A DNA stretch of 64,000 bases, taken from positions 1 to 64,000 of the forward strand of contig NZ_SSWX01000019.1 of NCBI RefSeq assembly GCF_004803635.1, in the 5' to 3' direction. Under the pieces are notes generated by a model, which saw only the letters and a list, made by a program, of their open reading frames with translations, was not told the origin of the DNA and did no database searches. How positions within the stretch are numbered: the stretch's first letter is position 1; every line of letters begins with the position of its first letter. The position numbers and the translations under genes are program-made. Positions 1-64,000 of this stretch are shown here, piece by piece. This stretch comes from Lampropedia aestuarii. GTDB lineage: Bacteria > Pseudomonadota > Gammaproteobacteria > Burkholderiales > Burkholderiaceae_C.

Positions 1-34
1 AAAACTGTCTAGTAAATACTGGTCGATTCAATCT

Positions 35-81
35 CAGGCAGCGATTGCGGCACATCAATTGATCAATTGAAAAGCTGCCTG
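35..81. other. Nested palindrome at left edge
   Basis: An 8-bp stem (CAGGCAGC at 35-42 against GCTGCCTG at 74-81) encloses a perfect 16-bp palindrome, TCAATTGATCAATTGA, at 55-70. It lies just downstream of the stop codon of the minus-strand kinase gene. It could be a terminator-like structure or an operator, but there is no clear T-run on either strand. The rest of positions 1-111 shows no gene. Confidence 0.4.
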
Positions 82-111
82 CAACACTTCTTAGGCGCTG
101 TAATGAAGTCA

Positions 112-945
112 TCAGGCTAACCCCTGTTGAGCAAGCTTCGCAACGGCCAACTCGGCATTGGCCTCGCTGCGCAATCCATCCTCCAGAAACCAGGCAGCAG
201 ACAAACCGGAATGGGCCATCACCCATCTGAGCAAACGCTGACGCTCTAGGCCCGCAATACGCACCACTATCGCCAACTGCCTCTCAAAGCGCACTGGGTC
301 GGCACAGGTTTTCAGGTCAGGGTTGCATAGCACATTAACGTAGTCGTAATAGCGCTCGCCGGTGACGCGCTTGGGATCTATCGCCAGCCATCCTCGCTGA
401 ACAAAATCGAGGATATTGCTATGGTGTGCATCGCCATGCAGAACGACCTGCTCCCGCTGATCACGCAACAGCGCATCGGCTTGCTTGGCGCATTCGGCCA
501 TCAGGCCCCCCTCTCTGTGGGCCATAGGAGCCAGTGACCTGAAAAAAACCGCCAGTGGCAGCAAATCTTCAGGTGGCGTTGAGGGTCTGTTTGAGTGCAA
601 CTGGTCAAGGGTGTGGCAGATACAGGTAGTCGCTGCATCATCCTCGCCCTCTAAAGCCATGCGTAGTAAATGCTTGGGACCCGTTGCACGCTCTATCAGC
701 AGCGCGCCTGAATCTGGGGCTCGAGCATAGACACGAGCCGCCCCAACCCCATCCCACCATTGCATCACTTGCCCTCCGATGCGCTCGTCAAGGTCTCGTG
801 AGATTTTTATCATCGCCGGCAAGCCTTCCAACTCTCCGGTGAGGCTCACAGGTAGAAGGTCACTGCTAGAGGTGACAAAGGGCTCACCAGCGGCCTGTGC
901 ACCCCAGCGCTGAAGATAAGCGTCAAATGCGTTGATGTTGGACAT
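112..945 (-). CDS. APH(6)/hydroxyurea-type phosphotransferase
   Basis: This 277-residue protein has the protein-kinase-like fold of aminoglycoside 6-phosphotransferases (StrB/hydroxyurea resistance type). The catalytic loop HGDAHHSN is at residues 170-177 and the DFG-equivalent metal-binding Asp is in AIDPK near 190. The nucleotide lysine is probably in MIKIS near 47. Enzymes of this family phosphorylate streptomycin-like substrates in the cytoplasm, but many chromosomal members have no proven resistance role, so the substrate is unknown. A short purine stretch, AGGTG, lies immediately before the ATG. The gene stands alone and no mobile element is adjacent, which argues for a resident gene. 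Confidence 0.75.
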   Translation of the reverse strand: MSNINAFDAYLQRWGAQAAGEPFVTSSSDLLPVSLTGELEGLPAMIKISRDLDERIGGQVMQWWDGVGAARVYARAPDSGALLIERATGPKHLLRMALEGEDDAATTCICHTLDQLHSNRPSTPPEDLLPLAVFFRSLAPMAHREGGLMAECAKQADALLRDQREQVVLHGDAHHSNILDFVQRGWLAIDPKRVTGERYYDYVNVLCNPDLKTCADPVRFERQLAIVVRIAGLERQRLLRWVMAHSGLSAAWFLEDGLRSEANAELAVAKLAQQGLA

Positions 946-1213
946 TCACCTGACTTTCAGAGACGCTCGTGTGCGCAAAAGAAAAGTTCTAGCTTCCGAT
1001 CCCGATTGGAGATTGCCGTCTCAAAGTGGAGGTTTTGAAGGCCATTGTCAATGGTCATCACCAAGCAGCGGCCCTTCAAGTTCTTTGCCTGTTATGCTTT
1101 TCAGCAGCAACAAGTAGATGACAGCAACAGAGTCAGTTGGCAACTACCAAGGATTTTTGGTCGATTCATGCTACCCCTGCCCCACTGCCTCTTGCTGCGA
1201 CACAAGTGAGCTG

Positions 1214-1612
1214 TCACAGCTTCTTGCCTGCGTCTGCGCCTGAGCGCAAGGAGTAAATGCTTTCGATATGAATCAGCACGGCAAACTTTGGCGGTTTCAT
1301 GCCGTTTTTTTCAGCAAAAACCAATGCATTGGCATACGCAGGTGAGCCTTCACCAAAAACCTCTGGTTTCCCAATAAAACGATAACCATCCAAGGCCTCA
1401 CGATCAATGATGGCAATCGCCATTTTTGAACCGTCACGAATATTTTGCAGAGTCTGGCCTCCCGTATTTTCGTTGTATATCAAGGTTTGGTCGTCGTATG
1501 CACGCAATGAACGCTTTGGGCCAATGTCTGGAACTCCATCCTTGCTTACCGTAGCCTGAATGGGGAGTTGTTTGGCCAGCATGGCCTTCATGGTGTCATT
1601 GAGGGTGTTCAT
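1214..1612 (-). CDS. Pyridoxamine 5'-phosphate oxidase-fold protein
   Basis: A 132-residue protein with the split-barrel FMN-binding pattern: an N-terminal helix, then 'PIQATVSKDGVPDIGPKRS', a strand 'LIYNENTGGQTLQNI' and a central 'KMAIAIID'. This matches small putative flavin or heme-utilisation proteins of the PNPOx-like superfamily. The size fits single-domain members. The start is supported by AGGAA six bases before the ATG. The substrate and true cofactor cannot be read from sequence, and the gene has no operon partner. Confidence 0.7.
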   Translation of the reverse strand: MNTLNDTMKAMLAKQLPIQATVSKDGVPDIGPKRSLRAYDDQTLIYNENTGGQTLQNIRDGSKMAIAIIDREALDGYRFIGKPEVFGEGSPAYANALVFAEKNGMKPPKFAVLIHIESIYSLRSGADAGKKL

Positions 1613-1716
1613 AATGCGTTCCTGTCACAATAGAAAGAGATACCTTGGTCTGACTGCCAACGAGTCAGCCCATGATGTGCTTAGCCACGAATTCAATCAG
1701 CATGGGCAAATAACCG

Positions 1717-1825
1717 TTAGAACTTTTTTACGATCTTTTCACAGTCGCGCAGTGCTCAAAAAAAGAGGCAGCGCCATGCCCTTTTTTGTACCTTGCGCGA
1801 CTGCGTCGAGACTTTGAACAGGTTC

Positions 1826-1828
<3 letters not shown>
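1717..1828 (+). repeat. Dispersed inverted-repeat element, 112-bp copy
   Basis: One large hairpin with repeat-family ends. The left end is TTAGAACTTTTTTACGATC and the right end, read on the minus strand, is TAAGAACCTGTTCAAAGTC. Internal arms CAGTCGCGC (1742-1750) and GCGCGACTG (1795-1803) enclose A/T tracts and a short GC-rich loop. The second hairpin module seen in longer copies is absent. The right end coincides with the TAA stop codon of nrdF (1826-1828), so the hairpin is the 3' end of that transcript. Confidence 0.8.
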
Positions 1829-2884
<1,056 letters not shown>

Positions 2885-3133
2885 CTACTGAGCTTGCGTG
2901 GTGCTATGCGCTTGCGCCGGAAATGGCGTTCCTGGCTGTCGCATTCCAGTCAGCAGGGTTCGTGCATACGCAAGGTATTGCGCGGCAGTCAGTCACGCCC
3001 TTGCTCAGCCGCTCAACGTATAGATTCGCTCACTGGCTTTCTTCTCATGAGCGGCGGGACAAAGATGATTCATGGCTGAGCTCTTAAAACTCAATCTATT
3101 GAACCGCAAGCCCATCAGCAACGCCCTCGCAAC

Positions 3134-4228
3134 TCAACCAACGACCTGCTGCGCCACGCCCCACCCTCTCAAAACCTTTTCGGCAGACACCGCCCCAACA
3201 GCCAAAGGCCGCCCCGCAGCCGTGCGACTGAACCTCGGCGCAGGCATGGGCTGCACCACCCCACCCTCGCTATAAAACGTACCTCGCGCCTGGTTATGTG
3301 GATGCAACGGCGCCTCATCCCAATCCAAAACCGGAGAAAAGCAGGCATCGCTGCCTTCTAGCAAGCTGCACCACTCATCGCGTGTTTTCGTACGAAAAAC
3401 GGCTTGCAAGCGCACTTTCAGCTCAGGCCATCGCGCTCGGTCCAACTGGTCGTCGAATGCCGGGTCATCCGCAATGCCGCAATGCTGGCGCAGCAGCGCG
3501 TAGAACTGCGGCTCAATCGCCCCCACGGCGACATAACGGCCATCAGCGCAGGCATAGGTGTCATAAAAATGCGCGCCGCCATCGAGTACGTTCTCACCGC
3601 GTTCATTGCTCAATGTACCTGCGGCTTTGGCTCCATAGGGCATCGCTGAAAGCAAGGCCGTGCCATCGGTAATCGCTGCATCAATCATTTGGCCTTTGCC
3701 GGAGCTGCTGCGCTCATACAGCGCGGCCATGATGCCAAACACCAGCACCATGGCGCCGCCACCAAAGCCGACCAGGTTCAGTGGCGGCACGGGCGCCTCA
3801 CCTGAGCGGCCAATGCCGTGCAATGCGCCTGACAAGGCAATGAAGTTGATGTCGTGGCCTGCAGCTTTGGACAGTGGTCCGGTTTGGCCCCAGCCAGACA
3901 TGCGCGCATACACCAAGCGCGGATTGCGGGCCATACAAGGCTCGGGAGCGAGGCCCAGACGCTCCATTACGCCGGGTCTGAAGCCTTCAATCAGCACATC
4001 GGCTGCAGCGATGATGGCCTGGGCCTGTTCGGCTGCGCCAGGGGCACGCATGTCCAGCTCCAGGTTGCTGCGCCCACGCCCCATCACGTCGGTGGCTTGG
4101 TGTTGTGTGCCTGGCCGGCAAATACGCAGCACTTCAGCGCCCATATCGGCCAGCATCATGCCGCAAAATGCCACTGGGCCTGTGCCCATCATTTCAACAA
4201 CCTTGAGTCCTTGCAATGGTCCTGCCAT
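3134..4228 (-). CDS. Alpha-methylacyl-CoA racemase-like CaiB/BaiF protein
   Basis: A family III CoA-transferase fold protein of 364 residues, closest to alpha-methylacyl-CoA racemases. These epimerise 2-methyl-branched acyl-CoAs, a step needed before their beta-oxidation. The racemase hallmarks are [13 protein letters not shown] (catalytic His) and [13 protein letters not shown] (catalytic Asp). The N-terminal [20 protein letters not shown] is the CoA-binding entry of the fold. Of three nearby ATGs, the one at 4228 is preferred because AAGGA lies seven bases upstream. It stands alone between nrdF and the symporter gene. A true CoA-transferase function is the main alternative. Confidence 0.8.
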
Positions 4229-4570
4229 GCGCATTCCTTGATGTGATTGGCCCATTGCCACTCGCTTGTATTTGCAAAACCTTTGTTGCCAAAGACTTGC
4301 GCGATGCGGTGATTAGAGCGGGTTTGCGGTGTTTTGGCAGTCACGCAAGGCACAAAGCCAAACGGTGCAGCGCGCAGCTGCAACTGGTCTGGCCTATGCT
4401 CTCATGGCCCACATAAGAGGCCTTGCCGTCCAGCTCGATACCGCTTCCCCAGCAACGAGTTGTTTGCAGAGTTGCCCTAGAGCCAGTGGCCATGGCGCGA
4501 TTGTCGTGATGAACACGCCTGTGCGCAGTCGTCGCTGAGGGCGATTTTTGTCAGTCTGTCCAAACCATTA
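4229..4570. other. Intergenic gap without recognisable gene
   Basis: These 342 bp separate the racemase start from the symporter terminator. Short frames exist on both strands, but none shows a domain, coding-like composition or a ribosome site. The promoter of the racemase gene must lie here, but no clear -35/-10 pair was identified. Confidence 0.5.
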
Positions 4571-4608
4571 AAAACCGGCCCTAAGCAATGGCGCTTAGGG
4601 CCGGTTTT
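4571..4608 (-). terminator. Rho-independent terminator of the symporter gene
   Basis: A 16-bp perfect stem, AAAACCGGCCCTAAGC / GCTTAGGGCCGGTTTT, with a 6-base loop. It begins 11 bp beyond the symporter stop codon. It ends in T-runs on both strands, so it could act bidirectionally. Confidence 0.9.
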
Positions 4609-4619
4609 AAACCATTGAA

Positions 4620-6080
4620 TTACAGATGGTCCATGCGCCGAATGCTGCGCGCCAAGGCGCTCCAGTCAAACAATTGGCGTTGTTTGCGTACCAGTTGCAG
4701 CAGGCCCACAACGGCCACAGGCACCAGAGCGGCCAGCAAAAAGGCTTCGAGCAAGGTGGTCATGGGCTCGCCCGGCAGCGGGAACATCCACAAACCGGCG
4801 GTTAAGCCGCAGACCATCGAAAGCGCTGCATCAAACCCATCGTGGCGGCGGTTGTACATGCCAAAGAACACTGGAAAAGCAGCAGCAGCGCACAGCAAAT
4901 CGGCCAGCAAGAACAGGTACAAGACGCTATAGCCTTGCGCGGCCACCACCATGACGGGAATGGCCAGCAGCAATATCAACCACTTGGACAAGCGCATCAA
5001 CTGCGCAGTGGAGACCTGCGGGTACAAGCGCCCCACATCGACTGCGACAATGCTCGATACCGCGCTGATGACCGTGTCGGCACTGCTCATCACCAAGGCC
5101 AGGCCCAGCGGAATCAAGGCGACCACCAACCACAGCGGCAAGCTGGGCATGATCAAATTGAACAAGGCCACTGAGCTGTCGCCCTGCGGTGTGAATGCCA
5201 TGAAAGCCAGGCCGAACATGCCCATCGCCAGAATAAACGGCCCGACCAGCACACCGCCGAGCAAGAAGCCACGGCGCATATCGCGGGTGTTGCGGGCCGA
5301 ATAAACGCGCTGCCAATTGCCTTGGTGAAAGATTTCAGTGAGCAAAATGGCCACAAAAAAGGTCACGCCGGCTTTGATACCCGTCGCACTGCTCCAGTCC
5401 AGCAATTGCGGCGCGGTTTGCGAAAGGCGCTCGACCACCGGCGCGACACCACCGGTAACCCACCAACCGACCGCCATCAGGCACAGCAGCACGGGAACGA
5501 TCAAGACAATTTGCACCTTGTCGGTAAAGATTGAGGCGCGCAGGCCGCCGTATGCGGTATAGAGCAGCGTAAAGCCCATGACAATGGCAGCCGTCAGCCA
5601 CAGCGGCACGGGAGCAACCAATGTGATCAGCAGCGCCATGGCGGTGATCTCGGCAGTCATGGCAATGAACATATAAAACAGCATGACCACCAAGGTCAGC
5701 AAATACGTGACTTTGCCGTAGCGGGCAATCACAAATTCATTGAGCGAATGGCCTTGCGGAATCAGCTCGCGCATGCGCTGGCCCAAGGGCATCATCGCCA
5801 GTCTGGGCGACATCGAACCTAGCGCGTAGCCAACCACGGCAGCAATGCCGCCCCAGGTGGCCGCTTGCGGGGGTGAAAACAAGATCCATGCACCCAGCGC
5901 CGAAGCCATCAAGGTGGCGGTCGTGGCAATCGAGCCTTGGCTGCCACGCGCGACAATGAATTGCTCTAAATTGTCGCGCTGGCGCCGCGCGTAGGCCATG
6001 CCCGCCAATGCGAACAATGCAGCAAACAGCACGAGCCAGAGTAAACCGGCCTGAAAACTCAAAGGGGCTATCGAAGCCAT
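4620..6080 (-). CDS. Sodium:solute symporter under TPP control (ThiV-like)
   Basis: A sodium:solute symporter (SSS/PanF-like) of 486 residues with about 13 predicted membrane helices, ending in a basic cytoplasmic tail. Characteristic stretches are TAYGGLRASIFTDKVQ in the middle and the VMSSADTVISAVSSI region typical of helix 8. The start at 6080 is chosen because GGAG lies eight bases upstream; the frame opens further upstream but the extension is not membrane-like. A TPP riboswitch lies in its leader, so the substrate is likely thiamine or a precursor such as hydroxymethylpyrimidine. SSS transporters under TPP control have been proposed for this role (ThiV). The substrate is an inference. 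Confidence 0.82.
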   Translation of the reverse strand: MASIAPLSFQAGLLWLVLFAALFALAGMAYARRQRDNLEQFIVARGSQGSIATTATLMASALGAWILFSPPQAATWGGIAAVVGYALGSMSPRLAMMPLGQRMRELIPQGHSLNEFVIARYGKVTYLLTLVVMLFYMFIAMTAEITAMALLITLVAPVPLWLTAAIVMGFTLLYTAYGGLRASIFTDKVQIVLIVPVLLCLMAVGWWVTGGVAPVVERLSQTAPQLLDWSSATGIKAGVTFFVAILLTEIFHQGNWQRVYSARNTRDMRRGFLLGGVLVGPFILAMGMFGLAFMAFTPQGDSSVALFNLIMPSLPLWLVVALIPLGLALVMSSADTVISAVSSIVAVDVGRLYPQVSTAQLMRLSKWLILLLAIPVMVVAAQGYSVLYLFLLADLLCAAAAFPVFFGMYNRRHDGFDAALSMVCGLTAGLWMFPLPGEPMTTLLEAFLLAALVPVAVVGLLQLVRKQRQLFDWSALARSIRRMDHL

Positions 6081-6185
6081 ACACCCATCTCCACAATTGA
6101 AAAAACGGGAAAGGTGTAGGCCGTGGCTCTGTTGCCTCGCGCCGAGGAAATCGGTGCGCATGGGCAATGCAAGCTGGGGCGCTCA

Positions 6186-6300
6186 TTCCTTCCCTTCGCC
6201 GGCATGATCCGGATCAGGTTCTAAGGGTCGTAGCCTACAGTTTTGCTGGCTGTTTTCTCAGCCCTGCGCCCATGTCAAGCATGGGCCAGGACACCCCTAG
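6186..6300 (-). promoter_or_regulatory. TPP (thiamine pyrophosphate) riboswitch, THI element
   Basis: On the minus strand the order of conserved THI-element blocks is complete: GGGGTGTCC, then GGGCTGAGA, then ACCCTTAGAACCTGATC and CGGATCATGCCGGCG, ending GAAGGGAA. The aptamer precedes the symporter gene by about 100 bp. That spacing leaves room for an expression platform acting on termination or on the ribosome site. TPP binding would be expected to switch the transporter off when thiamine is plentiful. Confidence 0.95.
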
Positions 6301-6400
6301 GAACGTTGGCAAGCGCCGCACCATGTTATGCAACGCTTTGGCCAAGCATTATAGAGAGCAATTGGCCAGGCACCTACTGGCCACAGCGCGCGCTAACTGC

Positions 6401-7240
6401 TCATTTCTGCCAAGCAAAGTCAATCAATTCGCCGTAATTGGCTTTGAGGTTTTGCTGCACTTGCGGGCTGTTTTGGTAGATGTCGATGAATTTCAAAATC
6501 CGCGCGTCCTTGGCACGCGCTGGCGTGGTAACAAAGCGAATCGCGTAGCGACGGATGTTTGCTGGATCGGTGTTGTCAAACAGCAAACCATCGGTTTCGG
6601 CAATGCCGGCTTGCTTGGCAAAGGTGGCGTAGGTCACGGAGGCGGTCACATCGTCAAACGAGCGTGCCGAATGCGCGCCATCGATTTGAATGATGTCCAT
6701 TTGCTTGGGATTGCTGACGATATCGTCCAAGGTCGCCTCCGTGGTCACGCCGGGCTTGAGCTGGATCAAACCGGCGGTTTGCAACAGCAGCAGCGCGCGG
6801 GCGGTGTTGACCGGATCTGAGGGGATGGCGACTTTGGCCTTGTCAGGAATGGCCTCGCCTTTTTTCAGTTTCTTCGAGTAAATGCCCATCGTGGTTGAAT
6901 AACCATAGTCAATCGCCATCAGCTCAGCGCCCTTGTTGCGGTTGAACTGCTGCATGAACGGCTCATGCTGGAAGAAGTTGAAATCCACCGCGCCATCGGC
7001 CACAGCGGAGTTGGGCACAACCCAATCACTGAATTCGATCAGTTCAACATCCAAGCCCTGGGCTTTGGCTTCTTGTATCGCCAACTCGGTAGCCGCATTG
7101 GCCGCCACTGGAATAACGCCCAACTTCAAAGGCTTGCTAGGCGCTTGCGTTGGCGTTGGCGTTTGAGCCTGCACCCCCAACGCCAGCACGCAACTGCCCA
7201 AAGCCACGGCCGCCCATTTTGCCCACTGTGTCACACGCAT
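6401..7240 (-). CDS. MetQ/NlpA-family ABC substrate-binding protein
   Basis: A 279-residue periplasmic binding protein of the NlpA/MetQ family, which feeds methionine ABC importers. Family patterns include KLGVIPVAAN at the start of the mature protein, DFNFFQHEPFMQQFN and KVAIPSDPVNTARALLLLQ. The start at 7240 is supported by AGGAC before the ATG. The leader contains LGSC (Cys17), a possible weak lipobox, or may be cut after VQA by signal peptidase I. No metN or metI lies adjacent, so it is an orphan that must work with a transporter encoded elsewhere. No SAM riboswitch was seen upstream. Ligand identity is not proven. Confidence 0.85.
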   Translation of the reverse strand: MRVTQWAKWAAVALGSCVLALGVQAQTPTPTQAPSKPLKLGVIPVAANAATELAIQEAKAQGLDVELIEFSDWVVPNSAVADGAVDFNFFQHEPFMQQFNRNKGAELMAIDYGYSTTMGIYSKKLKKGEAIPDKAKVAIPSDPVNTARALLLLQTAGLIQLKPGVTTEATLDDIVSNPKQMDIIQIDGAHSARSFDDVTASVTYATFAKQAGIAETDGLLFDNTDPANIRRYAIRFVTTPARAKDARILKFIDIYQNSPQVQQNLKANYGELIDFAWQK

Positions 7241-7663
7241 GTGTTGTCCTCTCGAAATGAGAAATGTCTCAAAAAATGTTGTACTAACAATGCGCGCAGA
7301 CTGGCTTAAACAAATTCTCAGTGTCATTGGCTGCAGCGGCGCTTTGCGCCTAAGACCGCCCTGCTACACCAGAAGCAGGCGATCTGAAACGGCGCCATTG
7401 TAGTGAGTCTGTAGGTTTGCCAAAAGGGGCTTGGGCTTCATCCACAACTGCGGCAGGCTTATGGAAGGTGTTTGGAACATTGAATACTGTGCTTTTCTCT
7501 CCGCTTCACCAGTGGCAGAGATAAGAGTAGCTCAGCCATAGCCCTGATAAAGACTGCAGCATTTGCAGAGCAACACTACCGAAGTTTTAAGATGACAGAG
7601 AACACTTCGAAATAAATGCAAGCACTAAATTCCCACCTTTGACCTGCATACAACACTATTTAA
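7241..7663. other. Intergenic region upstream of MetQ-like gene
   Basis: This stretch of 423 bp has no recognisable gene. A small hairpin, GGCGC-TTT-GCGCC, lies at 7338-7350, about 100 bp upstream of the MetQ-like start. Base composition becomes AT-rich from about 7560, marking the left border of the AT-rich patch. Confidence 0.5.
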
Positions 7664-8239
7664 ATGTCAAAAATAAAACATTCTATTTATGCAATTTCTT
7701 TAATTCCATCAAGCATTTCTTACTCACAAGAAAACACATCACTTCAAACAGAATTTGAAATCCGAGAAATGTGTTCTTATGACAAAGCAGGCATAAGAGC
7801 TTGCTTAGAAGAAAAACAAACAATTAGCGAGCAAGCATTACGACAAGCCGAAATGGAAATGCAAGCAATGCTTGCAAAATGGGAGCAAGATGCCTCTCAT
7901 ATCAACAAGTCCACACAACAACTTAACTTAGCCAATGAATCATATAAAAAATTCAAAAAAGACCAATGCGACTTGGCATACTTGCTTGGAGGCAGTGCAA
8001 TTGGGAACGCACTCGATGTAAGGCAACTTGCATGTGAAACTGAATTAAACAATCGCAAAGCAGAACAGCTTCTGCGCCTTTACCCTCAACCTACCTTGAA
8101 TAGCACTTCATGCTTCGAACTTCAAAAAATCAATAATTTAATTCGCATCATTAGAAGCAATCACCAAAGCACTTCTCCATTTGCTTTTCTGCATAGTCAT
8201 GCACATCCCCATAAAACGGCGACCTTTTCTGCTTTGTAA
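7664..8239 (+). CDS. LprI/DUF1311-like secreted protein, possibly altered 3' end
   Basis: A 191-residue protein with a signal peptide (roughly residues 1-21, SSISYS followed by QE). A central helical region then follows the lysozyme-inhibitor LprI/DUF1311 pattern: CLEEKQTISEQAL, W/A/L spacing, ANESYKKFKKDQC, a small G-rich turn and ACETELNNRKAEQLL. LprI-like proteins are periplasmic or secreted and some inhibit lysozyme. The final 40 or so residues (poly-His/Pro/Thr-like) do not look like the family. They are encoded where the convergent gene overlaps by about 100 bp, suggesting the natural end was lost. AT-rich codon use differs from neighbours. Confidence 0.6.
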   Translation: MSKIKHSIYAISLIPSSISYSQENTSLQTEFEIREMCSYDKAGIRACLEEKQTISEQALRQAEMEMQAMLAKWEQDASHINKSTQQLNLANESYKKFKKDQCDLAYLLGGSAIGNALDVRQLACETELNNRKAEQLLRLYPQPTLNSTSCFELQKINNLIRIIRSNHQSTSPFAFLHSHAHPHKTATFSAL

Positions 8240-8476
8240 TTTTCTTATAAGCAGATCCCGCGCATACGCCGACAAGAACATTTGAGGATTAAAGTATGAA
8301 GAAGGCAATGGCAGTTTGCTGACAGCTGTTGTGCAGCTTTCAGTAGCATCAAACAGCTCATTTGCAATTGCATAGGTGACCGGGGTTACATTTAAGTTAT
8401 TGACGAAATCATCATCGAAAAATTGCTTAAGCACATCACGCATCTGCGCCGCCTCTTTATCAGTTACACCATCCAT
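8138..8476 (-). CDS. Hypothetical protein, AT-rich, partner of the upstream secreted protein
   Basis: A 112-residue protein of no recognised family. It lacks a signal peptide and membrane helices. The first 60 residues are acidic and helical (KEAAQMRDVLKQFFDDDF), and the C-terminal 40 are basic (LLIRKLQSRKGRRF). Its ATG follows the stop codon of the 193-residue gene by 3 bp, so the two are translated as a pair. Its 3' end overlaps the convergent LprI-like gene by 102 bp, so one of the two reading frames probably has a non-native end. A cytosolic partner of the secreted protein is possible but unproven. Confidence 0.5.
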   Translation of the reverse strand: MDGVTDKEAAQMRDVLKQFFDDDFVNNLNVTPVTYAIANELFDATESCTTAVSKLPLPSSYFNPQMFLSAYARDLLIRKLQSRKGRRFMGMCMTMQKSKWRSALVIASNDAN

Positions 8477-8479
8477 AAA

Positions 8480-9061
8480 TCACTCCATAAATTTTAAACT
8501 TTTTAGAATTTCAAAAACATATCGGACATTAAACGTCTTCAAAACAATCGCCGCCACTTTATTTTGATTATTTTTATTTAAGATATAAATTCTATGCAAA
8601 TCCTTAGAGCCAAAAGCAAATACCTTTCCATTCCCCACTGATGCGGAAACACGGTAATCTTGCCTATTCACATCAAAAACCTCTAGATACATGCATTGCG
8701 CTTCCCCCGAAGGAGATTCAAACATTTTTTCATAAAATTCGTACGGCGCAATACCTTTAGCATCAAATTCCGAAATCTCATCAAATCCTTGATAATTAAT
8801 ATTAACAGAGAGATCTTTCGAAGGAGTTCTGAACCCTAAGCCATCCGAATAGATTACATCCAAAAAAGGACTTGGCAAATTCAAAGAGGCAATTCGCATT
8901 AGTCGCACACTGGTGAACTCTTGAACAGTAAATTCAACTGATGGCTTAACCAATTCCTGAAGACTATCAATGCCTTCAAAGACTGGAGGAGAACATGGGC
9001 TTGAATACGAGTAACTCGTAAATCCAGACAGCAGACATACAAACAACGCTTTCTTAATCAT
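8480..9061 (-). CDS. Hypothetical secreted protein, AT-rich
   Basis: A 193-residue protein with a clear signal peptide (MIKKALFVCLLSGFTSYSYS, cut before SPC). The mature part is mainly predicted beta structure with two spaced cysteines (one in SSPCSPP, one in EAQCMYLE), which could form a disulfide in the periplasm. No family was recognised. It is the first gene of a two-gene unit with the 112-residue protein. Its AT-rich composition matches the surrounding patch and suggests acquisition by transfer. Confidence 0.6.
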   Translation of the reverse strand: MIKKALFVCLLSGFTSYSYSSPCSPPVFEGIDSLQELVKPSVEFTVQEFTSVRLMRIASLNLPSPFLDVIYSDGLGFRTPSKDLSVNINYQGFDEISEFDAKGIAPYEFYEKMFESPSGEAQCMYLEVFDVNRQDYRVSASVGNGKVFAFGSKDLHRIYILNKNNQNKVAAIVLKTFNVRYVFEILKSLKFME

Positions 9062-9487
9062 ACTTTTCCTCCATATCCAACCAGCTTAATAACCAGCAGC
9101 AATCAACACATTCAATTAAAAAATAGATCACCCACTGATAAATCGTAAAACAATACTCACCAAAACTTTGTGCAATCTAATACCCAACCACTTTCCTGTC
9201 AATTAAATCAAGCATTCAATATCATTATTTAACAAATGCATTCTTAACACACCCGAACCCTTCTCATTAGTGAAACGAATTATTCCAACCAAAACAAGCG
9301 TCAAACGGTTCAATCTTTATATCGCCCACAAGCTTCAACAATATATACAGTTGGCTGACACCTAAGCCGCATCAAATATTTTTCCGAATAAGCGATTTTC
9401 TACGCTCACATGCGAACTCAAACACTGAAACGCGCTACGATCGGGCCACATCCCAAACCGATTGTTAAAGTAAAAGAGCACGCACCC
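9062..9487. other. AT-rich intergenic region
   Basis: A 426-bp AT-rich spacer between divergent genes. It must hold the promoters of the minus-strand secreted-protein pair and of the CYTH gene. No gene, tRNA or repeat was recognised. Composition returns to the genome norm at about 9400, the right border of the AT-rich patch. Confidence 0.5.
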
Positions 9488-9967
9488 ATGGCACTCGAAA
9501 TCGAACGCAAATTCCTAGTCACCGGCGAAGGCTGGCGCAACGCCCCGGCCGAGCGGCTTTCGCAAGGGTATTTATGCCATGAGCCTTCGCGCACAGTACG
9601 CGTGCGCATTGCGGGGGAGCAGGCGTTTTTGACGATCAAGGGCATCACCCAAGGTGCGACGCGGCAGGAGTTTGAATACCCGATTCCAGTGGCCGATGCC
9701 CAATCTTTGTTAGCGCTCTGCGGCGCTGGGGTGATCGACAAATATCGCCACCGATACGTGCATGCAGGCAAGACCTGGGAGGTCGATGCCTTTTTGGGCG
9801 ACAACCAAGGTTTGGTCGTGGCTGAGATTGAGCTGGCCAACGAAGACGAGGTGTTTGACAAACCCGATTGGCTGGGCGAAGAAGTCACGCACGATGCGCG
9901 TTACTACAACGCCAACCTGTCTACCCAGCCCTTTGTGCATTGGAATAAAGCAGCGCTAGCTGAATAA
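9488..9967 (+). CDS. CYTH-domain triphosphate tunnel metalloenzyme
   Basis: A compact CYTH protein of 159 residues. The diagnostic EIERKFLV is at residues 4-11, followed by alternating basic/acidic strand motifs (TVRVRI, TIKG, EFEYPI, KYRHRY, WEVDAFLG, VAEIEL) that line the substrate tunnel with metal-binding Glu and Lys/Arg residues. The C-terminal WLGEEVTHDARYYNANL resembles short bacterial enzymes such as the Nitrosomonas europaea tripolyphosphatase. The most likely activity is hydrolysis of inorganic triphosphate with Mg2+. Class IV adenylate cyclase is the alternative. The frame opens at 9410, but the family starts at MALEIERKF. Confidence 0.85.
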   Translation: MALEIERKFLVTGEGWRNAPAERLSQGYLCHEPSRTVRVRIAGEQAFLTIKGITQGATRQEFEYPIPVADAQSLLALCGAGVIDKYRHRYVHAGKTWEVDAFLGDNQGLVVAEIELANEDEVFDKPDWLGEEVTHDARYYNANLSTQPFVHWNKAALAE

Positions 9968-10136
9968 CGCTGGAATTGATTTCGGCAAGCACAGCACTTG
10001 AGGCTGTACTTTCGGTTGTTGAGTGACATGCGCTTGTAATGAGCGAGTGCATCAGTGCTGCGCATCGCGAAAAACCTCAAGCCCTGTTACACGCGCCGTG
10101 ATGGAGTGCTTGGTTAAGCGCTGCGTTTTCCGTTCG

Positions 10137-11045
10137 TCATGCTTGTTGCGACTCGGGACTCATCGGCCCCAACAAATGCCGCATCAGCAAATCCGTCGCG
10201 CGTGAGCGCGAAGCGCCCTCGCGCACGGCCAGTACCAATTGCCGTTTGGCCCAGGGCTCGTCCAATGCCAGGGTGCGCAAGCCCAGTGCGCCCACGTACA
10301 GGCGTGCCGCGCCATCGGGCAAGATGCCCACGCCCAAGCCTGCGGACACCATCAGGCACATCGCATCAAAGCTGGTGACGTGGATGCGCATGTGCAGCGG
10401 CAAGCTGTGCTGGGCCGCTGCCAAATGGATCAGGTGGTTGATGGCGCTGCCCAAGTGCGCGCCGACAAAATCGTGGGCCAGTGCCTGCTGCATGCGCACG
10501 CTGGCTTGGGCGCTCAACGGATGGTCTTGCGGCGCGACCATGACCAATTCATCTTGCCGGTACGGGAAGAATTGCAGCCCATCGCCGTATTGGCCGGCAT
10601 TCAGAATGCCCACATCGGCCTGATTGGAGCGCACCGATTGCGCGACCTGCGAGCTGATTTTTTCATCCAGCTCCACCTGCACGCCGGGGTGCAGGGTCAG
10701 AAAGCTTTTGAGGTCATGCGGCAAGAACTGCGTGATCGCCGAGATATTCGCAGCAATGCGCACCTGCCCCAGCGAGCCGCTGCGGTACGACTGCATTTGC
10801 GCGCCAATGCTGTCCAAATCGTTCAAGACCGTGCGCGCTGAGCTGAGCAGCGCGTAGGCCGCGGGCGTGGGCGTCATGCCTTTGTTGCTGCGCTCAAACA
10901 GGCTCACTTGCAGTTGTTGCTCCAGCTCGGCCAGGCGGCGGCTGGCCGCTGAGGCGGCAATGTACTGCTTCTCAGCGGCTCCGGCGATGGTTTTTTCTTC
11001 CATTGCGGCAACAAACAGGCGCAAGGAAATCGGGTCGATCTTCAT
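10137..11045 (-). CDS. LysR-family transcriptional regulator
   Basis: A LysR-type regulator of 302 residues. The winged helix-turn-helix occupies residues 1-60 (LRLFVAAMEEKTIAGAAEK, then SRRLAELEQQLQVSLFERSNKG). A LysR substrate-binding domain follows from about residue 90. The ATG at 11045 is chosen because the family begins six to eight residues before LRLF; an in-frame extension to 11135 adds no domain. It is transcribed divergently from the CoA-transferase/HMG-CoA lyase operon, the classic arrangement for a LysR regulator that controls the adjacent operon in response to a pathway metabolite. Confidence 0.92.
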   Translation of the reverse strand: MKIDPISLRLFVAAMEEKTIAGAAEKQYIAASAASRRLAELEQQLQVSLFERSNKGMTPTPAAYALLSSARTVLNDLDSIGAQMQSYRSGSLGQVRIAANISAITQFLPHDLKSFLTLHPGVQVELDEKISSQVAQSVRSNQADVGILNAGQYGDGLQFFPYRQDELVMVAPQDHPLSAQASVRMQQALAHDFVGAHLGSAINHLIHLAAAQHSLPLHMRIHVTSFDAMCLMVSAGLGVGILPDGAARLYVGALGLRTLALDEPWAKRQLVLAVREGASRSRATDLLMRHLLGPMSPESQQA

Positions 11046-11250
11046 CTCAAAATGCGTTGGTATGCATGATTTTGTGCGATTTTCATAAGTAATATCCCTA
11101 ATAAATGGCATTGCCATGCTGAAATGCGATGGCACGATGATACATCAGCGCTTTTGATTTCTATCTTAGGGGGCGATGATGCGCGCTTCATTTTCAAAGC
11201 TGCTGCGCTGGTGGTGCAGCAGCGCCCATGTCTTTAGGAGCCGCATCACC

Positions 11251-12459
11251 ATGCTTCCCAATTTAGCCCAAGGCAGTGTGCTGCAAGGCCTGCGCGTCGT
11301 CGAAATGGGGCAACTCATCGCTGGCCCGTTTTGTGGCAAAACCCTCGGCGATTTTGGCGCCGACATCATCAAGATTGAGCCGCCAGAAACCGGCGATCCG
11401 CTGCGCAACTGGCGCATGATGAAGGATGGCACCTCGGTCTGGTGGCAAGTGCAGTCACGCAATAAGCGCTCGCTCGCGCTGGATTTGCGCGAGCCCGAAG
11501 GCCAGGCGATTGCCCGCCAGCTGATTGCCGAAGCCGATGTGCTGATCGAAAACTTCCGCCCCGGCACCCTGGAAGGTTGGGACATGGCGCCCGAGCAATT
11601 GCTGGAGTTGAACCCCAAACTGGTGATGCTGCGCATATCTGGCTACGGCCAGACCGGCCCTTACCGCGACCTGCCCGGCTTTGGCGTGATTGGCGAATCC
11701 ATGGGCGGCTTGCGCCAGCTCACTGGCGAGCCTGGCCGCGTGCCGGTGCGTTGTGGCGTGTCAATTGGCGATACGCTGGCCGCCTTGCACGGCACGATAG
11801 GCGTCTTGCTCGCGCTCTACCACCACAAAGTCAACGGCGGCCCCGGCCAGGTGATCGATGTGGCCTTGAGCGAGGCGGTCTTTAACTGCATGGAAAGCCT
11901 GGTGCCCGAGTACAGCGTGTTTGGCGCCGTGCGCGAAGCCGCTGGCAGTGCCTTGCCGGGCATTGCCCCTTCCAACGCCTACCCGTGTACCGATGGCTGG
12001 GTCTTGGTGGCAGGCAATGGCGACAGTATTTTCAAACGTCTGATGCAAGCGATTGAGCGCGATGATCTGGCGCAAGACCCGGCGCTGGGCAATAACAGCG
12101 GCCGCGTGGCCCGCGTCGCTGAAATCGATGCCGCGATTGGCCAGTGGACAGCTGCGCGCGGCGTGGCCGATGTCTTGCAAACGCTCAGCGCAGCGCGCGT
12201 GCCCGCTGGCAAGGTGTATACCGCCAAAGACATTGTCGAAGACCCGCATTACCAGACGCGCGGCATGTTGCTGGAGCAAACCACCCGCGATGGCTACACG
12301 CTGACCGTGCCCGGCATTGTGCCCAAGCTCTCGGCCACGCCGGGTTCGATCCGCTCCAGCGCGCCCCATCTGGGCGATGACACCGAGCAGGTACTGCGCG
12401 ACATCGGCTTGAGCGAAGAGCAAGTGGCCGCCCTCAAAGCCAAGGGAATCGTGCAATGA
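11251..12459 (+). CDS. CaiB/BaiF family III CoA-transferase
   Basis: A 402-residue family III CoA-transferase. The N-terminal VLQGLRVVEMGQLIAGPFCG and GADIIKIEPPETGDPLR are the conserved CoA-binding segments, and LIENFRPG precedes the catalytic region. It would transfer CoA from a donor such as succinyl-CoA or acetyl-CoA to a free carboxylic acid. The start at 11251 is supported by TTAGGAG ten bases upstream. The stop codon overlaps the ATG of the HMG-CoA lyase gene by four bases (ATGA), so the products probably act in sequence. The acid activated may be 3-hydroxy-3-methylglutarate or a related branched dicarboxylate. Confidence 0.9.
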   Translation: MLPNLAQGSVLQGLRVVEMGQLIAGPFCGKTLGDFGADIIKIEPPETGDPLRNWRMMKDGTSVWWQVQSRNKRSLALDLREPEGQAIARQLIAEADVLIENFRPGTLEGWDMAPEQLLELNPKLVMLRISGYGQTGPYRDLPGFGVIGESMGGLRQLTGEPGRVPVRCGVSIGDTLAALHGTIGVLLALYHHKVNGGPGQVIDVALSEAVFNCMESLVPEYSVFGAVREAAGSALPGIAPSNAYPCTDGWVLVAGNGDSIFKRLMQAIERDDLAQDPALGNNSGRVARVAEIDAAIGQWTAARGVADVLQTLSAARVPAGKVYTAKDIVEDPHYQTRGMLLEQTTRDGYTLTVPGIVPKLSATPGSIRSSAPHLGDDTEQVLRDIGLSEEQVAALKAKGIVQ

Positions 12460-13469
12460 ACGCCCCAGTCTTGAACCCCAAAGCCATTGACTCCGCCGGT
12501 GCCAGCCAGGTCTGGCAAGGCGCGCAGCGCCAGGTGCATATCCAGGAAGTTGGCCCGCGCGATGGTTTGCAGATCGAGCCCGTCGTGGTGCCAACTGCCG
12601 ACAAGATCGCCCTCGTTAACGCACTGAGTGCAGCGGGCCTGAAGAAGATTGAAGTCAGCGCCTTTGTCTCGCCCAAGGCGATTCCGTCTCTGGCCGATGC
12701 CAGCGAGGTGTTCCAAGGCATCGACAAGCTGCCAGACTGCACTTACAGCGCGCTGGTGCCCAACCTCAAAGGGGCCGAGCGGGCGCTGGAGGCCGGTGCC
12801 GATGAGCTGAATCTGGTCATGTCGGTCACGCAAACCCACAACCTGGCCAATTTGCGCATGCTGCAAGAGCAGTCCTTTGCTGCGCTGGCCCAGATCGTGC
12901 AGCAAGTCGGCAGCAGCGTGCCGATCAATGTGTCGCTGTCCTGCAGCTTTGGCTGCCCGATGGAGGGTGATGTGCCGCTTGCACAAACCCTGCACTGGGC
13001 CGAGCGCTTTATTGCGTTGGGCGTGCAAGGCATTAGCCTATGCGATACCACTGGCATGGCCCACCCCGCCCAAGTGCATGAAGCGGCCAGCAGCTTTATC
13101 AAGCGTTGGCCCGAGGTTGAATGCACGCTGCACTTTCACAACACGCGGGGTATGGGTCTGGCGAATATTTTGGCTGGCCTCGATGCCGGTGTGCGCCATT
13201 TTGATTCGGCCCTCGGCGGCTTGGGCGGCTGCCCTTACGCACCGGGTGCGAGCGGCAATATCAGCACTGAAGAAGTGGTGCACGCACTGCAATTGATGGG
13301 CTACAGCACCGGCATTGACCTGCAAGCCTTGCTCACAGCGGCCGAGCGCCTGCCCGGTTTGATTGGCCATGAATTGCCCAGCCAACTGGTCAAAGCCGGC
13401 CCGCGCTGGAAGACCCACCCAGCGCCAGCCAATCTGGAAGAGATTCGCCAGCGCGCGTTGGCCCGCTGA
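12456..13469 (+). CDS. Hydroxymethylglutaryl-CoA lyase
   Basis: A 337-residue TIM-barrel lyase of the HMG-CoA lyase family. These enzymes cleave 3-hydroxy-3-methylglutaryl-CoA to acetyl-CoA and acetoacetate. The active-site pieces are all present: PRDGLQ (catalytic Arg and metal-binding Asp), HFHNTRG (paired metal His) and GLGGCPYAPGASGN (the catalytic Cys loop). The protein has an N-terminal extension of about 25 residues before the barrel. Translation is coupled to the CoA-transferase by a four-base overlap. HMGL-like lyases on related acyl-CoAs are possible alternatives. Confidence 0.92.
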   Translation: MNAPVLNPKAIDSAGASQVWQGAQRQVHIQEVGPRDGLQIEPVVVPTADKIALVNALSAAGLKKIEVSAFVSPKAIPSLADASEVFQGIDKLPDCTYSALVPNLKGAERALEAGADELNLVMSVTQTHNLANLRMLQEQSFAALAQIVQQVGSSVPINVSLSCSFGCPMEGDVPLAQTLHWAERFIALGVQGISLCDTTGMAHPAQVHEAASSFIKRWPEVECTLHFHNTRGMGLANILAGLDAGVRHFDSALGGLGGCPYAPGASGNISTEEVVHALQLMGYSTGIDLQALLTAAERLPGLIGHELPSQLVKAGPRWKTHPAPANLEEIRQRALAR

Positions 13470-13526
13470 GCAAGTCCTGCCGCCCGCAAACATTCACCCC
13501 AATACCTAAGCATCAGGAGACCCCCT

Positions 13527-14504
13527 ATGTCCCACACACGCACCTTGCTACTAGGCGCCGCATTCACCGCCATCGCGCTGACTGCCACCAGCACGTTTGC
13601 ACAGGCCGATTACCCCAATAAAGCCATCACCATGGTTGTACCCGCCTCAGCTGGCGGCACCACCGACCTCGCTGGCCGCATGCTGTCGCAGCCGCTGGGC
13701 ACGGCCTTGGGCCAGACTGTCGTGGTCGACAACAAAGCCGGTGGCAACGGTGCAATTGCGGCAACCCAGGTCAAACGCGCAGCAGCGGACGGCTACACCC
13801 TGCTGATGCAGTATTCAGGCTTTCACGTCATCTCCCCCCATGTGGTCAGCACCCAGCAATGGCAGCAAGACGATTTGGTGCCAGTGGCCAATGTGCTGTC
13901 CGCACCGCAAATCATCGTCGTGCGTGGCGATTTGCCAGTGAATACCTTGGCCGAGCTGGTTGCTTACGCCAAAGAAAACCCCGGCAAGTTGAACTACGCC
14001 TCGTCAGGCAATGGCTCGCTGCAGCACGTCACCGGTGTACAGCTGGAGCAGCAAGCCCATATCGAAATGGCCCACGTTCCCTACCGCGGCACTGCGCCGG
14101 CGTTGCAGGATTTGCTCGGCAGCCAGGTCGATTTGACCTTTGGCACTGCGCCACCATTCGTGCCCCATGTGCAAGCCGGCCGCCTGAAAGTGCTGGCCGT
14201 GACCGGCACCAACCGCCTGGCCGCTTTCCCTGACGTGCCCACCACGGCAGAAGCCGGTTATCCAGGCGTGAATGCCACCTCATGGTTTGGCGTGTTTGCG
14301 CCCAAAGGAACGCCAGAGGCCGTTGTCAACAAGCTGGTGGCGGAAATTGAAAAGGTCACAGCGGAGCCAGGCTTTAGAAAAAGCGCGACCGAGCAAGGCG
14401 CAGAGGCCTATTTTGAAGGCCCAGCCGACTTTGGCAAACGCGTAGCGCAGGACTGGGCCAGCTGGGGAGAGATGGTCAAAACCTCGAACATCCGCGCTGA
14501 TTAA
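13527..14504 (+). CDS. Bug-family tripartite tricarboxylate transporter binding protein
   Basis: A periplasmic solute receptor of the Bug/TctC family, 325 residues, common in Burkholderiales. It has a signal peptide ending TSTFAQA. The family patterns are YPNKAITMVVPASAGGTTD in the mature N-terminus, the central KLNYASSGNGS and SWFGVFAPKGTP. No TctA/TctB membrane genes are adjacent, as for most Bug proteins, so it must share a transporter or act as a sensor. It lies 57 bp downstream of the lyase, with CAGGAG before its ATG, so it probably delivers the substrate of the CoA-transferase/lyase pair. Confidence 0.92.
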   Translation: MSHTRTLLLGAAFTAIALTATSTFAQADYPNKAITMVVPASAGGTTDLAGRMLSQPLGTALGQTVVVDNKAGGNGAIAATQVKRAAADGYTLLMQYSGFHVISPHVVSTQQWQQDDLVPVANVLSAPQIIVVRGDLPVNTLAELVAYAKENPGKLNYASSGNGSLQHVTGVQLEQQAHIEMAHVPYRGTAPALQDLLGSQVDLTFGTAPPFVPHVQAGRLKVLAVTGTNRLAAFPDVPTTAEAGYPGVNATSWFGVFAPKGTPEAVVNKLVAEIEKVTAEPGFRKSATEQGAEAYFEGPADFGKRVAQDWASWGEMVKTSNIRAD

Positions 14505-14520
14505 AACGACCTGCCAACCC

Positions 14521-14552
14521 AAGCCCTCGCATCCATGTGTGCGCGGGCTTTT
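14521..14552 (+). terminator. Terminator after the Bug gene
   Basis: A hairpin pairing AAGCCC (14521-14526) with GGGCTT (14545-14550) and extended by CGC/GCG with one mismatch, followed by TTTTGCTT. It lies 17 bp after the stop codon and would end the LysR-regulated operon. Confidence 0.7.
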
Positions 14553-14562
14553 GCTTGCTGCA

Positions 14563-15135
14563 TCAAACAATCTCTATGCCAGAGCGCCTTGCGGTATCCA
14601 CTACCGCGCCATGCAAAAGCTCTGTGTCAGGCTTGACCAGTGGCCAGGCCTCAACAAAGCGCATTTTCTTGCAGCCCGGCTGAAACAGGCATAAGCACGC
14701 GTGGTGCGGGTGTTGTGCTGAGGCATAGACAATGCCGTCGTAGCCCGCTTCAAACAACTGCTGTGACACGGCCTGCGTGTGCTCAATGCGTTGCGACTGC
14801 AGCATCGGGTAATGCTCCTCCAGCCCTCTCAAATCGACCAGCCGCATAGACTGCCTTGATTTGAACGTTCCCAAGGTCTTCAGTCTCAAATCAGACAAAG
14901 CAACGGATGTTCTCAGCTCACGCCTGAAAACAGCTTCGTACAAAGCAGTCTCGGCGCTGTCAGCCAAATAAGCTGTGATGCCATCTGCCAGGCAAAACCG
15001 ACCCGCTTTGATCCCTGCTGGAGGCAGGATCATGCGGTTCATTGTGACACTGCCTGCACGCGCCACAGTGCGTTGTACTCGGTAGAAGAACTGCCCTGCT
15101 GGCAACTCAATGATGGCAATCTGGTCTCTCAGCAT
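14563..15135 (-). CDS. RES-domain toxin (NAD+-consuming)
   Basis: A 190-residue RES-domain protein. Characteristic pieces are FYRVQR near the N-terminus (first conserved Arg), GRFCLADGITAYLADSAETA, ALYEAVFRRE (conserved Glu) and GIVYASAQ (conserved Ser). RES toxins degrade NAD+ and arrest growth. It lies 23 bp downstream of a gene with a toxin-binding domain, and together they form a type II toxin-antitoxin operon. No Shine-Dalgarno sequence precedes its ATG, so translation may depend on the upstream antitoxin gene. Confidence 0.85.
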   Translation of the reverse strand: MLRDQIAIIELPAGQFFYRVQRTVARAGSVTMNRMILPPAGIKAGRFCLADGITAYLADSAETALYEAVFRRELRTSVALSDLRLKTLGTFKSRQSMRLVDLRGLEEHYPMLQSQRIEHTQAVSQQLFEAGYDGIVYASAQHPHHACLCLFQPGCKKMRFVEAWPLVKPDTELLHGAVVDTARRSGIEIV

Positions 15136-15158
15136 CTGTATTGGCTAACAGACCTAGA

Positions 15159-15635
15159 TCAATGGCTTTCTGCCATAGCCAGTTGAATAATCCGGTCGAC
15201 AGACTCACCTTGCGACAGCGCCACCAACGGGGTGCGGCGGTCCAGCGCTTCTTGGGCGTTTTCAAGAAATGACAGCAGGCTCCAGCCATCTGTCGTGCCC
15301 AATGCCTTGAACAAAGGGCCAATCGCCTCAAAAATCTGCGGTTCAAACTGCCATTTGGGCAACTTGAAGCCACGGCGCAGATTGGCGACACCAATGCAGC
15401 GGTTGTGCTTAATCCACGCATTGATCGTGACCCGCGACACCCCTGCCAGCTCGGCCGCCTCATCGGTGGTCAGCATGTCAGCCGCAGCTATGCGCCGTTT
15501 GCGGAACTCAGCGCCTGATCGAAGCACCGCAGCAGACTGCGCTGGCGTGGCATATGGCTCAGCCTTGGATGCCGCGCGCTCTTTCGCATCTTCTGGATAC
15601 AGAGAAGAAATAGCAGTGATGGCGTGATTCAGCAT
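15159..15635 (-). CDS. Antitoxin with Xre/MbcA/ParS-type toxin-binding domain
   Basis: A 158-residue antitoxin preceding the RES toxin gene. Residues 55-85 form a helix-turn-helix (LTTDEAAELAGVSRVTINAWI), closer to MerR/excisionase type than classic Xre. The C-terminal 50 residues (GWSLLSFLENAQEALDRRTPLVAL) match the MbcA/ParS/Xre antitoxin toxin-binding domain, DUF2384. It is expected to neutralise the RES enzyme by direct binding and to repress its own promoter in the 15636-15700 region. Confidence 0.85.
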   Translation of the reverse strand: MLNHAITAISSLYPEDAKERAASKAEPYATPAQSAAVLRSGAEFRKRRIAAADMLTTDEAAELAGVSRVTINAWIKHNRCIGVANLRRGFKLPKWQFEPQIFEAIGPLFKALGTTDGWSLLSFLENAQEALDRRTPLVALSQGESVDRIIQLAMAESH

Positions 15636-15786
15636 GTCCCTGTCTCTCCTTATTTGGCTGGCACCTGCATGTGCAGCCTGGCCATTGTAGCGAAAGCCGG
15701 GTATTTCGTCAATTTCGTTAAGGTGGATAAATCAGAAAAGCCCGCAATCACCATCACCGCCAAGCGCAATGGCAATGCCCTGGCGC

Positions 15787-15824
15787 AAGAACCTGTTCAT
15801 CATCCCCACGCAGTCGCGCAAGGA
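15787..15824 (+). repeat. Dispersed repeat, left-end fragment
   Basis: A single left terminus of the dispersed family: AAGAACCTGTTCATCATCC, then CACGCAGTCGCGCAAGG. It matches the end at 31740 over about 25 bp and the CAGTCGCGCAAGG block of the 22 kb and 62 kb copies. No matching right end was found, so this is a truncated copy. It lies 30 bp beyond the stop codon of the ABC permease gene. Confidence 0.7.
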
Positions 15825-15853
15825 GCAAACAAGGAACTAAACAGCGGGTGCAC

Positions 15854-17527
15854 TCAGGCGCGCTCAGACAGGCGCTTCTTGGCCCACACCGTCAAGCCAT
15901 GGGCCAGCACCAACAACAAGCAGGTGACTCCAATCGTGATCAGGCTCATCGCCATGCCCTGGCCAATCGAGCCTTGGTCAAACTGGCGCCAGATGAACAA
16001 GGACACAGTTTGCGTGCCGGTGGGCGCAAGCAGCAGCGAGGCGACCAGTTCACGCGAGGCAATCGCAAACACCAGCAGCATTGCAGCGCCCACTGCCGGG
16101 GCCACCAAGGGCAGAACAATATGCCACAGCGTGCGGCCAAAGCCCACACCATGTACAAACGCACTGGCTTCGAGGTTGCTGCCAATTTGGCGCAGCGCTG
16201 CATGCGCATAGCGCAGCGGATACGGCAAGAGCAAACACATATACGCCATCAACAGGATCACCCAGGTGTTGTAAGGCGTGACGGGCAACCAAGGCTGGTT
16301 CCAGGCCAGGATCATGCCCACAGCCACGACAATGCCTGGCATGGCATTAGGCAGCATGGTGGCGCCATCGAGCCAGGCCACCGCCTTGCCAGGCGTGCGC
16401 AGCACTGTGTAGGCCAGCACAGCGCCAAAAATGCCGGTCAGCAGCGCAGCGCCTGCGGCCAGACTGAAACTGAAACCCAAGGCCGACAGCGCTTGCGAAC
16501 CCTGCTCAAACAGGCCGCTGAAATGCCGCAGCGACAGGTTCTCGAAGGTCAAACCGCCTGACAAGGTGCCAGTAAAAGCAGTGGCCGCCACGGCAAACAG
16601 CGGCGCCAGCGTGGCCAGCAAGGTCACGGCAGCAAACAGCACGCACACAGGCCAGCGCCACACGCCCAGCGCACGCAATGTGCTGGCATTGGGCTTGCCA
16701 GTATTGGTCGCGTAGTCGCGCCCGGCGGTGATCCAGCGCTGCGCATACCAGGCGCTGAGCGCCAGCACCATCAAGATAACAGACAGCATGGCCGCGCCTG
16801 GCAGGTCGATGGGCCAGTCAGAAAAACGTTGTTCAATGCCGGTAACCAGCACATAGAAACCAGCGTTCGAGGCCAGCACGGCGGGGGTGCCGTATTCCTC
16901 AATGCTGGCGGCAAACACCAATAAAAGACTCGCAGCCAAAGCAGGCAGCGCCAGCGGCAATACCACGCGCCAAAATGCCTGCCAGTGGTTGGCACCAAAA
17001 ATATTGGCAACTTCTGCCAAGCGTGAGCCATTGCCCTGCACGGCGCGTGAAATCGCAAAATACACGGCCGAAAACAAATTCAAGGCCATGACCAGCACCA
17101 CGCCGGTAAAAGAAAACAGCAAGCCGGCCATGTTCACGCCGGTGAGCTGCTGCAAAAAACCACCGGGCTGCAGTAGCAAAATCCAACCCATCGCCGCGAT
17201 GTACGGCGGCACCATGAATGGCACCAGCAGCACCAGGTCCCAAAACCGCGCCAGCGGCACATCAAACAGGCCACGCAACACGCCCAGTGGCACGCCAATC
17301 AAAGCGCTGACGCAGACCACTGCCAGCCCCAATGCAATCGTATTGCCGGTCAGCTTTAGCAAAGCAGGATCACCGAGCGTTGCTTGCACATGCGCCAAGG
17401 GGTTGGCCAGCGAGCCTTTGGCCAAATCAGGGAAGATTGCCTGCAAGACGATGAACACCAAAGGCACAGCGACCAACAAGGCCAGGACAGCACCGCAAAA
17501 TGGCACCAGAAAACGGGACGGTTGCAT
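15854..17527 (-). CDS. Iron(III)-type ABC transporter permease (two fused domains)
   Basis: A 557-residue inner-membrane permease with about 12 helices made of two tandem binding-protein-dependent transport domains, as in FbpB/AfuB/SfuB. The first EAA-like loop is around LAEVANIFGANHWQAFWRVVLPLALPAL and the second around NLEASAFVHGVGFGRTLWHIVLPL. It is the last gene of a three-gene minus-strand set (ATPase, binding protein, permease). A 58-bp hairpin repeat lies between the binding-protein gene and this gene. Ferric iron is the family's commonest substrate, but the binding protein leaves this open. Confidence 0.88.
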   Translation of the reverse strand: MQPSRFLVPFCGAVLALLVAVPLVFIVLQAIFPDLAKGSLANPLAHVQATLGDPALLKLTGNTIALGLAVVCVSALIGVPLGVLRGLFDVPLARFWDLVLLVPFMVPPYIAAMGWILLLQPGGFLQQLTGVNMAGLLFSFTGVVLVMALNLFSAVYFAISRAVQGNGSRLAEVANIFGANHWQAFWRVVLPLALPALAASLLLVFAASIEEYGTPAVLASNAGFYVLVTGIEQRFSDWPIDLPGAAMLSVILMVLALSAWYAQRWITAGRDYATNTGKPNASTLRALGVWRWPVCVLFAAVTLLATLAPLFAVAATAFTGTLSGGLTFENLSLRHFSGLFEQGSQALSALGFSFSLAAGAALLTGIFGAVLAYTVLRTPGKAVAWLDGATMLPNAMPGIVVAVGMILAWNQPWLPVTPYNTWVILLMAYMCLLLPYPLRYAHAALRQIGSNLEASAFVHGVGFGRTLWHIVLPLVAPAVGAAMLLVFAIASRELVASLLLAPTGTQTVSLFIWRQFDQGSIGQGMAMSLITIGVTCLLLVLAHGLTVWAKKRLSERA

Positions 17528-17645
17528 CAGAATTCAAGCCATGAATCCAAACGCTGGCTGGACTTCGATGGCAGAAGGCTCAGTCTTTGGCGTTTGGGGA
17601 GTCAATCAAAAAACAAAAGGCGTGCACCGCATGTGCACGCCCGTC

Positions 17646-17703
17646 TTAGAGCCTGTTTGCGGTCTGTTTGCGGTCTGCAAAAGAAACCCCAAACACGCTC
17701 TTA
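17646..17703. repeat. Dispersed repeat, 58-bp minimal copy
   Basis: Both family ends with almost nothing between them: TTAGAGCCTGTTTGCGGTC at the left and, read from the right on the minus strand, TAAGAGCGTGTTTGGGG. An internal GTTTGCGGTCT unit is duplicated. The element lies in the 186-bp gap between the binding-protein and permease genes of one transport operon. Its hairpin would form in their shared mRNA. Confidence 0.75.
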
Positions 17704-17713
17704 CAACATGCGA

Positions 17714-18691
17714 TTAGCGGGCAAACAGTGCGGAAAAACGCTTGAGCAAGGCTTCACGGCCGTCACGCTCTTGCGCACTGGCTTCTGGCAAAGCCTTGAT
17801 TTCAACCAGTGTTGGCCGCTTGGCTTTGACATCGGCTCGAGCCGGAATCAGGTACGTATCAGCAACGGCTTGCTGGCCCGCATCAGACAGCACATAGTCG
17901 ATGAATTTCTTCGCATCGTCCTGGTTCTTGCTGGATTTGAGCACCATCATCGGGCGCGCAGCCACCACAGTGCCGCTGCTTGGGAAAATGATGTCGACTT
18001 TCTCGCCCTTGGCTTGGGCGCTGTAGGTGATGTAGTCAACGGCGCCAAACACGGCCGCTTTTGCGCCTTGCAAAACAGGATTCAAGGCTTGTGCGTTGGC
18101 ACCGGCCAGGTTCATGCCGTTGGCCTTCAAGGATTCAAACAGGCTCCAGGCTGACGCGCTATTGGCCGCTTCCAGACCCGACAGCAATTCCAGCGCCGTG
18201 CCAGACTGCGCAGGGTCAGGCATGTTCACCAGGTCTTTGTATTCCGGTTTGGCCAAGTCGGCCCAGTCGCTCGGGCGCGGTGTATTACTGGCAGGGTTCC
18301 AGGCAATCGCCAGGGCCGACAGGCCTTGCGCCACGTAGCTTGGGGCTTTGTACTGCGCTGGCACTTGGGCAGCATTCGGGCTTTCATAAGCCAGCAACCA
18401 GCCGCGTTTGTCCAGATCCACGGCGCTGTCCCATGAAGCGGAGATCAGCACGTCGGCTTGTGGATTGGCCGCTTCGGCCTCAAGGCGCGCCATGACCTTG
18501 CCGGTTGTGCCTTGGAAATAGTCGACTTTGACGCCGGTTTGCGCTTCATAACCAGCAGCCAATGTCTTCATCAGGCCTTCAGGGCCAGCGGTATAGACTG
18601 TCAAAGCGAAGCTGCTAGAGGCTGCTGCGCACAGGCCCACGGCCAATAAGCTGCGTGCCAGTGTGGTCAAAGTGGTAGAGAGAATGGGCAT
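17714..18691 (-). CDS. ABC transporter periplasmic binding protein (iron(III)-type)
   Basis: A class II extracellular binding protein of 325 residues with a signal peptide ending SSSFA. The family pattern is TVYTAGPEGLMKTLAAGYE, TGVKVDYFQGTTGKVMARL and NPQADVLISASWDSAVDL. This cluster includes ferric-iron, 2-aminoethylphosphonate and thiamine binders. The Tyr-Tyr pair that binds ferric iron in FbpA/FutA is not obvious: the equivalent segment reads VDYITYSAQ. Iron is therefore not assured. The ATG at 18691 is chosen because AAGGAT precedes it by about six bases. Confidence 0.82.
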   Translation of the reverse strand: MPILSTTLTTLARSLLAVGLCAAASSSFALTVYTAGPEGLMKTLAAGYEAQTGVKVDYFQGTTGKVMARLEAEAANPQADVLISASWDSAVDLDKRGWLLAYESPNAAQVPAQYKAPSYVAQGLSALAIAWNPASNTPRPSDWADLAKPEYKDLVNMPDPAQSGTALELLSGLEAANSASAWSLFESLKANGMNLAGANAQALNPVLQGAKAAVFGAVDYITYSAQAKGEKVDIIFPSSGTVVAARPMMVLKSSKNQDDAKKFIDYVLSDAGQQAVADTYLIPARADVKAKRPTLVEIKALPEASAQERDGREALLKRFSALFAR

Positions 18692-18881
18692 GGAAAATCC
18701 TTTGCTCTGTGGCAAAAATAAGGACTAAAAAAACAAGGGCAGCACGGTTCGCGTGGTGTGCTTGGCAACACAGGCAGCCATCGCTGGCTTGCGGTCCCAC
18801 TGGTAACAGCTTCTGGCCCCACAGCACAGCCCAGCACAACACCACCTTGCATAGAGAAAAAAAGCTCTGGCCTGTAGTGCC

Positions 18882-20081
18882 TTACGCGGCTTGGGCGGCA
18901 AACCAGCGCATTTGCGCCGGGTCGACCTGCAAAGCCACACTGCCCTGGGCCTGCGACAAGCGCTCGCGGGTCCAGGCGTGTACATGGTGCTCAGGGCCCG
19001 CGCCAACCAGTTGCAAACGCGTGCGGTAGCGGCCGCTGGTGTATTGCTGCTCGACCACCTGCGCGGGCAGCACCAAGGCTTTGGGCTCTTGTGCGCTATT
19101 GGTAGCGGCTTGCACAGCGGTGAGGCGAATCGCATCTTCAGGCACCAGCACATGGCCGGGCACGCGCTGCGCTGCGCTGGTCTGAGCAGCACCTGTAGGC
19201 GCCAACCAAGCAGCAGGCCAGGTGGCTACCGTGTGGCTGCCATTGGCCTCGGCCAGGCCGATGGTCTGGCCGTCATGCCAAGCTGGCAACAAAGCGCCAA
19301 GCTTTAAAAATCGGGCGACATCAATGTGCGCTGGCGCGCCCCACAATTGCTGGGCACTGCTGCGCTGGGCAATCTGCCCGTGGAACATCACCGCGACTTC
19401 GTCAGCAATCGCGCAAGCTTCTTCGTGGTCGTGGGTCACGTACACCGCCGTCGTGCCCATTTCACGCAGCAACTGGCCAATTTCACCGCACAGCGATTCG
19501 CGCAAATCCCGGTCGAGGTTGGACAGCGGCTCATCAAACAGCAGCAAGGCCGGCTGGGCGACAATGGCCCGCGCCAAGGCGACTCGCTGCTGTTGCCCGC
19601 CCGATAACGCGCTGGGTGCGCGTTTGCCCATGCTAGCCAGGCCCACTTGCTGCAACACGCGCTCTACGCGCAGGTCCAACTCGCGGCCACCAAGGCCTTG
19701 CATGCGCAAAGCAAAACCGACGTTGCCTGCCACGCTCATGTGTGGCCACAGTGCATAGTCCTGAAACACCATGCCCAACTTGCGCTGCTGCGGCGGCACG
19801 AAGGCTTTGGCATCGGCCACCAGACGCCCGCCAAGGGAAATGCTGCCGCTGCTGGGGCGGTCCAGCCCTGCCAGCAGTTTCAACAAGGTTGATTTGCCGC
19901 AGCCCGAAGGGCCAAGCAAGGCCAGCACACGGCCTGCTGGCAGCGAAAAATCAATACCGCGCAAGGCCTCAAAAGTGCCAAATTGCCGCTTGAGTTGTTG
20001 CACCTCAATGGATGCGCCCAGCTGAGAAATGGGGGCGCTAGCAACGCGCGTATTGGGCATAGAAGATGGCAATGTTTGCAT
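18882..20081 (-). CDS. ABC transporter ATPase (FbpC/PotA-type)
   Basis: A 399-residue importer ATPase. Walker A is GPSGCGKST, the Q-loop VFQDYALWPH, the signature LSGGQQQR, Walker B LLLFDEP and the switch His lies in VYVTHDHEE. After about residue 260 a long C-terminal TOBE-like regulatory domain follows, including a Thr/Ala-rich insert. It is the first gene of the ATPase / binding protein / permease set; the gap to the binding-protein gene is 190 bp. No Fur-like palindrome was seen in its upstream region. Confidence 0.9.
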   Translation of the reverse strand: MQTLPSSMPNTRVASAPISQLGASIEVQQLKRQFGTFEALRGIDFSLPAGRVLALLGPSGCGKSTLLKLLAGLDRPSSGSISLGGRLVADAKAFVPPQQRKLGMVFQDYALWPHMSVAGNVGFALRMQGLGGRELDLRVERVLQQVGLASMGKRAPSALSGGQQQRVALARAIVAQPALLLFDEPLSNLDRDLRESLCGEIGQLLREMGTTAVYVTHDHEEACAIADEVAVMFHGQIAQRSSAQQLWGAPAHIDVARFLKLGALLPAWHDGQTIGLAEANGSHTVATWPAAWLAPTGAAQTSAAQRVPGHVLVPEDAIRLTAVQAATNSAQEPKALVLPAQVVEQQYTSGRYRTRLQLVGAGPEHHVHAWTRERLSQAQGSVALQVDPAQMRWFAAQAA

Positions 20082-20573
20082 AATCCGCGCATGCTAATGA
20101 GCAGATATGGCAATTTGATGACAGCATGTCCAATGGCATACGAACATCTGCGTGCGCGCAATACACGGCCAAGCATTGGTGGTGCTATTGACCTATGGGC
20201 TTGGCCGCTAGGAACATCGCATCTCCATGGGACGCAGGCGATCGTATCGAGCCGCCTATGAGAAACGCCATCATGGAAGGCCGCATCTCACCCTCCTAGC
20301 TCTGCCGTATTTGGCTTGTCAACCATTGCTTTTATTGATTGCAATTTTTCGCACAATGGGGGCGTGAGAGCTCCCAGAAAAGCGCTCAACAATCTACCCA
20401 GCCGTATGCGGCACCGCTAACGCCATGAAAGCCGTGAACACCGGCCTTGGTACGTCGTTGTAAAACCTGGTCATCGCTGGTGTTCTGCCTGCGGTTTTAC
20501 GCCCAGTCTCCAGCCTAGGAACTACATTGCGCGCACTTCACAATCGCCCAACATCAGGACAAGGCCGTCATAA
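20082..20573. other. Intergenic region with possible RNA structure
   Basis: No protein gene was recognised in these 492 bp. At 20460-20500 a perfect 8-bp stem, GTAAAACC / GGTTTTAC, encloses a 25-base loop. A second possible stem, GAACACC (near 20438) with GGTGTTC (near 20480), overlaps it and is mutually exclusive. A 12-codon frame begins ATGAAAGCC near 20424 on the plus strand. On the minus strand this is the leader of the ABC operon. No known RNA family was recognised. Confidence 0.35.
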
Positions 20574-21779
20574 CTAGCGTGCCAAAATGCCAATCACCAA
20601 TGCGTTGGCCAAGTCAATCACAAAGCCGCAGACCAAAGGTACGACGATGAAAGCTTTGTGCGCGGCGCCGTACTGGCGGGTCACAGCCGTCATATTGCCA
20701 ATCGCCGTAGCGGTCGAGCCCAGCGCGATACCGCCAAAGCCAGCACAAATGACTGCCGATTCATAGTCACGCCCCATCGCGCGAAATACCACCAGCAGCA
20801 CAAACACCACGACCAGGGCGATTTGCACCAGCATCACGGTGCTGATGAAGCCCAGCACAGGAACCAGGTCCCATAAGCGCAGGCCCATCAAGGCCATGGT
20901 CAAAAACAGCCCCAGGCTGACATCAGAGATCAAGGCCAGGCTTTGCTTCATGCTGTGCCAGCGCCACACGCGGCCATGGCCATCCGGGTAGAGCCAGTCG
21001 CACACCGCACGGATCAAGATGCCGGCAATCAGGCAGCCGACAAACGCAGGCAGGTTAATGGGTGTGAAGTCAATCAGGTAGTTGATCCCTGAGCCAACGA
21101 TCAGCGCGAGGTTCAACCACAGCACGGCCAGCAAAAAACCGTGGTAATCAATCGTCGGGCGCTCTTCCTCTCCATGCAAAACGCTCACTTCCAGCTTGTC
21201 GTCGTGCGAAGGCTGGATGCGGTGGCGCGACATCAGGTAGCTGGCAATCGGCCCACCAATACAGCACGCAGCAATCAAGCCCAGCATATTGGCCGCCAGG
21301 CCCAGTTCTTGCGCGCCAGCAATGCCCAAGGTGTCGGTAAAGTACGGTGCCCAGGCCAGGGTCGTGCCCACTCCGCCGGTCAAAGAAATGGATGCGGTCA
21401 TCAAGCCCGCGCGGGGGTCCATGCCAAATAAACCGGCCAAGCCCATGCCAGTGAAGTTTTGCAGCAGCATGAAACCAATCGAGAGCACGGTCAGAATCAG
21501 CAATGGCCGCCCGCCCTCTTTCAAGGTGCCCACATTGGTATTCAAACCAATCGTGGCAAAGAAATACAAGAGCACGGTGTCGCGCACACCCAGTTCAAAC
21601 TCGATCTTCAAGCCTGCAATGAAATACAGCACACTGGCCGCAGCCGCGCACAGAACGCCGCCAACCAGGGCCTCAGGAATGCTGAAGCGGCGCAGCCACT
21701 CGACCCGCACAATCAGTTCTTTGCCGATGAACAGCAGAAAAATAGCCAACGTGATGCTGGCAAAGGAATCCAAGATCAT
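20574..21779 (-). CDS. gltS: Sodium/glutamate symporter GltS
   Basis: A 401-residue inner-membrane protein with about 10-12 helices in the GltS pattern. The N-terminal half includes the pore-loop-like SLTGGVGTTLAWAP. The second half includes the matching VICAGFGGIALGSTATAIGNM, consistent with the inverted-repeat architecture of this family. The charged middle segment (HDDKLEVSVLHGEEE) is the cytoplasmic linker. It imports glutamate with sodium. It is a single gene with a large non-coding region on either side. Confidence 0.93.
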   Translation of the reverse strand: MILDSFASITLAIFLLFIGKELIVRVEWLRRFSIPEALVGGVLCAAAASVLYFIAGLKIEFELGVRDTVLLYFFATIGLNTNVGTLKEGGRPLLILTVLSIGFMLLQNFTGMGLAGLFGMDPRAGLMTASISLTGGVGTTLAWAPYFTDTLGIAGAQELGLAANMLGLIAACCIGGPIASYLMSRHRIQPSHDDKLEVSVLHGEEERPTIDYHGFLLAVLWLNLALIVGSGINYLIDFTPINLPAFVGCLIAGILIRAVCDWLYPDGHGRVWRWHSMKQSLALISDVSLGLFLTMALMGLRLWDLVPVLGFISTVMLVQIALVVVFVLLVVFRAMGRDYESAVICAGFGGIALGSTATAIGNMTAVTRQYGAAHKAFIVVPLVCGFVIDLANALVIGILAR

Positions 21780-22026
21780 TGCGCGTCACCGGTGCCACTT
21801 TCCATGCACTGGCGCATGCTGTGAAGAGGCGCATGGGGCTGAGCCAGCGACAGTGGCGGTGGGAGAACTGGATGCATGACAACATGCCCTCAAAATGTAT
21901 TTTTGTGTACGTGTTTGTGAGCCGAATTCTAACCACTTACCTCGCCCAGAAACCGTGCTGGCAATATATTTGTAGCGCAACTGCGCCATGGCCTGTATTG
22001 CTGCAAGCTGCAGAGATCAGCCAGCG

Positions 22027-22297
22027 TAAGAACGTATTTACGATCTTTTTGCAGTCGCGCAAGGCACCAAAAAGTGGCAGTGCAAGGCGCCTGTTGCCGC
22101 TCATACGTCTGTATGAGCAAAACGGGCAACGCCGCAATGCGCTTTTTTTGCGCCTTGCCCTTCGGGTTGGAGTCCAAAAGGCACGCAGTTTTGTTAAAAA
22201 TCCTCGCCGGGCAGCGAGCCCGACTGCGGTTTTTGCCGCGCATCGTATCCTTTTGGGCTCCAACGCGGTCTGTAAAAAGATCGGAAACACGTTCTAA
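22027..22297 (+). repeat. Dispersed inverted-repeat element, full-length 271-bp copy
   Basis: The reference copy of the family. The left end is TAAGAACGTATTTACGATC and the right end, read on the minus strand, is CTTAGAACGTGTTTCCGATC, giving imperfect terminal repeats of about 25 bp. Module 1 (to about 22175) pairs AAGGCACCAAAAAG with CTTTTTTTGCGCCTT and carries an inner hairpin, GCTCATAC-GTCT-GTATGAGC. Module 2 (about 22176-22265) pairs TTGGAGTCCAAAAGG with CCTTTTGGGCTCCAA. There is no protein of transposase type inside. It lies in the 609-bp gap between the gltS start and a lipoprotein gene. Confidence 0.85.
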
Positions 22298-22388
22298 GAG
22301 CAGGCCATGGCAACTCTGCCCGCGCGGTGGACGTGCACTTGGCTACACTGTCGTTTATTCAGCAGTTTTCAGCCTATCGCGCCTAGCC

Positions 22389-22910
22389 ATGCCCATGCCC
22401 CACTTGCACCATTCTTTCTCGTCAGCCGCCCCCGCCCTCCAACACGCACAACGCACTGCGCGCTGGTTAGCCTTGGGTTTATGCGTGACTTTGGCCGCTT
22501 GCACCCCGTATGCCGGCGTGAGTGTGCCTGTGGGGCCCGTATCAGTGGGCGTAGGTGCCAGCAGCGGCGGCGTCTCGATGGGTGTTGGCACAGGGGTCGG
22601 ACCGGTAGGCGTGGGTGTGGGCGTGAACCAACGCGGCCAAGTCACGGGTTCGGCCGGTGTGGGCGCCAGCACCAGCCTGGGTGACAGCAATGCCCGTATT
22701 GGCGCAGGGGTGGGCAGCAGCACGACCTTGTACGACCCGCAAAACAAGCAAGCGCCGGCCAACGCACCGGCAGCAGTGGTGCAACCGGGCACAGTACCTG
22801 CTGCCCCAGCCAACACAGCGCCCGCGCCCGCCGCAACCCAAGGCAACACTCTCTGGCGTGACGCCCAAGGCAATGCCGTGCCCGCCTGCAAGGTACGTGG
22901 GCAGTGCTAA
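22389..22910 (+). CDS. Gly/Val-rich repeat lipoprotein, uncharacterised
   Basis: A 173-residue lipoprotein with lipobox LAAC (Cys38) following a hydrophobic leader. The mature part begins with near-periodic Gly/Val/Ser repeats (GVSVPVGPVSVGVGASSGGVSMGV and on), spaced like short beta strands. An Ala/Pro-rich linker and a C-terminal patch with two cysteines (PACKVRGQC) follow. No family was recognised; it may be a surface-exposed or outer-membrane-anchored protein. An ATG at 22395 is an alternative start. Confidence 0.65.
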   Translation: MPMPHLHHSFSSAAPALQHAQRTARWLALGLCVTLAACTPYAGVSVPVGPVSVGVGASSGGVSMGVGTGVGPVGVGVGVNQRGQVTGSAGVGASTSLGDSNARIGAGVGSSTTLYDPQNKQAPANAPAAVVQPGTVPAAPANTAPAPAATQGNTLWRDAQGNAVPACKVRGQC

Positions 22911-23029
22911 GCCGCTGTGGCTTGAATCATTGGACGCTTATTTGTAAAGCACAACGGCTGTGCGCATTGGCCAATCCAACAGAAAACCAAAACATATAGA
23001 TGCATATGGCATTCCGTGCGCGCTGCCTG

Positions 23030-23135
23030 GTTGGAGATTCTCGCCGGGCAGGTAGCCCAACTGCGGTTTTGCCGCGCATGGCATCCTTTTGGTCTTCAAC
23101 GCGGTTTGCGACAAGATCGTAAACAGGTTTTTTTA
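23030..23135 (+). repeat. Dispersed repeat, right-half copy
   Basis: Corresponds to module 2 and the right end of the full-length element: TTCTCGCCGGGCAGGTAGCC, ACTGCGGTTTTGCCGCGCAT, CCTTTTGGTCTTCAACGCGG, then AAGATCGTAAACAGG. Module 1 and the left end are missing. Its last bases are the TAA stop codon of dtd, read on the minus strand. Confidence 0.8.
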
Positions 23136-23579
23136 AGCAGCAGGCATGCGCAACGGAATCGTCACCGGCCCATCGTTGACCAAGGCCACTTGCATGTCGG
23201 CTGCAAATTCGCCTGTGGCCACGCTGGCATGCTTGAGCCGGGCTTGCGCAACCATGTGTTCGTACAAGCTGCGGGCCAGTGCGGGCTCGGCTGCGGCGGT
23301 GAAGCTGGGACGGTTGCCGCTGGAGAGATCGGCGGCCAGCGTGAATTGGCTCACCAGCAGCAAGCCCCCTTGCACGTCTTGCACGCTCAGATTCATTCGG
23401 CCAGAGGCATCGCTAAAGATGCGCAGTTTGAGTATCTTGTCCAGCATCTTGTCGGCCACTTGGACAGTATCGCCCGGCTCTGCGCACACCAGTACCAGCA
23501 AGCCTTGTGCAATCTGGCCGACGGTTTGACCTGCAACATCTACCCGTGCTTCGCGCACCCGCTGTATCAACACCTGCAT
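23133..23579 (-). CDS. dtd: D-aminoacyl-tRNA deacylase
   Basis: A 148-residue Dtd. This dimeric enzyme removes D-amino acids (and glycine mischarged on tRNA-Ala) from tRNA. The two active-site motifs are SQFTL and NDGPVT. The size is standard when the start is taken at MQVLIQRV (23579); the open frame extends upstream to 23744 only by chance. It follows the P1 peptidase gene by 73 bp on the same strand. The TAA stop forms the first bases of a dispersed repeat. Confidence 0.95.
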
Positions 23580-23652
23580 CGCTACCTCATTGGAAAGTTT
23601 GAGCACCGATTGTAGGTAGCTTGGGCACGCCGGCAGACGCAAATGGAAGAGA

Positions 23653-24675
23653 TTAATGGGCTGCTGCTGGGGCCCAAGTCTGGGCATCCTGGTAGTCAGT
23701 CGCATGCAAAACGGCACGCATTGTCGCCAAGGCCACGGCTTCATTGGCCATCGCAGTCAGCACCAGCATACCGGGCGATTGTGTTTGCTGGCGTGTGGAC
23801 AGCGCAAACAAGGTGTCGCCATCACTCATGGTGTGCACCGGCGTGATAGTGCGGGCCAGGCCATCGTGGCCGGCCATGGCCAAACGCTGCAGCTGCGGCT
23901 TGGCCAAGGTGGTGTTGGTGGCGATCACGCCAATGGTGGTATTGGTGCCTGCGATCACCGGCATGGGTGCTTCGCCAGCCAACAGCCGCTCGTACGCATC
24001 GACCATCACCCTGCTGTCGGCAGTTTGCCGCGCACCGGCCAGCAAGTGCCCCTGGTATGGGTGGCGCACGTCACCTACCGCATTGCAGGCAATCAAGGCA
24101 CCGACCGTGGTGCCCTCCAGCGTGATTGAGGCAGAGCCGATACCACCACGCATGGCCCGGTCAGCGCCAAATATTTTGCCCACCAAGGCACCGCTGCCGG
24201 CGCCCACATTGCCCTGCGCCAAAGGCCGCTGACCAGAGCTCGCCTTGGCGTGCATGGCTGCCTCACAGGCGTCATAGCCGCATTGCGCATCCGGGCGAAT
24301 ACGGGCGTCGCCAAGCAGCAAGTCATACAGCACGGCAGCCGGCACAATCGGCACTTGCGCAGCACCAGTCTGCAGGCCATAGCCATGCGCTTCGAGCCAA
24401 CGCATCACGCCTGTGGCTGCCTCCAAACCAAACGCACTGCCGCCGCATAGCGCAATCGCATGCACTGATTCGACCAGATTACCTGGCGTGAGCAAATCGG
24501 TCTCACGCGTGCCAGGGGCAGCTCCGCGGACATCGACAGCAGCGCAAGCGCCTTCTGGCACCAACACGACCGAACAACCGGTTGCACGGCGCTGCATTTG
24601 CGCATGGCCTACGCACAGGCCTGCAACGTCGGTGATGCAGCTCGCGAGTGCCAATTTCTGGTCGAATGGGTGCAT
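23653..24675 (-). CDS. P1 (S58/DmpA-NylC) family peptidase
   Basis: A 340-residue member of the DmpA/NylC N-terminal-nucleophile superfamily (peptidase S58). These proteins cleave themselves once to expose a Ser or Thr nucleophile and then act as aminopeptidases or amidases. Family landmarks are [41 protein letters not shown] and GNVGAGSGA. The likely autocleavage site lies in [11 protein letters not shown], before one of the threonines. No signal peptide is evident, so it is probably cytoplasmic. It may be co-transcribed with dtd. Its natural substrate is unknown. Confidence 0.85.
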
Positions 24676-24790
24676 GGGTGTCTGGTGCTAGGTGTGGATA
24701 GAGGGCTGCCCCTGCAACGCGCCAATAGTGCGCAGTCAGCGCAGCCGCCAAATACCATCAACGGCTTTACGCGCGTGAGGCAACAAACGC

Positions 24791-26503
24791 TTATTCGATT
24801 TCTTCGAATATCAGCACTGGTTGCTCGGTTGCGCGCATCAGATTATTCAGATTGCGCTGGATGCCATTGGCGAAATAGCTGTTTTGCGTGTCGGGCTCCA
24901 GCGCGGCAGCAGCCAAATTGGCCAGTGGTTGGCCCATCGGAATATAGTAGCTGCCCGCGGGCACCTGCACAGTCAGCGGAGCCAGGTTGACCGTGACCTG
25001 TCTGATGGGGCCCTCACCGACTATGGCGCCGTGTGGATCTTGCCTGCGGCCTTCGCTGCGGCCGGTCTCGACATACTGCTGCACTTGCAGCTCTCCGCTC
25101 TCGGCCACGCGCAACACCGACAGGCCCAGCATTTGCAAACGGGCCACTACGTCGTTTTCGCTGCTCGCGAGCAAATAGCCGCATGGGCGGTTGCGCTCTT
25201 GCGTGGAGCGCAGCGCCAGAGACGATTTCCAAGGCAGCTGGCGCACGATATCGGCCCCGGAGACGGGGTCCAGCATCGTGATTTGGCGCTGCTCCTGGGT
25301 TTGCGCAGCATCGACGATCAAATTGCCATGGCAGGCCTGCGAGGCGGCATCGCGCTCCACAAACTCCTGCACCTGGCGCAAATGGCCTGCGCGTGCGGCT
25401 GCTTGCTCAAGGACTTTGCCGTTGGCCACGACATGGGTGTGGACACGGCGCTGAATATGTTCACGCCCGATGCCAATACCGCGTGTTTCAACCAACAGGC
25501 TGACGGCATTTTTGAGGCCGTTCACATTGCGACCGGTATCCGGGCGGATGCCCCCCATCGCCAGACCGGCGTCTTGCGGATCGACTGGCGTTGAAAAATA
25601 CCATTGCGTGGTGAGATTGTCTTTCTTCAAGGCCTCAAACATGGGGTCAACAAACCACTCGCCCGAAGCTTTGACAACAAACTCACCAATATTGGGCGTG
25701 TTCGCGTATTGCAGCATCGCGTCGTAGGACTGCAGCGCTTTGAACTTCTCTTCAAAACGGCCTCCGACCATGTATTCGTGGTTGTCCACAACCACCAGTG
25801 GGCGGTAGTCACGCACCAAACGGGCCAGCGCGCGCGCCTCAGGTGATCGCAGCAGCAGGTGGTCGCGATTCAGATCCAGCTGGTTACTCAAAGCACGTGT
25901 TTGTGTAGCCGCTCCATCGGGGTTGGCGAGGGGCACGACAATCACATTGATCGAATCCAGCACCCCACTCCACGGTCCTTTGAGCAACTGCTTGGCCGTC
26001 ACCAGCAAGGCTTCGCCGCCAGCGGGCTCGTTGCCGTGTTGCTGTCCAATGAACAGCACGGTGGGTTTGTTTGAGCGGGCAAAGTCAGCAGGCGTCGAGC
26101 CCGCACCTTTGCTCATGAACAAGGCATGGATGTCTGCACCTTGCTGGCTTTTGCCAATTGACTGCAGATTGGCCGTCAGCCCTGCATTTTTCCCTGCCAC
26201 CAGCTCACTCAAAAAAGCACGCACTTCCTCGTTCGAGCTGAAAGTCTGGCGTCCCTCTTGCAGTCCTGGCGTCACATACTGCACATTGGGCGCAGGGAAA
26301 CGGGCTGCGACTGCATTGCTGTAGCTGGCAGGCGCAGCGCTTGGCGTGCCTACTGGAGGCAATTGCTTGCCCTGCTCTGTCCCTGGGCTTTGCCACGGCG
26401 GCAGTGGTGTAGTCGAGCAGGCAGCCAGCAATGCAGCGGCCAGGGCCAATGCACTGTATTTCAACCCTTTGGTCTTGAAGTTCTCGCGCTTCATCATGGA
26501 CAT
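24791..26503 (-). CDS. M14 family zinc carboxypeptidase lipoprotein
   Basis: A 570-residue protein with a lipobox LAAC (Cys29), so it is a membrane-anchored periplasmic or outer-membrane protein. The M14 zinc site is visible as GQQHGNEPAG (His and Glu ligands) and, further on, the HEY third ligand in VVVDNHEYMVGG. LNRDHLLL provides the substrate-binding Asn-Arg, and ETRGIG contains the presumptive catalytic Glu. The C-terminal 200 residues are an extra domain without recognised family. The start at 26503 is supported by GGAG ten bases upstream. It is divergent from another large lipoprotein gene. Confidence 0.85.
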   Translation of the reverse strand: MSMMKRENFKTKGLKYSALALAAALLAACSTTPLPPWQSPGTEQGKQLPPVGTPSAAPASYSNAVAARFPAPNVQYVTPGLQEGRQTFSSNEEVRAFLSELVAGKNAGLTANLQSIGKSQQGADIHALFMSKGAGSTPADFARSNKPTVLFIGQQHGNEPAGGEALLVTAKQLLKGPWSGVLDSINVIVVPLANPDGAATQTRALSNQLDLNRDHLLLRSPEARALARLVRDYRPLVVVDNHEYMVGGRFEEKFKALQSYDAMLQYANTPNIGEFVVKASGEWFVDPMFEALKKDNLTTQWYFSTPVDPQDAGLAMGGIRPDTGRNVNGLKNAVSLLVETRGIGIGREHIQRRVHTHVVANGKVLEQAAARAGHLRQVQEFVERDAASQACHGNLIVDAAQTQEQRQITMLDPVSGADIVRQLPWKSSLALRSTQERNRPCGYLLASSENDVVARLQMLGLSVLRVAESGELQVQQYVETGRSEGRRQDPHGAIVGEGPIRQVTVNLAPLTVQVPAGSYYIPMGQPLANLAAAALEPDTQNSYFANGIQRNLNNLMRATEQPVLIFEEIE

Positions 26504-26912
26504 GTTCGACTCACTCCGTGCTGTCTTTGATCATTGGTTGGTGCTTAGGCGCGGTTGTCGCCCTGAGCGCCACTTACGTTGCCAACGCCAAAACGCAGCT
26601 GGTGCTGCGCTGGCTACGATTTGGCCCAGCCAACCATACCATATCTTGCCGTGTAGTCGATGCCAAATGCGCGTAGATTGCGCGCCTAAACGCCCTCTTG
26701 GCTCAGGGAGGCGGCCAATTTAGTGGGCATTTCAGTTGGCATTTCACTCAAGCAAACGCAAACATCGTTACCTGGCATGGCTGCCACTGTGCATGCGTGC
26801 TGGCAAGACATGCACAGGCGAGCCATCGCCTGCCAATTGCCTCGATTGCAACGATAAAATGCCTTGCCTCTCAATGGCTTCTACAACACCCGCTTTTGGA
26901 CACACAAGGCGT
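26504..26912. other. Divergent intergenic region
   Basis: This 409-bp spacer separates two divergently transcribed lipoprotein genes and must carry both promoters. A near-tandem TGGGCATTTCAGT / TGGCATTTCACT lies near 26720-26750. No gene was recognised; the plus-strand frame that enters it from the 655-residue lipoprotein shows no signal-peptide logic before 26913. Confidence 0.45.
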
Positions 26913-28880
26913 ATGCGCAACAGCTCTACCAACTCCTCCATCACAAGCCATTTCTTGCCCTGCACACGCTGGCTGAAAAAACCAATTGCGCAGTGGAGCC
27001 TGCTGGCCAGCTGCGTACTGTTGTCCGCTTGTAGTTCGCAAGCGCCAGAACACCCGCTGCAATACGCGCCGGCCAATAGCTTGTTTGTGGCGGCCAACCT
27101 GGAGCCTTTGCCTGAACAGGCGCGCCAGTTTCAAGCCACCGTTTCAGCCCCATTGAAAGCCTTGTGGGCGCAGTGGTTGCCGTACCTGGAAAAAGACCTG
27201 CCCCAGGACGAAGGCGGCCAGCGCGCGCAGCATTTGCTCAACTACCTCGGCCGGACCTTGTCCGAACAAGGTCTGGCAGGATTTGGCATTGCCCCCAACG
27301 CCCTGTATGCGTTGTATGAAGTCGAGTTGCACCCAGTGCTGCGCCTGGCTGTTTCGGAGCCTGCCAAGCTGCGCCAACTGATCACAGAAATCGAAACTTT
27401 CAGAGGCCGCAGCTATGACACTGCGCAATTGGAGCACCTGACTTACTGGCGCATTCCTTTGTCGGATATCCACCCCCAACAACTGGTTAACCAGGTTGAG
27501 CGGCTCAGCCAGCATAACCTGTATGACGCGCCTTGGGCCGACCTGGAGCCATTGCCACGGTGGTCTGGCACTGACAGTCCTGTGATGGCACCGCATCTGT
27601 TGGTGGCGCTCAGTGACAAAGACCTGGTTGTCACGTTTGAGCGCCCTACCGAGGCGTCATTGCGGCCCAAGCTCCTGGGCATTGAAAAACCCGCCAGCAC
27701 CATCTGGGATGCCAAAACACTGCAAAAGGTCAATGAGCGCCACGGCCTGAGCCCATACGGGACCTTTTGGCTAGAGACCGCCCGTGTGCTGCAGTTAGCG
27801 GGCATTGCACCCGAGACCGCCAGCGCCAAGGAGCAAGAGCAGGCCAAGCAGCGCTCGATCATTCACACTTCGCTGTCAGGCGCTTGCGTGCGTGAATTGA
27901 CGCAATTGGCCGCTCAAGTGCCAGAGCTGGTTGTAGGTGTCACTGAAATGAACGCGACACTGTTCAAAGCCAAAATGTCGCTGGCGCTAGAGCCTGCTGT
28001 GCGCGAAGACTGGCGCCAAATGCAAGCGCCACTGCAGGGCTGGCAGGCCCAGCCCGGCTTGATGGAGCTGGGCCTGAGCATGCGCATTGACAAGCTGGCC
28101 GCCTGGCTGCAAAAAACCATGAATGCAGTCCATGCCAAGCCTTTTGAGTGCGAGCAACTGCAGCCCTTGAATGCGATTGCCCAAAGCCCTAAGACGATCC
28201 AGTCGCTAGCGCCGCTGTATGCGGTGGGCAGCACGGCCACCGGTTTTTACGCACGTTTGACGGATCTGGAGATGCACGACGATGCCCCTATCCCCAAAGG
28301 CATGGTGCTCGCGCAAAGCGCCAATCCACGCGGTTTGTTGGCGTATTTGTCAATGATGACACCGAAGCTGGCGCAAATGTCTATCCAACCGGGCATGGCG
28401 CCGCAGCCATTCACGGTGGCCTCTGAGGAATGGCAGGCCTTCAACATCCCGACCTTCATTGGCTTGTCTGAGACGGCTTTGGGCGTGGCCGCAGGCGATG
28501 CAGCGGCCACTCAGATGCACAGCCTGCTCGCGCAGGCCGAGAGCGAGCCTGCGCCATTTTCTTTCTCGCGCTACAGCGGTGCGTTTTTTGCAGACATCAT
28601 GGAGCCCATCATGTGGGACGCGTATGCCAAGTACGAAGCCCAAGCGCAGCAGACCAAAGCAGCGCTGGCAGATTTCGAAGGCAATACAGTGCCTGATGCT
28701 GCTGCGCAGCAGCAGGAGCAGGAATTGAATGAACAAGCCCGCCAAGCCATGCGCACCGCCTGGAACTGGGTGCGCCTCTTCAACACCGTGGGCGATGCGG
28801 CCACCGTTGGCGCCCAGGGGCTGGAATACCAGTTTTATATCCAGTTAGCCACCACGCAGCCATCCCCTGCGGCGCGATGA
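26913..28880 (+). CDS. Large uncharacterised lipoprotein
   Basis: A 655-residue protein starting MRNSS, with AAGG six bases before the ATG. An in-frame extension to 26736 is considered spurious. A long N-region is followed by a hydrophobic stretch and lipobox LSAC (Cys40). Soon after comes PANSLFVAANLEPLP, a pattern I associate with uncharacterised bacterial lipoproteins. The rest is mixed alpha/beta with many Leu/Ala-rich helices and a Gln/Ala-rich tail near residues 600-620. No catalytic motif was seen. It is divergent from the M14 lipoprotein. Confidence 0.65.
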   Translation: MRNSSTNSSITSHFLPCTRWLKKPIAQWSLLASCVLLSACSSQAPEHPLQYAPANSLFVAANLEPLPEQARQFQATVSAPLKALWAQWLPYLEKDLPQDEGGQRAQHLLNYLGRTLSEQGLAGFGIAPNALYALYEVELHPVLRLAVSEPAKLRQLITEIETFRGRSYDTAQLEHLTYWRIPLSDIHPQQLVNQVERLSQHNLYDAPWADLEPLPRWSGTDSPVMAPHLLVALSDKDLVVTFERPTEASLRPKLLGIEKPASTIWDAKTLQKVNERHGLSPYGTFWLETARVLQLAGIAPETASAKEQEQAKQRSIIHTSLSGACVRELTQLAAQVPELVVGVTEMNATLFKAKMSLALEPAVREDWRQMQAPLQGWQAQPGLMELGLSMRIDKLAAWLQKTMNAVHAKPFECEQLQPLNAIAQSPKTIQSLAPLYAVGSTATGFYARLTDLEMHDDAPIPKGMVLAQSANPRGLLAYLSMMTPKLAQMSIQPGMAPQPFTVASEEWQAFNIPTFIGLSETALGVAAGDAAATQMHSLLAQAESEPAPFSFSRYSGAFFADIMEPIMWDAYAKYEAQAQQTKAALADFEGNTVPDAAAQQQEQELNEQARQAMRTAWNWVRLFNTVGDAATVGAQGLEYQFYIQLATTQPSPAAR

Positions 28881-28906
28881 GAGCACTGGAGCAGCTCAGT
28901 GGCGCA

Positions 28907-29881
28907 CTATAAGCGCAGTTGCTGCTTCAAAAATGCAGCAATCGCCTGGTGCGCGCGCGCTGCTTCGGGCAAAACGCGGCCCATTTTGATGAACTCATGG
29001 GCCACGCCGCGGTAGATTTCTATATCGACCTCAACGCCTGCCATGCGCAACTGGTCGGCATAGGCAATGCCTTCATCGACCAAAGGATCGCACTCGGCCA
29101 GAATCAGCACCGCAGGCGCTACGCCGCCCAATTCAGGCGCTAACAGGGGCGCAAAATGCCAATCCTCACGGTCTGCGTCATCAATGTATTGGCCAAAGAA
29201 CCAGGTAATCAAAGGCGCAGTCAGTACTGGTCCCTGCGCATAGCGACCATGGGAGGGCGTGTCCTGGTGCGCACAGGTACCTGGATAAATCAGACATTGC
29301 GCACGCAGTGGCAAATCGGCATCGCGGGCCATCAAGGCGATCACGGCCGCCAAGGTGCCACCAGCACTGTCACCGGCCACAGCCAATAGGCTGGCATCCA
29401 CACCCCACTGCAAGCCCTGCGTGGCCAGCCAATGCAAGCTGTCCCAGCAGTCATGCACTGCCGTCGGAAAACGGTATTCAGGCGCGAGCCGGTATTGCAG
29501 CGACACAACCATTGCTCCAGTATTGGCAGCAATGCGCCCGCACAACACATCATGTGTGTCAATGCCACCAATCGTGAAGCCACCACCGTGCAGGTACAAC
29601 ACGGTCGCGCGCGGGCTGTCTGCCGATGGCTGTGCGCCGCTCCAATACAAGCGCACAGGCAAGGCGCCTGCATCGCGCGACTGGATCTGCGCATCGCGCG
29701 TGCTGATGGACTGCGGCATGTCTTCTTCCAGCACTTGGGCGCCTAGCTGATACGCCTGCCTGGCCTGCGCTGGGCTCAACGTATTGAAGGGCGGGTGGCC
29801 CGCACGTTGCATGCCATTGATCACAGCACGCATCGACGTTGTGAGTTGCGGCCACCAAGGTTCTTTGCTTGAATCGGTCAT
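28907..29881 (-). CDS. Alpha/beta-hydrolase esterase (HSL family)
   Basis: A 324-residue carboxylesterase of the hormone-sensitive-lipase family. The oxyanion-hole motif YLHGGGFTIGG and the nucleophile elbow GDSAGG are present. The acid and base are probably the Asp in ECDPLVDEG and the His in GVAHEF. No signal peptide is present, so it is cytoplasmic. Members hydrolyse short-chain esters. It is the only gene on its transcript; its 5' side is 11 bp from a 184-bp dispersed repeat, which would have to contain or adjoin its promoter. Confidence 0.92.
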   Translation of the reverse strand: MTDSSKEPWWPQLTTSMRAVINGMQRAGHPPFNTLSPAQARQAYQLGAQVLEEDMPQSISTRDAQIQSRDAGALPVRLYWSGAQPSADSPRATVLYLHGGGFTIGGIDTHDVLCGRIAANTGAMVVSLQYRLAPEYRFPTAVHDCWDSLHWLATQGLQWGVDASLLAVAGDSAGGTLAAVIALMARDADLPLRAQCLIYPGTCAHQDTPSHGRYAQGPVLTAPLITWFFGQYIDDADREDWHFAPLLAPELGGVAPAVLILAECDPLVDEGIAYADQLRMAGVEVDIEIYRGVAHEFIKMGRVLPEAARAHQAIAAFLKQQLRL

Positions 29882-29892
29882 CTATTGGTATC

Positions 29893-30076
29893 TAAGAACG
29901 TGTTTACGATCTTTTTACAGAACGCGTTGAAGCCCAAAAGGAGCTGCAAGGTACAAAAAAGCGCATTGCGGCGTTGCCCGTTGTGCTCATAGACACGTTT
30001 GAGCGGCAACAGGCGCCTTGCACTGCCTCTTTTTTGTGCCTTGCGCGACTGCAAAAAATTCGTAAACACGTTCTAA
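29893..30076 (-). repeat. Dispersed inverted-repeat element, 184-bp copy
   Basis: A copy in reverse orientation with the best-preserved ends: TAAGAACGTGTTTACGATC at the left, and TTAGAACGTGTTTACGA when the right end is read on the minus strand. Compared with the 271-bp copy it keeps module 1 in full and the right arm of module 2, but lacks an internal block of about 87 bp. It lies between the esterase start and the PLP enzyme gene. Confidence 0.85.
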
Positions 30077-30250
30077 CTGGGTATTTGGCTGGCGGCACTG
30101 TTGCATGCAGCGCGCTGCAATGTGCGCAAAAACACATTCTAGGCATATTCAACCGCCATCATGGTGTAGATAATGCCCCAGCACAGTAGCTTGCACTATT
30201 TTGACTCTTGCATGCGCTTTCACTTTTGCATGCGCGCCCTATTCTTATCC

Positions 30251-31378
30251 ATGCGATTTATGCCACACAGCCCCTTTGAAACTGCATCGACCTCCAATCC
30301 AGCTCTGCACACCCACACAGAAACCACCAGCTGGCTGCATGAAGCGCTACGCCGCATTGAAGCAGACTACCAGCGCAGTGCCGATACGCATTTGATTCCA
30401 CTGCCTGCGCCCGCCTTGTCCAAACTGGGGATCGATTTGTACCTCAAGGACGAGTCGACCCATCCGACTGGCAGTTTGAAGCACCGCCTGGCCAGATCCC
30501 TGTTTTTGTATGCGCTGTGCAATGGCTGGATTGGCGCAGGCTCTACGATTGTTGAGTCCTCTAGCGGCTCAACAGCCGTCAGCGAAGCGTATTTTGCCCG
30601 CCTGTTGGGCCTGCCTTTTGTCGCAGTAATGCCGCGCAGCACATCGGCAGAGAAGGTGCAGCTGATCGAGTTTTATGGTGGCAGATGCCACTTTGTCGAG
30701 CGCGCCTGCGAGGTGTATGAAGCAGCCCGCCAGATTGCTGAGGACACCGGTGGCCATTACATGGACCAGTTCACCTACGCCGAGCGGGCCACCGACTGGC
30801 GAGGCAATAACAATATTGCCCAAAGCATGTTCGTGCAAATGCAGCATGAGCGCGCCCCCATTCCCAGCTGGATTGTGGTGGGCGCGGGCACCGGCGGCAC
30901 CAGCGCGACAATTGGGCGTTTTGTGCGCTACCAGCAATACACTAGCCAGTTGTGCGTGGCTGATCCGCAGGGTTCGGTGTTCAGTGCCTACCACCGCAGT
31001 GGCGATGCCAGCCTGACCACCAGCGGCTCGCGCATCGAAGGCATTGGCCGCCCACGCCCCGAGCCCAGTTTTATCCGCCAACTGATTGACCGCATTGAAG
31101 ATGTCGCCGATATCGAATCAGTTGCCGCGATGCAAGCTCTCTCCACAGTGCTGGGCAGAAAAGTAGGCCCATCCACTGGCACCAACTTTGTCGCGATGTT
31201 GCGCTTGGCGCAAGAAATGCAGGCAGCAGGCCAAAGCGGCTCCATCCTGTCTTTGTTGTGTGACTCCGGTGAGCGCTATCCACACACCTACTTCAATCCG
31301 CAATGGCTGCAAGACCAGCTCGGCATTGATTTGAGCGCTTGTGCGCAGCTGCAACAGCACTATCTGTCTTTGTTGTAA
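30251..31378 (+). CDS. PLP-dependent cysteine synthase-family enzyme
   Basis: A 375-residue fold-type II PLP enzyme. The PLP-binding lysine is in HPTGSLKHR (K77), followed by the phosphate- and substrate-binding [11 protein letters not shown] and the glycine loop [14 protein letters not shown] near 220. Sequence features are nearer to L-cysteine desulfhydrase-type proteins (Cds1-like) than to CysK, but substrate cannot be fixed. The start is uncertain: ATGs exist at 30173, 30212, 30251 and 30260 with no clear ribosome site. The TAA stop merges with a dispersed repeat terminus. Confidence 0.8.
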
Positions 31379-31396
31379 GAGCCTGTTTACGATCAG
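31376..31396 (+). repeat. Dispersed repeat terminus at a stop codon
   Basis: The sequence from the TAA stop codon of the PLP enzyme, TAAGAGCCTGTTTACGATC, is a family terminus. The 463-bp gap up to the alcohol dehydrogenase gene has no recognised gene. A matching opposite end may be the one at 31801-31816, in which case the element would be about 440 bp and mostly of unrelated sequence. Confidence 0.65.
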
Positions 31397-31716
31397 CAAA
31401 CCCGTCTCAGGCATGCTTGCCACAGCAGTGGGAGATCCGCTATCGCGTTTGCACGCTCTGCCAAGCCCTCGTTGCTTGAATGCGTGCGGCCTCAGAATGG
31501 ATCGCAAGGCGTCTTTTGACAACCGTCGCCGACGCCAGGAACAACACAAGGACCGCCGCAGCGGATCGCCTGAGAGCCTGCGCGCAAGCCTCCACACGGA
31601 TTTTTGCAAAGCATCCGTAGTTGTCACCTATGGGAAAAGGATGCTGCTGTTTTGGCCTATTATGGCTGCGCAGTTCGCATGAAAGATCCGCTCTGAGGTG
31701 CCATGCAAGAGCTATC

Positions 31717-31816
31717 TAAGAGCCTGTGGCAGACTCTACGAACCTGTTCATCATCCCCACGCAGCCGCGTTGAAGCCCCAAAGGATGCAATGCGCGGAGA
31801 TTATGAACCGGCTCTG
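31717..31816. repeat. Dispersed repeat, compound remnant
   Basis: Two family ends in succession: TAAGAGCCTGTGGCAGACTC at 31717, then GAACCTGTTCATCATCCCC from 31740. The latter runs into CGCAGCCGCGTTGAAGCCCC and an inverted end, GATTATGAACCGGCTC, at 31799-31814. It ends 25 bp upstream of the iron alcohol dehydrogenase start codon, so it occupies the promoter/leader region of that gene. Confidence 0.65.
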
Positions 31817-31841
31817 AAAACAACAATCCAGGAGACCACCC

Positions 31842-33005
31842 ATGGCATTCATCAACTACGTCACCCAAATTCAATTTGACTTTGGCGCGATTGCACATTT
31901 GCAGCAGGAATGCCAGCGCATTGGCATCGTCAAACCCCTGATCGTCACCGACGCAGGCGTGCGTGCTGCCGGCATTCTCAGCAAGGTCCAAGCGCAGCTC
32001 AAAGGCTTTGACTATGCGGTGTTTGACCAAACCCCATCCAATCCCACTGAGGCAGCGGTGCTGGCTGCGACCCAGGTCTACCAAGAGCAGCACTGTGATG
32101 GCTTGATCGCTTTGGGCGGCGGCTCACCGATTGACTGCGCCAAAGGCGTCGCCATTGCGGTATCCCATCCAGGCCCGTTGAAAACCTATGCGACGATTGA
32201 AGGCGGCTCACCGAAGATCACCGCCGAGGTCGCCCCCATCATTGCGATTCCCACCACCAGTGGCACAGGCAGTGAAGTCGCCCGCGGCGCCATTTTGATT
32301 GTCGAAGATGGCCGCAAACTGGGCTTTCACTCTTGGTTTCTGGTGCCCAAAGCAGCCATTTGCGACCCTGAGTTGACCTTGGGATTGCCTGCAGGACTGA
32401 CAGCAGCCACCGGCATGGATGCGATTGCGCACTGCATGGAAACTTTCATGTCTTCAGCCTTCAATCCTCCCGCCGATGGCATTGCGCTGGATGGCTTGAC
32501 ACGTGGCTGGGGCAACATCACTGAAGCCACCTACCACGGCGACAACCGCCAGGCCCGCCTGAACCTGATGGCCGCCAGCATGCAAGGCGCAATGGCGTTC
32601 CAAAAAGGGCTGGGCTGTGTGCACTCGCTCAGCCACAGCCTGGGCGGCATCAATCCCAAGCTGCACCATGGCACCTTGAACGCGGTGTTTTTACCCGCTG
32701 TGCTGCGCTTTAACGCGCAAGCGGACAATATCATCCAAGAGCAGCGTATGCAGCGCATGGCCCAGGCCATGGGCATGGAATACCGCAAAGACGCCAGCGC
32801 TGCTGACGTGGCTGCGCAACTGGCCAAACTGGTGCAACTGCGCAATGAAGAGCTGGGCATGCCCAAAGGCCTGGCACAGATGGGCGTACAAGAGCAAGAT
32901 TTCCCGCTGATCATAGAGCGTGCCTTGGTCGACCATTGCCATGCGACCAATCCAATCCATGCCACGCCAGCGCAGTACCGCCAAATGTTGGAAGAGTCGA
33001 TGTAA
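31842..33005 (+). CDS. Iron-containing alcohol dehydrogenase
   Basis: A 387-residue group III alcohol dehydrogenase. NAD(P)-binding GGGSPIDCAKG is at about residue 88. The metal ligands are Asp and His in GMDAIAHCME, His in CVHSLSHSLGG and His in KLHHGTLNAV. Members oxidise or reduce small alcohols/aldehydes or 4-hydroxybutyrate-like acids; the substrate is not readable here. The start has AGGAG nine bases upstream. It stands alone, with dispersed-repeat sequence on both sides; its TAA stop is part of one of them. Confidence 0.92.
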   Translation: MAFINYVTQIQFDFGAIAHLQQECQRIGIVKPLIVTDAGVRAAGILSKVQAQLKGFDYAVFDQTPSNPTEAAVLAATQVYQEQHCDGLIALGGGSPIDCAKGVAIAVSHPGPLKTYATIEGGSPKITAEVAPIIAIPTTSGTGSEVARGAILIVEDGRKLGFHSWFLVPKAAICDPELTLGLPAGLTAATGMDAIAHCMETFMSSAFNPPADGIALDGLTRGWGNITEATYHGDNRQARLNLMAASMQGAMAFQKGLGCVHSLSHSLGGINPKLHHGTLNAVFLPAVLRFNAQADNIIQEQRMQRMAQAMGMEYRKDASAADVAAQLAKLVQLRNEELGMPKGLAQMGVQEQDFPLIIERALVDHCHATNPIHATPAQYRQMLEESM

Positions 33006-33017
33006 GAGCCTGTTGAA
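33003..33017 (+). repeat. Dispersed repeat terminus at a stop codon
   Basis: The stop codon of the alcohol dehydrogenase gene begins TAAGAGCCTGTTGAA, the common terminus of the family. Beyond this the similarity fades within about 15 bp, so only the end is preserved or the copy has decayed. Confidence 0.55.
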
Positions 33018-33157
33018 AGGCGTCGCACCACAGCTGATCGGATCTTGCTCAGCAATGGAGATGCAATGGATTGAGGCCGCACAAGTGCTTTTTTGCAACC
33101 AAAGCACTATCTGGCTCCTACAATCACAGCATCTCATCTCCAGATTGCCCCCGACAC

Positions 33158-34660
33158 ATGAAAAACGGTGAACGCCTTGCGGCGGTGGACCTCGGCTCCA
33201 ACAGTTTCCGCTTGGAAATCAGCATCATGCACAACGGCCACCTGCAAAGGGTGGAGTATTTGAAGGAAACCGTGCGACAAGGCGGTGGTTTGGATGCCGA
33301 CAGCAACCTGTCGGAAGAAGCCATGGAACGCGGTTGGCAATGCTTGGCACGCTTTGGCGAACGTTTGCGTGATTTCCGTCCGTCCCAAGTCAGTGCGTTG
33401 GCCACACAAACGCTGCGCGAGGCCAGAAACCGCCAGGCTTTTCTCAACAAAGGCCAGCAGCTGCTAGGCCACCCAATTGAGGTTATCTCTGGCCAGGAAG
33501 AAGCGCGCCTGATCTACCAAGGCGTGACATATTTGCTTCCGCGCAATGTTCAAGAGCAGCGCCTGGTAATCGATATTGGCGGCCGCTCGACCGAGGTGAT
33601 TGCCGGCACCGGCAGAGTCTCACTAGAAGCCGTCTCGCTGCCATTTGGCAGTGTGTCATGGTCGCAGCGCTTTTTTGCCGAAGGCAAGCTCAGCGCGAAA
33701 TGCTTTGCCAAAGCCGAGGTGGCGGCCAATGCAATCATTGAAGAGCATCTAGGGCGTTTTTCGCTTTATCCGCGCGACCATGTATATGGCGCCTCGGGCA
33801 CGATGGGCGCAGTGGCGCAGGCACTCAGTCAATTGGGCGGCGAGAAACAAATCATCACACGCGAAGGTGTTGAGCGCCTTAAGGCGATGCTGATTGAGGC
33901 CCAGCACATCGACAACCTGCAGTTCGCAGGCCTGCGCGATGACCGCAAACCAGTGATTGGCGGCGGCATTTCCATTTTGCTGGCCCTGATGAATATGTTT
34001 GGCATGGAGCGCATGCAAATCTCCGAAGGCGCGTTGCGCCAGGGAGCGTTACTCGACTTGGTGCAACGCGATGACCACGACGCCAAACGCCGTGATATTC
34101 GCCAAAACTCGGTCGCCAGCCTGATCCAGCGCTTTGGATATGATCGCGCTCAGGGCGAGCGCATCGCCTCTGTCGGCCAAGCAATCTGGACGGCCTTGAA
34201 CCCGCATGGGCTGTGGTCGGACGATGATTTGCAAACACTGCAATGGGCGGGCCAGTTGCATGAAATCGGCGTCAGCATTGCGTATGAGCGCTTCCACCAC
34301 CACGGTGCCTATATCTTGCATTATGGCGATTGCCCAGGCTTTCTGCCATCCGAGCGAGAGCGCTTGGCCAATTTGATCGTCGGCCATCGCGGCAAGCTCA
34401 AGAAAGTAGCCGCTGCCATTGAACAGGACGCCAGCTTTGCCTACCAGCTGATGTGCTTGCGCCTTGCCGTTTTGCTGTGCAATGCACGCAAAGACCCGCA
34501 ATTACAGGCGTTGCAGTGGGCGTTGCAAAAAGACGGCTCGGTTGCAGTCAGCGTAAGCCGAGACTGGACACTCAGCCATCCGCAGTCGTATTACCTGCTA
34601 CAGGAAGAAGCCAGTACCTGGGAGAAAATGCCCATCCATCTGAGCATTTCAGTCGATTAA
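33158..34660 (+). CDS. ppx: Exopolyphosphatase / Ppx-GppA phosphatase
   Basis: A 500-residue Ppx/GppA phosphatase. The N-terminal actin-like phosphate motif AAVDLGSNSFRLEI and the second motif VIDIGGRSTEVI are both present. A C-terminal HD-like helical half follows from about residue 320. It degrades polyphosphate and/or pppGpp. The start at 33158 is chosen because the family begins right before AAVDLGSN. It is convergent with ung, and its link to the phosphate regulon next door is typical of betaproteobacteria. Confidence 0.93.
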   Translation: MKNGERLAAVDLGSNSFRLEISIMHNGHLQRVEYLKETVRQGGGLDADSNLSEEAMERGWQCLARFGERLRDFRPSQVSALATQTLREARNRQAFLNKGQQLLGHPIEVISGQEEARLIYQGVTYLLPRNVQEQRLVIDIGGRSTEVIAGTGRVSLEAVSLPFGSVSWSQRFFAEGKLSAKCFAKAEVAANAIIEEHLGRFSLYPRDHVYGASGTMGAVAQALSQLGGEKQIITREGVERLKAMLIEAQHIDNLQFAGLRDDRKPVIGGGISILLALMNMFGMERMQISEGALRQGALLDLVQRDDHDAKRRDIRQNSVASLIQRFGYDRAQGERIASVGQAIWTALNPHGLWSDDDLQTLQWAGQLHEIGVSIAYERFHHHGAYILHYGDCPGFLPSERERLANLIVGHRGKLKKVAAAIEQDASFAYQLMCLRLAVLLCNARKDPQLQALQWALQKDGSVAVSVSRDWTLSHPQSYYLLQEEASTWEKMPIHLSISVD

Positions 34661-34682
34661 CGAGCAACCCGCACGGCAGCAG

Positions 34683-35435
34683 TCACTGGCCTTGCTGCTC
34701 ACGAAAGACCTTGGCCGCACTGAAATGTCCGCAGCCAATGAATGGCTTGGGTGGGCGCAGCGCCGACAAGGGCGATGGGTGGTTGGCCTGCAACACCAAG
34801 TGTCCTTTGTCAGACGGAATCAGTGCTTGCTTGGACTGTGCATGCGCGCCCCACAGCATGAACACCACCGGCCGATCAGCTTGTGCTACCTGGCTAATGA
34901 GTGCATCGGTCAGCACTTCCCAGCCTTTACCTGAGTGGCTCGCCGCTTGCCCCTCCTCCACCGTCAAGCAGGTATTGAGGAGCAGCACGCCATCTTGCGC
35001 CCAGGCGACCAAACTACCGCCCGGCTGCGGAAACGCCGGTGGCAGCGTGCCTAAATCGCGCTGGATTTCCTTGTAAATATTGCGCAGCGAGGGCGGCAGC
35101 CGCACACCGGGTGTGACAGAAAAAGCCAGCCCCTCGGCTTGCCCACGTCCATGGTAGGGGTCTTGCCCCAGAATCACCACCCGCACGTCTTCAGGCTTGG
35201 TCAACTCCAAGGCCCTCAAAGGCTGCGGCGGAAAAATCACCGCACCAGCATCGATGCGTTGTTGCAAAAAATGCAGCAATTGGGCGCCAGCAGGTGAGGC
35301 AAAAAACTGATCAACCGCAGTTTGCCAACCCGCAGCCACCGGCCAAGCCGCCGGATTGGCAGTCAGCAACTGTTGGCTCATCAGGGCATTGGCAGCTGCA
35401 TCGGCAGCTTGGCTGAACAGGTCTTGGTTCATCAT
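34683..35435 (-). CDS. ung: Uracil-DNA glycosylase
   Basis: A 250-residue family 1 uracil-DNA glycosylase. It removes uracil from DNA in base-excision repair. The catalytic GQDPYHG and the HPSPLSA motif are intact, as are GVLLLNTCLTV and VFMLWGAHAQ. The start MMNQDLF at 35435 is preferred; the frame opens to 35621 but overlaps the phoB terminator. It lies between phoB and ppx, where the sensor-kinase gene phoR is found in many relatives. Confidence 0.95.
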   Translation of the reverse strand: MMNQDLFSQAADAAANALMSQQLLTANPAAWPVAAGWQTAVDQFFASPAGAQLLHFLQQRIDAGAVIFPPQPLRALELTKPEDVRVVILGQDPYHGRGQAEGLAFSVTPGVRLPPSLRNIYKEIQRDLGTLPPAFPQPGGSLVAWAQDGVLLLNTCLTVEEGQAASHSGKGWEVLTDALISQVAQADRPVVFMLWGAHAQSKQALIPSDKGHLVLQANHPSPLSALRPPKPFIGCGHFSAAKVFREQQGQ

Positions 35436-35567
35436 GGTGTGTATGGCTAAGCAGATGGTCTTGAAGGCACCATGCAATAACCAATCATTGGGGCTAGAGA
35501 GTGCACCAGTGTAGCGCGTTGCCGATGGCCATCGCTCCATCCGATCGAGTGCTGCCCTAGAAGGTGC

Positions 35568-35603
35568 AAAAAAAAGCCGCTGGCGTCTCACACCTGCGGC
35601 TTT
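35568..35603 (-). terminator. Rho-independent terminator after phoB
   Basis: On the minus strand the stem AAAGCCGC / GCGGCTTT, with a 15-base loop, is followed by a run of eight T. It lies just downstream of the phoB stop codon, so the pst-pho transcript is expected to end here, before ung. Confidence 0.88.
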
Positions 35604-35626
35604 GAAATATATCCTAAGCAATACGT

Positions 35627-36340
35627 TTACTTGGCTGCACCAAAGCTGGCTGAACTTGGATTGGCCGTAAAGCGGTACCCCACGCCACGCACCGTCTCCA
35701 CCATATTGCCGGCCTCGGTCAAGGCTTCACGCAAACGCTTGATATGCACATCCACCGTACGCTCTTCAATGAATACATGGTCACCCCAGACCTTGTCGAG
35801 CAGTGAGGAGCGGCTGTGCACGCGCTCAGGATGCTGCATCAAAAAGTTCAGTAATTTGAACTCGGTCGGCCCCATCTTCAACGGGTTACCCGCCAGCAAG
35901 ACCCGGTGCGCCGACGTGTCCAAATGCAGGCTACCAATTTGCACCGCCTCACCGGCTTGCTCAGGTGCGCGGCGTCTGAGCACCGCGCGGATACGGGCTA
36001 GCAACTCCTGGATAGAGAATGGCTTGGTCAAATAGTCATCGGCACCGGCATCCAGTCCTGCAACCTTGTCGGGCTCATCGCCACGGGCAGTCAGCATCAG
36101 AATAGGAATGGCTTTGGTGCGAGACTGGCTACGCCATTTACGCGCCAGCGCCAAGCCACTTTGGCCGGGCAGCATCCAGTCGAGCAAAATCACGTCTGGA
36201 AGAATGTGGTCCAGCTCACGCTGGGCTGCATCGCCATCCTCTACGCACACAGGATCATAGCCGTAGTGGCGCAAGTTGATGGAGATCAGCTCACTAATCC
36301 CCTCTTCATCTTCCACCACCAATACGCGCGGTCCACTCAT
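35627..36340 (-). CDS. phoB: Phosphate response regulator PhoB
   Basis: A 237-residue OmpR-class regulator that activates Pho-regulon promoters when phosphorylated. The receiver domain has acidic residues at 10-12, phosphoacceptor D54 (LLDWMLPG) and K106 (LTKPF). The C-terminal winged-helix domain ends with VRGVGYRF. The ATG at 36340 is preferred; a GTG at 36352 is possible. AAGGAGT lies about 11 bases before it. The cognate kinase gene phoR does not follow: a terminator and ung come next. Its phosphodonor must be encoded elsewhere. Confidence 0.95.
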   Translation of the reverse strand: MSGPRVLVVEDEEGISELISINLRHYGYDPVCVEDGDAAQRELDHILPDVILLDWMLPGQSGLALARKWRSQSRTKAIPILMLTARGDEPDKVAGLDAGADDYLTKPFSIQELLARIRAVLRRRAPEQAGEAVQIGSLHLDTSAHRVLLAGNPLKMGPTEFKLLNFLMQHPERVHSRSSLLDKVWGDHVFIEERTVDVHIKRLREALTEAGNMVETVRGVGYRFTANPSSASFGAAK

Positions 36341-36355
36341 GGTTCTTTGCACTCC

Positions 36356-37057
36356 TTACTTCAATGCCGATTCGACGTTTTCTACCGAGGTGTGACGAAC
36401 GTCTTTGCCTTTGACCATAAACACAATCAGTTCGGCCAGGTTTTTGGCATGGTCGCCAATGCGTTCAATCGATTTGGCCAAGAACAGCAAGTCCATGCTG
36501 ATGGAGATTTTGCGAGGATCTTCCATCATGTAGGTCACCAACTTGCGGATGTAGCCTTCGTATTCACGGTCGATCACATCGTCTTGCTTGAGGATGTCAA
36601 CCACATTGGTGATATCACGACGGGCGAATGCATCCAAGGCACGGCGCAGTTGATTGGCAACCAACTCACCAGCGAACTTCAGATCGCGAATTGGCAGGTT
36701 GTGTGGCGCACTGGTCTCAATGATGTTCTTGATAATGCGGCCACTTTTGCTGGCTTCATCACCAATACGCTCAAGATCTGCCGTGGCTTTTGAGATCGCA
36801 ATCAACAGACGCAAATCTTTAGCCGTAGGCTGGCGCGTTGCGATCACGGTAGAGATCTCCGCGTCCAGCTCCACATCCAGTGCGTTGACGCGCACTTCCA
36901 AGCGCTCAATCAAGTCAACCGCATGGCTGTCCAGATTGGTTAAGGCGTCAATCGCGTATTTGATTTGCGACTCCACCAAGCCCCCCATTTCCATGATCAA
37001 GGAGGAGATCGAATTCAGTTCTGCTTCGAACTGGGATGATGAATGGATATCAGTCAT
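36356..37057 (-). CDS. phoU: Phosphate signalling protein PhoU
   Basis: A 233-residue all-helical PhoU protein with two repeats of a three-helix bundle. The metal-binding E/DxxxD-type motifs are visible as RIGDEASKSGR and RIGDHAKNLAE. PhoU couples PstSCAB activity to the PhoR-PhoB pathway and represses it when phosphate is high. It sits between pstB (19-bp gap) and phoB (15-bp gap) in the pst-pho operon. Confidence 0.95.
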   Translation of the reverse strand: MTDIHSSSQFEAELNSISSLIMEMGGLVESQIKYAIDALTNLDSHAVDLIERLEVRVNALDVELDAEISTVIATRQPTAKDLRLLIAISKATADLERIGDEASKSGRIIKNIIETSAPHNLPIRDLKFAGELVANQLRRALDAFARRDITNVVDILKQDDVIDREYEGYIRKLVTYMMEDPRKISISMDLLFLAKSIERIGDHAKNLAELIVFMVKGKDVRHTSVENVESALK

Positions 37058-37076
37058 GTCGTTAGCCTTCCCAAAA

Positions 37077-37859
37077 TCAACCGAATCGGCCAGTGATGTA
37101 GTCTTCCGTTTCTTTGCGCTGCGGCTTGACGAACAGCTCTTTGGTTGGACCGAATTCCATCAGATCACCCAGGTACATGTAAGCGGTGTAATCGCTGCAA
37201 CGTGCGGCTTGCTGCATGTTGTGGGTTACGATCACAACCGTGTATTCGTCTTTGAGCTCTTCAATCAGCTCTTCAATCTTGCTGGTAGACAATGGGTCCA
37301 GGGCCGAGCAAGGCTCATCGAGCAGCAGTACCTCAGGCATCAGTGCAATTCCGCGGGCGATACACAGTCGTTGCTGCTGACCGCCGGAGAGTCCTGAGCC
37401 ATTTTGCTGCAGCTTATCCTTGACCTCGTTCCACAACGCGGCTTTGCGCAGCGCGCTTTCAACACGGTCGTCCATTTCTGATTTGGACAGGTTTTCAAAC
37501 AAGCGCACACCGAATGCGACGTTGTCATAAACTGACATCGGGAATGGCGTGGGCTTTTGGAACACCATGCCAACGCGGGCGCGCACCAAGGCTACGTCAA
37601 GGTTTTTGGACAGCAAATTATTGCCATCGAGCATGATTTGGCCTTCTGCACGCTGCTCTGGGTAGAGTTCAAACATGCGGTTGAAGGTGCGCAGCAACGT
37701 CGATTTGCCACAACCCGATGGGCCGATAAAGGCGGTGACTTTCTTTTCCGGAATGTCCATCGAAATGTTTTTCAATGCATGGAACTTGCCGTAATAAAAA
37801 TTCAAATCCTTGACCGCAATCTTTGCTGGCTCTTGGGGTTTGATCATTGCTGTAGTCAT
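37077..37859 (-). CDS. pstB: Phosphate ABC transporter ATPase PstB
   Basis: A 260-residue ATPase of the high-affinity phosphate importer. Walker [10 protein letters not shown], the Q-loop [11 protein letters not shown] (typical of PstB), the signature LSGGQQQRL, Walker [13 protein letters not shown] and switch His in IVTHNMQQA are all present. It energises PstA/PstC. It lies 58 bp downstream of pstA in the operon. Confidence 0.97.
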
Positions 37860-37917
37860 AGATGCAATTCCTTTTGAGTGGGCAGGCTGCGCTCAGCTGG
37901 AGCCTGCCAAGCACTGG

Positions 37918-38805
37918 TTATTTTTGACGTGTGAAGAAACGAGCCAAGATGTTCAAAGCCAGCACTGCCATCGTGATGATGAACACACCAGCCCATGCCA
38001 GGTCTTGCCAATTTTCGTAAGGGCTCATTGCAAACTGGAAAATCACGACTGGCAAGCTCGCCATTGGCTGCGACAGGTCAGTACTCCAGAACTGGTTATT
38101 CAGTGAAGTGAACAGCAGCGGCGCGGTTTCGCCGGAAATACGAGCAACAGCCAGCAAAATACCAGTGATTACGCCGGACTTAGCGGCGCGCAAGGTCACC
38201 ATGGAGATCACCTTCCACTTTGGCGTACCCAGCGCGTAGGCCGCCTCACGCAATCCGTTGGGCACCAGCATCAACATGTTCTCAGTGGTGCGCAGGACAA
38301 CCGGCACCACAATCAAAGCCAGCGCGGCGACACCAGCGTAGCCTGAGAAGCTCTTGAACTGGGCAACGATGATTGCGTAGACAAACAAACCAATCACGAT
38401 ACTTGGTGCGGAGAGCAAAATGTCATTCACAAACCGTGTGACAGATGCCAACCACCCTTTGGGATTGAACTCAGCCAAGCTGATACCGGCCAAAATGCCA
38501 ATCGGGGTAGCCACAAAAGTGGCCAAGAGCACCATGATGAACGAGCCATACAAGGCGTTGGCCAAACCACCCGCATCATTAGGCGCCGGTGTGGATTCCG
38601 TAAACAGCGTGGCGCTCAAGCCACCAATGCCCAAGCGAATCGTTTCGCCCAAAATCCACAGCAGCCAAAACACCCCAAATGCCATGGCGAACAAAGACAA
38701 ACCAATCGCAATGGCATTGATGCGCTTGCGTTTATGGAAGCGCGCCAGACGGTCGGCCTCAGTGCCTTTGGCCACAAAAGGTTTAATCAGTGCTGGTTGG
38801 CTCAT
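37918..38805 (-). CDS. pstA: Phosphate ABC transporter permease PstA
   Basis: A 295-residue inner-membrane permease with six helices. The PstA family EAA-like loop is [23 protein letters not shown]. Its ATG overlaps the pstC stop codon by four bases, so the two permeases are co-translated, consistent with their heterodimer. Confidence 0.96.
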
Positions 38806-39836
38806 GATTTTTTCCCTTCATTTTTCTGCAAGCGCAGCAACATCAATTTGGACAAGCTCAAGACAATGAAGGTGATAAAGAACAGCAACATGCCCAGGTA
38901 GAACAACGAAGACTGGTGCAGGCCCTCACCCGCTTCGGCAAATTCGTTGGCCAAGGTGGCGGTAATACTGGTGGCTGGTGAGAACAACGAAGTAGACAAC
39001 TGCGCCACGTTACCAATGACAAAGGTCACTGCCATGGTCTCACCCAAGGCACGCCCCAGACCCAGCATGATGCCTCCGACCACACCGGCTTTGGTGTAGG
39101 GCAGCACCACTTTCCACATCACCTCCCAGGTGGTTGAACCCAGGCCATAGGCGGACTCTTTGAGCAGCGCGGGCGTAACATCAAATACATCACGCATCAC
39201 AGAGGCGATGTAAGGAATGATCATGATGGCCAAGATAATGCCAGCAGGCAAAACACCGATACCCATTGGCACACCACTGACCAAGGCACCTAAAATTGGC
39301 ACATTGCCGAAAATGGCTTGCAGAGGTTGCTGGAAATATTTCACCAGAATCGGGCCAAACACCATCAAGCCCCACATGCCGTACACAATCGATGGTACGG
39401 CAGCGAGCAATTCAATCGCAGTGCCCAGTGGGCGTTTGAGCCAAGGCGGCGCCAGCTCGGTCAAAAACAAAGCAATGCCAAAGCTGACTGGAACAGCAAT
39501 CAGCAAGGCGATGACGGAAGTGGCCAGCGTGCCATAAATCATGGCAAGACCACCAAAGTCTTCCATCACGGGATCCCATTCAGGATTGAAGATAAAACCA
39601 ACCCCAAACTCTTTAATTGCAGGCCATGCCGAGATCAGCAACGACAGCATGATCCCCAGCAAGAGCAGCAGCGTCAAAATTGCCGCTCCTTGTGCCAAGA
39701 CACCAAAAACGAGGTCTGGCAGCTTATTGATTTTTCGCTCAGGGGGCGTTTGCCTCCCTCCGCTTTTACCGACCACCGAGGCGGCCTGTTTCTTGGACGC
39801 GTTCACAGTGGAGTGCACAGTCATGGCATCAGACAC
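38802..39836 (-). CDS. pstC: Phosphate ABC transporter permease PstC
   Basis: A 344-residue permease that pairs with PstA to form the phosphate channel. A 35-residue cytoplasmic N-terminus ([12 protein letters not shown]) precedes the first helix. The EAA-like loop is [22 protein letters not shown]. It follows pstS by a 263-bp gap that holds a strong hairpin, which probably reduces its expression relative to pstS. Confidence 0.96.
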
Positions 39837-40029
39837 AAGAATTCCTTTTAATAATCACAACGGACCAAGACCAGAGCTCGGCCATTTCCATCGCTTGCTA
39901 TTGCCCCACTAAAAACCAGAAGGACGATCTCACCCTCTATTGTGATGAGTGCGACCCACTTTTCTATCAAAAACCTGCTTTTTTTCTACGCGAGAGTTAG
40001 TCGAGAGATACACATGAAACCCAGAATCA

Positions 40030-40057
40030 GGCGCTCGCCTTGCACAAGGCGAGCGCC
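40030..40057 (-). terminator. Hairpin between pstS and pstC
   Basis: A perfect 12-bp GC-rich stem, GGCGCTCGCCTT / AAGGCGAGCGCC, with a 4-base loop. It lies about 40 bp beyond the pstS stop codon and has no long T-run. It therefore looks like an mRNA-stabilising or attenuating hairpin that lets pstS be made in excess over pstCAB. Confidence 0.75.
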
Positions 40058-40099
40058 AGTGTCTCTCTCAACCAAAGTTCAGTCTCTCAGGCCAGTGGC

Positions 40100-41140
40100 T
40101 TATTTCCAGCTGATGGCTTTACCAGAGGCGTCTTTAATGTCATCAGTCCACTCTTTGCGAATCATGTCTTTGACGCTTTGTGGCAACGCTACGTAGTCCA
40201 GGTCAGACGCGGTTTTGTCGCCGTTGGCGTAGGCCCAGTCAAAAAACTTCAATGCAGCAGCAGCTTTGTCTGCATTGTCTTGCTTGGCATGCATCAGGAT
40301 ATAAGTCGTCGTCGTGATGGGCCATGCTGCTGCGCCAGGCTTGTTGTTCAGGATTTGGTAGAAGCTGTTTTCCCAATCTGCACCAGCTGCTGCCGCTTTG
40401 AAGGACTCTTCGCTAGGATGGACAAATTGCCCATCCTTGTTTTGCATTTGTGCATAGGAAATTTTGTTTTGCTTGGCGTATGCGTATTCCACGTAGCCAA
40501 TCGAGCTTGGCAGGCGGCTCACGAAAGCAGCAACGCCTTCATTGCCTTTACCACCAGCACCTGTAGGCCATTTGACTGCAGTGCCTTCGCCGACTTCTTT
40601 TTGCCACTCAGCACTCACTTGGCTCAAGTAGTTAGTGAAACCGAAGGTGGTGCCAGAGCCGTCTGCGCGGCGCACCACAGCGATCAAGTCGTTTGGCAGG
40701 TTGACACCTGGGTTGATGGCTTTAATGGCCTCGTCGTCCCAGTTGGTGATCTTGCCCAGGTAGATATTGGCCAGCACCTCGCCGCTCAAACGCAGCTGAC
40801 CTGGCTCAATGCCGCTGATGTTGACCACAGGAACAATACCGCCGACCACAGTTGGGAACTGGACCAAGCCTTTTTCTTGCAAAGCTTCGTCTTTCAAAGG
40901 CGCATCAGAAGCACCAAAATCTACCGTTTTGGCTTCGATTTGGCGCAAACCAGCACCGGAGCCCACCGATTGGTAATTGATACGTACATTGGTTGCCTTG
41001 TTGTAATCAGCAGCCCATTTCGAGTACAGCGGTGCAGGGAAGCTAGCACCAGCGCCGTTCACATCCTGCGCCATTGCAGAAGAAGCAGCGGCAAAAGCCA
41101 TCACGGAAGCGGCAACAGCACGGAAAACAAACTTGTTCAT
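40100..41140 (-). CDS. pstS: Phosphate-binding protein PstS
   Basis: A 346-residue periplasmic phosphate receptor. It has a signal peptide cut after ASSAMA, then DVNGAGASFPAPLYSKWA. Phosphate-binding residues fall in SVGSGAGLRQI, DFGASDAPL and RRADGSGTTFGFTNYL. It delivers phosphate to PstCA. It is the first gene of the pst-pho operon, downstream of a clear Pho box. Confidence 0.97.
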   Translation of the reverse strand: MNKFVFRAVAASVMAFAAASSAMAQDVNGAGASFPAPLYSKWAADYNKATNVRINYQSVGSGAGLRQIEAKTVDFGASDAPLKDEALQEKGLVQFPTVVGGIVPVVNISGIEPGQLRLSGEVLANIYLGKITNWDDEAIKAINPGVNLPNDLIAVVRRADGSGTTFGFTNYLSQVSAEWQKEVGEGTAVKWPTGAGGKGNEGVAAFVSRLPSSIGYVEYAYAKQNKISYAQMQNKDGQFVHPSEESFKAAAAGADWENSFYQILNNKPGAAAWPITTTTYILMHAKQDNADKAAAALKFFDWAYANGDKTASDLDYVALPQSVKDMIRKEWTDDIKDASGKAISWK

Positions 41141-41195
41141 CGAGATCCTCTTTCAGGTTGGTCAAGTAAGACAGTCGTGAATGTAAGAATGTTTT

Positions 41196-41225
41196 ATGAC
41201 ATCAATATGACAGTCATTGTGACAA
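41196..41225 (-). promoter_or_regulatory. Pho box (PhoB operator) upstream of pstS
   Basis: On the minus strand three direct repeats, TTGTCAC, CTGTCAT and ATGTCAT, are spaced 12 and 11 bases apart with AT-rich spacers. This is the PhoB-binding arrangement (consensus CTGTCAT in 11-bp tandem). The box ends about 56 bp upstream of the pstS start codon. Confidence 0.85.
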
Positions 41226-41233
41226 TTTTGTCA
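41220..41233. promoter_or_regulatory. Palindrome adjoining the Pho box
   Basis: TGACAA-TT-TTGTCA is a perfect palindrome overlapping the distal Pho repeat. It may be an additional inverted half-site for PhoB or another regulator's operator. The remaining sequence up to the transporter gene at 41487 shows no gene. Confidence 0.45.
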
Positions 41234-41486
41234 TTTCGCACTAACATCTTCGTCTCTTTGGCTTCATCGCCTTTAAAAGCTAAGCTATTTGTTAAAAAAT
41301 CATCCCCTGCACACCACCAGACTGCTGATTTCAAAAGCAACACACACGTTGTGTTTCCTTATGCATTGATGCACTGCTGCACGGCCACCGTAATCAGGCT
41401 GCGAGCGCTTTAAGGGACAGGTTGGTCTGCACAGTCAGCTGAAAACAGGGACAATCGAAACTTTGCATTCATCACCCCGGGTTCTC

Positions 41487-42473
41487 ATGGCCGCCATTCG
41501 CAGTTTACGTTCGCTACTTGATCCATTCACCATGACGCTGCTGGCGGTTGTCTTGCTGGCTTCGTTACTGCCTGCGCAAGGCCAGATTGCCACAGGCTTT
41601 GAATGGTTGACAACAGCAGCCATTGCCCTGCTTTTTTTCATGCATGGCGCCAAACTCTCACGCGATGAAATTGTGCGCGGCATTACGCACTGGCGGCTGC
41701 ATGCCATCGTATTTGGCTGCACATTTGTCTTCTTCCCTCTTCTAGGCGTCGCCCTCAAACCCGTGGTCGCGCCATTGGTTGGCGATGGCCTGTACTACGG
41801 CATTTTGTACATGTGTGCGCTGCCCGCGACGGTACAGTCAGCCATTGCCTTTACTTCTTTGGCTCGCGGCAATATTCCGGCCGCTATTTGTAGCGCCGCA
41901 GCCTCCAGCCTCATTGGCATTTTCATCACACCTTTGCTGGTCATTTGGCTACTGGGCGCAGAAGGCGATCAGACCGCGCATACGCTGGACGCCATTCAAA
42001 AAATCATTGTGCAATTGCTGCTGCCCTTCATCGCCGGTCAAATTGCCAGGCGCTGGATTGCCGGTTGGATGAAACGCAACAGCCACTGGCTCAAGCACGT
42101 AGACCGCTCCTCCATCGTATTGGTTGTCTATACGGCGTTTAGCGAAGCAGTAAACCAAGGGCTGTGGACCCAGGTCCCACTCAAAAATCTGTTGGCTCTG
42201 GTGGCAGTGTGCTGTGTGTTGCTGGCGATTGTCCTAGTGGCCATCTGGTATGCAGCCAAGCTGATGGGCTTTGACCTGGAAGACCGCATCACCATCTTGT
42301 TTGCAGGCTCCAAGAAAAGTCTCGCAACCGGTGTGCCAATGGCCCAGGTGCTATTTTCCAGCGCCAGCCTGGGCGTGATGCTGCTTCCCATCATGATCTT
42401 TCACCAGATCCAGTTGATGGTTTGCGCCGTGTTGGCCCAGAAATTCGCTGAGCGCCCCCAGCAACACGATTGA
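41487..42473 (+). CDS. SBF-like transporter (bile acid:sodium symporter family)
   Basis: A 328-residue membrane protein with about ten helices of the SBF-like/YfeH type. Landmarks are FEWLTTAAIALLFFMHGAKL in helix 2, MCALPATVQSAIAFTSLARGN in helix 4 and the second-half FAGSKKSLATGVPMA. Members carry organic anions with sodium, but the substrate of this subfamily is unknown. The frame opens at 41463; the ATG at 41487 better matches the family start. It is divergent from pstS. Confidence 0.85.
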   Translation: MAAIRSLRSLLDPFTMTLLAVVLLASLLPAQGQIATGFEWLTTAAIALLFFMHGAKLSRDEIVRGITHWRLHAIVFGCTFVFFPLLGVALKPVVAPLVGDGLYYGILYMCALPATVQSAIAFTSLARGNIPAAICSAAASSLIGIFITPLLVIWLLGAEGDQTAHTLDAIQKIIVQLLLPFIAGQIARRWIAGWMKRNSHWLKHVDRSSIVLVVYTAFSEAVNQGLWTQVPLKNLLALVAVCCVLLAIVLVAIWYAAKLMGFDLEDRITILFAGSKKSLATGVPMAQVLFSSASLGVMLLPIMIFHQIQLMVCAVLAQKFAERPQQHD

Positions 42474-42745
42474 GTTGCCACAAAACGGCCCTCAAGCTCC
42501 TTGCATCCATAGACTGAACTGACTCCCCGTTGTGGCGATGCAGCACGCCCCAGCAGCCAGGCCTGATACAAGCTGCGCAAGCAGCTTTGCAAAGAGTATC
42601 TGATCAACTGCACCACCTGCACCCATTCAGCCAGTTTGACTGTCGCCAAGGTGCAAGCGTGCTTTTGTTATGGATGCTGGGAACTTCGCTTCAAGCAGCC
42701 TCTCCACCAAGGGCTCACTTAAGCCGTTGATAAACCAGACATTTA
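42474..42745. other. Non-coding stretch before isc promoter
   Basis: About 270 bp after the transporter stop codon with only short frames lacking features. No repeat of the dispersed family and no terminator hairpin was identified. Confidence 0.4.
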
Positions 42746-42780
42746 TTACCCGACAAAAATAATAGGGAATATGCTATAAT
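42746..42780 (+). promoter_or_regulatory. iscR promoter with IscR-type operator
   Basis: A perfect -10 box, TATAAT, lies at 42775-42780, with a weak -35 near 42750-42757. The sequence TTACCCGACAAAAATAATAG, continuing into GGAATA, is an imperfect palindrome like type 1 IscR sites and overlaps the -35. IscR carrying its cluster would repress the operon here. A leader of about 140 nt with a GCCCA-T6-GGGC hairpin precedes iscR. Confidence 0.7.
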
Positions 42781-42927
42781 ACGGGAAAACACTGCATCGC
42801 CCTTGCTTGCAGGCCCATTTTTTGGGCACGCAAGCCCTGAGCGGCGCTAGGTGAGGTCGGCGCCTTTTGCTTCGGCACAACCGTTCAGAAGGTGTTTCTG
42901 TCAATTCACGGAAAAAGGAACCACGCC

Positions 42928-43464
42928 ATGAGATTAACGACTAAAGGCCGCTTTGCTGTCACTGCCATGATTGATTTGGCTTTGCGCGAGGGCAACGGCC
43001 CTGTAACACTTGCGGCCATCAGCCAGCGCCAGCAAATCTCTTTGTCTTATCTAGAACAATTGTTTGGCAAACTGCGTCGCCACCAACTGGTCGAATCCAC
43101 TCGCGGCCCTGGTGGTGGCTATACGCTGGCACGTAAAGCCAACGATATCACAGTCGCGGACATCATCGTCTCGGTTGATGAGCCGATTGATGCTACCCAT
43201 TGCGGCGGCAAGGAAAACTGTCTGGGCGAAGGCGAGCGTTGCATGACGCATGACCTCTGGACGGCACTGAATCAGCGCATGGTTGAATTTTTGGATTCGG
43301 TCACACTGAAAAAATTGGTTGAGGAACAATTGGCCAAAGGCGTTCAGATTGAAGAGCGCAGCCCCGCCAGACGCACCATTTCTTCTGCGCCAGTGGTCAA
43401 ACCCATTCGCGTCAATGCACCCAACTCGGTATTTGCCTTGGGTGGTGTGCTCGCCAAATCCTGA
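42928..43464 (+). CDS. iscR: Iron-sulfur cluster regulator IscR
   Basis: A 178-residue Rrf2-family regulator of the isc operon. The winged helix-turn-helix is in residues 1-60 (SLSYLEQLFGKLRRH, GPGGGY wing). The [2Fe-2S] ligands C92, C98, C105 and H108 are in place. The start MRLTTKGRFAV at 42928 is the universal IscR start, so the open frame from 42892 is not used. The C-terminal 40 residues are a Ser/Pro-rich tail longer than in E. coli. Confidence 0.96.
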   Translation: MRLTTKGRFAVTAMIDLALREGNGPVTLAAISQRQQISLSYLEQLFGKLRRHQLVESTRGPGGGYTLARKANDITVADIIVSVDEPIDATHCGGKENCLGEGERCMTHDLWTALNQRMVEFLDSVTLKKLVEEQLAKGVQIEERSPARRTISSAPVVKPIRVNAPNSVFALGGVLAKS

Positions 43465-43535
43465 TCGCCACTTTAGGCTGCAATACAGTGCGCAACGCCA
43501 CTGTGCCCCTTACCAGTTAGTACAAGAACCCCATC

Positions 43536-44750
43536 ATGACTCCACATTTCCCTATTTACCTCGATTATGGCGCAACTACTCCAGTCGATCCGCGCGTGGT
43601 TGAGGCAATGATTCCTTGGATTGGCGAGCATTTCGGCAATGCCGCTTCGCGCAGCCACGCTTGGGGCTGGGAAGCGGAGGAAGCGATTGAGACTGCGCGC
43701 AAAAACGTCGCCGATCTGATTGGTGCAGACCCTCGCGAAATCGTCTGGACCAGTGGCGCAACTGAATCTGACAACCTGGCCATTAAAGGTGCAGCCCACT
43801 TCTACAAAGGCAAGGGCAAGCACCTGATCACCGTCAAAACCGAGCACAAGGCCGTGCTGGACACCATGCGTGAGCTGGAGCGCCAAGGTTTTGAAGTCAC
43901 CTACCTTGATGTCAAGGACGATGGCCTGCTGGACTTGGCCGTGCTCGAGGCTGCATTCCGCCCAGACACCACTTTGCTGAGCGTGATGGCGGTGAACAAT
44001 GAGATTGGCGTGGTACAGGACCTGGCCACAATTGGCAAAATGTGCCGCGAGCGCGGCATTATTTTCCACGTCGACGCCGCACAAGCTACCGGCAAAATCG
44101 ACATTGACTTGAACACCTTGCCAGTCGATTTGATGAGCTTGGCCTCGCACAAATCCTACGGCCCCAAAGGCATTGGCGCCTTGTACGTGCGTCGCAAGCC
44201 CCGTGTGCGCCTGGAAGCGCAAATGCATGGTGGCGGTCACGAGCGTGGCATGCGCTCAGGCACCTTGGCCACCCACCAAATTGTGGGCATGGGCGAAGCC
44301 TTCCGCATTGCACGCGAAGAAATGGAAAAAGACCGCGCACATGCAGCCCGCCTGCAAAAACGCCTGCTTGATGGCCTGACCGACATGGAGCAAGTGTTCG
44401 TCAATGGTGACATGACACAGCGCGTGCCGCACAACCTGAACATCAGCTTCAACTTTGTTGAAGGCGAATCGCTGATCATGGGTATCAAAGGCATTGCCGT
44501 CTCTTCTGGCTCGGCCTGTACTTCGGCCAGCCTGGAGCCCAGTTATGTATTGCGCGCCCTGGGCCGCAGCGATGAGCTGGCGCACAGCAGCTTGCGCATG
44601 ACCTTTGGCCGCTTCACCACCGATGAAGATGTGGACTACGCGATTCAAACCATTCGTGAGAATGTGATTCGCCTGCGTGAATTGAGCCCGCTGTGGGAAA
44701 TGTACCAAGACGGCGTCGATTTGAGCACCATCCAGTGGGCTGCCCACTAA
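43536..44750 (+). CDS. iscS: Cysteine desulfurase IscS
   Basis: A 404-residue PLP enzyme that takes sulfur from cysteine and passes it to IscU and other acceptors. PLP-Lys206 lies in [11 protein letters not shown] and the mobile-loop Cys328 in [13 protein letters not shown], the same numbers as in E. coli. It follows iscR by 71 bp and is followed after 158 bp by iscU. Confidence 0.98.
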
Positions 44751-44908
44751 AAGTGGCATACAGGCCTCGGAGCGATAAGCACCCATGGCCTGAAAGATAC
44801 GGCAAGGGCATTGTCTGCATTGCAGCGGCCCATTGATTTTTGATTGCTGCGACCCCACATGAGCGATACAGCTTGGCAGCATGAACAAGTAAAGAAAAGG
44901 AGCTTGCA

Positions 44909-45307
44909 ATGGCTTACTCAGACAAAGTGATTGACCACTACGAAAACCCCCGCAACGTTGGCTCGTTTGACAAGGGCGACAACTCCGTTGGCACCGGCAT
45001 GGTTGGCGCGCCCGCTTGTGGCGACGTGATGAAGCTGCAAATCAAAGTGAATCCGACAACGGGTGTGATCGAAGACGCACGCTTCAAAACCTATGGTTGT
45101 GGCTCCGCAATTGCGTCCTCGTCGTTGGTGACAGAGTGGGTCAAAGGCAAGACACTGGACGAAGCAGCAGCCTTGAAAAACAGCATCATTGCAGAAGAGC
45201 TGGCCTTGCCACCAGTGAAAGTGCACTGCTCAATCCTGGCAGAAGACGCGATCAAGGCAGCTGTGCAAGATTACCGCGACAAGCAGCCACAAAGCCAGCC
45301 GGCCTAA
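44909..45307 (+). CDS. iscU: Iron-sulfur scaffold protein IscU
   Basis: A 132-residue scaffold on which [2Fe-2S] clusters are built. The three cluster cysteines are C37 (GAPACGD), C64 (YGCGSA) and C107 (HCSIL), with Asp39 aiding release. LPPVK at 100-104 is the HscA recognition motif. AAAGGAG lies seven bases before its ATG. Confidence 0.98.
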   Translation: MAYSDKVIDHYENPRNVGSFDKGDNSVGTGMVGAPACGDVMKLQIKVNPTTGVIEDARFKTYGCGSAIASSSLVTEWVKGKTLDEAAALKNSIIAEELALPPVKVHCSILAEDAIKAAVQDYRDKQPQSQPA

Positions 45308-45421
45308 GCAGGTTCAATCCATTGATTAGCGCCCTGCCCTAAAACCCTCAAGCCCAAGGCAAGTAAACGCATTTGGGCCTGTTTTAGACAGACGCGATGA
45401 TGATTTAAAGGAAATGTCCCT

Positions 45422-45745
45422 ATGGCCATCACATTGACAGAAGCTGCAGCACGGCATGTCACGCGCTATATGAACAAGCGTGGCAAAGGCTTGGGCGTGC
45501 GCTTGGGCGTTAAAACCACAGGCTGTTCCGGCTTGGCGTACAAACTGGAATATGTGGATGAAATACAAGACTTGGACGTGGTGTTTGAAAACCATGGCGT
45601 CAAACTCTTGATTGACCCCAAAAGCTTGGCGTACCTGGACGGCACGGAGTTGGACTTTGTCCGCGAAGGCCTCAATGAAGGCTTCAAGTTCAACAACCCG
45701 AATGAACGCGATCGCTGTGGCTGTGGCGAGAGCTTCCGAATTTAA
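45422..45745 (+). CDS. iscA: Iron-sulfur assembly protein IscA
   Basis: A 107-residue A-type carrier. The conserved cysteines are C35 (TGCSGLAY), C99 and C101 (CGCGESF). It delivers clusters, mainly for [4Fe-4S] targets. It lies in the standard position after iscU, with AAAGGAAA before the start. Confidence 0.97.
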
Positions 45746-45853
45746 TTCGAAGCAACACGTCTTCGCGCTCCATCCGTTTTCGCCCATTTTATGGTTGGCC
45801 GCCTGCCTTTGGGGCGGCCTTGTTTTTTGCATGCACCACAGCCTGGTGCCTTG

Positions 45854-46387
45854 ATGGCTATGAACCTCCAATCCGATGATTTTGAGCTACTGGGTGTGGC
45901 CAAACAATTCAAGCAAGACGCGGCCGAGCTGGCCCAGCGCTGGAAATCACTGCAAGCCCAAGTTCATCCGGATCGTTTTGCCAATGCATCTTCAGCAGAA
46001 AAACGCATGGCCATGCAATGGTCGGTGCGCGCCAATGAGGCTTATCAACGCCTGAAAAATCCACTCTCACGTGCAAGCTATTTGTGCGAACTGCATGGCC
46101 TGCCCATTGGCGCCGAAGACAACACGGCGATGCCCAAGCAGTTTCTGATGCAGCAAATGGAGTGGCTGGAAGCCTTGGATGATGCACAGACGCAAGGCGA
46201 CGTCAACAGCATCACCGCTGAGGTACAGGCCGAACTTGACAAAACCATTGCGGCCACAGAGCAAGCACTGGATGAGCACCAGCAATACGAAACCGCTGTG
46301 GAGCAGATCCGCAGCTGGATGTTTCTCTCGCGCTTTATGGAGCGTGTGCGCGCGCGCCAGCTGCAACTGCCAGCCAGCCGCCCATGA
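45854..46387 (+). CDS. hscB: Co-chaperone HscB
   Basis: A 177-residue J-type co-chaperone that brings IscU to HscA. The J-domain has HPD at residues 38-40 (QVHPDRFANAS). The C-terminal three-helix bundle that binds IscU follows. Two ATGs, at 45854 and 45860, are near; the upstream frame to 45791 is rejected as non-homologous. Confidence 0.94.
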   Translation: MAMNLQSDDFELLGVAKQFKQDAAELAQRWKSLQAQVHPDRFANASSAEKRMAMQWSVRANEAYQRLKNPLSRASYLCELHGLPIGAEDNTAMPKQFLMQQMEWLEALDDAQTQGDVNSITAEVQAELDKTIAATEQALDEHQQYETAVEQIRSWMFLSRFMERVRARQLQLPASRP

Positions 46388-46453
46388 CCTAATTGAGCGC
46401 GCAGCCCAGCGGCTGTTGGCGCAAAGACCGATTCGAAGGAGCCCTGACCGACT

Positions 46454-48328
46454 ATGGCATTGATGCAAATTGCCGAGCCCAACCAAAGCCTCGATCCACA
46501 CCAGTTCAAACTGGCCGTGGGCATTGACTTGGGCACCACGCACTCTTTGGTGGCCGCTGTGCGCAACGGCCAGGCCGAGTGCCTGCCCGATGAGCAAGGC
46601 CATGTACTGCTGCCCTCAGCCGTCCATTACCCGCAAGGCGCAGCGCGCACCATTGGTTATCGCGCGCTGGAAGCAGGCGCGAGCGATCCTGCCAATCTGG
46701 TGGTATCTGCCAAACGTTTGATTGGCCGCAGCCTGGCAGAAATCGCCCACCAGGAGCAATTGCCTTACACCTTGGTTGAATTAACCGGTGAAGAAGGCGC
46801 GATCAACCTCGCGGTGCAAACCGGAGCCGGCCCCAAAACCGCAGTGGAAGCCAGCGCCGAGATTCTGGCGACCTTGCGCCAGCGAGCCGAAGACAGCTTC
46901 AATGACGATTTGTATGGTGCTGTTGTTACCGTACCGGCCTATTTTGACGATGCCCAGCGCCAAGCCACCAAAGATGCCATTCGGCTCGCAGGCATTCGCT
47001 TGCTGCGCTTGATCAATGAACCCACGGCAGCTGCGATTGCCTATGGTCTGGACCACGGTAGCGAAGGCGTGTACGTGGTGTACGACTTGGGTGGCGGCAC
47101 CTTTGATGCCTCGATTTTGCGCATGACGCAAGGCGTGTTTGAGGTACTGGCCACAGGTGGTGACTCTGCCCTGGGCGGTGATGATTTCGATGCTGCGATT
47201 GTGCAATGGGCCATCGCCGAAGTCGGTGCAGCACCGAGCAACAGCGCCGAAAAAGCCTTTGCCCTGAGCCAGGCCCGCAGCGCCAAAGAAGCGCTGTCCG
47301 AGCTGGACCAGGCGCCACTGCAAGTGCGCTGGGCTGGCAAGAGCCAAACCCTGACGCTGACACGCGAGCAGCTCGCTGCATTGGCTCAGCCTTTGATCGC
47401 ACGCACCTTGGAGTCCATCAAAGCAACTTTGCGCGATGCCGATTTGGGTCCGCAGGATATTGAAGGCATTGTGATGGTTGGCGGCTCGACCCGTTTGCTG
47501 GCGGTGCAGCAGGCGGTGGCAGCACTGTTTGGCAAAACGCCATTGACTAACCTCAATCCCGATGAGGTGGTGGCCTTGGGCGCTGCGATCCAGGCCAACC
47601 AATTGGCCGGCAATAGCCGCAGCCAAGACGATGTTTTGCTGCTCGATGTCGTGCCCTTGTCGCTGGGCATTGAAATCATGGGCGGCATGACCGAGCGCAT
47701 CATTCCGCGTAACGAAACCATCCCGACCGCCAAAGCCCAGGACTTCACCACCTACAAAGACGGCCAAACCGCCTTGGCCATTCACGTGCTCCAAGGCGAG
47801 CGTGACATGGTGGCTGACAACCGCAGCTTGGCACGCTTTGAGCTGCGCGGCATTCCGCCCATGACCGCAGGGGCTGCACGCATTCGCGTCAGCTTCACGG
47901 TGGATGCCGATGGCTTGCTCAGCGTCACCGCCCAAGAGCTGATCTCGGGTGTTGAAGCCAGCGTGCAGGTCAAGCCCACGTACGGCCTGGCCGACTCGGA
48001 GATCGAGCGCATGCTGCGCGAGAGCTTTGCTACAGCCCAAGAAGATATCCAAGCCCGCGCTAAAGCCGAAGCGCGTGTGGACGCAGAACGTCTGGTGCTC
48101 TCCACCCGCTCGGCACTGGCAGCCGATGGCGATCTCTTGTCTGCACAAGACCACGAGCGCATTGACGGCTTGATCGCGCACATCCATGCGATGATTGAAG
48201 CCGGTTGCGCAGCGGACATTGAAGCGGCCACCCACGCGCTGGCGCACGGCACAGAAGCATTCGCTGCAGAGCGCATGAACCGCAGTATCCAACAAGCCCT
48301 GGCGGGCAAAAACGTGCAATCTCTGTAA
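46454..48328 (+). CDS. hscA: Hsp70-type chaperone HscA
   Basis: A 624-residue specialised Hsp70 for cluster transfer from IscU. The ATPase domain starts [14 protein letters not shown], with the second phosphate loop [12 protein letters not shown] and the adenosine loop [12 protein letters not shown]. The substrate domain begins near residue 400 ([13 protein letters not shown]). It lies 66 bp after hscB. Confidence 0.97.
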
Positions 48329-48378
48329 TCAGATAAACGCTTCGCACCGCCATTGCCCCCATTAGATTTGATCCACGT

Positions 48379-48717
48379 ATGCCTAAAGTCATTATTCTTG
48401 CCCACGCTGAACTGGCCCCCAATGGAGCCGAGCTCGATGTGCCTACCGGCACCTCAATCTGCGAAGCCCTGTTGGAAAACGGCATTGAAATCGAGCATGC
48501 CTGCGATATGAGTTGCGCCTGCACCACCTGCCACGTGATTGTGCGCAAAGGCTTCAATTCCTTGAACGAGCCAGAAGAAACCGAGGAAGACTTGCTGGAC
48601 AAGGCCTGGGGCCTGGAGCCGCAATCGCGTCTGAGCTGCCAGGCAATTGTTGCCAACGAAGACCTGACGGTTGAAATTCCCAAATACACCATCAACCACG
48701 CCAAAGAAAACCATTGA
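48379..48717 (+). CDS. fdx: Isc [2Fe-2S] ferredoxin
   Basis: A 112-residue adrenodoxin-type ferredoxin that supplies electrons to IscU-IscS. The cluster cysteines are C42, C48, C51 and C87 (ACDMSCACTTC and LSCQAIV). It is the last gene of the isc operon: a terminator follows at 48761 and no iscX is present. Confidence 0.96.
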   Translation: MPKVIILAHAELAPNGAELDVPTGTSICEALLENGIEIEHACDMSCACTTCHVIVRKGFNSLNEPEETEEDLLDKAWGLEPQSRLSCQAIVANEDLTVEIPKYTINHAKENH

Positions 48718-48760
48718 GCGAGGTGCCCTACCGCTGCATATAGCAGCCGGTCCCTCTTAC

Positions 48761-48785
48761 AAAAAGCGCTTGTCAAAGCGCTTTT
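48761..48785 (+). terminator. Rho-independent terminator of the isc operon
   Basis: An 11-bp perfect stem, AAAAAGCGCTT / AAGCGCTTTTT, with a three-base loop, ending in TTTTTGTG. It lies 44 bp after the ferredoxin stop codon. Confidence 0.85.
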
Positions 48786-48931
48786 TGTGCATTTGGCTCT
48801 CGCGCACAGCCGCATGCGAGATCGGGCTGCTCAGCCTCTATCCACGCTGCCTGGCGCAGGCAACCTGGTGCTCGCATGGCCATTGGTTGCAGAAAGGTAC
48901 TACTTGACCATATAATTAGCTACCTTATCAT

Positions 48932-49450
48932 ATGGCGCCTTCAATGGAGTTAGATCAAAAATACCAGGCCCTGCTCGCGCAGGCACAGCAGCAGCGGCTG
49001 CCGCAAGCGGACAACATCCGTTTGTGCTTTGAGACCTTGTCGCTGGCCAGCCGCATCGACCGTGATTGCGCCAGCTTATTGGCACCGCACGGTTTGACAG
49101 AAGGCCGCTTTGTGATGCTGTTTTTATTGGCAGCGGCCAACGATGGACTTGCGCCGCATGCACTGGCGCAGCAAGCAGGTATCAGCCGCGCCACGGTGAC
49201 GGGCTTGCTCGACGGCTTGGAACGTGATGGCCTGATTGCACGCCATGCAGAAGCCGCAGACCGCCGCGCCTTGCGCATACGCTTGACAGAGCACGGCCTG
49301 CAAGTCGCACACACGGTGTTCGCGCAACATACACGCTGGATCAGCACCCTGTTTGCGCCTCTGACAGAGCCAGAACGCATGCAGCTGTCAGTGCTGCTGA
49401 ACAAAGTCGCGCAGGGATTGCCTGCCACCAAACACGGAGCCATGCCATGA
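48932..49450 (+). CDS. MarR-family transcriptional regulator
   Basis: A 172-residue winged-helix regulator. The recognition helix region is LAQQAGISRATVTGLLDGLERDGLI, followed by the wing RHAEAADRRALRIRLTEHG. A TTGACC, a possible -35, lies at 48904 and the region around 48910-48930 (TAATTAGCTACCTTATCA) is a possible self-operator. A second ATG at 48944 is possible. Its stop overlaps the next gene's ATG by four bases. Confidence 0.88.
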   Translation: MAPSMELDQKYQALLAQAQQQRLPQADNIRLCFETLSLASRIDRDCASLLAPHGLTEGRFVMLFLLAAANDGLAPHALAQQAGISRATVTGLLDGLERDGLIARHAEAADRRALRIRLTEHGLQVAHTVFAQHTRWISTLFAPLTEPERMQLSVLLNKVAQGLPATKHGAMP

Positions 49451-50235
49451 CCAACACCCCAAAAGCACGCCCCATCGCACGCAAAGGTGCGAGCCGCACG
49501 GCCGATATTCCTGCCGACGTGCTACAAGCACTGTCCAAAGGCGAGATCGCCAGCGCCACGTTGACAGAGTCACTCGCACTGGACTACATGCTCTTGCTAC
49601 GCACAGCGTTCCCAAATCTGCCTGCAGCCGTGCTCACCCAAGCCGAGCAAGCTTGTACGCTGGGCATTGCAAAACGCATGCGCAGCATCGGCAGCTTGCT
49701 CTGGGATGCGCTGGGTGCCGACGGCATCGTCCAATGCCAGCAGCATGGCTCTGACACCGTGCGGGCCTGGGCCTGCTTCATGCTGGCTGCTGCGCCCGCA
49801 GCCTCGCTGGAGCAGCGACTCAGCAGCATGGCTCCGCTGGCCGATGACTCCCATTTTGGCGTGCGTGAATGGTCCTGGTTGGCACTGCGCCCGCATTTGG
49901 CACAACAGCTGCCCGAGGCGATCCAGGCCTTGACTGCCTGGACCGCGCATCCGTCTGAATACATGCGCCGCTTTGCCAGCGAATCCCTGCGCCCGCGTGG
50001 CGTATGGTGCGCCCACATCAACGAGCTGAAACAAGATCCCGCACTGGCACTGCCGATTTTGCAGCCATTACGCGCCGATGGCAGCGTGTATGTACAAGAT
50101 TCCGTGGCCAACTGGCTCAACGATGCTGCCAAAGACCAGCCCGACTGGGTGCGCGCGCTGTGTCAGCAATGGCTCAGTCAAAGCAACAACCCCGCCACCC
50201 AACGCATTGCCGCACGCGCCCAGCGCAGCTTGTAA
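49447..50235 (+). CDS. HEAT-repeat protein of DNA-alkylation-repair (AlkD-like) type
   Basis: A 262-residue helical protein with HEAT-like repeats, most like AlkD-type DNA alkylation repair proteins. Landmarks are VREWSWLALRPHLAQQL, SEYMRRFASESLRPRG and SVANWLNDAAKDQPDWV. AlkD enzymes excise alkylated bases without base flipping. It is translationally coupled to the MarR gene, suggesting that the regulator senses the same stress. Confidence 0.72.
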   Translation: MTNTPKARPIARKGASRTADIPADVLQALSKGEIASATLTESLALDYMLLLRTAFPNLPAAVLTQAEQACTLGIAKRMRSIGSLLWDALGADGIVQCQQHGSDTVRAWACFMLAAAPAASLEQRLSSMAPLADDSHFGVREWSWLALRPHLAQQLPEAIQALTAWTAHPSEYMRRFASESLRPRGVWCAHINELKQDPALALPILQPLRADGSVYVQDSVANWLNDAAKDQPDWVRALCQQWLSQSNNPATQRIAARAQRSL

Positions 50236-50270
50236 TCCTATCTGACACTGATCACCCGACTATAAAACCC

Positions 50271-50609
50271 ATGAAACATTACCTTGTTGAGTTGTATACC
50301 CCCAATGCCGCATGGAAAGCCCTGCCCGCGCAAGACAAACAGGCCTGGCTGGCCAGCATTCAAGCCGCGATGGGAGGCTTGGCTGCATTGGGTGTCGAGT
50401 TGCTCAGCTTGAGTGCCATTGCCCCTGGCATTGCGCACAACAGCCAGCACCAGTTCATCGGCATTTGGCGCTTTGAATCAGCCAGCGCCAGAGATGCCCT
50501 GCTCTCAGGCATACAGGCCTGTGGCTGGTACCAATATTTTGACCACCTGAACGCGGCCTGCGAAAGCGGCAGTTTTGAAACGCATTTGGCGGCCCTGCAA
50601 GCGGCTTAA
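50271..50609 (+). CDS. Small uncharacterised protein, DUF6616-like
   Basis: A 112-residue protein beginning MKHYLVELYTPNAAWKALP. The pattern, with GWYQYFDHLNA near the end, resembles the small cytosolic DUF6616 family with a ferredoxin-like dimeric fold. Function is unknown. It is the third gene after the MarR regulator, 35 bp from the HEAT protein. Confidence 0.6.
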   Translation: MKHYLVELYTPNAAWKALPAQDKQAWLASIQAAMGGLAALGVELLSLSAIAPGIAHNSQHQFIGIWRFESASARDALLSGIQACGWYQYFDHLNAACESGSFETHLAALQAA

Positions 50610-50652
50610 TTCGCTAGCCTGGCATGGTGAACGCGCCCCGCCAGCACAAAAA

Positions 50653-50685
50653 AAGAGCCTGACTCCACCATGGAGTCAGGCTCTT
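50653..50685. terminator. Bidirectional terminator
   Basis: A 15-bp perfect stem, AAGAGCCTGACTCCA / TGGAGTCAGGCTCTT, with a CCA loop. An A-run lies on the left side and a T-rich flank on the right. It separates the convergent DUF6616 and gamma-glutamyltransferase genes. Confidence 0.9.
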
Positions 50686-50742
50686 CGTACTTGAAGGCGT
50701 CCATAAGGGCAGGCCTCACCGACGCACAGGCAACAGCTCGGA

Positions 50743-52710
50743 TTATTGTGAACCATCACCCAGCACAATGCCTTCGCGGCGCGGGTCCACGCCCCCTTCC
50801 CATTGGGTCTTGCCATCGCGTGTCACACGCATAATGGTCGAGATGCCGCTGGATTGCGCGCCATTATTGATCGTATGGCCTTTGGCTTGCAGACCTGCGA
50901 TCAAGCCTGTCAGGTCCAGAGTGGTGTTGGCACCATCGATATTCGTGGTGCGGCTATTGGTGGCACCAAAGTCGACCATCGACGTGGCCATTTGGGCGTC
51001 CATGTCCCAGTCCAGCGCACCCACCACCGTTTTGAGCACGTACTGGATGATGGTGCCGCCGCCTGGTGAGCCAGTGGCCATCAGGAACTCGCCTGGCTCA
51101 GTGCCTTTAAAGACCAGCGTAGGCGCCATCGTGCTGCGTGGGCGCTTGCCGCCTTCGACACGGTTGGCCACCAGATCACCATTGGCATCCACTGGGTTGG
51201 ATGAGAAGTCAGTCAACTGGTTGGACAGCAAGAAACCTTCTACCATGTGGTAGGAGCCCATGCTGCCTTCCACCGTGGAAGTCACAGAGGCCACGTTGCC
51301 GTATGCATCGGTGATCGAGAAGTGCGTTGTGCCGTACTCCACCGTGGTGTCAATGCCTTGGTTGCGTGCCGTACCAAAATCACCAGCAGCCGCCACGCCC
51401 ATGCTTTGATCCAAGCTGATCAAGTTGGCGCGGGCCTTCAGGTAGTCCTTGTTGAGCATGCTGGAGACGCCATTGGCGGGCAATGGCACGAAGTCGGTAT
51501 CGGCGACGTATTTATCGCGATCGGCATAGGCCAGGCGTGAAGCCTCAGAGACCAGGTGCACCCCCATCACATCAGGAATACCACCTTCAACCGTGGCGTT
51601 CGCTGGTGGGTATTTTTTCAGCTCAAAGTTCTCCAAAATACCTAGGGCTTGCACAATCGCGATACCGCCTGAAGACGGTGGCGACATGCTGCACACATAG
51701 TATTCATTGCGGTACGTCGTACAGACCGGGTCACGCTTTTTCGGCTGGTAGGCGGCCAAATCGGCCATCGTCATCAGACTTGGCGTCATCGGTGTTTTGG
51801 CTGCATCGTCGCCGACGCTTTGCTGCGCTTTGGCAATGATCGCCTGGGCAATCTCACCCTCGTGCAAGGCATTGGCGCCACGCGCTTTCAAAGCCTCAAG
51901 GGTTTTCGCATAGGGCGCGTTGGTCATGGTCTCACCGCTCTTGCGAGGTGAACCATCCGGGTGAAAGAAAATCTCCATCGCATTGCCATCAAGCGCCAAG
52001 TTACTGGCGTTGCTGGCGATCGCACTGCCCAAACGTGCTGGGATGACAAAGCCTTTGGAAGCCAAGCTGATGCCGTCGTCAAACAATGCATTCCATTGCA
52101 GTTTTCCGTGCTCTTTTTGCGCCATCTCGAACATGCGCATTGCGCCTGGCACCCCAATCGAGCGGCCACTGCGGCGTGCATTTGGCAGCGGCGCTGTCGA
52201 GTTTTCATCCGCCTGATCCTGGCGCATCAAGTAGTAGTTGCCAGCCGCGGCAGGCGCAGTTTCGCGGCCGTCGTAGGCAGTGACTTTCTTGGTCGCAGCA
52301 TCGTAGTACAGCATGAAAGCACTGCCGGCCAGGGTGCTCGATTGTGGCTCGACCAAGCCCAGAACGGCTTGCACAGCGACTGCCGCGTCTGCAGCCGTGC
52401 CACCGGCGCGCAGCACTTCACAGCCAGCCTTGCTGGCCAGTGGCGTGTTGGCTACGACCATGTAGCTGTTGGAATATTTGGCTTTGTAGCCCAAGCGGTA
52501 ACCCGAGGCGGCCTCAGGTGCAGCTGGATCGCCCGGTAAACCCGAGCCGACGACCACGCCGGTGCCGTTACTGGATGCGACGGTGCAGCTATTGGGGTTG
52601 GTATCGACAATCAGGTCGCTGGAGACGATATTGTCATTGCCACCACCGCAAGCGGACACAAGCACAGCAAAAGCAATAGGTGTCAGCATCAACAAGGATT
52701 TCTTGTTCAT
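50743..52710 (-). CDS. ggt: Gamma-glutamyltransferase lipoprotein
   Basis: A 655-residue GGT that hydrolyses glutathione and other gamma-glutamyl compounds in the periplasm. It is anchored through a lipobox, VSAC (Cys21). The large/small subunit boundary and nucleophile Thr are in YGTTHFSITDAYGN. Substrate-binding residues lie in SPPSSGGIAIVQAL and TGSPGGGTIIQYV. The start at 52710 (MNKKSLLML) is supported by AGGACA before it. Two adjacent regions differ from E. coli GGT, so acyl-acceptor use may differ. Confidence 0.9.
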   Translation of the reverse strand: MNKKSLLMLTPIAFAVLVSACGGGNDNIVSSDLIVDTNPNSCTVASSNGTGVVVGSGLPGDPAAPEAASGYRLGYKAKYSNSYMVVANTPLASKAGCEVLRAGGTAADAAVAVQAVLGLVEPQSSTLAGSAFMLYYDAATKKVTAYDGRETAPAAAGNYYLMRQDQADENSTAPLPNARRSGRSIGVPGAMRMFEMAQKEHGKLQWNALFDDGISLASKGFVIPARLGSAIASNASNLALDGNAMEIFFHPDGSPRKSGETMTNAPYAKTLEALKARGANALHEGEIAQAIIAKAQQSVGDDAAKTPMTPSLMTMADLAAYQPKKRDPVCTTYRNEYYVCSMSPPSSGGIAIVQALGILENFELKKYPPANATVEGGIPDVMGVHLVSEASRLAYADRDKYVADTDFVPLPANGVSSMLNKDYLKARANLISLDQSMGVAAAGDFGTARNQGIDTTVEYGTTHFSITDAYGNVASVTSTVEGSMGSYHMVEGFLLSNQLTDFSSNPVDANGDLVANRVEGGKRPRSTMAPTLVFKGTEPGEFLMATGSPGGGTIIQYVLKTVVGALDWDMDAQMATSMVDFGATNSRTTNIDGANTTLDLTGLIAGLQAKGHTINNGAQSSGISTIMRVTRDGKTQWEGGVDPRREGIVLGDGSQ

Positions 52711-52850
52711 CCAATGTCCTTTTTTATTTGGTAGAGATAAACCACAACAGGTGCACCAGCTCAAGCATAAACAGTGCCAGCCTACATAGTTACAGCATTC
52801 TCAAGACATTTTTCCGAACCTGCATCAGCCAAAACCCTTGGAGTTTGCGC

Positions 52851-54104
52851 TTATTCGTAACGGCGCGTATCGTCAATCACCTTGCCATCATTGGGCAGTG
52901 CGCCAAGTTCGACCTGCGTTACATCACAGCGCAATTTGGTCACCTCTCGCATGGCTGCCGCAATGGCCTGCGTGCTCTCACCAAGGCCATCCAATGCTTC
53001 AACCTGTAGCAACATGTGGTCATTGGCCATGGCCCCGCTGATCACCAGACGCGCCTTGCGAATCGATGTAAAACGCTTTAGCACTTCAGCCACTTGCGCC
53101 GGATGCACAAACATGCCGCGTACCTTGGTGGTTTGATCAGCGCGGCCCATCCAGCCTTTGATGCGTGTGTTGCTGCGCCCTGTCGGGCACATGCCAGGCA
53201 GGACGGCTGACAAATCTCCTGTGCCAAAGCGGATCAACGGGTAGTCGGGGTTGAGTGTGGTGACCACCACCTCTCCCACTTCGCCTTCGGGCACCGGCTC
53301 GTTGGTGCCTGGCCTGACAATTTCCAGCAGCACGGCCTCGTCAACCACCAAGCCTTGACGCGCCTGTGTTTCGTAAGCAATCAACCCCAAATCAGCCGTT
53401 CCATAGGCTTGGTAAGCCTCAATACCCTGCTCTTGAAACCAGGCTCGCAAAGAGGGCGGCAAGGCCTCGCCAGAAACCAGGGCTTTACGGATACTGTGAA
53501 TAGGCAATTGCAACTCTTGGGATTTTTCAATCAGCAGTCGCAAAAAGCTCGGCGTGCCCACATAGGCGGCAGGCTTGAGCTCGGCAATCGCTTGCACCTG
53601 TTGCTCGGTCTGGCCAACGCCGGCTGGAAATACCGTGCATCCCAGCGCGTGGGCAGCCGTCTCCATCATCGAGCCAGCTGGCGTGAAATGGTAGCTAAAG
53701 CTGTTGTGTACCAGATCACTGGCTTGAAAACCTGCGGCACGCAAAGCCCGTGCCATGCGCCAATAGTCCTGGCGCAAGCCTTCCGGCTCGTAGATTGGGC
53801 CAGGGCTTGCAAACACTCTGGGCATGGCAGCGCCAAACCCAATCGTCGCAAAACCACCAAACACATTGCCGCCTTGCGCGCGAACGTGCTGTTGGCGCTC
53901 CAACAGCTCGGATTTACGTGTCACCGGCAATTGGGCCAGGGCTGCGCGGCTGGTCACCGCCGCAGCATCCACGCCCTGCAAAATGCTGGCAAATGCCTGG
54001 CTGTGTGCTTGGGCATGGGCAATTTGGGCCGGCAATGCGGCCAGCAGCGCCTGCTCTCGCTCTTGCGGAGCACGCGTCTCAAGCGCATCCAATGGGCTGG
54101 TCAT
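52851..54104 (-). CDS. Phenylacetate-CoA ligase-like AMP-forming enzyme
   Basis: A 417-residue ANL-superfamily ligase of the PaaK type. Landmarks are the adenylate-binding YGTADLGLIAYE, GEVGEVVVTTLNPDYPLIRFGTGD and the C-terminal RADQTTKVRGMFVHPAQV. Such enzymes make aryl-CoA from aryl acids, ATP and CoA. It is the last gene of the long minus-strand operon with a LivFGHM-type importer. The acid substrate, phenylacetate or another aromatic acid, is inferred. Confidence 0.85.
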   Translation of the reverse strand: MTSPLDALETRAPQEREQALLAALPAQIAHAQAHSQAFASILQGVDAAAVTSRAALAQLPVTRKSELLERQQHVRAQGGNVFGGFATIGFGAAMPRVFASPGPIYEPEGLRQDYWRMARALRAAGFQASDLVHNSFSYHFTPAGSMMETAAHALGCTVFPAGVGQTEQQVQAIAELKPAAYVGTPSFLRLLIEKSQELQLPIHSIRKALVSGEALPPSLRAWFQEQGIEAYQAYGTADLGLIAYETQARQGLVVDEAVLLEIVRPGTNEPVPEGEVGEVVVTTLNPDYPLIRFGTGDLSAVLPGMCPTGRSNTRIKGWMGRADQTTKVRGMFVHPAQVAEVLKRFTSIRKARLVISGAMANDHMLLQVEALDGLGESTQAIAAAMREVTKLRCDVTQVELGALPNDGKVIDDTRRYE

Positions 54105-54237
54105 GCAAATGGCTCCTCATGTATAGATCCTAAAAAACAAGTGTGCCCAGCCCATGCACTGGATTTCAGCGCAGGGCAAATGGGCAGATGAACGGGTGCA
54201 CTGGCGACGGGCTCAATGCACCATTGGAGTGCGGCGT

Positions 54238-55065
54238 TTACGCCAACCAGCGTTTGCGGCGCTTGTAGCTTTTGACATCGCGAAAGCTTTTACGGCCATC
54301 GCCGCCCACGCCTAAATAGAACTCTTTGACATCGGAGTTGCTGGCCAGCGCCTGGGCCTCGCCGTCCATCACAATGCGGCCTGACTCCATGATGTAGCCG
54401 TAATCGGCGTATTTCAGCGCCATATTGGTGTTTTGCTCAGCCAGCAAAAACGTGACTTTTTCTTTGCTGTTCAAGTCTTTGACAATGTGGAACACCTCTT
54501 CGACGATTTGTGGCGCCAGGCCCATCGAAGGCTCATCGAGCAAGACCAGATTGGGGTTGGTCATCAGCGCGCGGCCAATCGCGCACATTTGCTGCTCGCC
54601 GCCTGAGGTGTAGGCCGCTTGTGAGGTGCGCCGTGTTTTCAGGCGCGGGAAATAGTTGTAGACCTTGTCCAGATTGGCTGCAATCTCGCCCTTGTCCTTG
54701 CGTGTATAGCTGCCTGTCAAGAGGTTTTCTTCAATCGTCAGGTGGGCAAAGCAGTGCCTTCCCTCCATGACCTGCACAACGCCGCGCTCTACCAGATCAG
54801 CGGGCGACAAGGCTTCAATGCGCTCACCGCGCAATTCGATCGAGCCTTTGGTAACCTCACCACGCTCGGCCTTGAGCAAGTTGGAAATGGCCCGCAGGGT
54901 CGTGGTTTTACCCGCCCCATTGCCGCCCAGAATTGCCACAATGCCGCCTTCTGGAACGACCAGGGACACGCCTTTGAGCACCAGGATCACATGGTTGTAA
55001 ATGACCTCAATGCCATTGACTTCGAGAATGGTTTTCGCACCAGCAGGTGCAGTGGCATTATTCAT
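54238..55065 (-). CDS. Branched-chain-type ABC ATPase LivF-like
   Basis: A 275-residue ATPase of the LivF type. Walker A GGNGAGKTTT, signature TSGGEQQM and Walker B LVLLDEPSMGLAP are intact; the C-terminus has an Arg/Lys-rich tail. The start is taken at MNNATAP (55065). It works with the LivG-like ATPase and two permeases encoded upstream. The substrate is likely an aromatic acid rather than leucine, given the flanking CoA ligases. Confidence 0.92.
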   Translation of the reverse strand: MNNATAPAGAKTILEVNGIEVIYNHVILVLKGVSLVVPEGGIVAILGGNGAGKTTTLRAISNLLKAERGEVTKGSIELRGERIEALSPADLVERGVVQVMEGRHCFAHLTIEENLLTGSYTRKDKGEIAANLDKVYNYFPRLKTRRTSQAAYTSGGEQQMCAIGRALMTNPNLVLLDEPSMGLAPQIVEEVFHIVKDLNSKEKVTFLLAEQNTNMALKYADYGYIMESGRIVMDGEAQALASNSDVKEFYLGVGGDGRKSFRDVKSYKRRKRWLA

Positions 55066-55176
55066 GGCGAACCTTTTCAAAAATCCGTTCTTCCAAATAT
55101 CAGCGAAACAAGGCGCTGGTCCTGCAGCAAGCTCAGCGCACTGTGACCAGGTCAGCGCCCTGCGATCAGGTCGCCA

Positions 55177-56499
55177 TCACTGCACTGCGCTGCAATCGCG
55201 CGGTGTGACGTTCTTTTCCTTGGCGTAGCGATCGGCATACTCCTTGACCAGCGGAGCTACGACACTTTGGTCAGCCTGGTACCAGTCAGAAACCACTTCG
55301 AATTTGCTGCCATCCCACTGCGCAATACGCGACCAGTCTTCGCCAATGTGGTTTTTGCAGCTGGTTTTGATCGGTCGCACAATGCCCTCAAAACCCAGCT
55401 CTTTCAGATCGGCCTCGCTCAAGTCCAGGTTCTCAAAACCCCAGCGCACCTGCTCAGGCGTCATGGGTTTGTCTTTGCCGAATTTTTCTTGCGCCGCCTT
55501 GATGGCTTCGACTTGCAGCATCGCAATGACCATGCCGCGGGTGTGGGCCAGCTGGCCCAAGCTCGCAGCGGATGCCGCGCTGCCCTGGCCTTTGTCGTAG
55601 AGTTCGGTCTTGATCGCATCATGCACAGCGCCTTTGGCTGCTGTGTTGTGGATGGTCACGGTGTTATAGCCTTTGGCACCTTGGCCAATTTCACGCACAT
55701 CGTGGTCAGAGCCAGCCCACCAAACGCCATAAATTTTCTCGCGTGGATAGCCGGTGGCCTGGGCTTCGCGCACCGCCGTTGGGGTCATCACACCGGCACT
55801 CCACAACAAGGTGTAGTCCGGACGCTGCTGGCGAATTTGCAGCCAGGTGGATTTTTGTTCGACGCCAGGCGCTGTCACCGGCAGCAAAATCAGCTCAAAG
55901 CCTTCTTTCTTGGCGCGCGCTTGCAAGAGCGGGATTGGCTCTTTGCCATAAGGCGAGTCGTGGTAGACCAAAGCAATTTTCTTGCCTTTGAGGTTGCCGT
56001 TTTCCTTCTTCATAATGTCTTGAATGATGGAGTCAGCAGCCGTCCAGTAGGTGCCCAGCAGCGGGAAGTTCCACTCAAACACCTCGCCATCGACCGATTG
56101 GGACAGGCCGTAACCAGGCGTGAATACCGGCATTTTGTCGCCGGGAGCGCGGTCGCTGACGGCAAAGGTGATGCCGGTCGATTGGGTCTCAAAGCCCGGT
56201 GCGCCGCCGTTCTGGCCTTTCATGCGCTCATAGCATTCAACCCCGCGGGCCGTGTCGTAGCCGGTCTCGCATTCTTCATACTTGATTTGCACGCCGTTGA
56301 TGCCGCCACGTGCATTGACCAGCTTGTAGTAGTCCAGTTTGCCATCAGCCCATGGCACGCCCAAGGGCGCAAACTGGCCAGTGCGGTAAACCAAGGCGGG
56401 CACGTATTGCTCTTGCGCTTGGGCATGGGCGACACTGCCCAAAGAGCTCAACAAGGCCAGTGAACTCGCTGCAGCCAGCAAGGTGTGAGATAGCTTCAT
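55177..56499 (-). CDS. Branched-chain-type ABC substrate-binding protein
   Basis: A 440-residue type I periplasmic binding protein with a signal peptide ending SVAHAQA. It begins QEQYVPALVYRTGQFAPLG, unlike the LivJ start. TTIHNTAAKG and GFEGIVRPIKTSCKNHIGED are notable. The protein is longer than LivJ (about 370). AAGGAGACA precedes the ATG at 56499. It supplies the LivHM-like permeases. Confidence 0.88.
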   Translation of the reverse strand: MKLSHTLLAAASSLALLSSLGSVAHAQAQEQYVPALVYRTGQFAPLGVPWADGKLDYYKLVNARGGINGVQIKYEECETGYDTARGVECYERMKGQNGGAPGFETQSTGITFAVSDRAPGDKMPVFTPGYGLSQSVDGEVFEWNFPLLGTYWTAADSIIQDIMKKENGNLKGKKIALVYHDSPYGKEPIPLLQARAKKEGFELILLPVTAPGVEQKSTWLQIRQQRPDYTLLWSAGVMTPTAVREAQATGYPREKIYGVWWAGSDHDVREIGQGAKGYNTVTIHNTAAKGAVHDAIKTELYDKGQGSAASAASLGQLAHTRGMVIAMLQVEAIKAAQEKFGKDKPMTPEQVRWGFENLDLSEADLKELGFEGIVRPIKTSCKNHIGEDWSRIAQWDGSKFEVVSDWYQADQSVVAPLVKEYADRYAKEKNVTPRDCSAVQ

Positions 56500-56558
56500 G
56501 GATGTCTCCTTAATGGGTTTGAAATAGTGAAGCACACGGGGAAAACACAAAACCAGAT

Positions 56559-57623
56559 TCAGTGTGGGAACGGCCAGACACGCATTTTTTGGCGGGCTGT
56601 GGCCCACAAACGCGCCAAGCCATGGGGTTCAACAATCAGAAAGAACACAATCAGCGCACCAAAAATCATGTGTTCCACATAGGTCACGGTGGCAGTGGAC
56701 AGGGGCAGGCCAATCGCATGCGGCACCAAGGTCAGCACCAGCGGCAGCATCACAAAAAAAGCCGCACCAAACAACGCCCCCGAGATTGAGCCTAGGCCTC
56801 CAATGATGATCATGAACAGCAGCTTGAACGACATATCAAGGTTAAAGGCCGCTGGCTCCCAAGCACCTAGGTGCACAAAGCCCCACAACGCGCCAGCCAG
56901 ACCAATAATGAACGAGCTCACAGCAAACGCACTGAGCTTGGCATACACAGGACGAATCCCAATCACGGCGGCGGCTACGTCCATGTCACGGATGGCCATC
57001 CATTCGCGCCCTATTGCACTGCGCACCAGGTTTTTGGCCAGCAGCGCCAGTACACAAAAGATCGCCAGCACCAGCAGGTATTTCTCCATTGGCGTGCTGA
57101 TGTGCCAGCCCAGAATCTCCAACTGGCGCGCACTGACCGAGCCTGAAGACGAGTTATTGGTCACCCACGCAGCGCGGCTGGCCAGCCAGTCCATGAAAAA
57201 TTGCGCAGCCAAGGTGGCCACTGCCAAATACAGGCCGCGAATGCGCAAGCTGGGAATGCCAAACAGCACACCAAACACCATCGCAAACACACCGCCGCCC
57301 AACACGGCCAAGATCAAGGGCATGCCATCGATGCGCATTTGCAGGTTGTAGGCAGCATACGCACCGACCGCCATGAACGCGCCTGAACCCAAGGAAATCT
57401 GGCCGCAATAACCAACCAGAATGTTCAACCCCAATGCCGCCAAAGCCAGAATGACGAAGGGAATCAACACCGCCTGGTAAAAATAATTGGTGGCAAACAA
57501 TGGCACCACCAGGAATGCGGCGGCAATCAGCACGTAGATCGCATAGCGGTCTTGGGCGACAGGGAAAATTTGCTGGTCTGAGCGGTAGTTGCTCTTGAAT
57601 TGACCGTTTTCACGATAAAACAT
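56559..57623 (-). CDS. Branched-chain-type ABC permease LivM-like
   Basis: A 354-residue inner-membrane permease with about ten helices. Family features are LGLNILVGYCGQISLGSGAFMAVGAYAAY and GREWMAIRDMDVAAAVIGI. It pairs with the LivH-like permease, 15 bp upstream in the operon. Confidence 0.94.
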   Translation of the reverse strand: MFYRENGQFKSNYRSDQQIFPVAQDRYAIYVLIAAAFLVVPLFATNYFYQAVLIPFVILALAALGLNILVGYCGQISLGSGAFMAVGAYAAYNLQMRIDGMPLILAVLGGGVFAMVFGVLFGIPSLRIRGLYLAVATLAAQFFMDWLASRAAWVTNNSSSGSVSARQLEILGWHISTPMEKYLLVLAIFCVLALLAKNLVRSAIGREWMAIRDMDVAAAVIGIRPVYAKLSAFAVSSFIIGLAGALWGFVHLGAWEPAAFNLDMSFKLLFMIIIGGLGSISGALFGAAFFVMLPLVLTLVPHAIGLPLSTATVTYVEHMIFGALIVFFLIVEPHGLARLWATARQKMRVWPFPH

Positions 57624-57638
57624 CTCGGCTCCTCCTGC

Positions 57639-58568
57639 TTAAACTCGGTCAATGATCTTGTCGCCAAACAAGCCTTGTGGCCTGAAGAGCAGGAATGCCA
57701 ACGCCAACACGTAAGCAAACCAAATTTCAATCCCACCGCCCAAGTACGGGCCGAGGTAGATTTCAGAGAGTTTCTCGCCCAGGCCAATGATCAGGCCGCC
57801 GATGATCGCGCCTGGCACCGAGGTCAGGCCCCCCAAAATCACCACCGGCAAGGCTTTGAGGGCCACCAGCGACAGCGAGAACTGCACACCTGATTTAGAG
57901 CCCCAGATGATGCCGGTGACCAAGGCCACGCCGCCTGCGACTGACCAGACAATCACCCAGATGCGTGAGAGCGGAATACCAATCGACTGGGCTGCCTGGT
58001 GGTCGTCAGCAACAGCCCGCAGCGCGCGGCCAGTGCGGGTTTTCTGGAAAAACAGCGACAAGGCGGCGACCAAAACCATCGCAATCACCGCTGCATAAAG
58101 GTCTTCTTTGCTGACCAGGATGCCACCTGGAAACACGCTTTCAAGCACAAAGATCGGCTCTTTGGGCATGCCCACATCAATGCCATAGACACCGCTGCCG
58201 TACAGCAATGGTCCCAGGCCATCCAGAAAATAAGCAATGCCAAGTGTGGCCATCAGCAAGGCGATGGGCTCCTGATTGACCAAATGGCGCAAGGCCAGTC
58301 GCTCAATCAACCAGGCAATCGCAACCATTGCAGCCATTGACACGGCCATTGCCAGCGCCAGTGTCCACCAGACCGATTGCACGCCCAGCCACTCAGGAAT
58401 CCACTGTGCAAAGCGGGCCATCGACAGTGCCGCAAACAAGACCATTGCGCCTTGGGCGAAATTGAACACGCCTGAGGCTTTGAAAATCAGCACAAAGCCC
58501 AGCGCCACCAATGAATACAACATCCCGGTCATCAAACCACCTAGGACGGTTTCGAGAAAAAATGCCAT
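57639..58568 (-). CDS. Branched-chain-type ABC permease LivH-like
   Basis: A 309-residue inner-membrane permease. LivH landmarks are GMLYSLVALGFVLIFKASGVFNFAQG and GRALRAVADDHQAAQSIGI. It lies between the LivG-like ATPase (26-bp gap) and the LivM-like permease. Confidence 0.94.
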   Translation of the reverse strand: MAFFLETVLGGLMTGMLYSLVALGFVLIFKASGVFNFAQGAMVLFAALSMARFAQWIPEWLGVQSVWWTLALAMAVSMAAMVAIAWLIERLALRHLVNQEPIALLMATLGIAYFLDGLGPLLYGSGVYGIDVGMPKEPIFVLESVFPGGILVSKEDLYAAVIAMVLVAALSLFFQKTRTGRALRAVADDHQAAQSIGIPLSRIWVIVWSVAGGVALVTGIIWGSKSGVQFSLSLVALKALPVVILGGLTSVPGAIIGGLIIGLGEKLSEIYLGPYLGGGIEIWFAYVLALAFLLFRPQGLFGDKIIDRV

Positions 58569-58594
58569 CGTCGTCTCCCGTAAATCCTAAGGGG

Positions 58595-59380
58595 TTAATG
58601 TTCTGCGCCTAAATACGCACGAATGACATCGGGGTTGCTGCGCACCTCATCGGGGCTGCCATCGCCAATTTTCTTGCCGTAATCCAGCACCACGACACGG
58701 TCAGAAATGTCCATCACCACGCCCATGTCGTGCTCAATCAAGACAATCGTGGTGCCAAACTCCTCATTGATTTCCATGATGAAGCGGCTCATGTCTTGCT
58801 TCTCTTCCATGTTCATGCCAGCCATCGGTTCATCGAGCAGCAACACCTGTGGCTCCATCGCCAGCGCACGCCCCAAGTCCACCCGCTTTTGCAGGCCGTA
58901 GGGCAGCTGGCCCACTGGGGTTTTGCGATAGGCTTGAATTTCCAGAAAGTCGATGATTTTTTCGACATATTCACGGTGGACAATTTCTTCGCGCTCAGCC
59001 GGGCCAATGCGCAGCGCCTGCAGCAAGATATTGCTTTTGATCTTCAGGTTGCGCCCAGACATGATGTTGTCAATCACGCTCATGCCCTTGAACAGCGCCA
59101 GGTTCTGGAAGGTGCGCGCCACGCCCATTTCGGCAACCTGGCGCGAATTCATGTGCGAGAAGGTCTTGCCACGAAACGTGATCGCGCCCTCTTGCGGTTT
59201 GTAGACGCCATTGATGCAGTTGAGCATCGAGCTTTTGCCCGCGCCGTTAGGACCAATGATGGAGCGAATTTCATGCTCATGCACATCAAAGGAGATATCG
59301 GTCAGGGCTTTGACGCCGCCAAAGCGCAAAGAGATGTTTTTGACATCGAGAATCACCTCGCCAATGTTTCTTGTCGTCAT
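58595..59380 (-). CDS. Branched-chain-type ABC ATPase LivG-like
   Basis: A 261-residue LivG-type ATPase. Walker A GPNGAGKSSM, a signature-like LPYGLQKRVDLGRAL instead of LSGGQ, Walker B VLLLDEPMAGMN and switch His in IEHDMG are present. The non-canonical signature is common in this LivG subgroup. Its ATG is one base away from the stop of the acyl-CoA synthetase gene. Confidence 0.93.
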   Translation of the reverse strand: MTTRNIGEVILDVKNISLRFGGVKALTDISFDVHEHEIRSIIGPNGAGKSSMLNCINGVYKPQEGAITFRGKTFSHMNSRQVAEMGVARTFQNLALFKGMSVIDNIMSGRNLKIKSNILLQALRIGPAEREEIVHREYVEKIIDFLEIQAYRKTPVGQLPYGLQKRVDLGRALAMEPQVLLLDEPMAGMNMEEKQDMSRFIMEINEEFGTTIVLIEHDMGVVMDISDRVVVLDYGKKIGDGSPDEVRSNPDVIRAYLGAEH

Positions 59381-59381
59381 A

Positions 59382-61316
59382 TCAGGCAGCCTTTCTGTGA
59401 GCAGGCGTGGTCTTGGCATCGAGGATGCTCAGCGTGGCATTGACCTGACCGCTGCGGCCATCTTCAAACTTCACCAAGGTCTCAATGTATTGCTCGGTTT
59501 TGCCGCTGTAGAGCGCATCGATCAGGACCGCGTATTTATCGGCCACAAAGTTGCGGCGGATCTTGCGGGTGCGCGTGAGCTCATCGTCATCGGGATCCAG
59601 CTCTTTGTGCAACACCAGAAAACGCGTAACTTGGGTCGCCTCCATGCCCTCTTCGCTGGCCAGCTCGTGGTTGACCTTGGCAATGCAGTCAGCGACCATC
59701 TCCAACACCGCTGGCTTGCCAGCCAAATCAACATAGCCCGCATACGGCAGGTTGCGCTTTTCGGCCCAGTTGCCCACGGCCTCAAAATCAATATTGATGA
59801 AGGCGCACACGGCATCACGGCCATGGCCAAAGCACACCGCTTCTTTGATTTGCGGGAAGAATTTGAGCTTGTTCTCAATGTAGTTAGGCGCAAACATCGC
59901 CCCGCCATTGAGTTTGCCTACGTCTTTGGCACGGTCGATGATGCGAAGCTGGCCATCCGAATCCAAGACCCCGGCATCACCGGTCATGAACCAGCCATCG
60001 GCATTGAAAATCTCGGCCGTGGCATCCGGGCGGTTGTAATACTCTTTCAGCACCGACACACCTTTGACCAGCACCTCCCCGTTATCGGCAATCTTGAGCT
60101 CAATGCCTGGCGCAGCCTCGCCCACGGTGTTGAGTTTGACCTTGCCGTTTTGCTGCAGGCACACATAAGCGCAGGTTTCGGTCTGGCCGTAGAACTGCTT
60201 GAGGTTAATGCCAATCGAGCGGTAGAACTTGAACAACTCTGGCCCAATCGCAGCGCCAGCGGTATAGGCAACGCGAATGCGCGAAAAGCCCATCACATTG
60301 CGCAATGGCCCGTAGACGAAGGCATTGCCCAACGCGTACTGCATGCGGCTCATGAAGCTGACCGATTTACCGTCCAGGATATCGGCCCCAACGCGCTGTG
60401 CCACGGCCATGGCTTTGGCATACATCCAGCGTTTCAGGCGCGATGCATCCTCCATGCGAATCGACACGCTGGTGAGCAGGCCCTCAAACACACGAGGCGG
60501 TGCAAAATAATAGGTCGGGCCAATTTCTTGCAAATCGATTTGCACCGTGCTGGTCGATTCTGGGCAATTGATTGAAAAGCCCGCAACCAGCCACTGAGCA
60601 AGCGAGAACAAATGGTCGCCAACCCAGGCAGGCGGCAAATAGGAAATCACATTGTCTTGGTGGTTCAAGCCATCGACGGTGGCCGCCCCCTTGGCCGAGG
60701 CCGAGAACGAGCGGTGCGTTTGGCACACCCCCTTGGGTTTGCCAGTCGTGCCCGAGGTGTACAAAATGACCGACACATCGTCAGGCTGGCCAGCAGCGAC
60801 CGCTTGCTCAAACACACCGGGGTGTTGCTGGTCCCATTGGCGCCCCAGCTCCAGCAATTGCTCGACACTGAGCAAACCGGGCTGGTCATAGCCGCGCATA
60901 CCACGTGGGTCGTCGTAAATGATGTGCTGGAGTTGCGGATAGGTTTCGCGAATCTCTAGCAACTTGTCGACCTGCTCCTGGTCTTCGGCAAATGCAATCT
61001 TTGCCTGACCATCGGCCACCACATACGCCATTTCTGCAGCCACCGCATCTTGGTACATCGGCACCGGGACTGCACGCAGGCATTGTGCGGCAATAAAGCT
61101 CATATAGGCATAAGGCCGATTGCCTGAGACCAAAGCCAAATTCTGGCCTTGCGTCAAACCCAATGCAGCCAGGCCGCAAGCCAGCGCACGCACATCGGCG
61201 GCCACTTCGGCCCAAGTCCATGTCTGCCAGATACCGTATTCTTTTTCTCGAATCGCCGGATCCTGAGGCCTCTGCTGAGCGTGCTGCAGCATCAACCGCG
61301 GAAATGTTGTCTCCAT
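59382..61316 (-). CDS. AMP-dependent long-chain/aryl acyl-CoA synthetase
   Basis: A 644-residue ANL-superfamily acyl-CoA synthetase. The AMP-binding P-loop is LYTSGTTGKPKG at about residue 180. FYGQTETCAY and WFMTGDAGVLDSDGQL follow, and the C-terminal lysine is in DRAKDVGKLNGG. The start at METTFPRLM (61316) is chosen. It is the first gene of the operon, so its product may activate the acid imported by the ABC transporter. The role relative to the second ligase is unknown. Confidence 0.92.
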   Translation of the reverse strand: METTFPRLMLQHAQQRPQDPAIREKEYGIWQTWTWAEVAADVRALACGLAALGLTQGQNLALVSGNRPYAYMSFIAAQCLRAVPVPMYQDAVAAEMAYVVADGQAKIAFAEDQEQVDKLLEIRETYPQLQHIIYDDPRGMRGYDQPGLLSVEQLLELGRQWDQQHPGVFEQAVAAGQPDDVSVILYTSGTTGKPKGVCQTHRSFSASAKGAATVDGLNHQDNVISYLPPAWVGDHLFSLAQWLVAGFSINCPESTSTVQIDLQEIGPTYYFAPPRVFEGLLTSVSIRMEDASRLKRWMYAKAMAVAQRVGADILDGKSVSFMSRMQYALGNAFVYGPLRNVMGFSRIRVAYTAGAAIGPELFKFYRSIGINLKQFYGQTETCAYVCLQQNGKVKLNTVGEAAPGIELKIADNGEVLVKGVSVLKEYYNRPDATAEIFNADGWFMTGDAGVLDSDGQLRIIDRAKDVGKLNGGAMFAPNYIENKLKFFPQIKEAVCFGHGRDAVCAFINIDFEAVGNWAEKRNLPYAGYVDLAGKPAVLEMVADCIAKVNHELASEEGMEATQVTRFLVLHKELDPDDDELTRTRKIRRNFVADKYAVLIDALYSGKTEQYIETLVKFEDGRSGQVNATLSILDAKTTPAHRKAA

Positions 61317-61701
61317 AACCAGTGCCTTCCTTGTCGTGAATGGCAAACACCGCATCGGGTGGCGCTGGGAAAAATCTGCAAAAGCCCTTGGACTCTGTAG
61401 CGTAGCTTCAGACCGCTACGCCCACGCCCCCAAAGAGCCGCATTGCAAACCTTCCCGTCTGTTATTTATCTGATGCCTTGCAAGCACCGTTTGTCATCCT
61501 GTGCGTGCATCGTAGTAGGTACTTTGACGTTTTAATGTCCTTTCGACGACATTCTTGGGAAAACCCTAGAGAGGTGTTTCCCTTGGATTGCCAAATCCAC
61601 CTCACCAGGACTGGCTCCCACCAAAATCCTATTGACTATGCTTATGGCACTGCCGTAACGTCTTATCGATATCTAAAACCATAGAGACAAGAAAGCCAGT
61701 C
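61317..61701. other. Divergent promoter region
   Basis: A 385-bp region between the minus-strand import/ligase operon and the plus-strand Crp-type regulator. Both promoters must lie here. TTGACT near 61634 is a possible -35 for the regulator. No clean Crp/FNR palindrome was found by eye. Confidence 0.45.
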
Positions 61702-62418
61702 ATGAGCACACCCCGTAACCCTGCTTTGCAACTGATGCTGCAAAGCAAGCGCAAACCCAGCGCGTCAGAATTAGCAGCCATCCCCTGGCTGGCTGGCCTC
61801 AAACCAGTCGACCAGCGTCTGGCCCAACAGGCGCTGGAAGTTGGCGACTGCTTGCAAGGCGATCTGGTCTGCATGGCTGGCAAACCCGTGCGCTACTGGA
61901 TCGGCGTCATTGATGGCCTGCTGAAAATGAGTAACCACCGCGCCGACGGCAGCACCATCAGCTATGCTGGACTGCCAACTGGCAGTTGGTTTGGTGAAGG
62001 CACTGTGCTTAAGCGCGAGCACTACCGCTACGACATCACGGCGCTGCGCAACAGCACGGTGGCGGTATTGCCAGTAGACACTTTCCACTCCCTGCTGGAT
62101 CGCTCGATTGAGTTCAACCGCACCATCATGAACCAGCTCAGCGAACGGGTTGGCCAGTTCATCACCAGCCGCGAAACCGACCGCCTGAACAGCCCTGATT
62201 CACGCGTGGCCCGCACCCTCGCGGCTTTGGTCAACCCGATTCTTGCGCCCAGCATCGACAACACATTGCGCATCACCCAGCAAGAGCTGGCCTACTTGGT
62301 CGGCTTGTCGCGCCAGCGCGTCAACATGGCCTTGGTCAAACTGGCCCAGCAAGGCCTGATTGGACTGGAGTATGGGGGCTTGCAAGTACTCAAGCGCCAC
62401 GCATTGGCAGAGTATTAA
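61702..62418 (+). CDS. Crp/Fnr-family transcriptional regulator
   Basis: A 238-residue regulator. The N-terminal cyclic-nucleotide-like beta-barrel runs to about residue 140 (GSWFGEGTVLKREHYRYDITAL). The C-terminal helix-turn-helix includes TQQELAYLVGLSRQRVNMALVKLAQQG. It lacks the N-terminal Cys cluster of FNR, and its ligand cannot be predicted. GAGACAAG lies before the ATG. Divergent position suggests that it controls the adjacent import/ligase operon. Confidence 0.9.
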   Translation: MSTPRNPALQLMLQSKRKPSASELAAIPWLAGLKPVDQRLAQQALEVGDCLQGDLVCMAGKPVRYWIGVIDGLLKMSNHRADGSTISYAGLPTGSWFGEGTVLKREHYRYDITALRNSTVAVLPVDTFHSLLDRSIEFNRTIMNQLSERVGQFITSRETDRLNSPDSRVARTLAALVNPILAPSIDNTLRITQQELAYLVGLSRQRVNMALVKLAQQGLIGLEYGGLQVLKRHALAEY

Positions 62419-62640
62419 GTGCTGATCGCCTTGGCTCTCGAGCGATAGTCAACAGGCCTCTCATGACCTGACGCAGGCAAGCCCAATTGTTTTATTGCAT
62501 TGACCATGTTGGCTGCCGCTTGAGGGTCAACAATCTGCCCCCCTCCCTGGAGCACTGACGCCCCGATGCAAGTTCTGTAGAGCCCACATGGCCGGCCAGA
62601 GTGCGGCATCAGCACGGGCGGCTAGGCATTCTGCAGGCCG
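62419..62640. other. Intergenic sequence without gene
   Basis: About 220 bp after the Crp-type regulator; no frame shows features. The next element is a dispersed repeat. Confidence 0.4.
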
Positions 62641-62912
62641 TAAGAGCCTGTTCAAACTCTCGATGCAGTCGCGCAAGGCACAAAAAAAGAGGCAATACAA
62701 GACGCCTGTTGCAGCGCATACGCCTGTATGAGCACAACGGGCAACACAGCCATGCGCTTTGTTGTGCCTTGCCCTTCGGGTTGGAGCCCAAAAGGCACGC
62801 TGCCTTGTTAAAAATCCTCGCCGGACAGATAGCCCGACTGCGGTTTTTGCCGCGCATCGTATCCTTTTGGGCTCCAACGCGGTCTGCGTGGAAACTTTGA
62901 GCAGACTCTAAG
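62641..62912 (+). repeat. Dispersed inverted-repeat element, 272-bp copy
   Basis: A second full-length copy with both hairpin modules. Ends are of the second subtype: TAAGAGCCTGTTCAAACTC at the left and, read on the minus strand, CTTAGAGTCTGCTCAAAG at the right. The interior is strikingly similar to the 22 kb copy, including CTTCGGGTTGGAGCCCAAAAG, which contains the arm TTGGAGCCCAAAAGG, and GCCGCGCATCGTATCC. Confidence 0.85.
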
Positions 62913-63596
62913 CGCCGCTATGCGGCACAAGACTGGCGCAGCAAATTGCCAGACTCTGACCTCACACAACGACTGGGCGCTTCACAGAATTTCTATAGCA
63001 CACAATTCGCACACAAAAACCAAAAACAGTCTTTTTAAGACGATTAAAAACGCAGTTATGCACATACATTGAGCATGCAAAGAATGTTGCAATCATCGTG
63101 AAGCTGTCATGGCAGTGTCATTCTTGCTTTTAAAAAAAATGCCGTAACCTATTAATTATTAAGCTGTTTTTAAAAAATCAATTTTTTGATTAAAAAATAG
63201 GCAACGTAACAAACCCGCCATCCACCAGAGGCGCAAAGTCGCTCATCGGGCTTAATCCCAAAGTTACCCACAAAGTTATCCACATTTTTTGTGCATTACT
63301 TCAAAATCATCATAAAAATCATTCACTTATTAAAAGATGCAACATGACACATCACATTTTTGAGCTAAGCGGCATGGCTTCTGCATACGCCTTGCCTGCT
63401 TGCATATGAAATGGCGTCTCCTCCATGGGCCATCAAACTGGCTTACCACCACAGTGACAGGCAACTGGTCAACATGGCTGCTGTCCGCAAGGCGCGGGCA
63501 ATCTATTTGTCGGATTTGGCCCGCACAATGCATCTGGCAGCTAGAATACGCGTTGCTACTGAGCACCTGTCCATTGAGATAACACAGCGAGAATCC
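62913..63596. other. AT-rich region with DnaA-box-like sites
   Basis: No gene was recognised in 684 bp. A strongly AT-rich core (about 63000-63350) has a perfect hairpin AATCAA-TTTT-TTGATT near 63177-63192. DnaA-box-like 9-mers are TTATGCACA at 63056, TTACCCACA at 63264, TTATCCACA at 63276 (perfect consensus) and, inverted, TGTGCATTA at 63290. The arrangement resembles a replication origin or DnaA-regulated region. Confidence 0.45.
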
Positions 63597-63815
63597 ATGT
63601 CATTCTTTCAACGCCCCCACTACAAGTCTGAAGCCACGCAGTTCTTAGACAAACTCAAGGCCGACCGTCCGTACCTGGAAGCACAGCAACAGGAAGGCCG
63701 CAGCTTGCTTTGGGACAAACGCGTCAGCCCACAAGTCTGGGCCGATTACCGCGCTGGCGAAGTGCCGCAAAAACCCTACGTCTACCAAACCAATACCGAA
63801 GCCGATCAAAGCTAA
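63597..63815 (+). CDS. DUF3460 family protein
   Basis: A 72-residue protein of the betaproteobacterial DUF3460 family. It begins MSFFQRPHYKSEATQFLDKL and carries the conserved GRSLLWDK and QKPYVYQ. The frame upstream to 63411 has no similarity and is left out. In many Burkholderiales this gene immediately precedes scpA, in agreement with the next start codon. Confidence 0.85.
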   Translation: MSFFQRPHYKSEATQFLDKLKADRPYLEAQQQEGRSLLWDKRVSPQVWADYRAGEVPQKPYVYQTNTEADQS

Positions 63816-63952
63816 GCGGCACTGCGGCAGGCAGGCCATGCGTCTTGCCCGCCGCCATTGGCCATCGCACTTGGGCCAGCCCATTTGCCAATACAAGCAA
63901 TGGCCTGCGCAATCTGTTTGTTGCGCTGTCACACGAACCTTGAGGCGTGAAC

Positions 63953-64000
63953 GTGTCTGAAGTCCTGGAGCCTGATTTTCAAACCGAGCCCGATGCGGAC
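63953..64000 (+). CDS. Start of probable scpA, cut by window edge
   Basis: A GTG at 63953 opens a frame (V/M-S-E-V-L-E-P-D-F-Q-T-E-P-D-A-D) that runs out of the window. An acidic N-terminal tail and the position after DUF3460 suggest segregation and condensation protein A, but 16 residues are too few to be sure. Confidence 0.4.
   Translation, partial: MSEVLEPDFQTEPDAD

Follow-up and report, generated by a model that had tools for sequence, protein, structure and literature searches.

Short repeats dispersed through a 64-kb stretch of the Lampropedia aestuarii genome (the window) probably represent a foldback MITE family that would be moved in trans by an IS5-family transposase. The family carries a two-module interior between many different ends, its arms would be kept alike by template switching, and its insertion at TNA can restore a stop codon. 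That the repeats are real non-autonomous transposable elements, as a sequence-only reading of the window had proposed, is supported by target duplications and empty sites, by lineage-specific insertions, and by an insertion sequence (IS) whose ends match.

Full, deleted and fragmentary copies are all present in the window (Table 1), and a 19-bp end motif with up to two mismatches occurred at 14 sites, against 0-1 in five simulated windows. Among the copies listed by the sequence-only reading, those at 1717, 17646, 22027, 29893 and 62641 are elements, and those at 23030, 15787, 31376 and 33003 proved to be fragments; a further fragment at 4316-4356 had been missed. The lengths it gave include the duplicated TNA. 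Its two types of terminal repeat were borne out, the same type standing at both ends of every full copy examined. As it had also stated, the element has no coding capacity: the listed open reading frames overlap and run through it, and none is confined to it. The window further contains, at 31376-31817, a 440-bp stretch between terminal-repeat-like sequences in opposite orientation that lacks the modules over most of its length and may be another element type. A TPP riboswitch (6174-6308, minus strand) is the sole Rfam match in the window.

Table 1. Copies of the element and their parts in the window.
Feature	Coordinates	Strand	Remarks
Left target duplication TAA	22027..22029	none	flanks full copy 22030-22294
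Full-length element, type A ends, 265 bp	22030..22294	+	target duplication TAA/TAA
P0 left arm, ~30 nt: terminal repeat with inner stem	22030..22059	+	
P1, 99-nt hairpin module, inverted	22060..22158	-	limits inferred by offset from homologues
P2, 99-nt hairpin module	22166..22264	+	
P0 right arm: terminal repeat with inner stem	22265..22294	+	
Right target duplication TAA	22295..22297	none	
Full-length element, type B ends, 265 bp	62644..62908	+	target duplication TAA/TAA at 62641-62643 and 62909-62911
Internally deleted element, 178 bp, type A ends	29896..30073	-	most of P2 missing; target duplication TAA/TAA
Internally deleted hybrid, 106 bp	1720..1825	+	type A on the left, type B on the right; target duplication TTA/TTA
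Minimal element, 52 bp	17649..17700	+	two ends only; target duplication TTA/TTA
Short element, 75 bp	31740..31814	+	GAACCTGTTCATCATC-type ends
Truncated copy	about 23018..23130	+	one module (P2) and right end; degraded orthologue in relative G002
Solo left end fragment	15789..15834	+	
Solo left end fragment	4316..4356	+	missing from the earlier list
Terminal repeat alone	31379..31394	+	directly after stop codon TAA 31376-31378 of ORF 30173-31378
Weak terminal repeat alone, 2 mismatches	33006..33021	+	after stop codon 33003-33005

The whole assembly (4.17 Mb, 75 contigs) contains many more copies. With a 277-base query, 40 scored candidates yielded 56 matches. The terminal motif GARCSTGTTYAMRRTC occurs 180 times without mismatch, and the second hairpin's core 87 times with up to three mismatches; the reversed controls of both motifs gave zero. 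The copy number of the genome is thus at least 87, counted as core matches, of which 45 copies were read in sequence. Most full copies are 264-268 bp long. On contig C24 of L. hyalina, two copies (L101 and L102), one with an assembly gap at its left end, have the same right flank, which suggests a duplication taking in the element.

The element is a foldback, with an outer stem of ~30 bp (P0, made of the terminal repeat and an inner part) enclosing two hairpins, P1 and P2, that lie head-to-head ~7 bp apart. A covariance model of P2 (99 positions) matches P1 over its full length on the opposite strand, which makes P1 an inverted copy of P2. This match exceeds palindromic symmetry, because P1 outscored the same P2 read backwards in 17/17 elements listing both. 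At least two Watson-Crick pair types were seen at 31 of the 43 P1 pairs, 23 of 41 in P2 and 25 of 30 in P0. The sequences of loops and bulges, GCGTTGCAAATCCTCGCCGGG...GCGCCTTGC for example, are conserved, and such internal loops need constraint beyond arm homogenisation.

Evidence for mobility came from the target sites. TNA flanks both sides of 74 of 93 copies from several genera, with an identical middle base in 62/74 (33% expected, P=2.7e-19), and the wider insertion target is C-TNA-G; what had been described as TA-rich TAA or TTA flanks are these 3-bp duplications. Comparison of occupied with empty sites, which the sequence-only reading had proposed, also supported mobility: the site of a copy in Acidovorax sp. 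GW101-3H11 (L145) is uninterrupted in five congeners, and that of L114 is continuous in seven. At a further site, that of L142, the flanks are highly diverged between relatives. Copies at shared orthologous positions in distant relatives had been named as an observation that would leave mobility unsupported. The closest syntenic relative (G002) gave a mixed outcome. It retains a degraded orthologue of the copy at 23030, which reads as an old insertion, while the sites of 22027, 31376 and 33003 are without the element there, the terminal repeat that follows the stop codon at 31376-31378 being absent from the corresponding gene end. Insertions of different age thus coexist.

A search for an IS with ends matching the terminal repeats located IS5-type elements in congeners, Aromatoleum and Nitrosomonas. 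Both end types of the element, GAACGTGTTTACGATC and GAGCCTGTTCAAAGTC, match the ends of such elements of about 845 bp, which make the same TNA duplications. Those of the congeners have one DUF4096 frame and one DDE frame, their proteins belong to NF033580 (IS5 family) with PF13340 and PF01609 matches, and their ends read TNA-GAACCTGTTCAAAGTCT and TNA-GARCCTGTTCACGATCTTTT. Two further NF033580 members with the 3-bp TNA duplication share the ends of the element, namely one on plasmid 2 of Aromatoleum aromaticum EbN1 with B-type ends (TTA-GAACCTGTTCAAAGTCTC...-TTA) and another, from Nitrosomonas stercoris and carrying the annotation ISStma16, with A-type ends (TTA-GAGCCCGTTTACGATCT...-TTA). Up to 20/20 terminal bases are in common. 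The element differs from these IS in having no transposase, and its hairpin interior is unrelated to theirs; of the weak matches between IS and element, 343/351 touch a terminus. Matching IS ends were found for the GA[AG]C end types; for GGGCC ends, the search in Variovorax YR216 gave five end matches, none paired at IS spacing. The L. aestuarii genome itself has an 841-bp relative of the IS with B-type ends, 78% identical to the L. cohaerens IS and apparently degraded; it is nested in a second, related copy of the same IS (L042/L257, about 130.3-132.1 kb of contig C74). The draft assembly yielded no intact partner transposase. The transposase, left unidentified by the sequence-only reading, is judging by the shared ends and the 3-bp TNA duplication probably an IS5-family enzyme of the TNA-target type, which, supplied in trans, would mobilise the element.

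Across the family, the element matched 150 of 301 genomes (89/141 genera). The P2 model, roughly calibrated and applied at E 1e-4 or better, picked up the module in 83 of the 300 genomes sampled from the order, as well as in some other Pseudomonadota, where it usually lies in an element of 260-280 bp. No copy was found in plasmid and phage collections. Its terminal repeats in these genomes, some 17-31 bp long, are of at least ten different kinds, among them GGGCCTGTTMACAC (with CTAG-like flanks), CTAGGGGGCGTTCTCAATTAG, GGAGCCTGTCGGACTTAA, GTGTCCTGAGTTAGAAGTTCG, GTGTCCTATCCCGTA, GGGCTCGTTAATGAATAAC, GAGCCTATTTCAGTAGG, AGGGTCCGTGCTCGATACC, AGGGGTCTGATGACGTTTTG and GGGTCTGTTGACAATC; L224, L235 and L226 (cut by the stretch end), which show no clear terminal repeat, should be left out of this count. 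Two-module copies measure about 253-280 bp and shorter ones 160-195 bp. Head-to-tail arrays of ~165-bp elements were seen at two loci (G006:C16:242226-242936, L158; G007:C6:527027-527424, L159), each unit having one hairpin module, ends GAGCTTGGTCAAGGC and single-base joints.

Left and right end types agreed in 45/45 copies examined in the L. aestuarii genome, a count that includes one copy (L239) that has lost its outer bases and has both ends alike. On a tree of the interiors, end type has to change at least 8 times, and strongly supported branches force 2 of these changes. One copy (L238, about 268.9 kb on contig C23) bears a third end type, GAGCCTGTTCACTCACTTCACGC, nearly perfectly mirrored, on an A-clade interior. 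Single-base end variants were mirrored more often than expected (5 vs 1.1 expected, p=0.0004; 6 vs 0.6, p=0.012), with similar figures outside this genome. Template switching between inverted-repeat arms is an established mutational process that homogenises arms (PMC8604942). Such switching during replication, here across a 220-bp structured spacer, would keep the arms of P0, P1 and P2 alike and mirror mutations at both ends. Through it, a lineage could also exchange its two ends at once and thereby come to follow a different transposase.

These patterns bear on two other accounts of the element. An ordinary type I MITE, derived from a single IS by internal deletion and with hairpins that mean nothing, would explain why the terminal repeats and target duplications are identical to those of the congeners' IS5-type elements; an interior without similarity to the IS, the same module between many unrelated terminal repeats and an element length kept phylum-wide make this account improbable. 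Homologous recombination that replaced interiors between elements is unlikely as the general source of the differing end types, and it is nonetheless a serious rival to arm-to-arm copying for switches between the common ones. The end types are intermixed on the interior tree, copies that are 90-95% identical make good recombination substrates, and the copy at 1720-1825 has hybrid ends. Recombination alone, however, does not make the two ends of a copy alike, and the rare mirrored single-base variants and the unique mirrored end of L238 lack a visible donor.

Two further accounts, one of 3'-end terminators or mRNA stabilisers kept by the host and one of functional RNAs, were weighed against insertion sites and pairing. 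With ORFs of 120 codons or more called mechanically and the expectation taken from available sites, the duplicated TNA was an exact stop codon in 33 of 61 copies outside the L. aestuarii genome (about 20% expected, P=4e-9), so that about half of those insertions put a hairpin directly after a stop codon. This would fit elements kept as terminators or stabilisers, an explanation we regard as very unlikely: in any TNA one of the two strands reads as a stop codon, which the duplication restores, the copies are lineage-specific, and within the L. aestuarii genome itself there was no excess (5/31 vs 12% expected, p=0.29). Because the duplication restores the stop codon, such an insertion should be nearly harmless and would persist; the excess may arise by target choice or by survival. 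It is likewise very unlikely that the repeats are structured non-coding RNA genes or cis-regulatory RNAs that merely happen to be repeated, their hairpins selected as RNA. The strong fold (z -8 to -18), the plentiful compensatory changes and the conserved internal loops would suit such genes. RNA selection on one strand predicts more G-U pairs than A-C mismatches on that strand, and a mild excess was seen in P1 (122 vs 79) and inner P0 (40 vs 26). Outer P0 (24 vs 27) and P2 (77 vs 84) had none, and fold energies were equal on the forward and reverse strands (p=0.23); one-strand RNA selection is thus not supported. Rfam 15 gave no credible match to the element at gathering or permissive thresholds, and target duplications and empty sites show transposition. 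Since the compensatory change lacks a consistent strand bias, it argues for homogenisation of DNA arms rather than RNA, and the pairing is best understood as belonging chiefly to the DNA palindrome.

Being short and non-coding, with terminal inverted repeats, a TNA target duplication and IS-matching ends, the element can be classed as a MITE with IS5-family ends. It is set apart from an ordinary MITE by the IS-unrelated two-module interior, its order- to phylum-wide spread in at least ten ends, and ends that switch concordantly. Correia/NEMIS elements of Neisseria duplicate TA. The element resembles them in being short, intergenic and present in many copies, with terminal repeats and long hairpins; the parallel drawn by the sequence-only reading was judged on this general design, where it holds, and ends at the 3-bp TNA duplication, the length of about 265 bp and the paired 99-nt modules. 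ERIC and YPAL are not known to exchange their ends between IS types. These enterobacterial elements (ERIC, RU-1; YPAL, RU-2) are likewise palindromic MITEs with stable stem loops, but they belong to another lineage and make TA duplications, not TNA (PMC2759123). REP/REPIN sequences, associated with RAYT transposases, are also conserved palindromes with many copies per genome, REPs being 20-40 bp (PMC3733652); unlike them, the element has terminal repeats and target duplications of the cut-and-paste type. A MITE reported in Polaromonas sp. JS666 (Mattes et al. 2008, as cited in PMC10969869) comes from the same bacterial family and might be a member of the element family. That paper aside, no published description of a family-wide end-exchanging element of Comamonadaceae/Burkholderiales was found in the open-access literature.

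A MITE usually takes its name from the single IS it derives from and is expected to die out with it. Here, a single interior has kept its sequence, structure and length all the way from Lampropedia to other orders and classes of Pseudomonadota, and at least ten terminal repeats are found around it. It is possible, if short of probable, that the element belongs to a phylum-wide class of hyperparasitic DNA elements that is defined by its paired 99-nt foldback modules and not by its ends. Through concerted end exchange by arm homogenisation, such a class would live off whichever IS-type transposase the host contains, and the module would be needed for propagation, for example as a recognition site for a host factor or for single-stranded DNA. 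If both ends can be rewritten together, a MITE lineage is able to outlast its transposase, and palindromic repeats that have been described separately could be one lineage. The family also offers a natural record, open to counting, of copying between the arms of palindromes, and it clearly illustrates how a target sequence can make insertion at stop codons harmless.

Follow-up and report, generated by a model that had tools for sequence, protein, structure and literature searches.

Copies of the element in the window

The repeat at positions 29893-30076 of the window (the whole analysed stretch of 64,000 nt of Lampropedia aestuarii DNA) comprises 178 bp (29896-30073, minus strand) between two TAA target duplications (29893-29895 and 30074-30076). 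Aligned to the full-length element at 22030-22294 (plus strand, 265 bp, TAA/TAA, both arms), it can be followed through module 1 and then skips to the final part of module 2, leaving it about 86 bp shorter. This agrees with the earlier note, which had put the loss at about 87 bp between copies of 184 and 271 bp. The part missing is arm 2 (module 2), about 129-217 on the 264-bp reference, and both terminal inverted repeats are retained. Four filler bases, AGCT, lie at the deletion junction (29942-29945, minus strand) and are absent from the other six copies with the ~129-217 deletion. Chance is excluded as the source of the repeat by 83 BLAST matches to the 178-bp copy in its own genome at E<=0.001 and by 383 end-motif matches there, against 7 for a control pattern. 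The copy folds at -88.1 kcal/mol (z -8.4). The full-length copies have both arms over the full model length of the ~265-nt family, and the 178-bp copy, which lacks arm 2, is most likely a decayed, one-armed derivative of a structured non-autonomous IS5-type element.

Five further copies or fragments lie in the window. The element at 62644-62908 (plus strand, TAA/TAA) is also full-length and carries a second kind of end (GAGCCTGTTCAAA...). A 106-bp copy at 1720-1825 (plus strand, TTA/TTA) has a shortened module 1, as had been noted, but it ends on either side in the left, module-1 type of terminus, and is more than the shortened module 1 alone that had been described. The 52-bp copy at 17649-17700 (minus strand, TTA/TTA) contains barely more than its two ends, in keeping with the earlier description of it as lacking either module. 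A 75-bp degenerate copy (31740-31814, minus strand) and an arm 2 fragment corresponding to model positions 152-220 (23018-23085, plus strand) are also present. The lengths of 184, 271, 112 and 58 bp first given are those of the 178-, 265-, 106- and 52-bp elements plus two 3-bp target duplications each. The sole Rfam match in the window above the gathering score is a TPP riboswitch at 6174-6308 (minus strand, 64.1 bits).

The family in the genome and its shortened forms

The window belongs to a 4.17-Mb assembly of 75 contigs, of which 863.5 kb (the window and 40 further stretches) was taken as a sample. The covariance model R1 finds 63 separate places in this sample at E<=0.01, counted by hand with strands merged. 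The full-length copies in the 30 loci examined measure 262-277 bp between flanks and exactly 264 bp in 26 of them; at least 15 of the 16 end bases match in 28 of the 30, and the 3-nt flanks are identical in 23 and not in the other 7. Two kinds of end, GAACGTGTTTACGATC and GAGCCTGTTCAAAGTC, occur on the same core within this genome. A simple gene prediction from codon usage marks 82% of the sample as coding, yet places 37 of the 41 copies of at least 100 bp outside genes.

Forty-four of the 63 R1 places were aligned for the analysis of deletions; of the others, which were set aside, 11 are full-length or cut and 8 are partial hits. The ~129-217 deletion is found in seven of these 44 shortened or atypical copies, and together with a second deletion in three more; six of the seven share their end points within the resolution of the alignment, and the seventh is the 178-bp copy with its filler. 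A deletion of about 45-96, which removes the inner hairpin of module 1, is present in five of the 44. The earlier reading of nested internal deletions with retained ends, as in MITEs, is thus borne out by the shared end points. As to the discreteness of length classes, which the note proposed to test, four discrete classes are seen (264-265 bp, the ~129-217 deletion, the ~45-96 deletion and a 16-bp form), with lengths that scatter between them.

Of the seven copies with the ~129-217 deletion, six were set against six full-length copies. The 178-bp copy has 94% identity to the full-length copy L010; among the deleted copies compared it has 90% to L063 and 74-78% to the remaining four. Since deleted copies are nearer to full-length copies than to one another, the losses look like repeated events at short repeats, and the class appears either to have formed more than once or to be old and not a recent subfamily. 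The deletion junction, GCCTTG joined to CCTTTTGGGC, sits at short repeats (CCTT..GGG) that would fit slippage.

The shortest form is a 16-bp stump, for example the unit between TNA duplications at C23:213800-213821 of the window genome (G000). When the sample was scanned for units of 11-40 nt that begin with an end motif and have TNA flanks, 29 matches were obtained, 22 of them exactly 16 nt long, against none in a reversed-sequence control. Genome-wide, the stump pattern TNAGARCSTGTTYACGWTCTNA has 42 exact matches in the window genome, 14 in the genus genome G003, 4 in G002 and none in the other seven genus genomes searched. In a separate genome-wide scan, 49 units among the first 100 of 108 matches have TNA on both sides; the flanking N is equal in 38 of the 49, against a shuffled mean of 22.8, and none of 20000 shuffles reached this value. 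The variable 14th base is A, T, C and G in 35, 9, 4 and 1 of the 49, as expected from exchange between ACGATCT, on the inner side of the left end, and the tip of the right end, ACGTTCT or a variant. The second end type gives one stump in the whole genome.

Copies and stumps inserted side by side, with the TNA target in common, were observed at L043:4920-5214, at L055:16675-16713 and in L032. A separate repeat of about 130 bp at L069:16206-16341 (G000:C23), with copies on contigs C33, C5, C27, C45 and C23 at 73-82% identity, is a different element as far as checked.

A 400-kb sample from one other member of the bacterial family contained two full-length copies and no short forms, indicating that heavy fragmentation is not general. 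Judged from these alignments, the short forms appear to behave as repeated deletion products of the full-length element, unlike the mobile long and short length classes of Correia elements.

Ends, target duplications and a partner insertion sequence

An insertion sequence with the same ends (GAACCTGTTCAAAATCTTTT) is present in genomes of the same genus, a set that includes Lampropedia cohaerens CT6 (G001), Vandammella animalimorsus (G007) and Allofranklinella schreckenbergeri (G009). Seven of its loci were delimited: five measure 848 bp between TNA flanks, one 845 bp and one 841 bp, and the flanks are identical in four of the seven. The 848-bp form occurs in two genus genomes and the 845-bp form in a third, each with TNA flanks. 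Two frames of the IS code for DUF4096 and DDE_Tnp_1, and it matches the NCBIfam model transpos_IS5_3; the copy in the window genome itself (C74, L122, 841 bp) looks frameshifted. The reading of the short copies as MITEs gains support here, as their ends and TNA duplications match those of the 848-bp IS5-type element in relatives. Several L. cohaerens contigs (L126, L132 and L141) end within or next to the IS5-type element, which would suit an IS that is multi-copy and perhaps active.

The conserved core is found with several end types, which would tend to speak against an interior derived from the IS by deletion. Among the relatives compared, no orthologous site carries a full copy in one strain and a deleted copy in another, and none could serve as an empty or footprint site within the genus, because these genomes are too distant (mostly 64-77% similar over the matching parts of a 20-kb test stretch). 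On plasmids there is one case: the element occupies the space between two genes of NZ_CP017294 (Pseudomonas aeruginosa PA83), and it is absent between the orthologous genes on NZ_CP131792, where the spacer itself is not alignable. An Azotobacter plasmid pair considered as an empty-site case was set aside as not offering a clean site.

Fold and covariation of the intact element

In the intact element the two ends pair into one stem, from which two similar arms joined by CCC..GGG proceed. Thirty-one full-length copies from four genus genomes share one shape, in which 45 of 92 pairs have changed on both sides; 96.1% of the cells of this alignment pair, against at most 43.7% when the partners are slid. 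A wider alignment (A2) of 33 members from 33 genomes is nearly gapless and has 112 pairs in its consensus structure, which was derived from the same alignment and is favoured by it: 93.9% of cells are paired (shuffles 73.4, slid at most 42.6), 87 of the 112 pairs have changed on both sides (shuffles 59.2, slid at most 60), and 675 cells have changed on both sides (shuffles 177.9, slid at most 163). The full-length copy L010 folds at -154.3 kcal/mol, with a z of -13.6 against shuffles.

The earlier note had asked whether the ends of each length class are the most conserved part. Across species they are not: whole end families differ, and it is the distal arms and the inter-arm junction that are conserved. 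In A2 the outer stems have a mean column identity of 0.67-0.69, the two distal arms have 0.79 and 0.88, and the first and last 12 bases have 0.84; the covariation is strongest in the long outer stems. No Rfam 15 family reaches its gathering score on the element. The best sub-threshold candidate, isrK (23 bits, with 50 needed), was treated as chance, and beside the copies in 20 relatives Rfam gave only tRNA and glycine riboswitch matches.

Distribution and end types

The counts that follow are lower bounds, only 4-6 candidates per genome having been scored, and the E-values are rough, the model calibration having been short. Among 299 genomes of the family, model R1 matches at least 164 at E<=1e-3 (95 of 141 genera) and at least 111 at E<=1e-20; the weak matches, 24 of the 164 with exponents above -10, may be other hairpins. 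For the class, model R2 matches at least 88 of 369 genomes (70 of 272 genera) at E<=1e-10. At the same threshold at least 67 of 398 genomes of the phylum match (42 of 213 genera), 38 of the 67 lying outside the class. Carriers include L. cohaerens, A. schreckenbergeri, Azotobacter chroococcum and plasmids of P. aeruginosa PA83 and Halomonas sp. PA16-9. The 52 members examined are 262-270 nt long, and the match lists also hold some of 175-311 nt.

Nineteen class- and phylum-level members were inspected for motifs: AGGCG stands at position 55-57 in all 19, CAACG at 97-103 in 18 and CCC(N3-4)GG at 127-131 in all 19, counts that serve as a check of homology and not as an independent tally, since the model chose these members. 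The ends of members at large are of several types. GARCSTGTT goes with TNA and GGGYCTGTT with YTA..TAR, the target duplication in these relatives being TA inside YTAR instead of TNA; TACTC, TGTACTG and GGAA go with CTAG or TTAA, as in L281 (CTAG/CTAG) and L287 (TTAA/TTAA), and several of the 19 have unequal flanks.

Compared with plasmids and phages, the window element matched nothing beyond 45 bp in two faecal phage clones, and four further look-ups with other members had no match. One phage clone from human faeces (MT835604, L248:1440-1607, an unannotated phage scaffold) holds a shorter relative with TAA flanks, different ends and only the module-2-like core. Pattern searches of viral contigs matched 1, 0 and 0 contigs, and the module-1 pattern had no match in the genome contig collection. 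In the IMG/VR contig IMGVR_UViG_3300031413_000603 (L147) the end motif at 4320-4347 is followed by CGCAG.

Proposed origin of the short copies and alternative explanations

We propose, with considerable confidence, that the 178-bp copy arose by deletion from a non-autonomous mobile element of IS5 type, one that was probably moved in trans and whose arms are lost by deletion after insertion. The intact element, 264-265 bp with terminal inverted repeats and 3-bp TNA duplications, can fold from either strand into an end stem and two homologous arms. Its movement would most likely be driven in trans by the two-frame transposase of the 848-bp IS5-type element, which has the same ends and target. 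Following insertion, deletions between short repeats of almost the same sequence, probably through slippage, would remove the palindromic arms again and again: the CCTT..GGG repeats would remove arm 2 to give copies like that of 178 bp, and the ACGATCT/ACGTTCT repeats would remove nearly everything and leave the 16-bp stump.

The short forms, the 16-bp units included, could instead be mobile themselves, the transposase inserting truncated elements and the classes spreading as subfamilies. Short copies do carry matching TNA duplications, and the 16-bp class is uniform and abundant. We nevertheless regard this as improbable: copies with the same deletion are nearer to full-length copies than to one another, 35 of the 49 stumps end in GATC, where a complete end should have GTTC at its tip, and the second end type, common among full-length copies, has left its single stump, which fits its poorer internal repeat. 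Little credence is given to the proposal that the copies are bidirectional transcription terminators spread by transposition. From the 41 copies, 6 that reach the edge of a stretch and 4 that fall within predicted genes were dropped. Of the 31 classified intergenic copies, 10 lie between convergent genes, a kind of spacer that makes up 17% of intergenic bases (binomial p 0.03), but most (16) lie between tandem genes, and a terminator would need neither conserved internal loops nor a fixed length of 265 nt.

Template switching can keep long inverted repeats symmetrical. The covarying stems might accordingly reflect neutral correction of quasi-palindromes in a passive MITE whose fold has no function, an explanation that suits the concentration of covariation in the long outer stems and that we consider unlikely but worth keeping in view. 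It accounts for covarying stems and not for conserved loops; the near-fixed length of the 52 members also stands against it, as do the distal arms and CCC..GGG junction, whose columns rank with the most conserved in members that have quite different ends. Selection on the fold is, as we read the alignments, the most economical explanation of conserved loops, near-fixed length and covariation across differing ends. A Correia-like element, moved by a transposase peculiar to it and working through a transcript that RNase III cleaves, would share the short length, the long inverted repeats, the long and short forms and the intergenic position, yet it has hardly anything to recommend it beside a TNA or YTAR target in place of TA termini, a length of ~265 nt in place of ~107/155 (as given in the accessible part of PMC2229807), and an IS5-type partner with the same ends. 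RNase III processing of a transcript of the element is in itself possible.

The larger finding is the intact element, with its conserved core, differing ends and distantly related carriers. MITEs are usually viewed as passive, species-specific leftovers of insertion sequences. A near-fixed length, covarying stems and conserved loops in more than 100 genomes, under different transposon ends, suggest selection on the fold itself. Tentatively, and with the balance of our judgement somewhat against it, the full-length element may be a folded nucleic acid (RNA or single-stranded DNA) that is mobile and spread across the phylum, whose two-armed core of ~265 nt would be the unit of selection and whose interchangeable ends would ride on whichever IS5-type transposases are available; the loop pair AAGGCG / GCAACG in both arms would then be a putative binding or catalytic site, and the window genome would display a pathway of decay from arm loss through double deletion to the 16-bp stump. 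Why a non-coding parasite keeps a structure thus becomes a testable question, and the deletion series with its shared end points offers a natural record of the loss of long palindromes in bacteria.

Comparison with known systems

No description of a two-armed element of ~265 nt was found in the accessible parts of the open-access literature, including PMC4666352, PMC2229807, PMC10969869, PMC2718517 and PMC3189936; individual members of the family may have been seen before as repeats, for instance in subscription papers or ISfinder. Correia or NEMIS elements of Neisseria, to which the short forms had been likened in the earlier note, are also small and intergenic with inverted repeats and long and short forms, but the likeness goes no further: the element here is 264-265 bp long with TNA duplications and an IS5-type partner, and target and size rule out membership on the available text of PMC2229807. 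The Caulobacter intergenic repeats (CIR) resemble it in having two arms with a linker and a structure conserved between genera; as far as the same source describes them, they differ in their length of ~110 bp, a GANTC motif and the lack of a terminal stem formed by the two ends (PMC2229807). MITEPsy1 of Pseudomonas syringae has IS5-like ends and a CTAG/YTAA duplication, as does the GGAA.. end type of L286 and L287, but is 100 nt long, and the accessible part of its description (PMC3189936) has no two-armed 265-nt core.

ERIC and REPIN sequences are likewise structured, intergenic and present in many copies; ERIC is 127 bp and REPINs are REP doublets forming hairpins, and in the descriptions available the end types and 265-nt core seen here fall outside both. 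Closest are the IS5-family insertion sequences with a TNA target, which we take to be the IS1031 group, and the MITEs derived from them, which have in common with the present element the ends, the 3-bp TNA duplication and a partner transposase of transpos_IS5_3; what distinguishes the present element is a conserved two-armed interior that is shared across the phylum while the ends vary between members.
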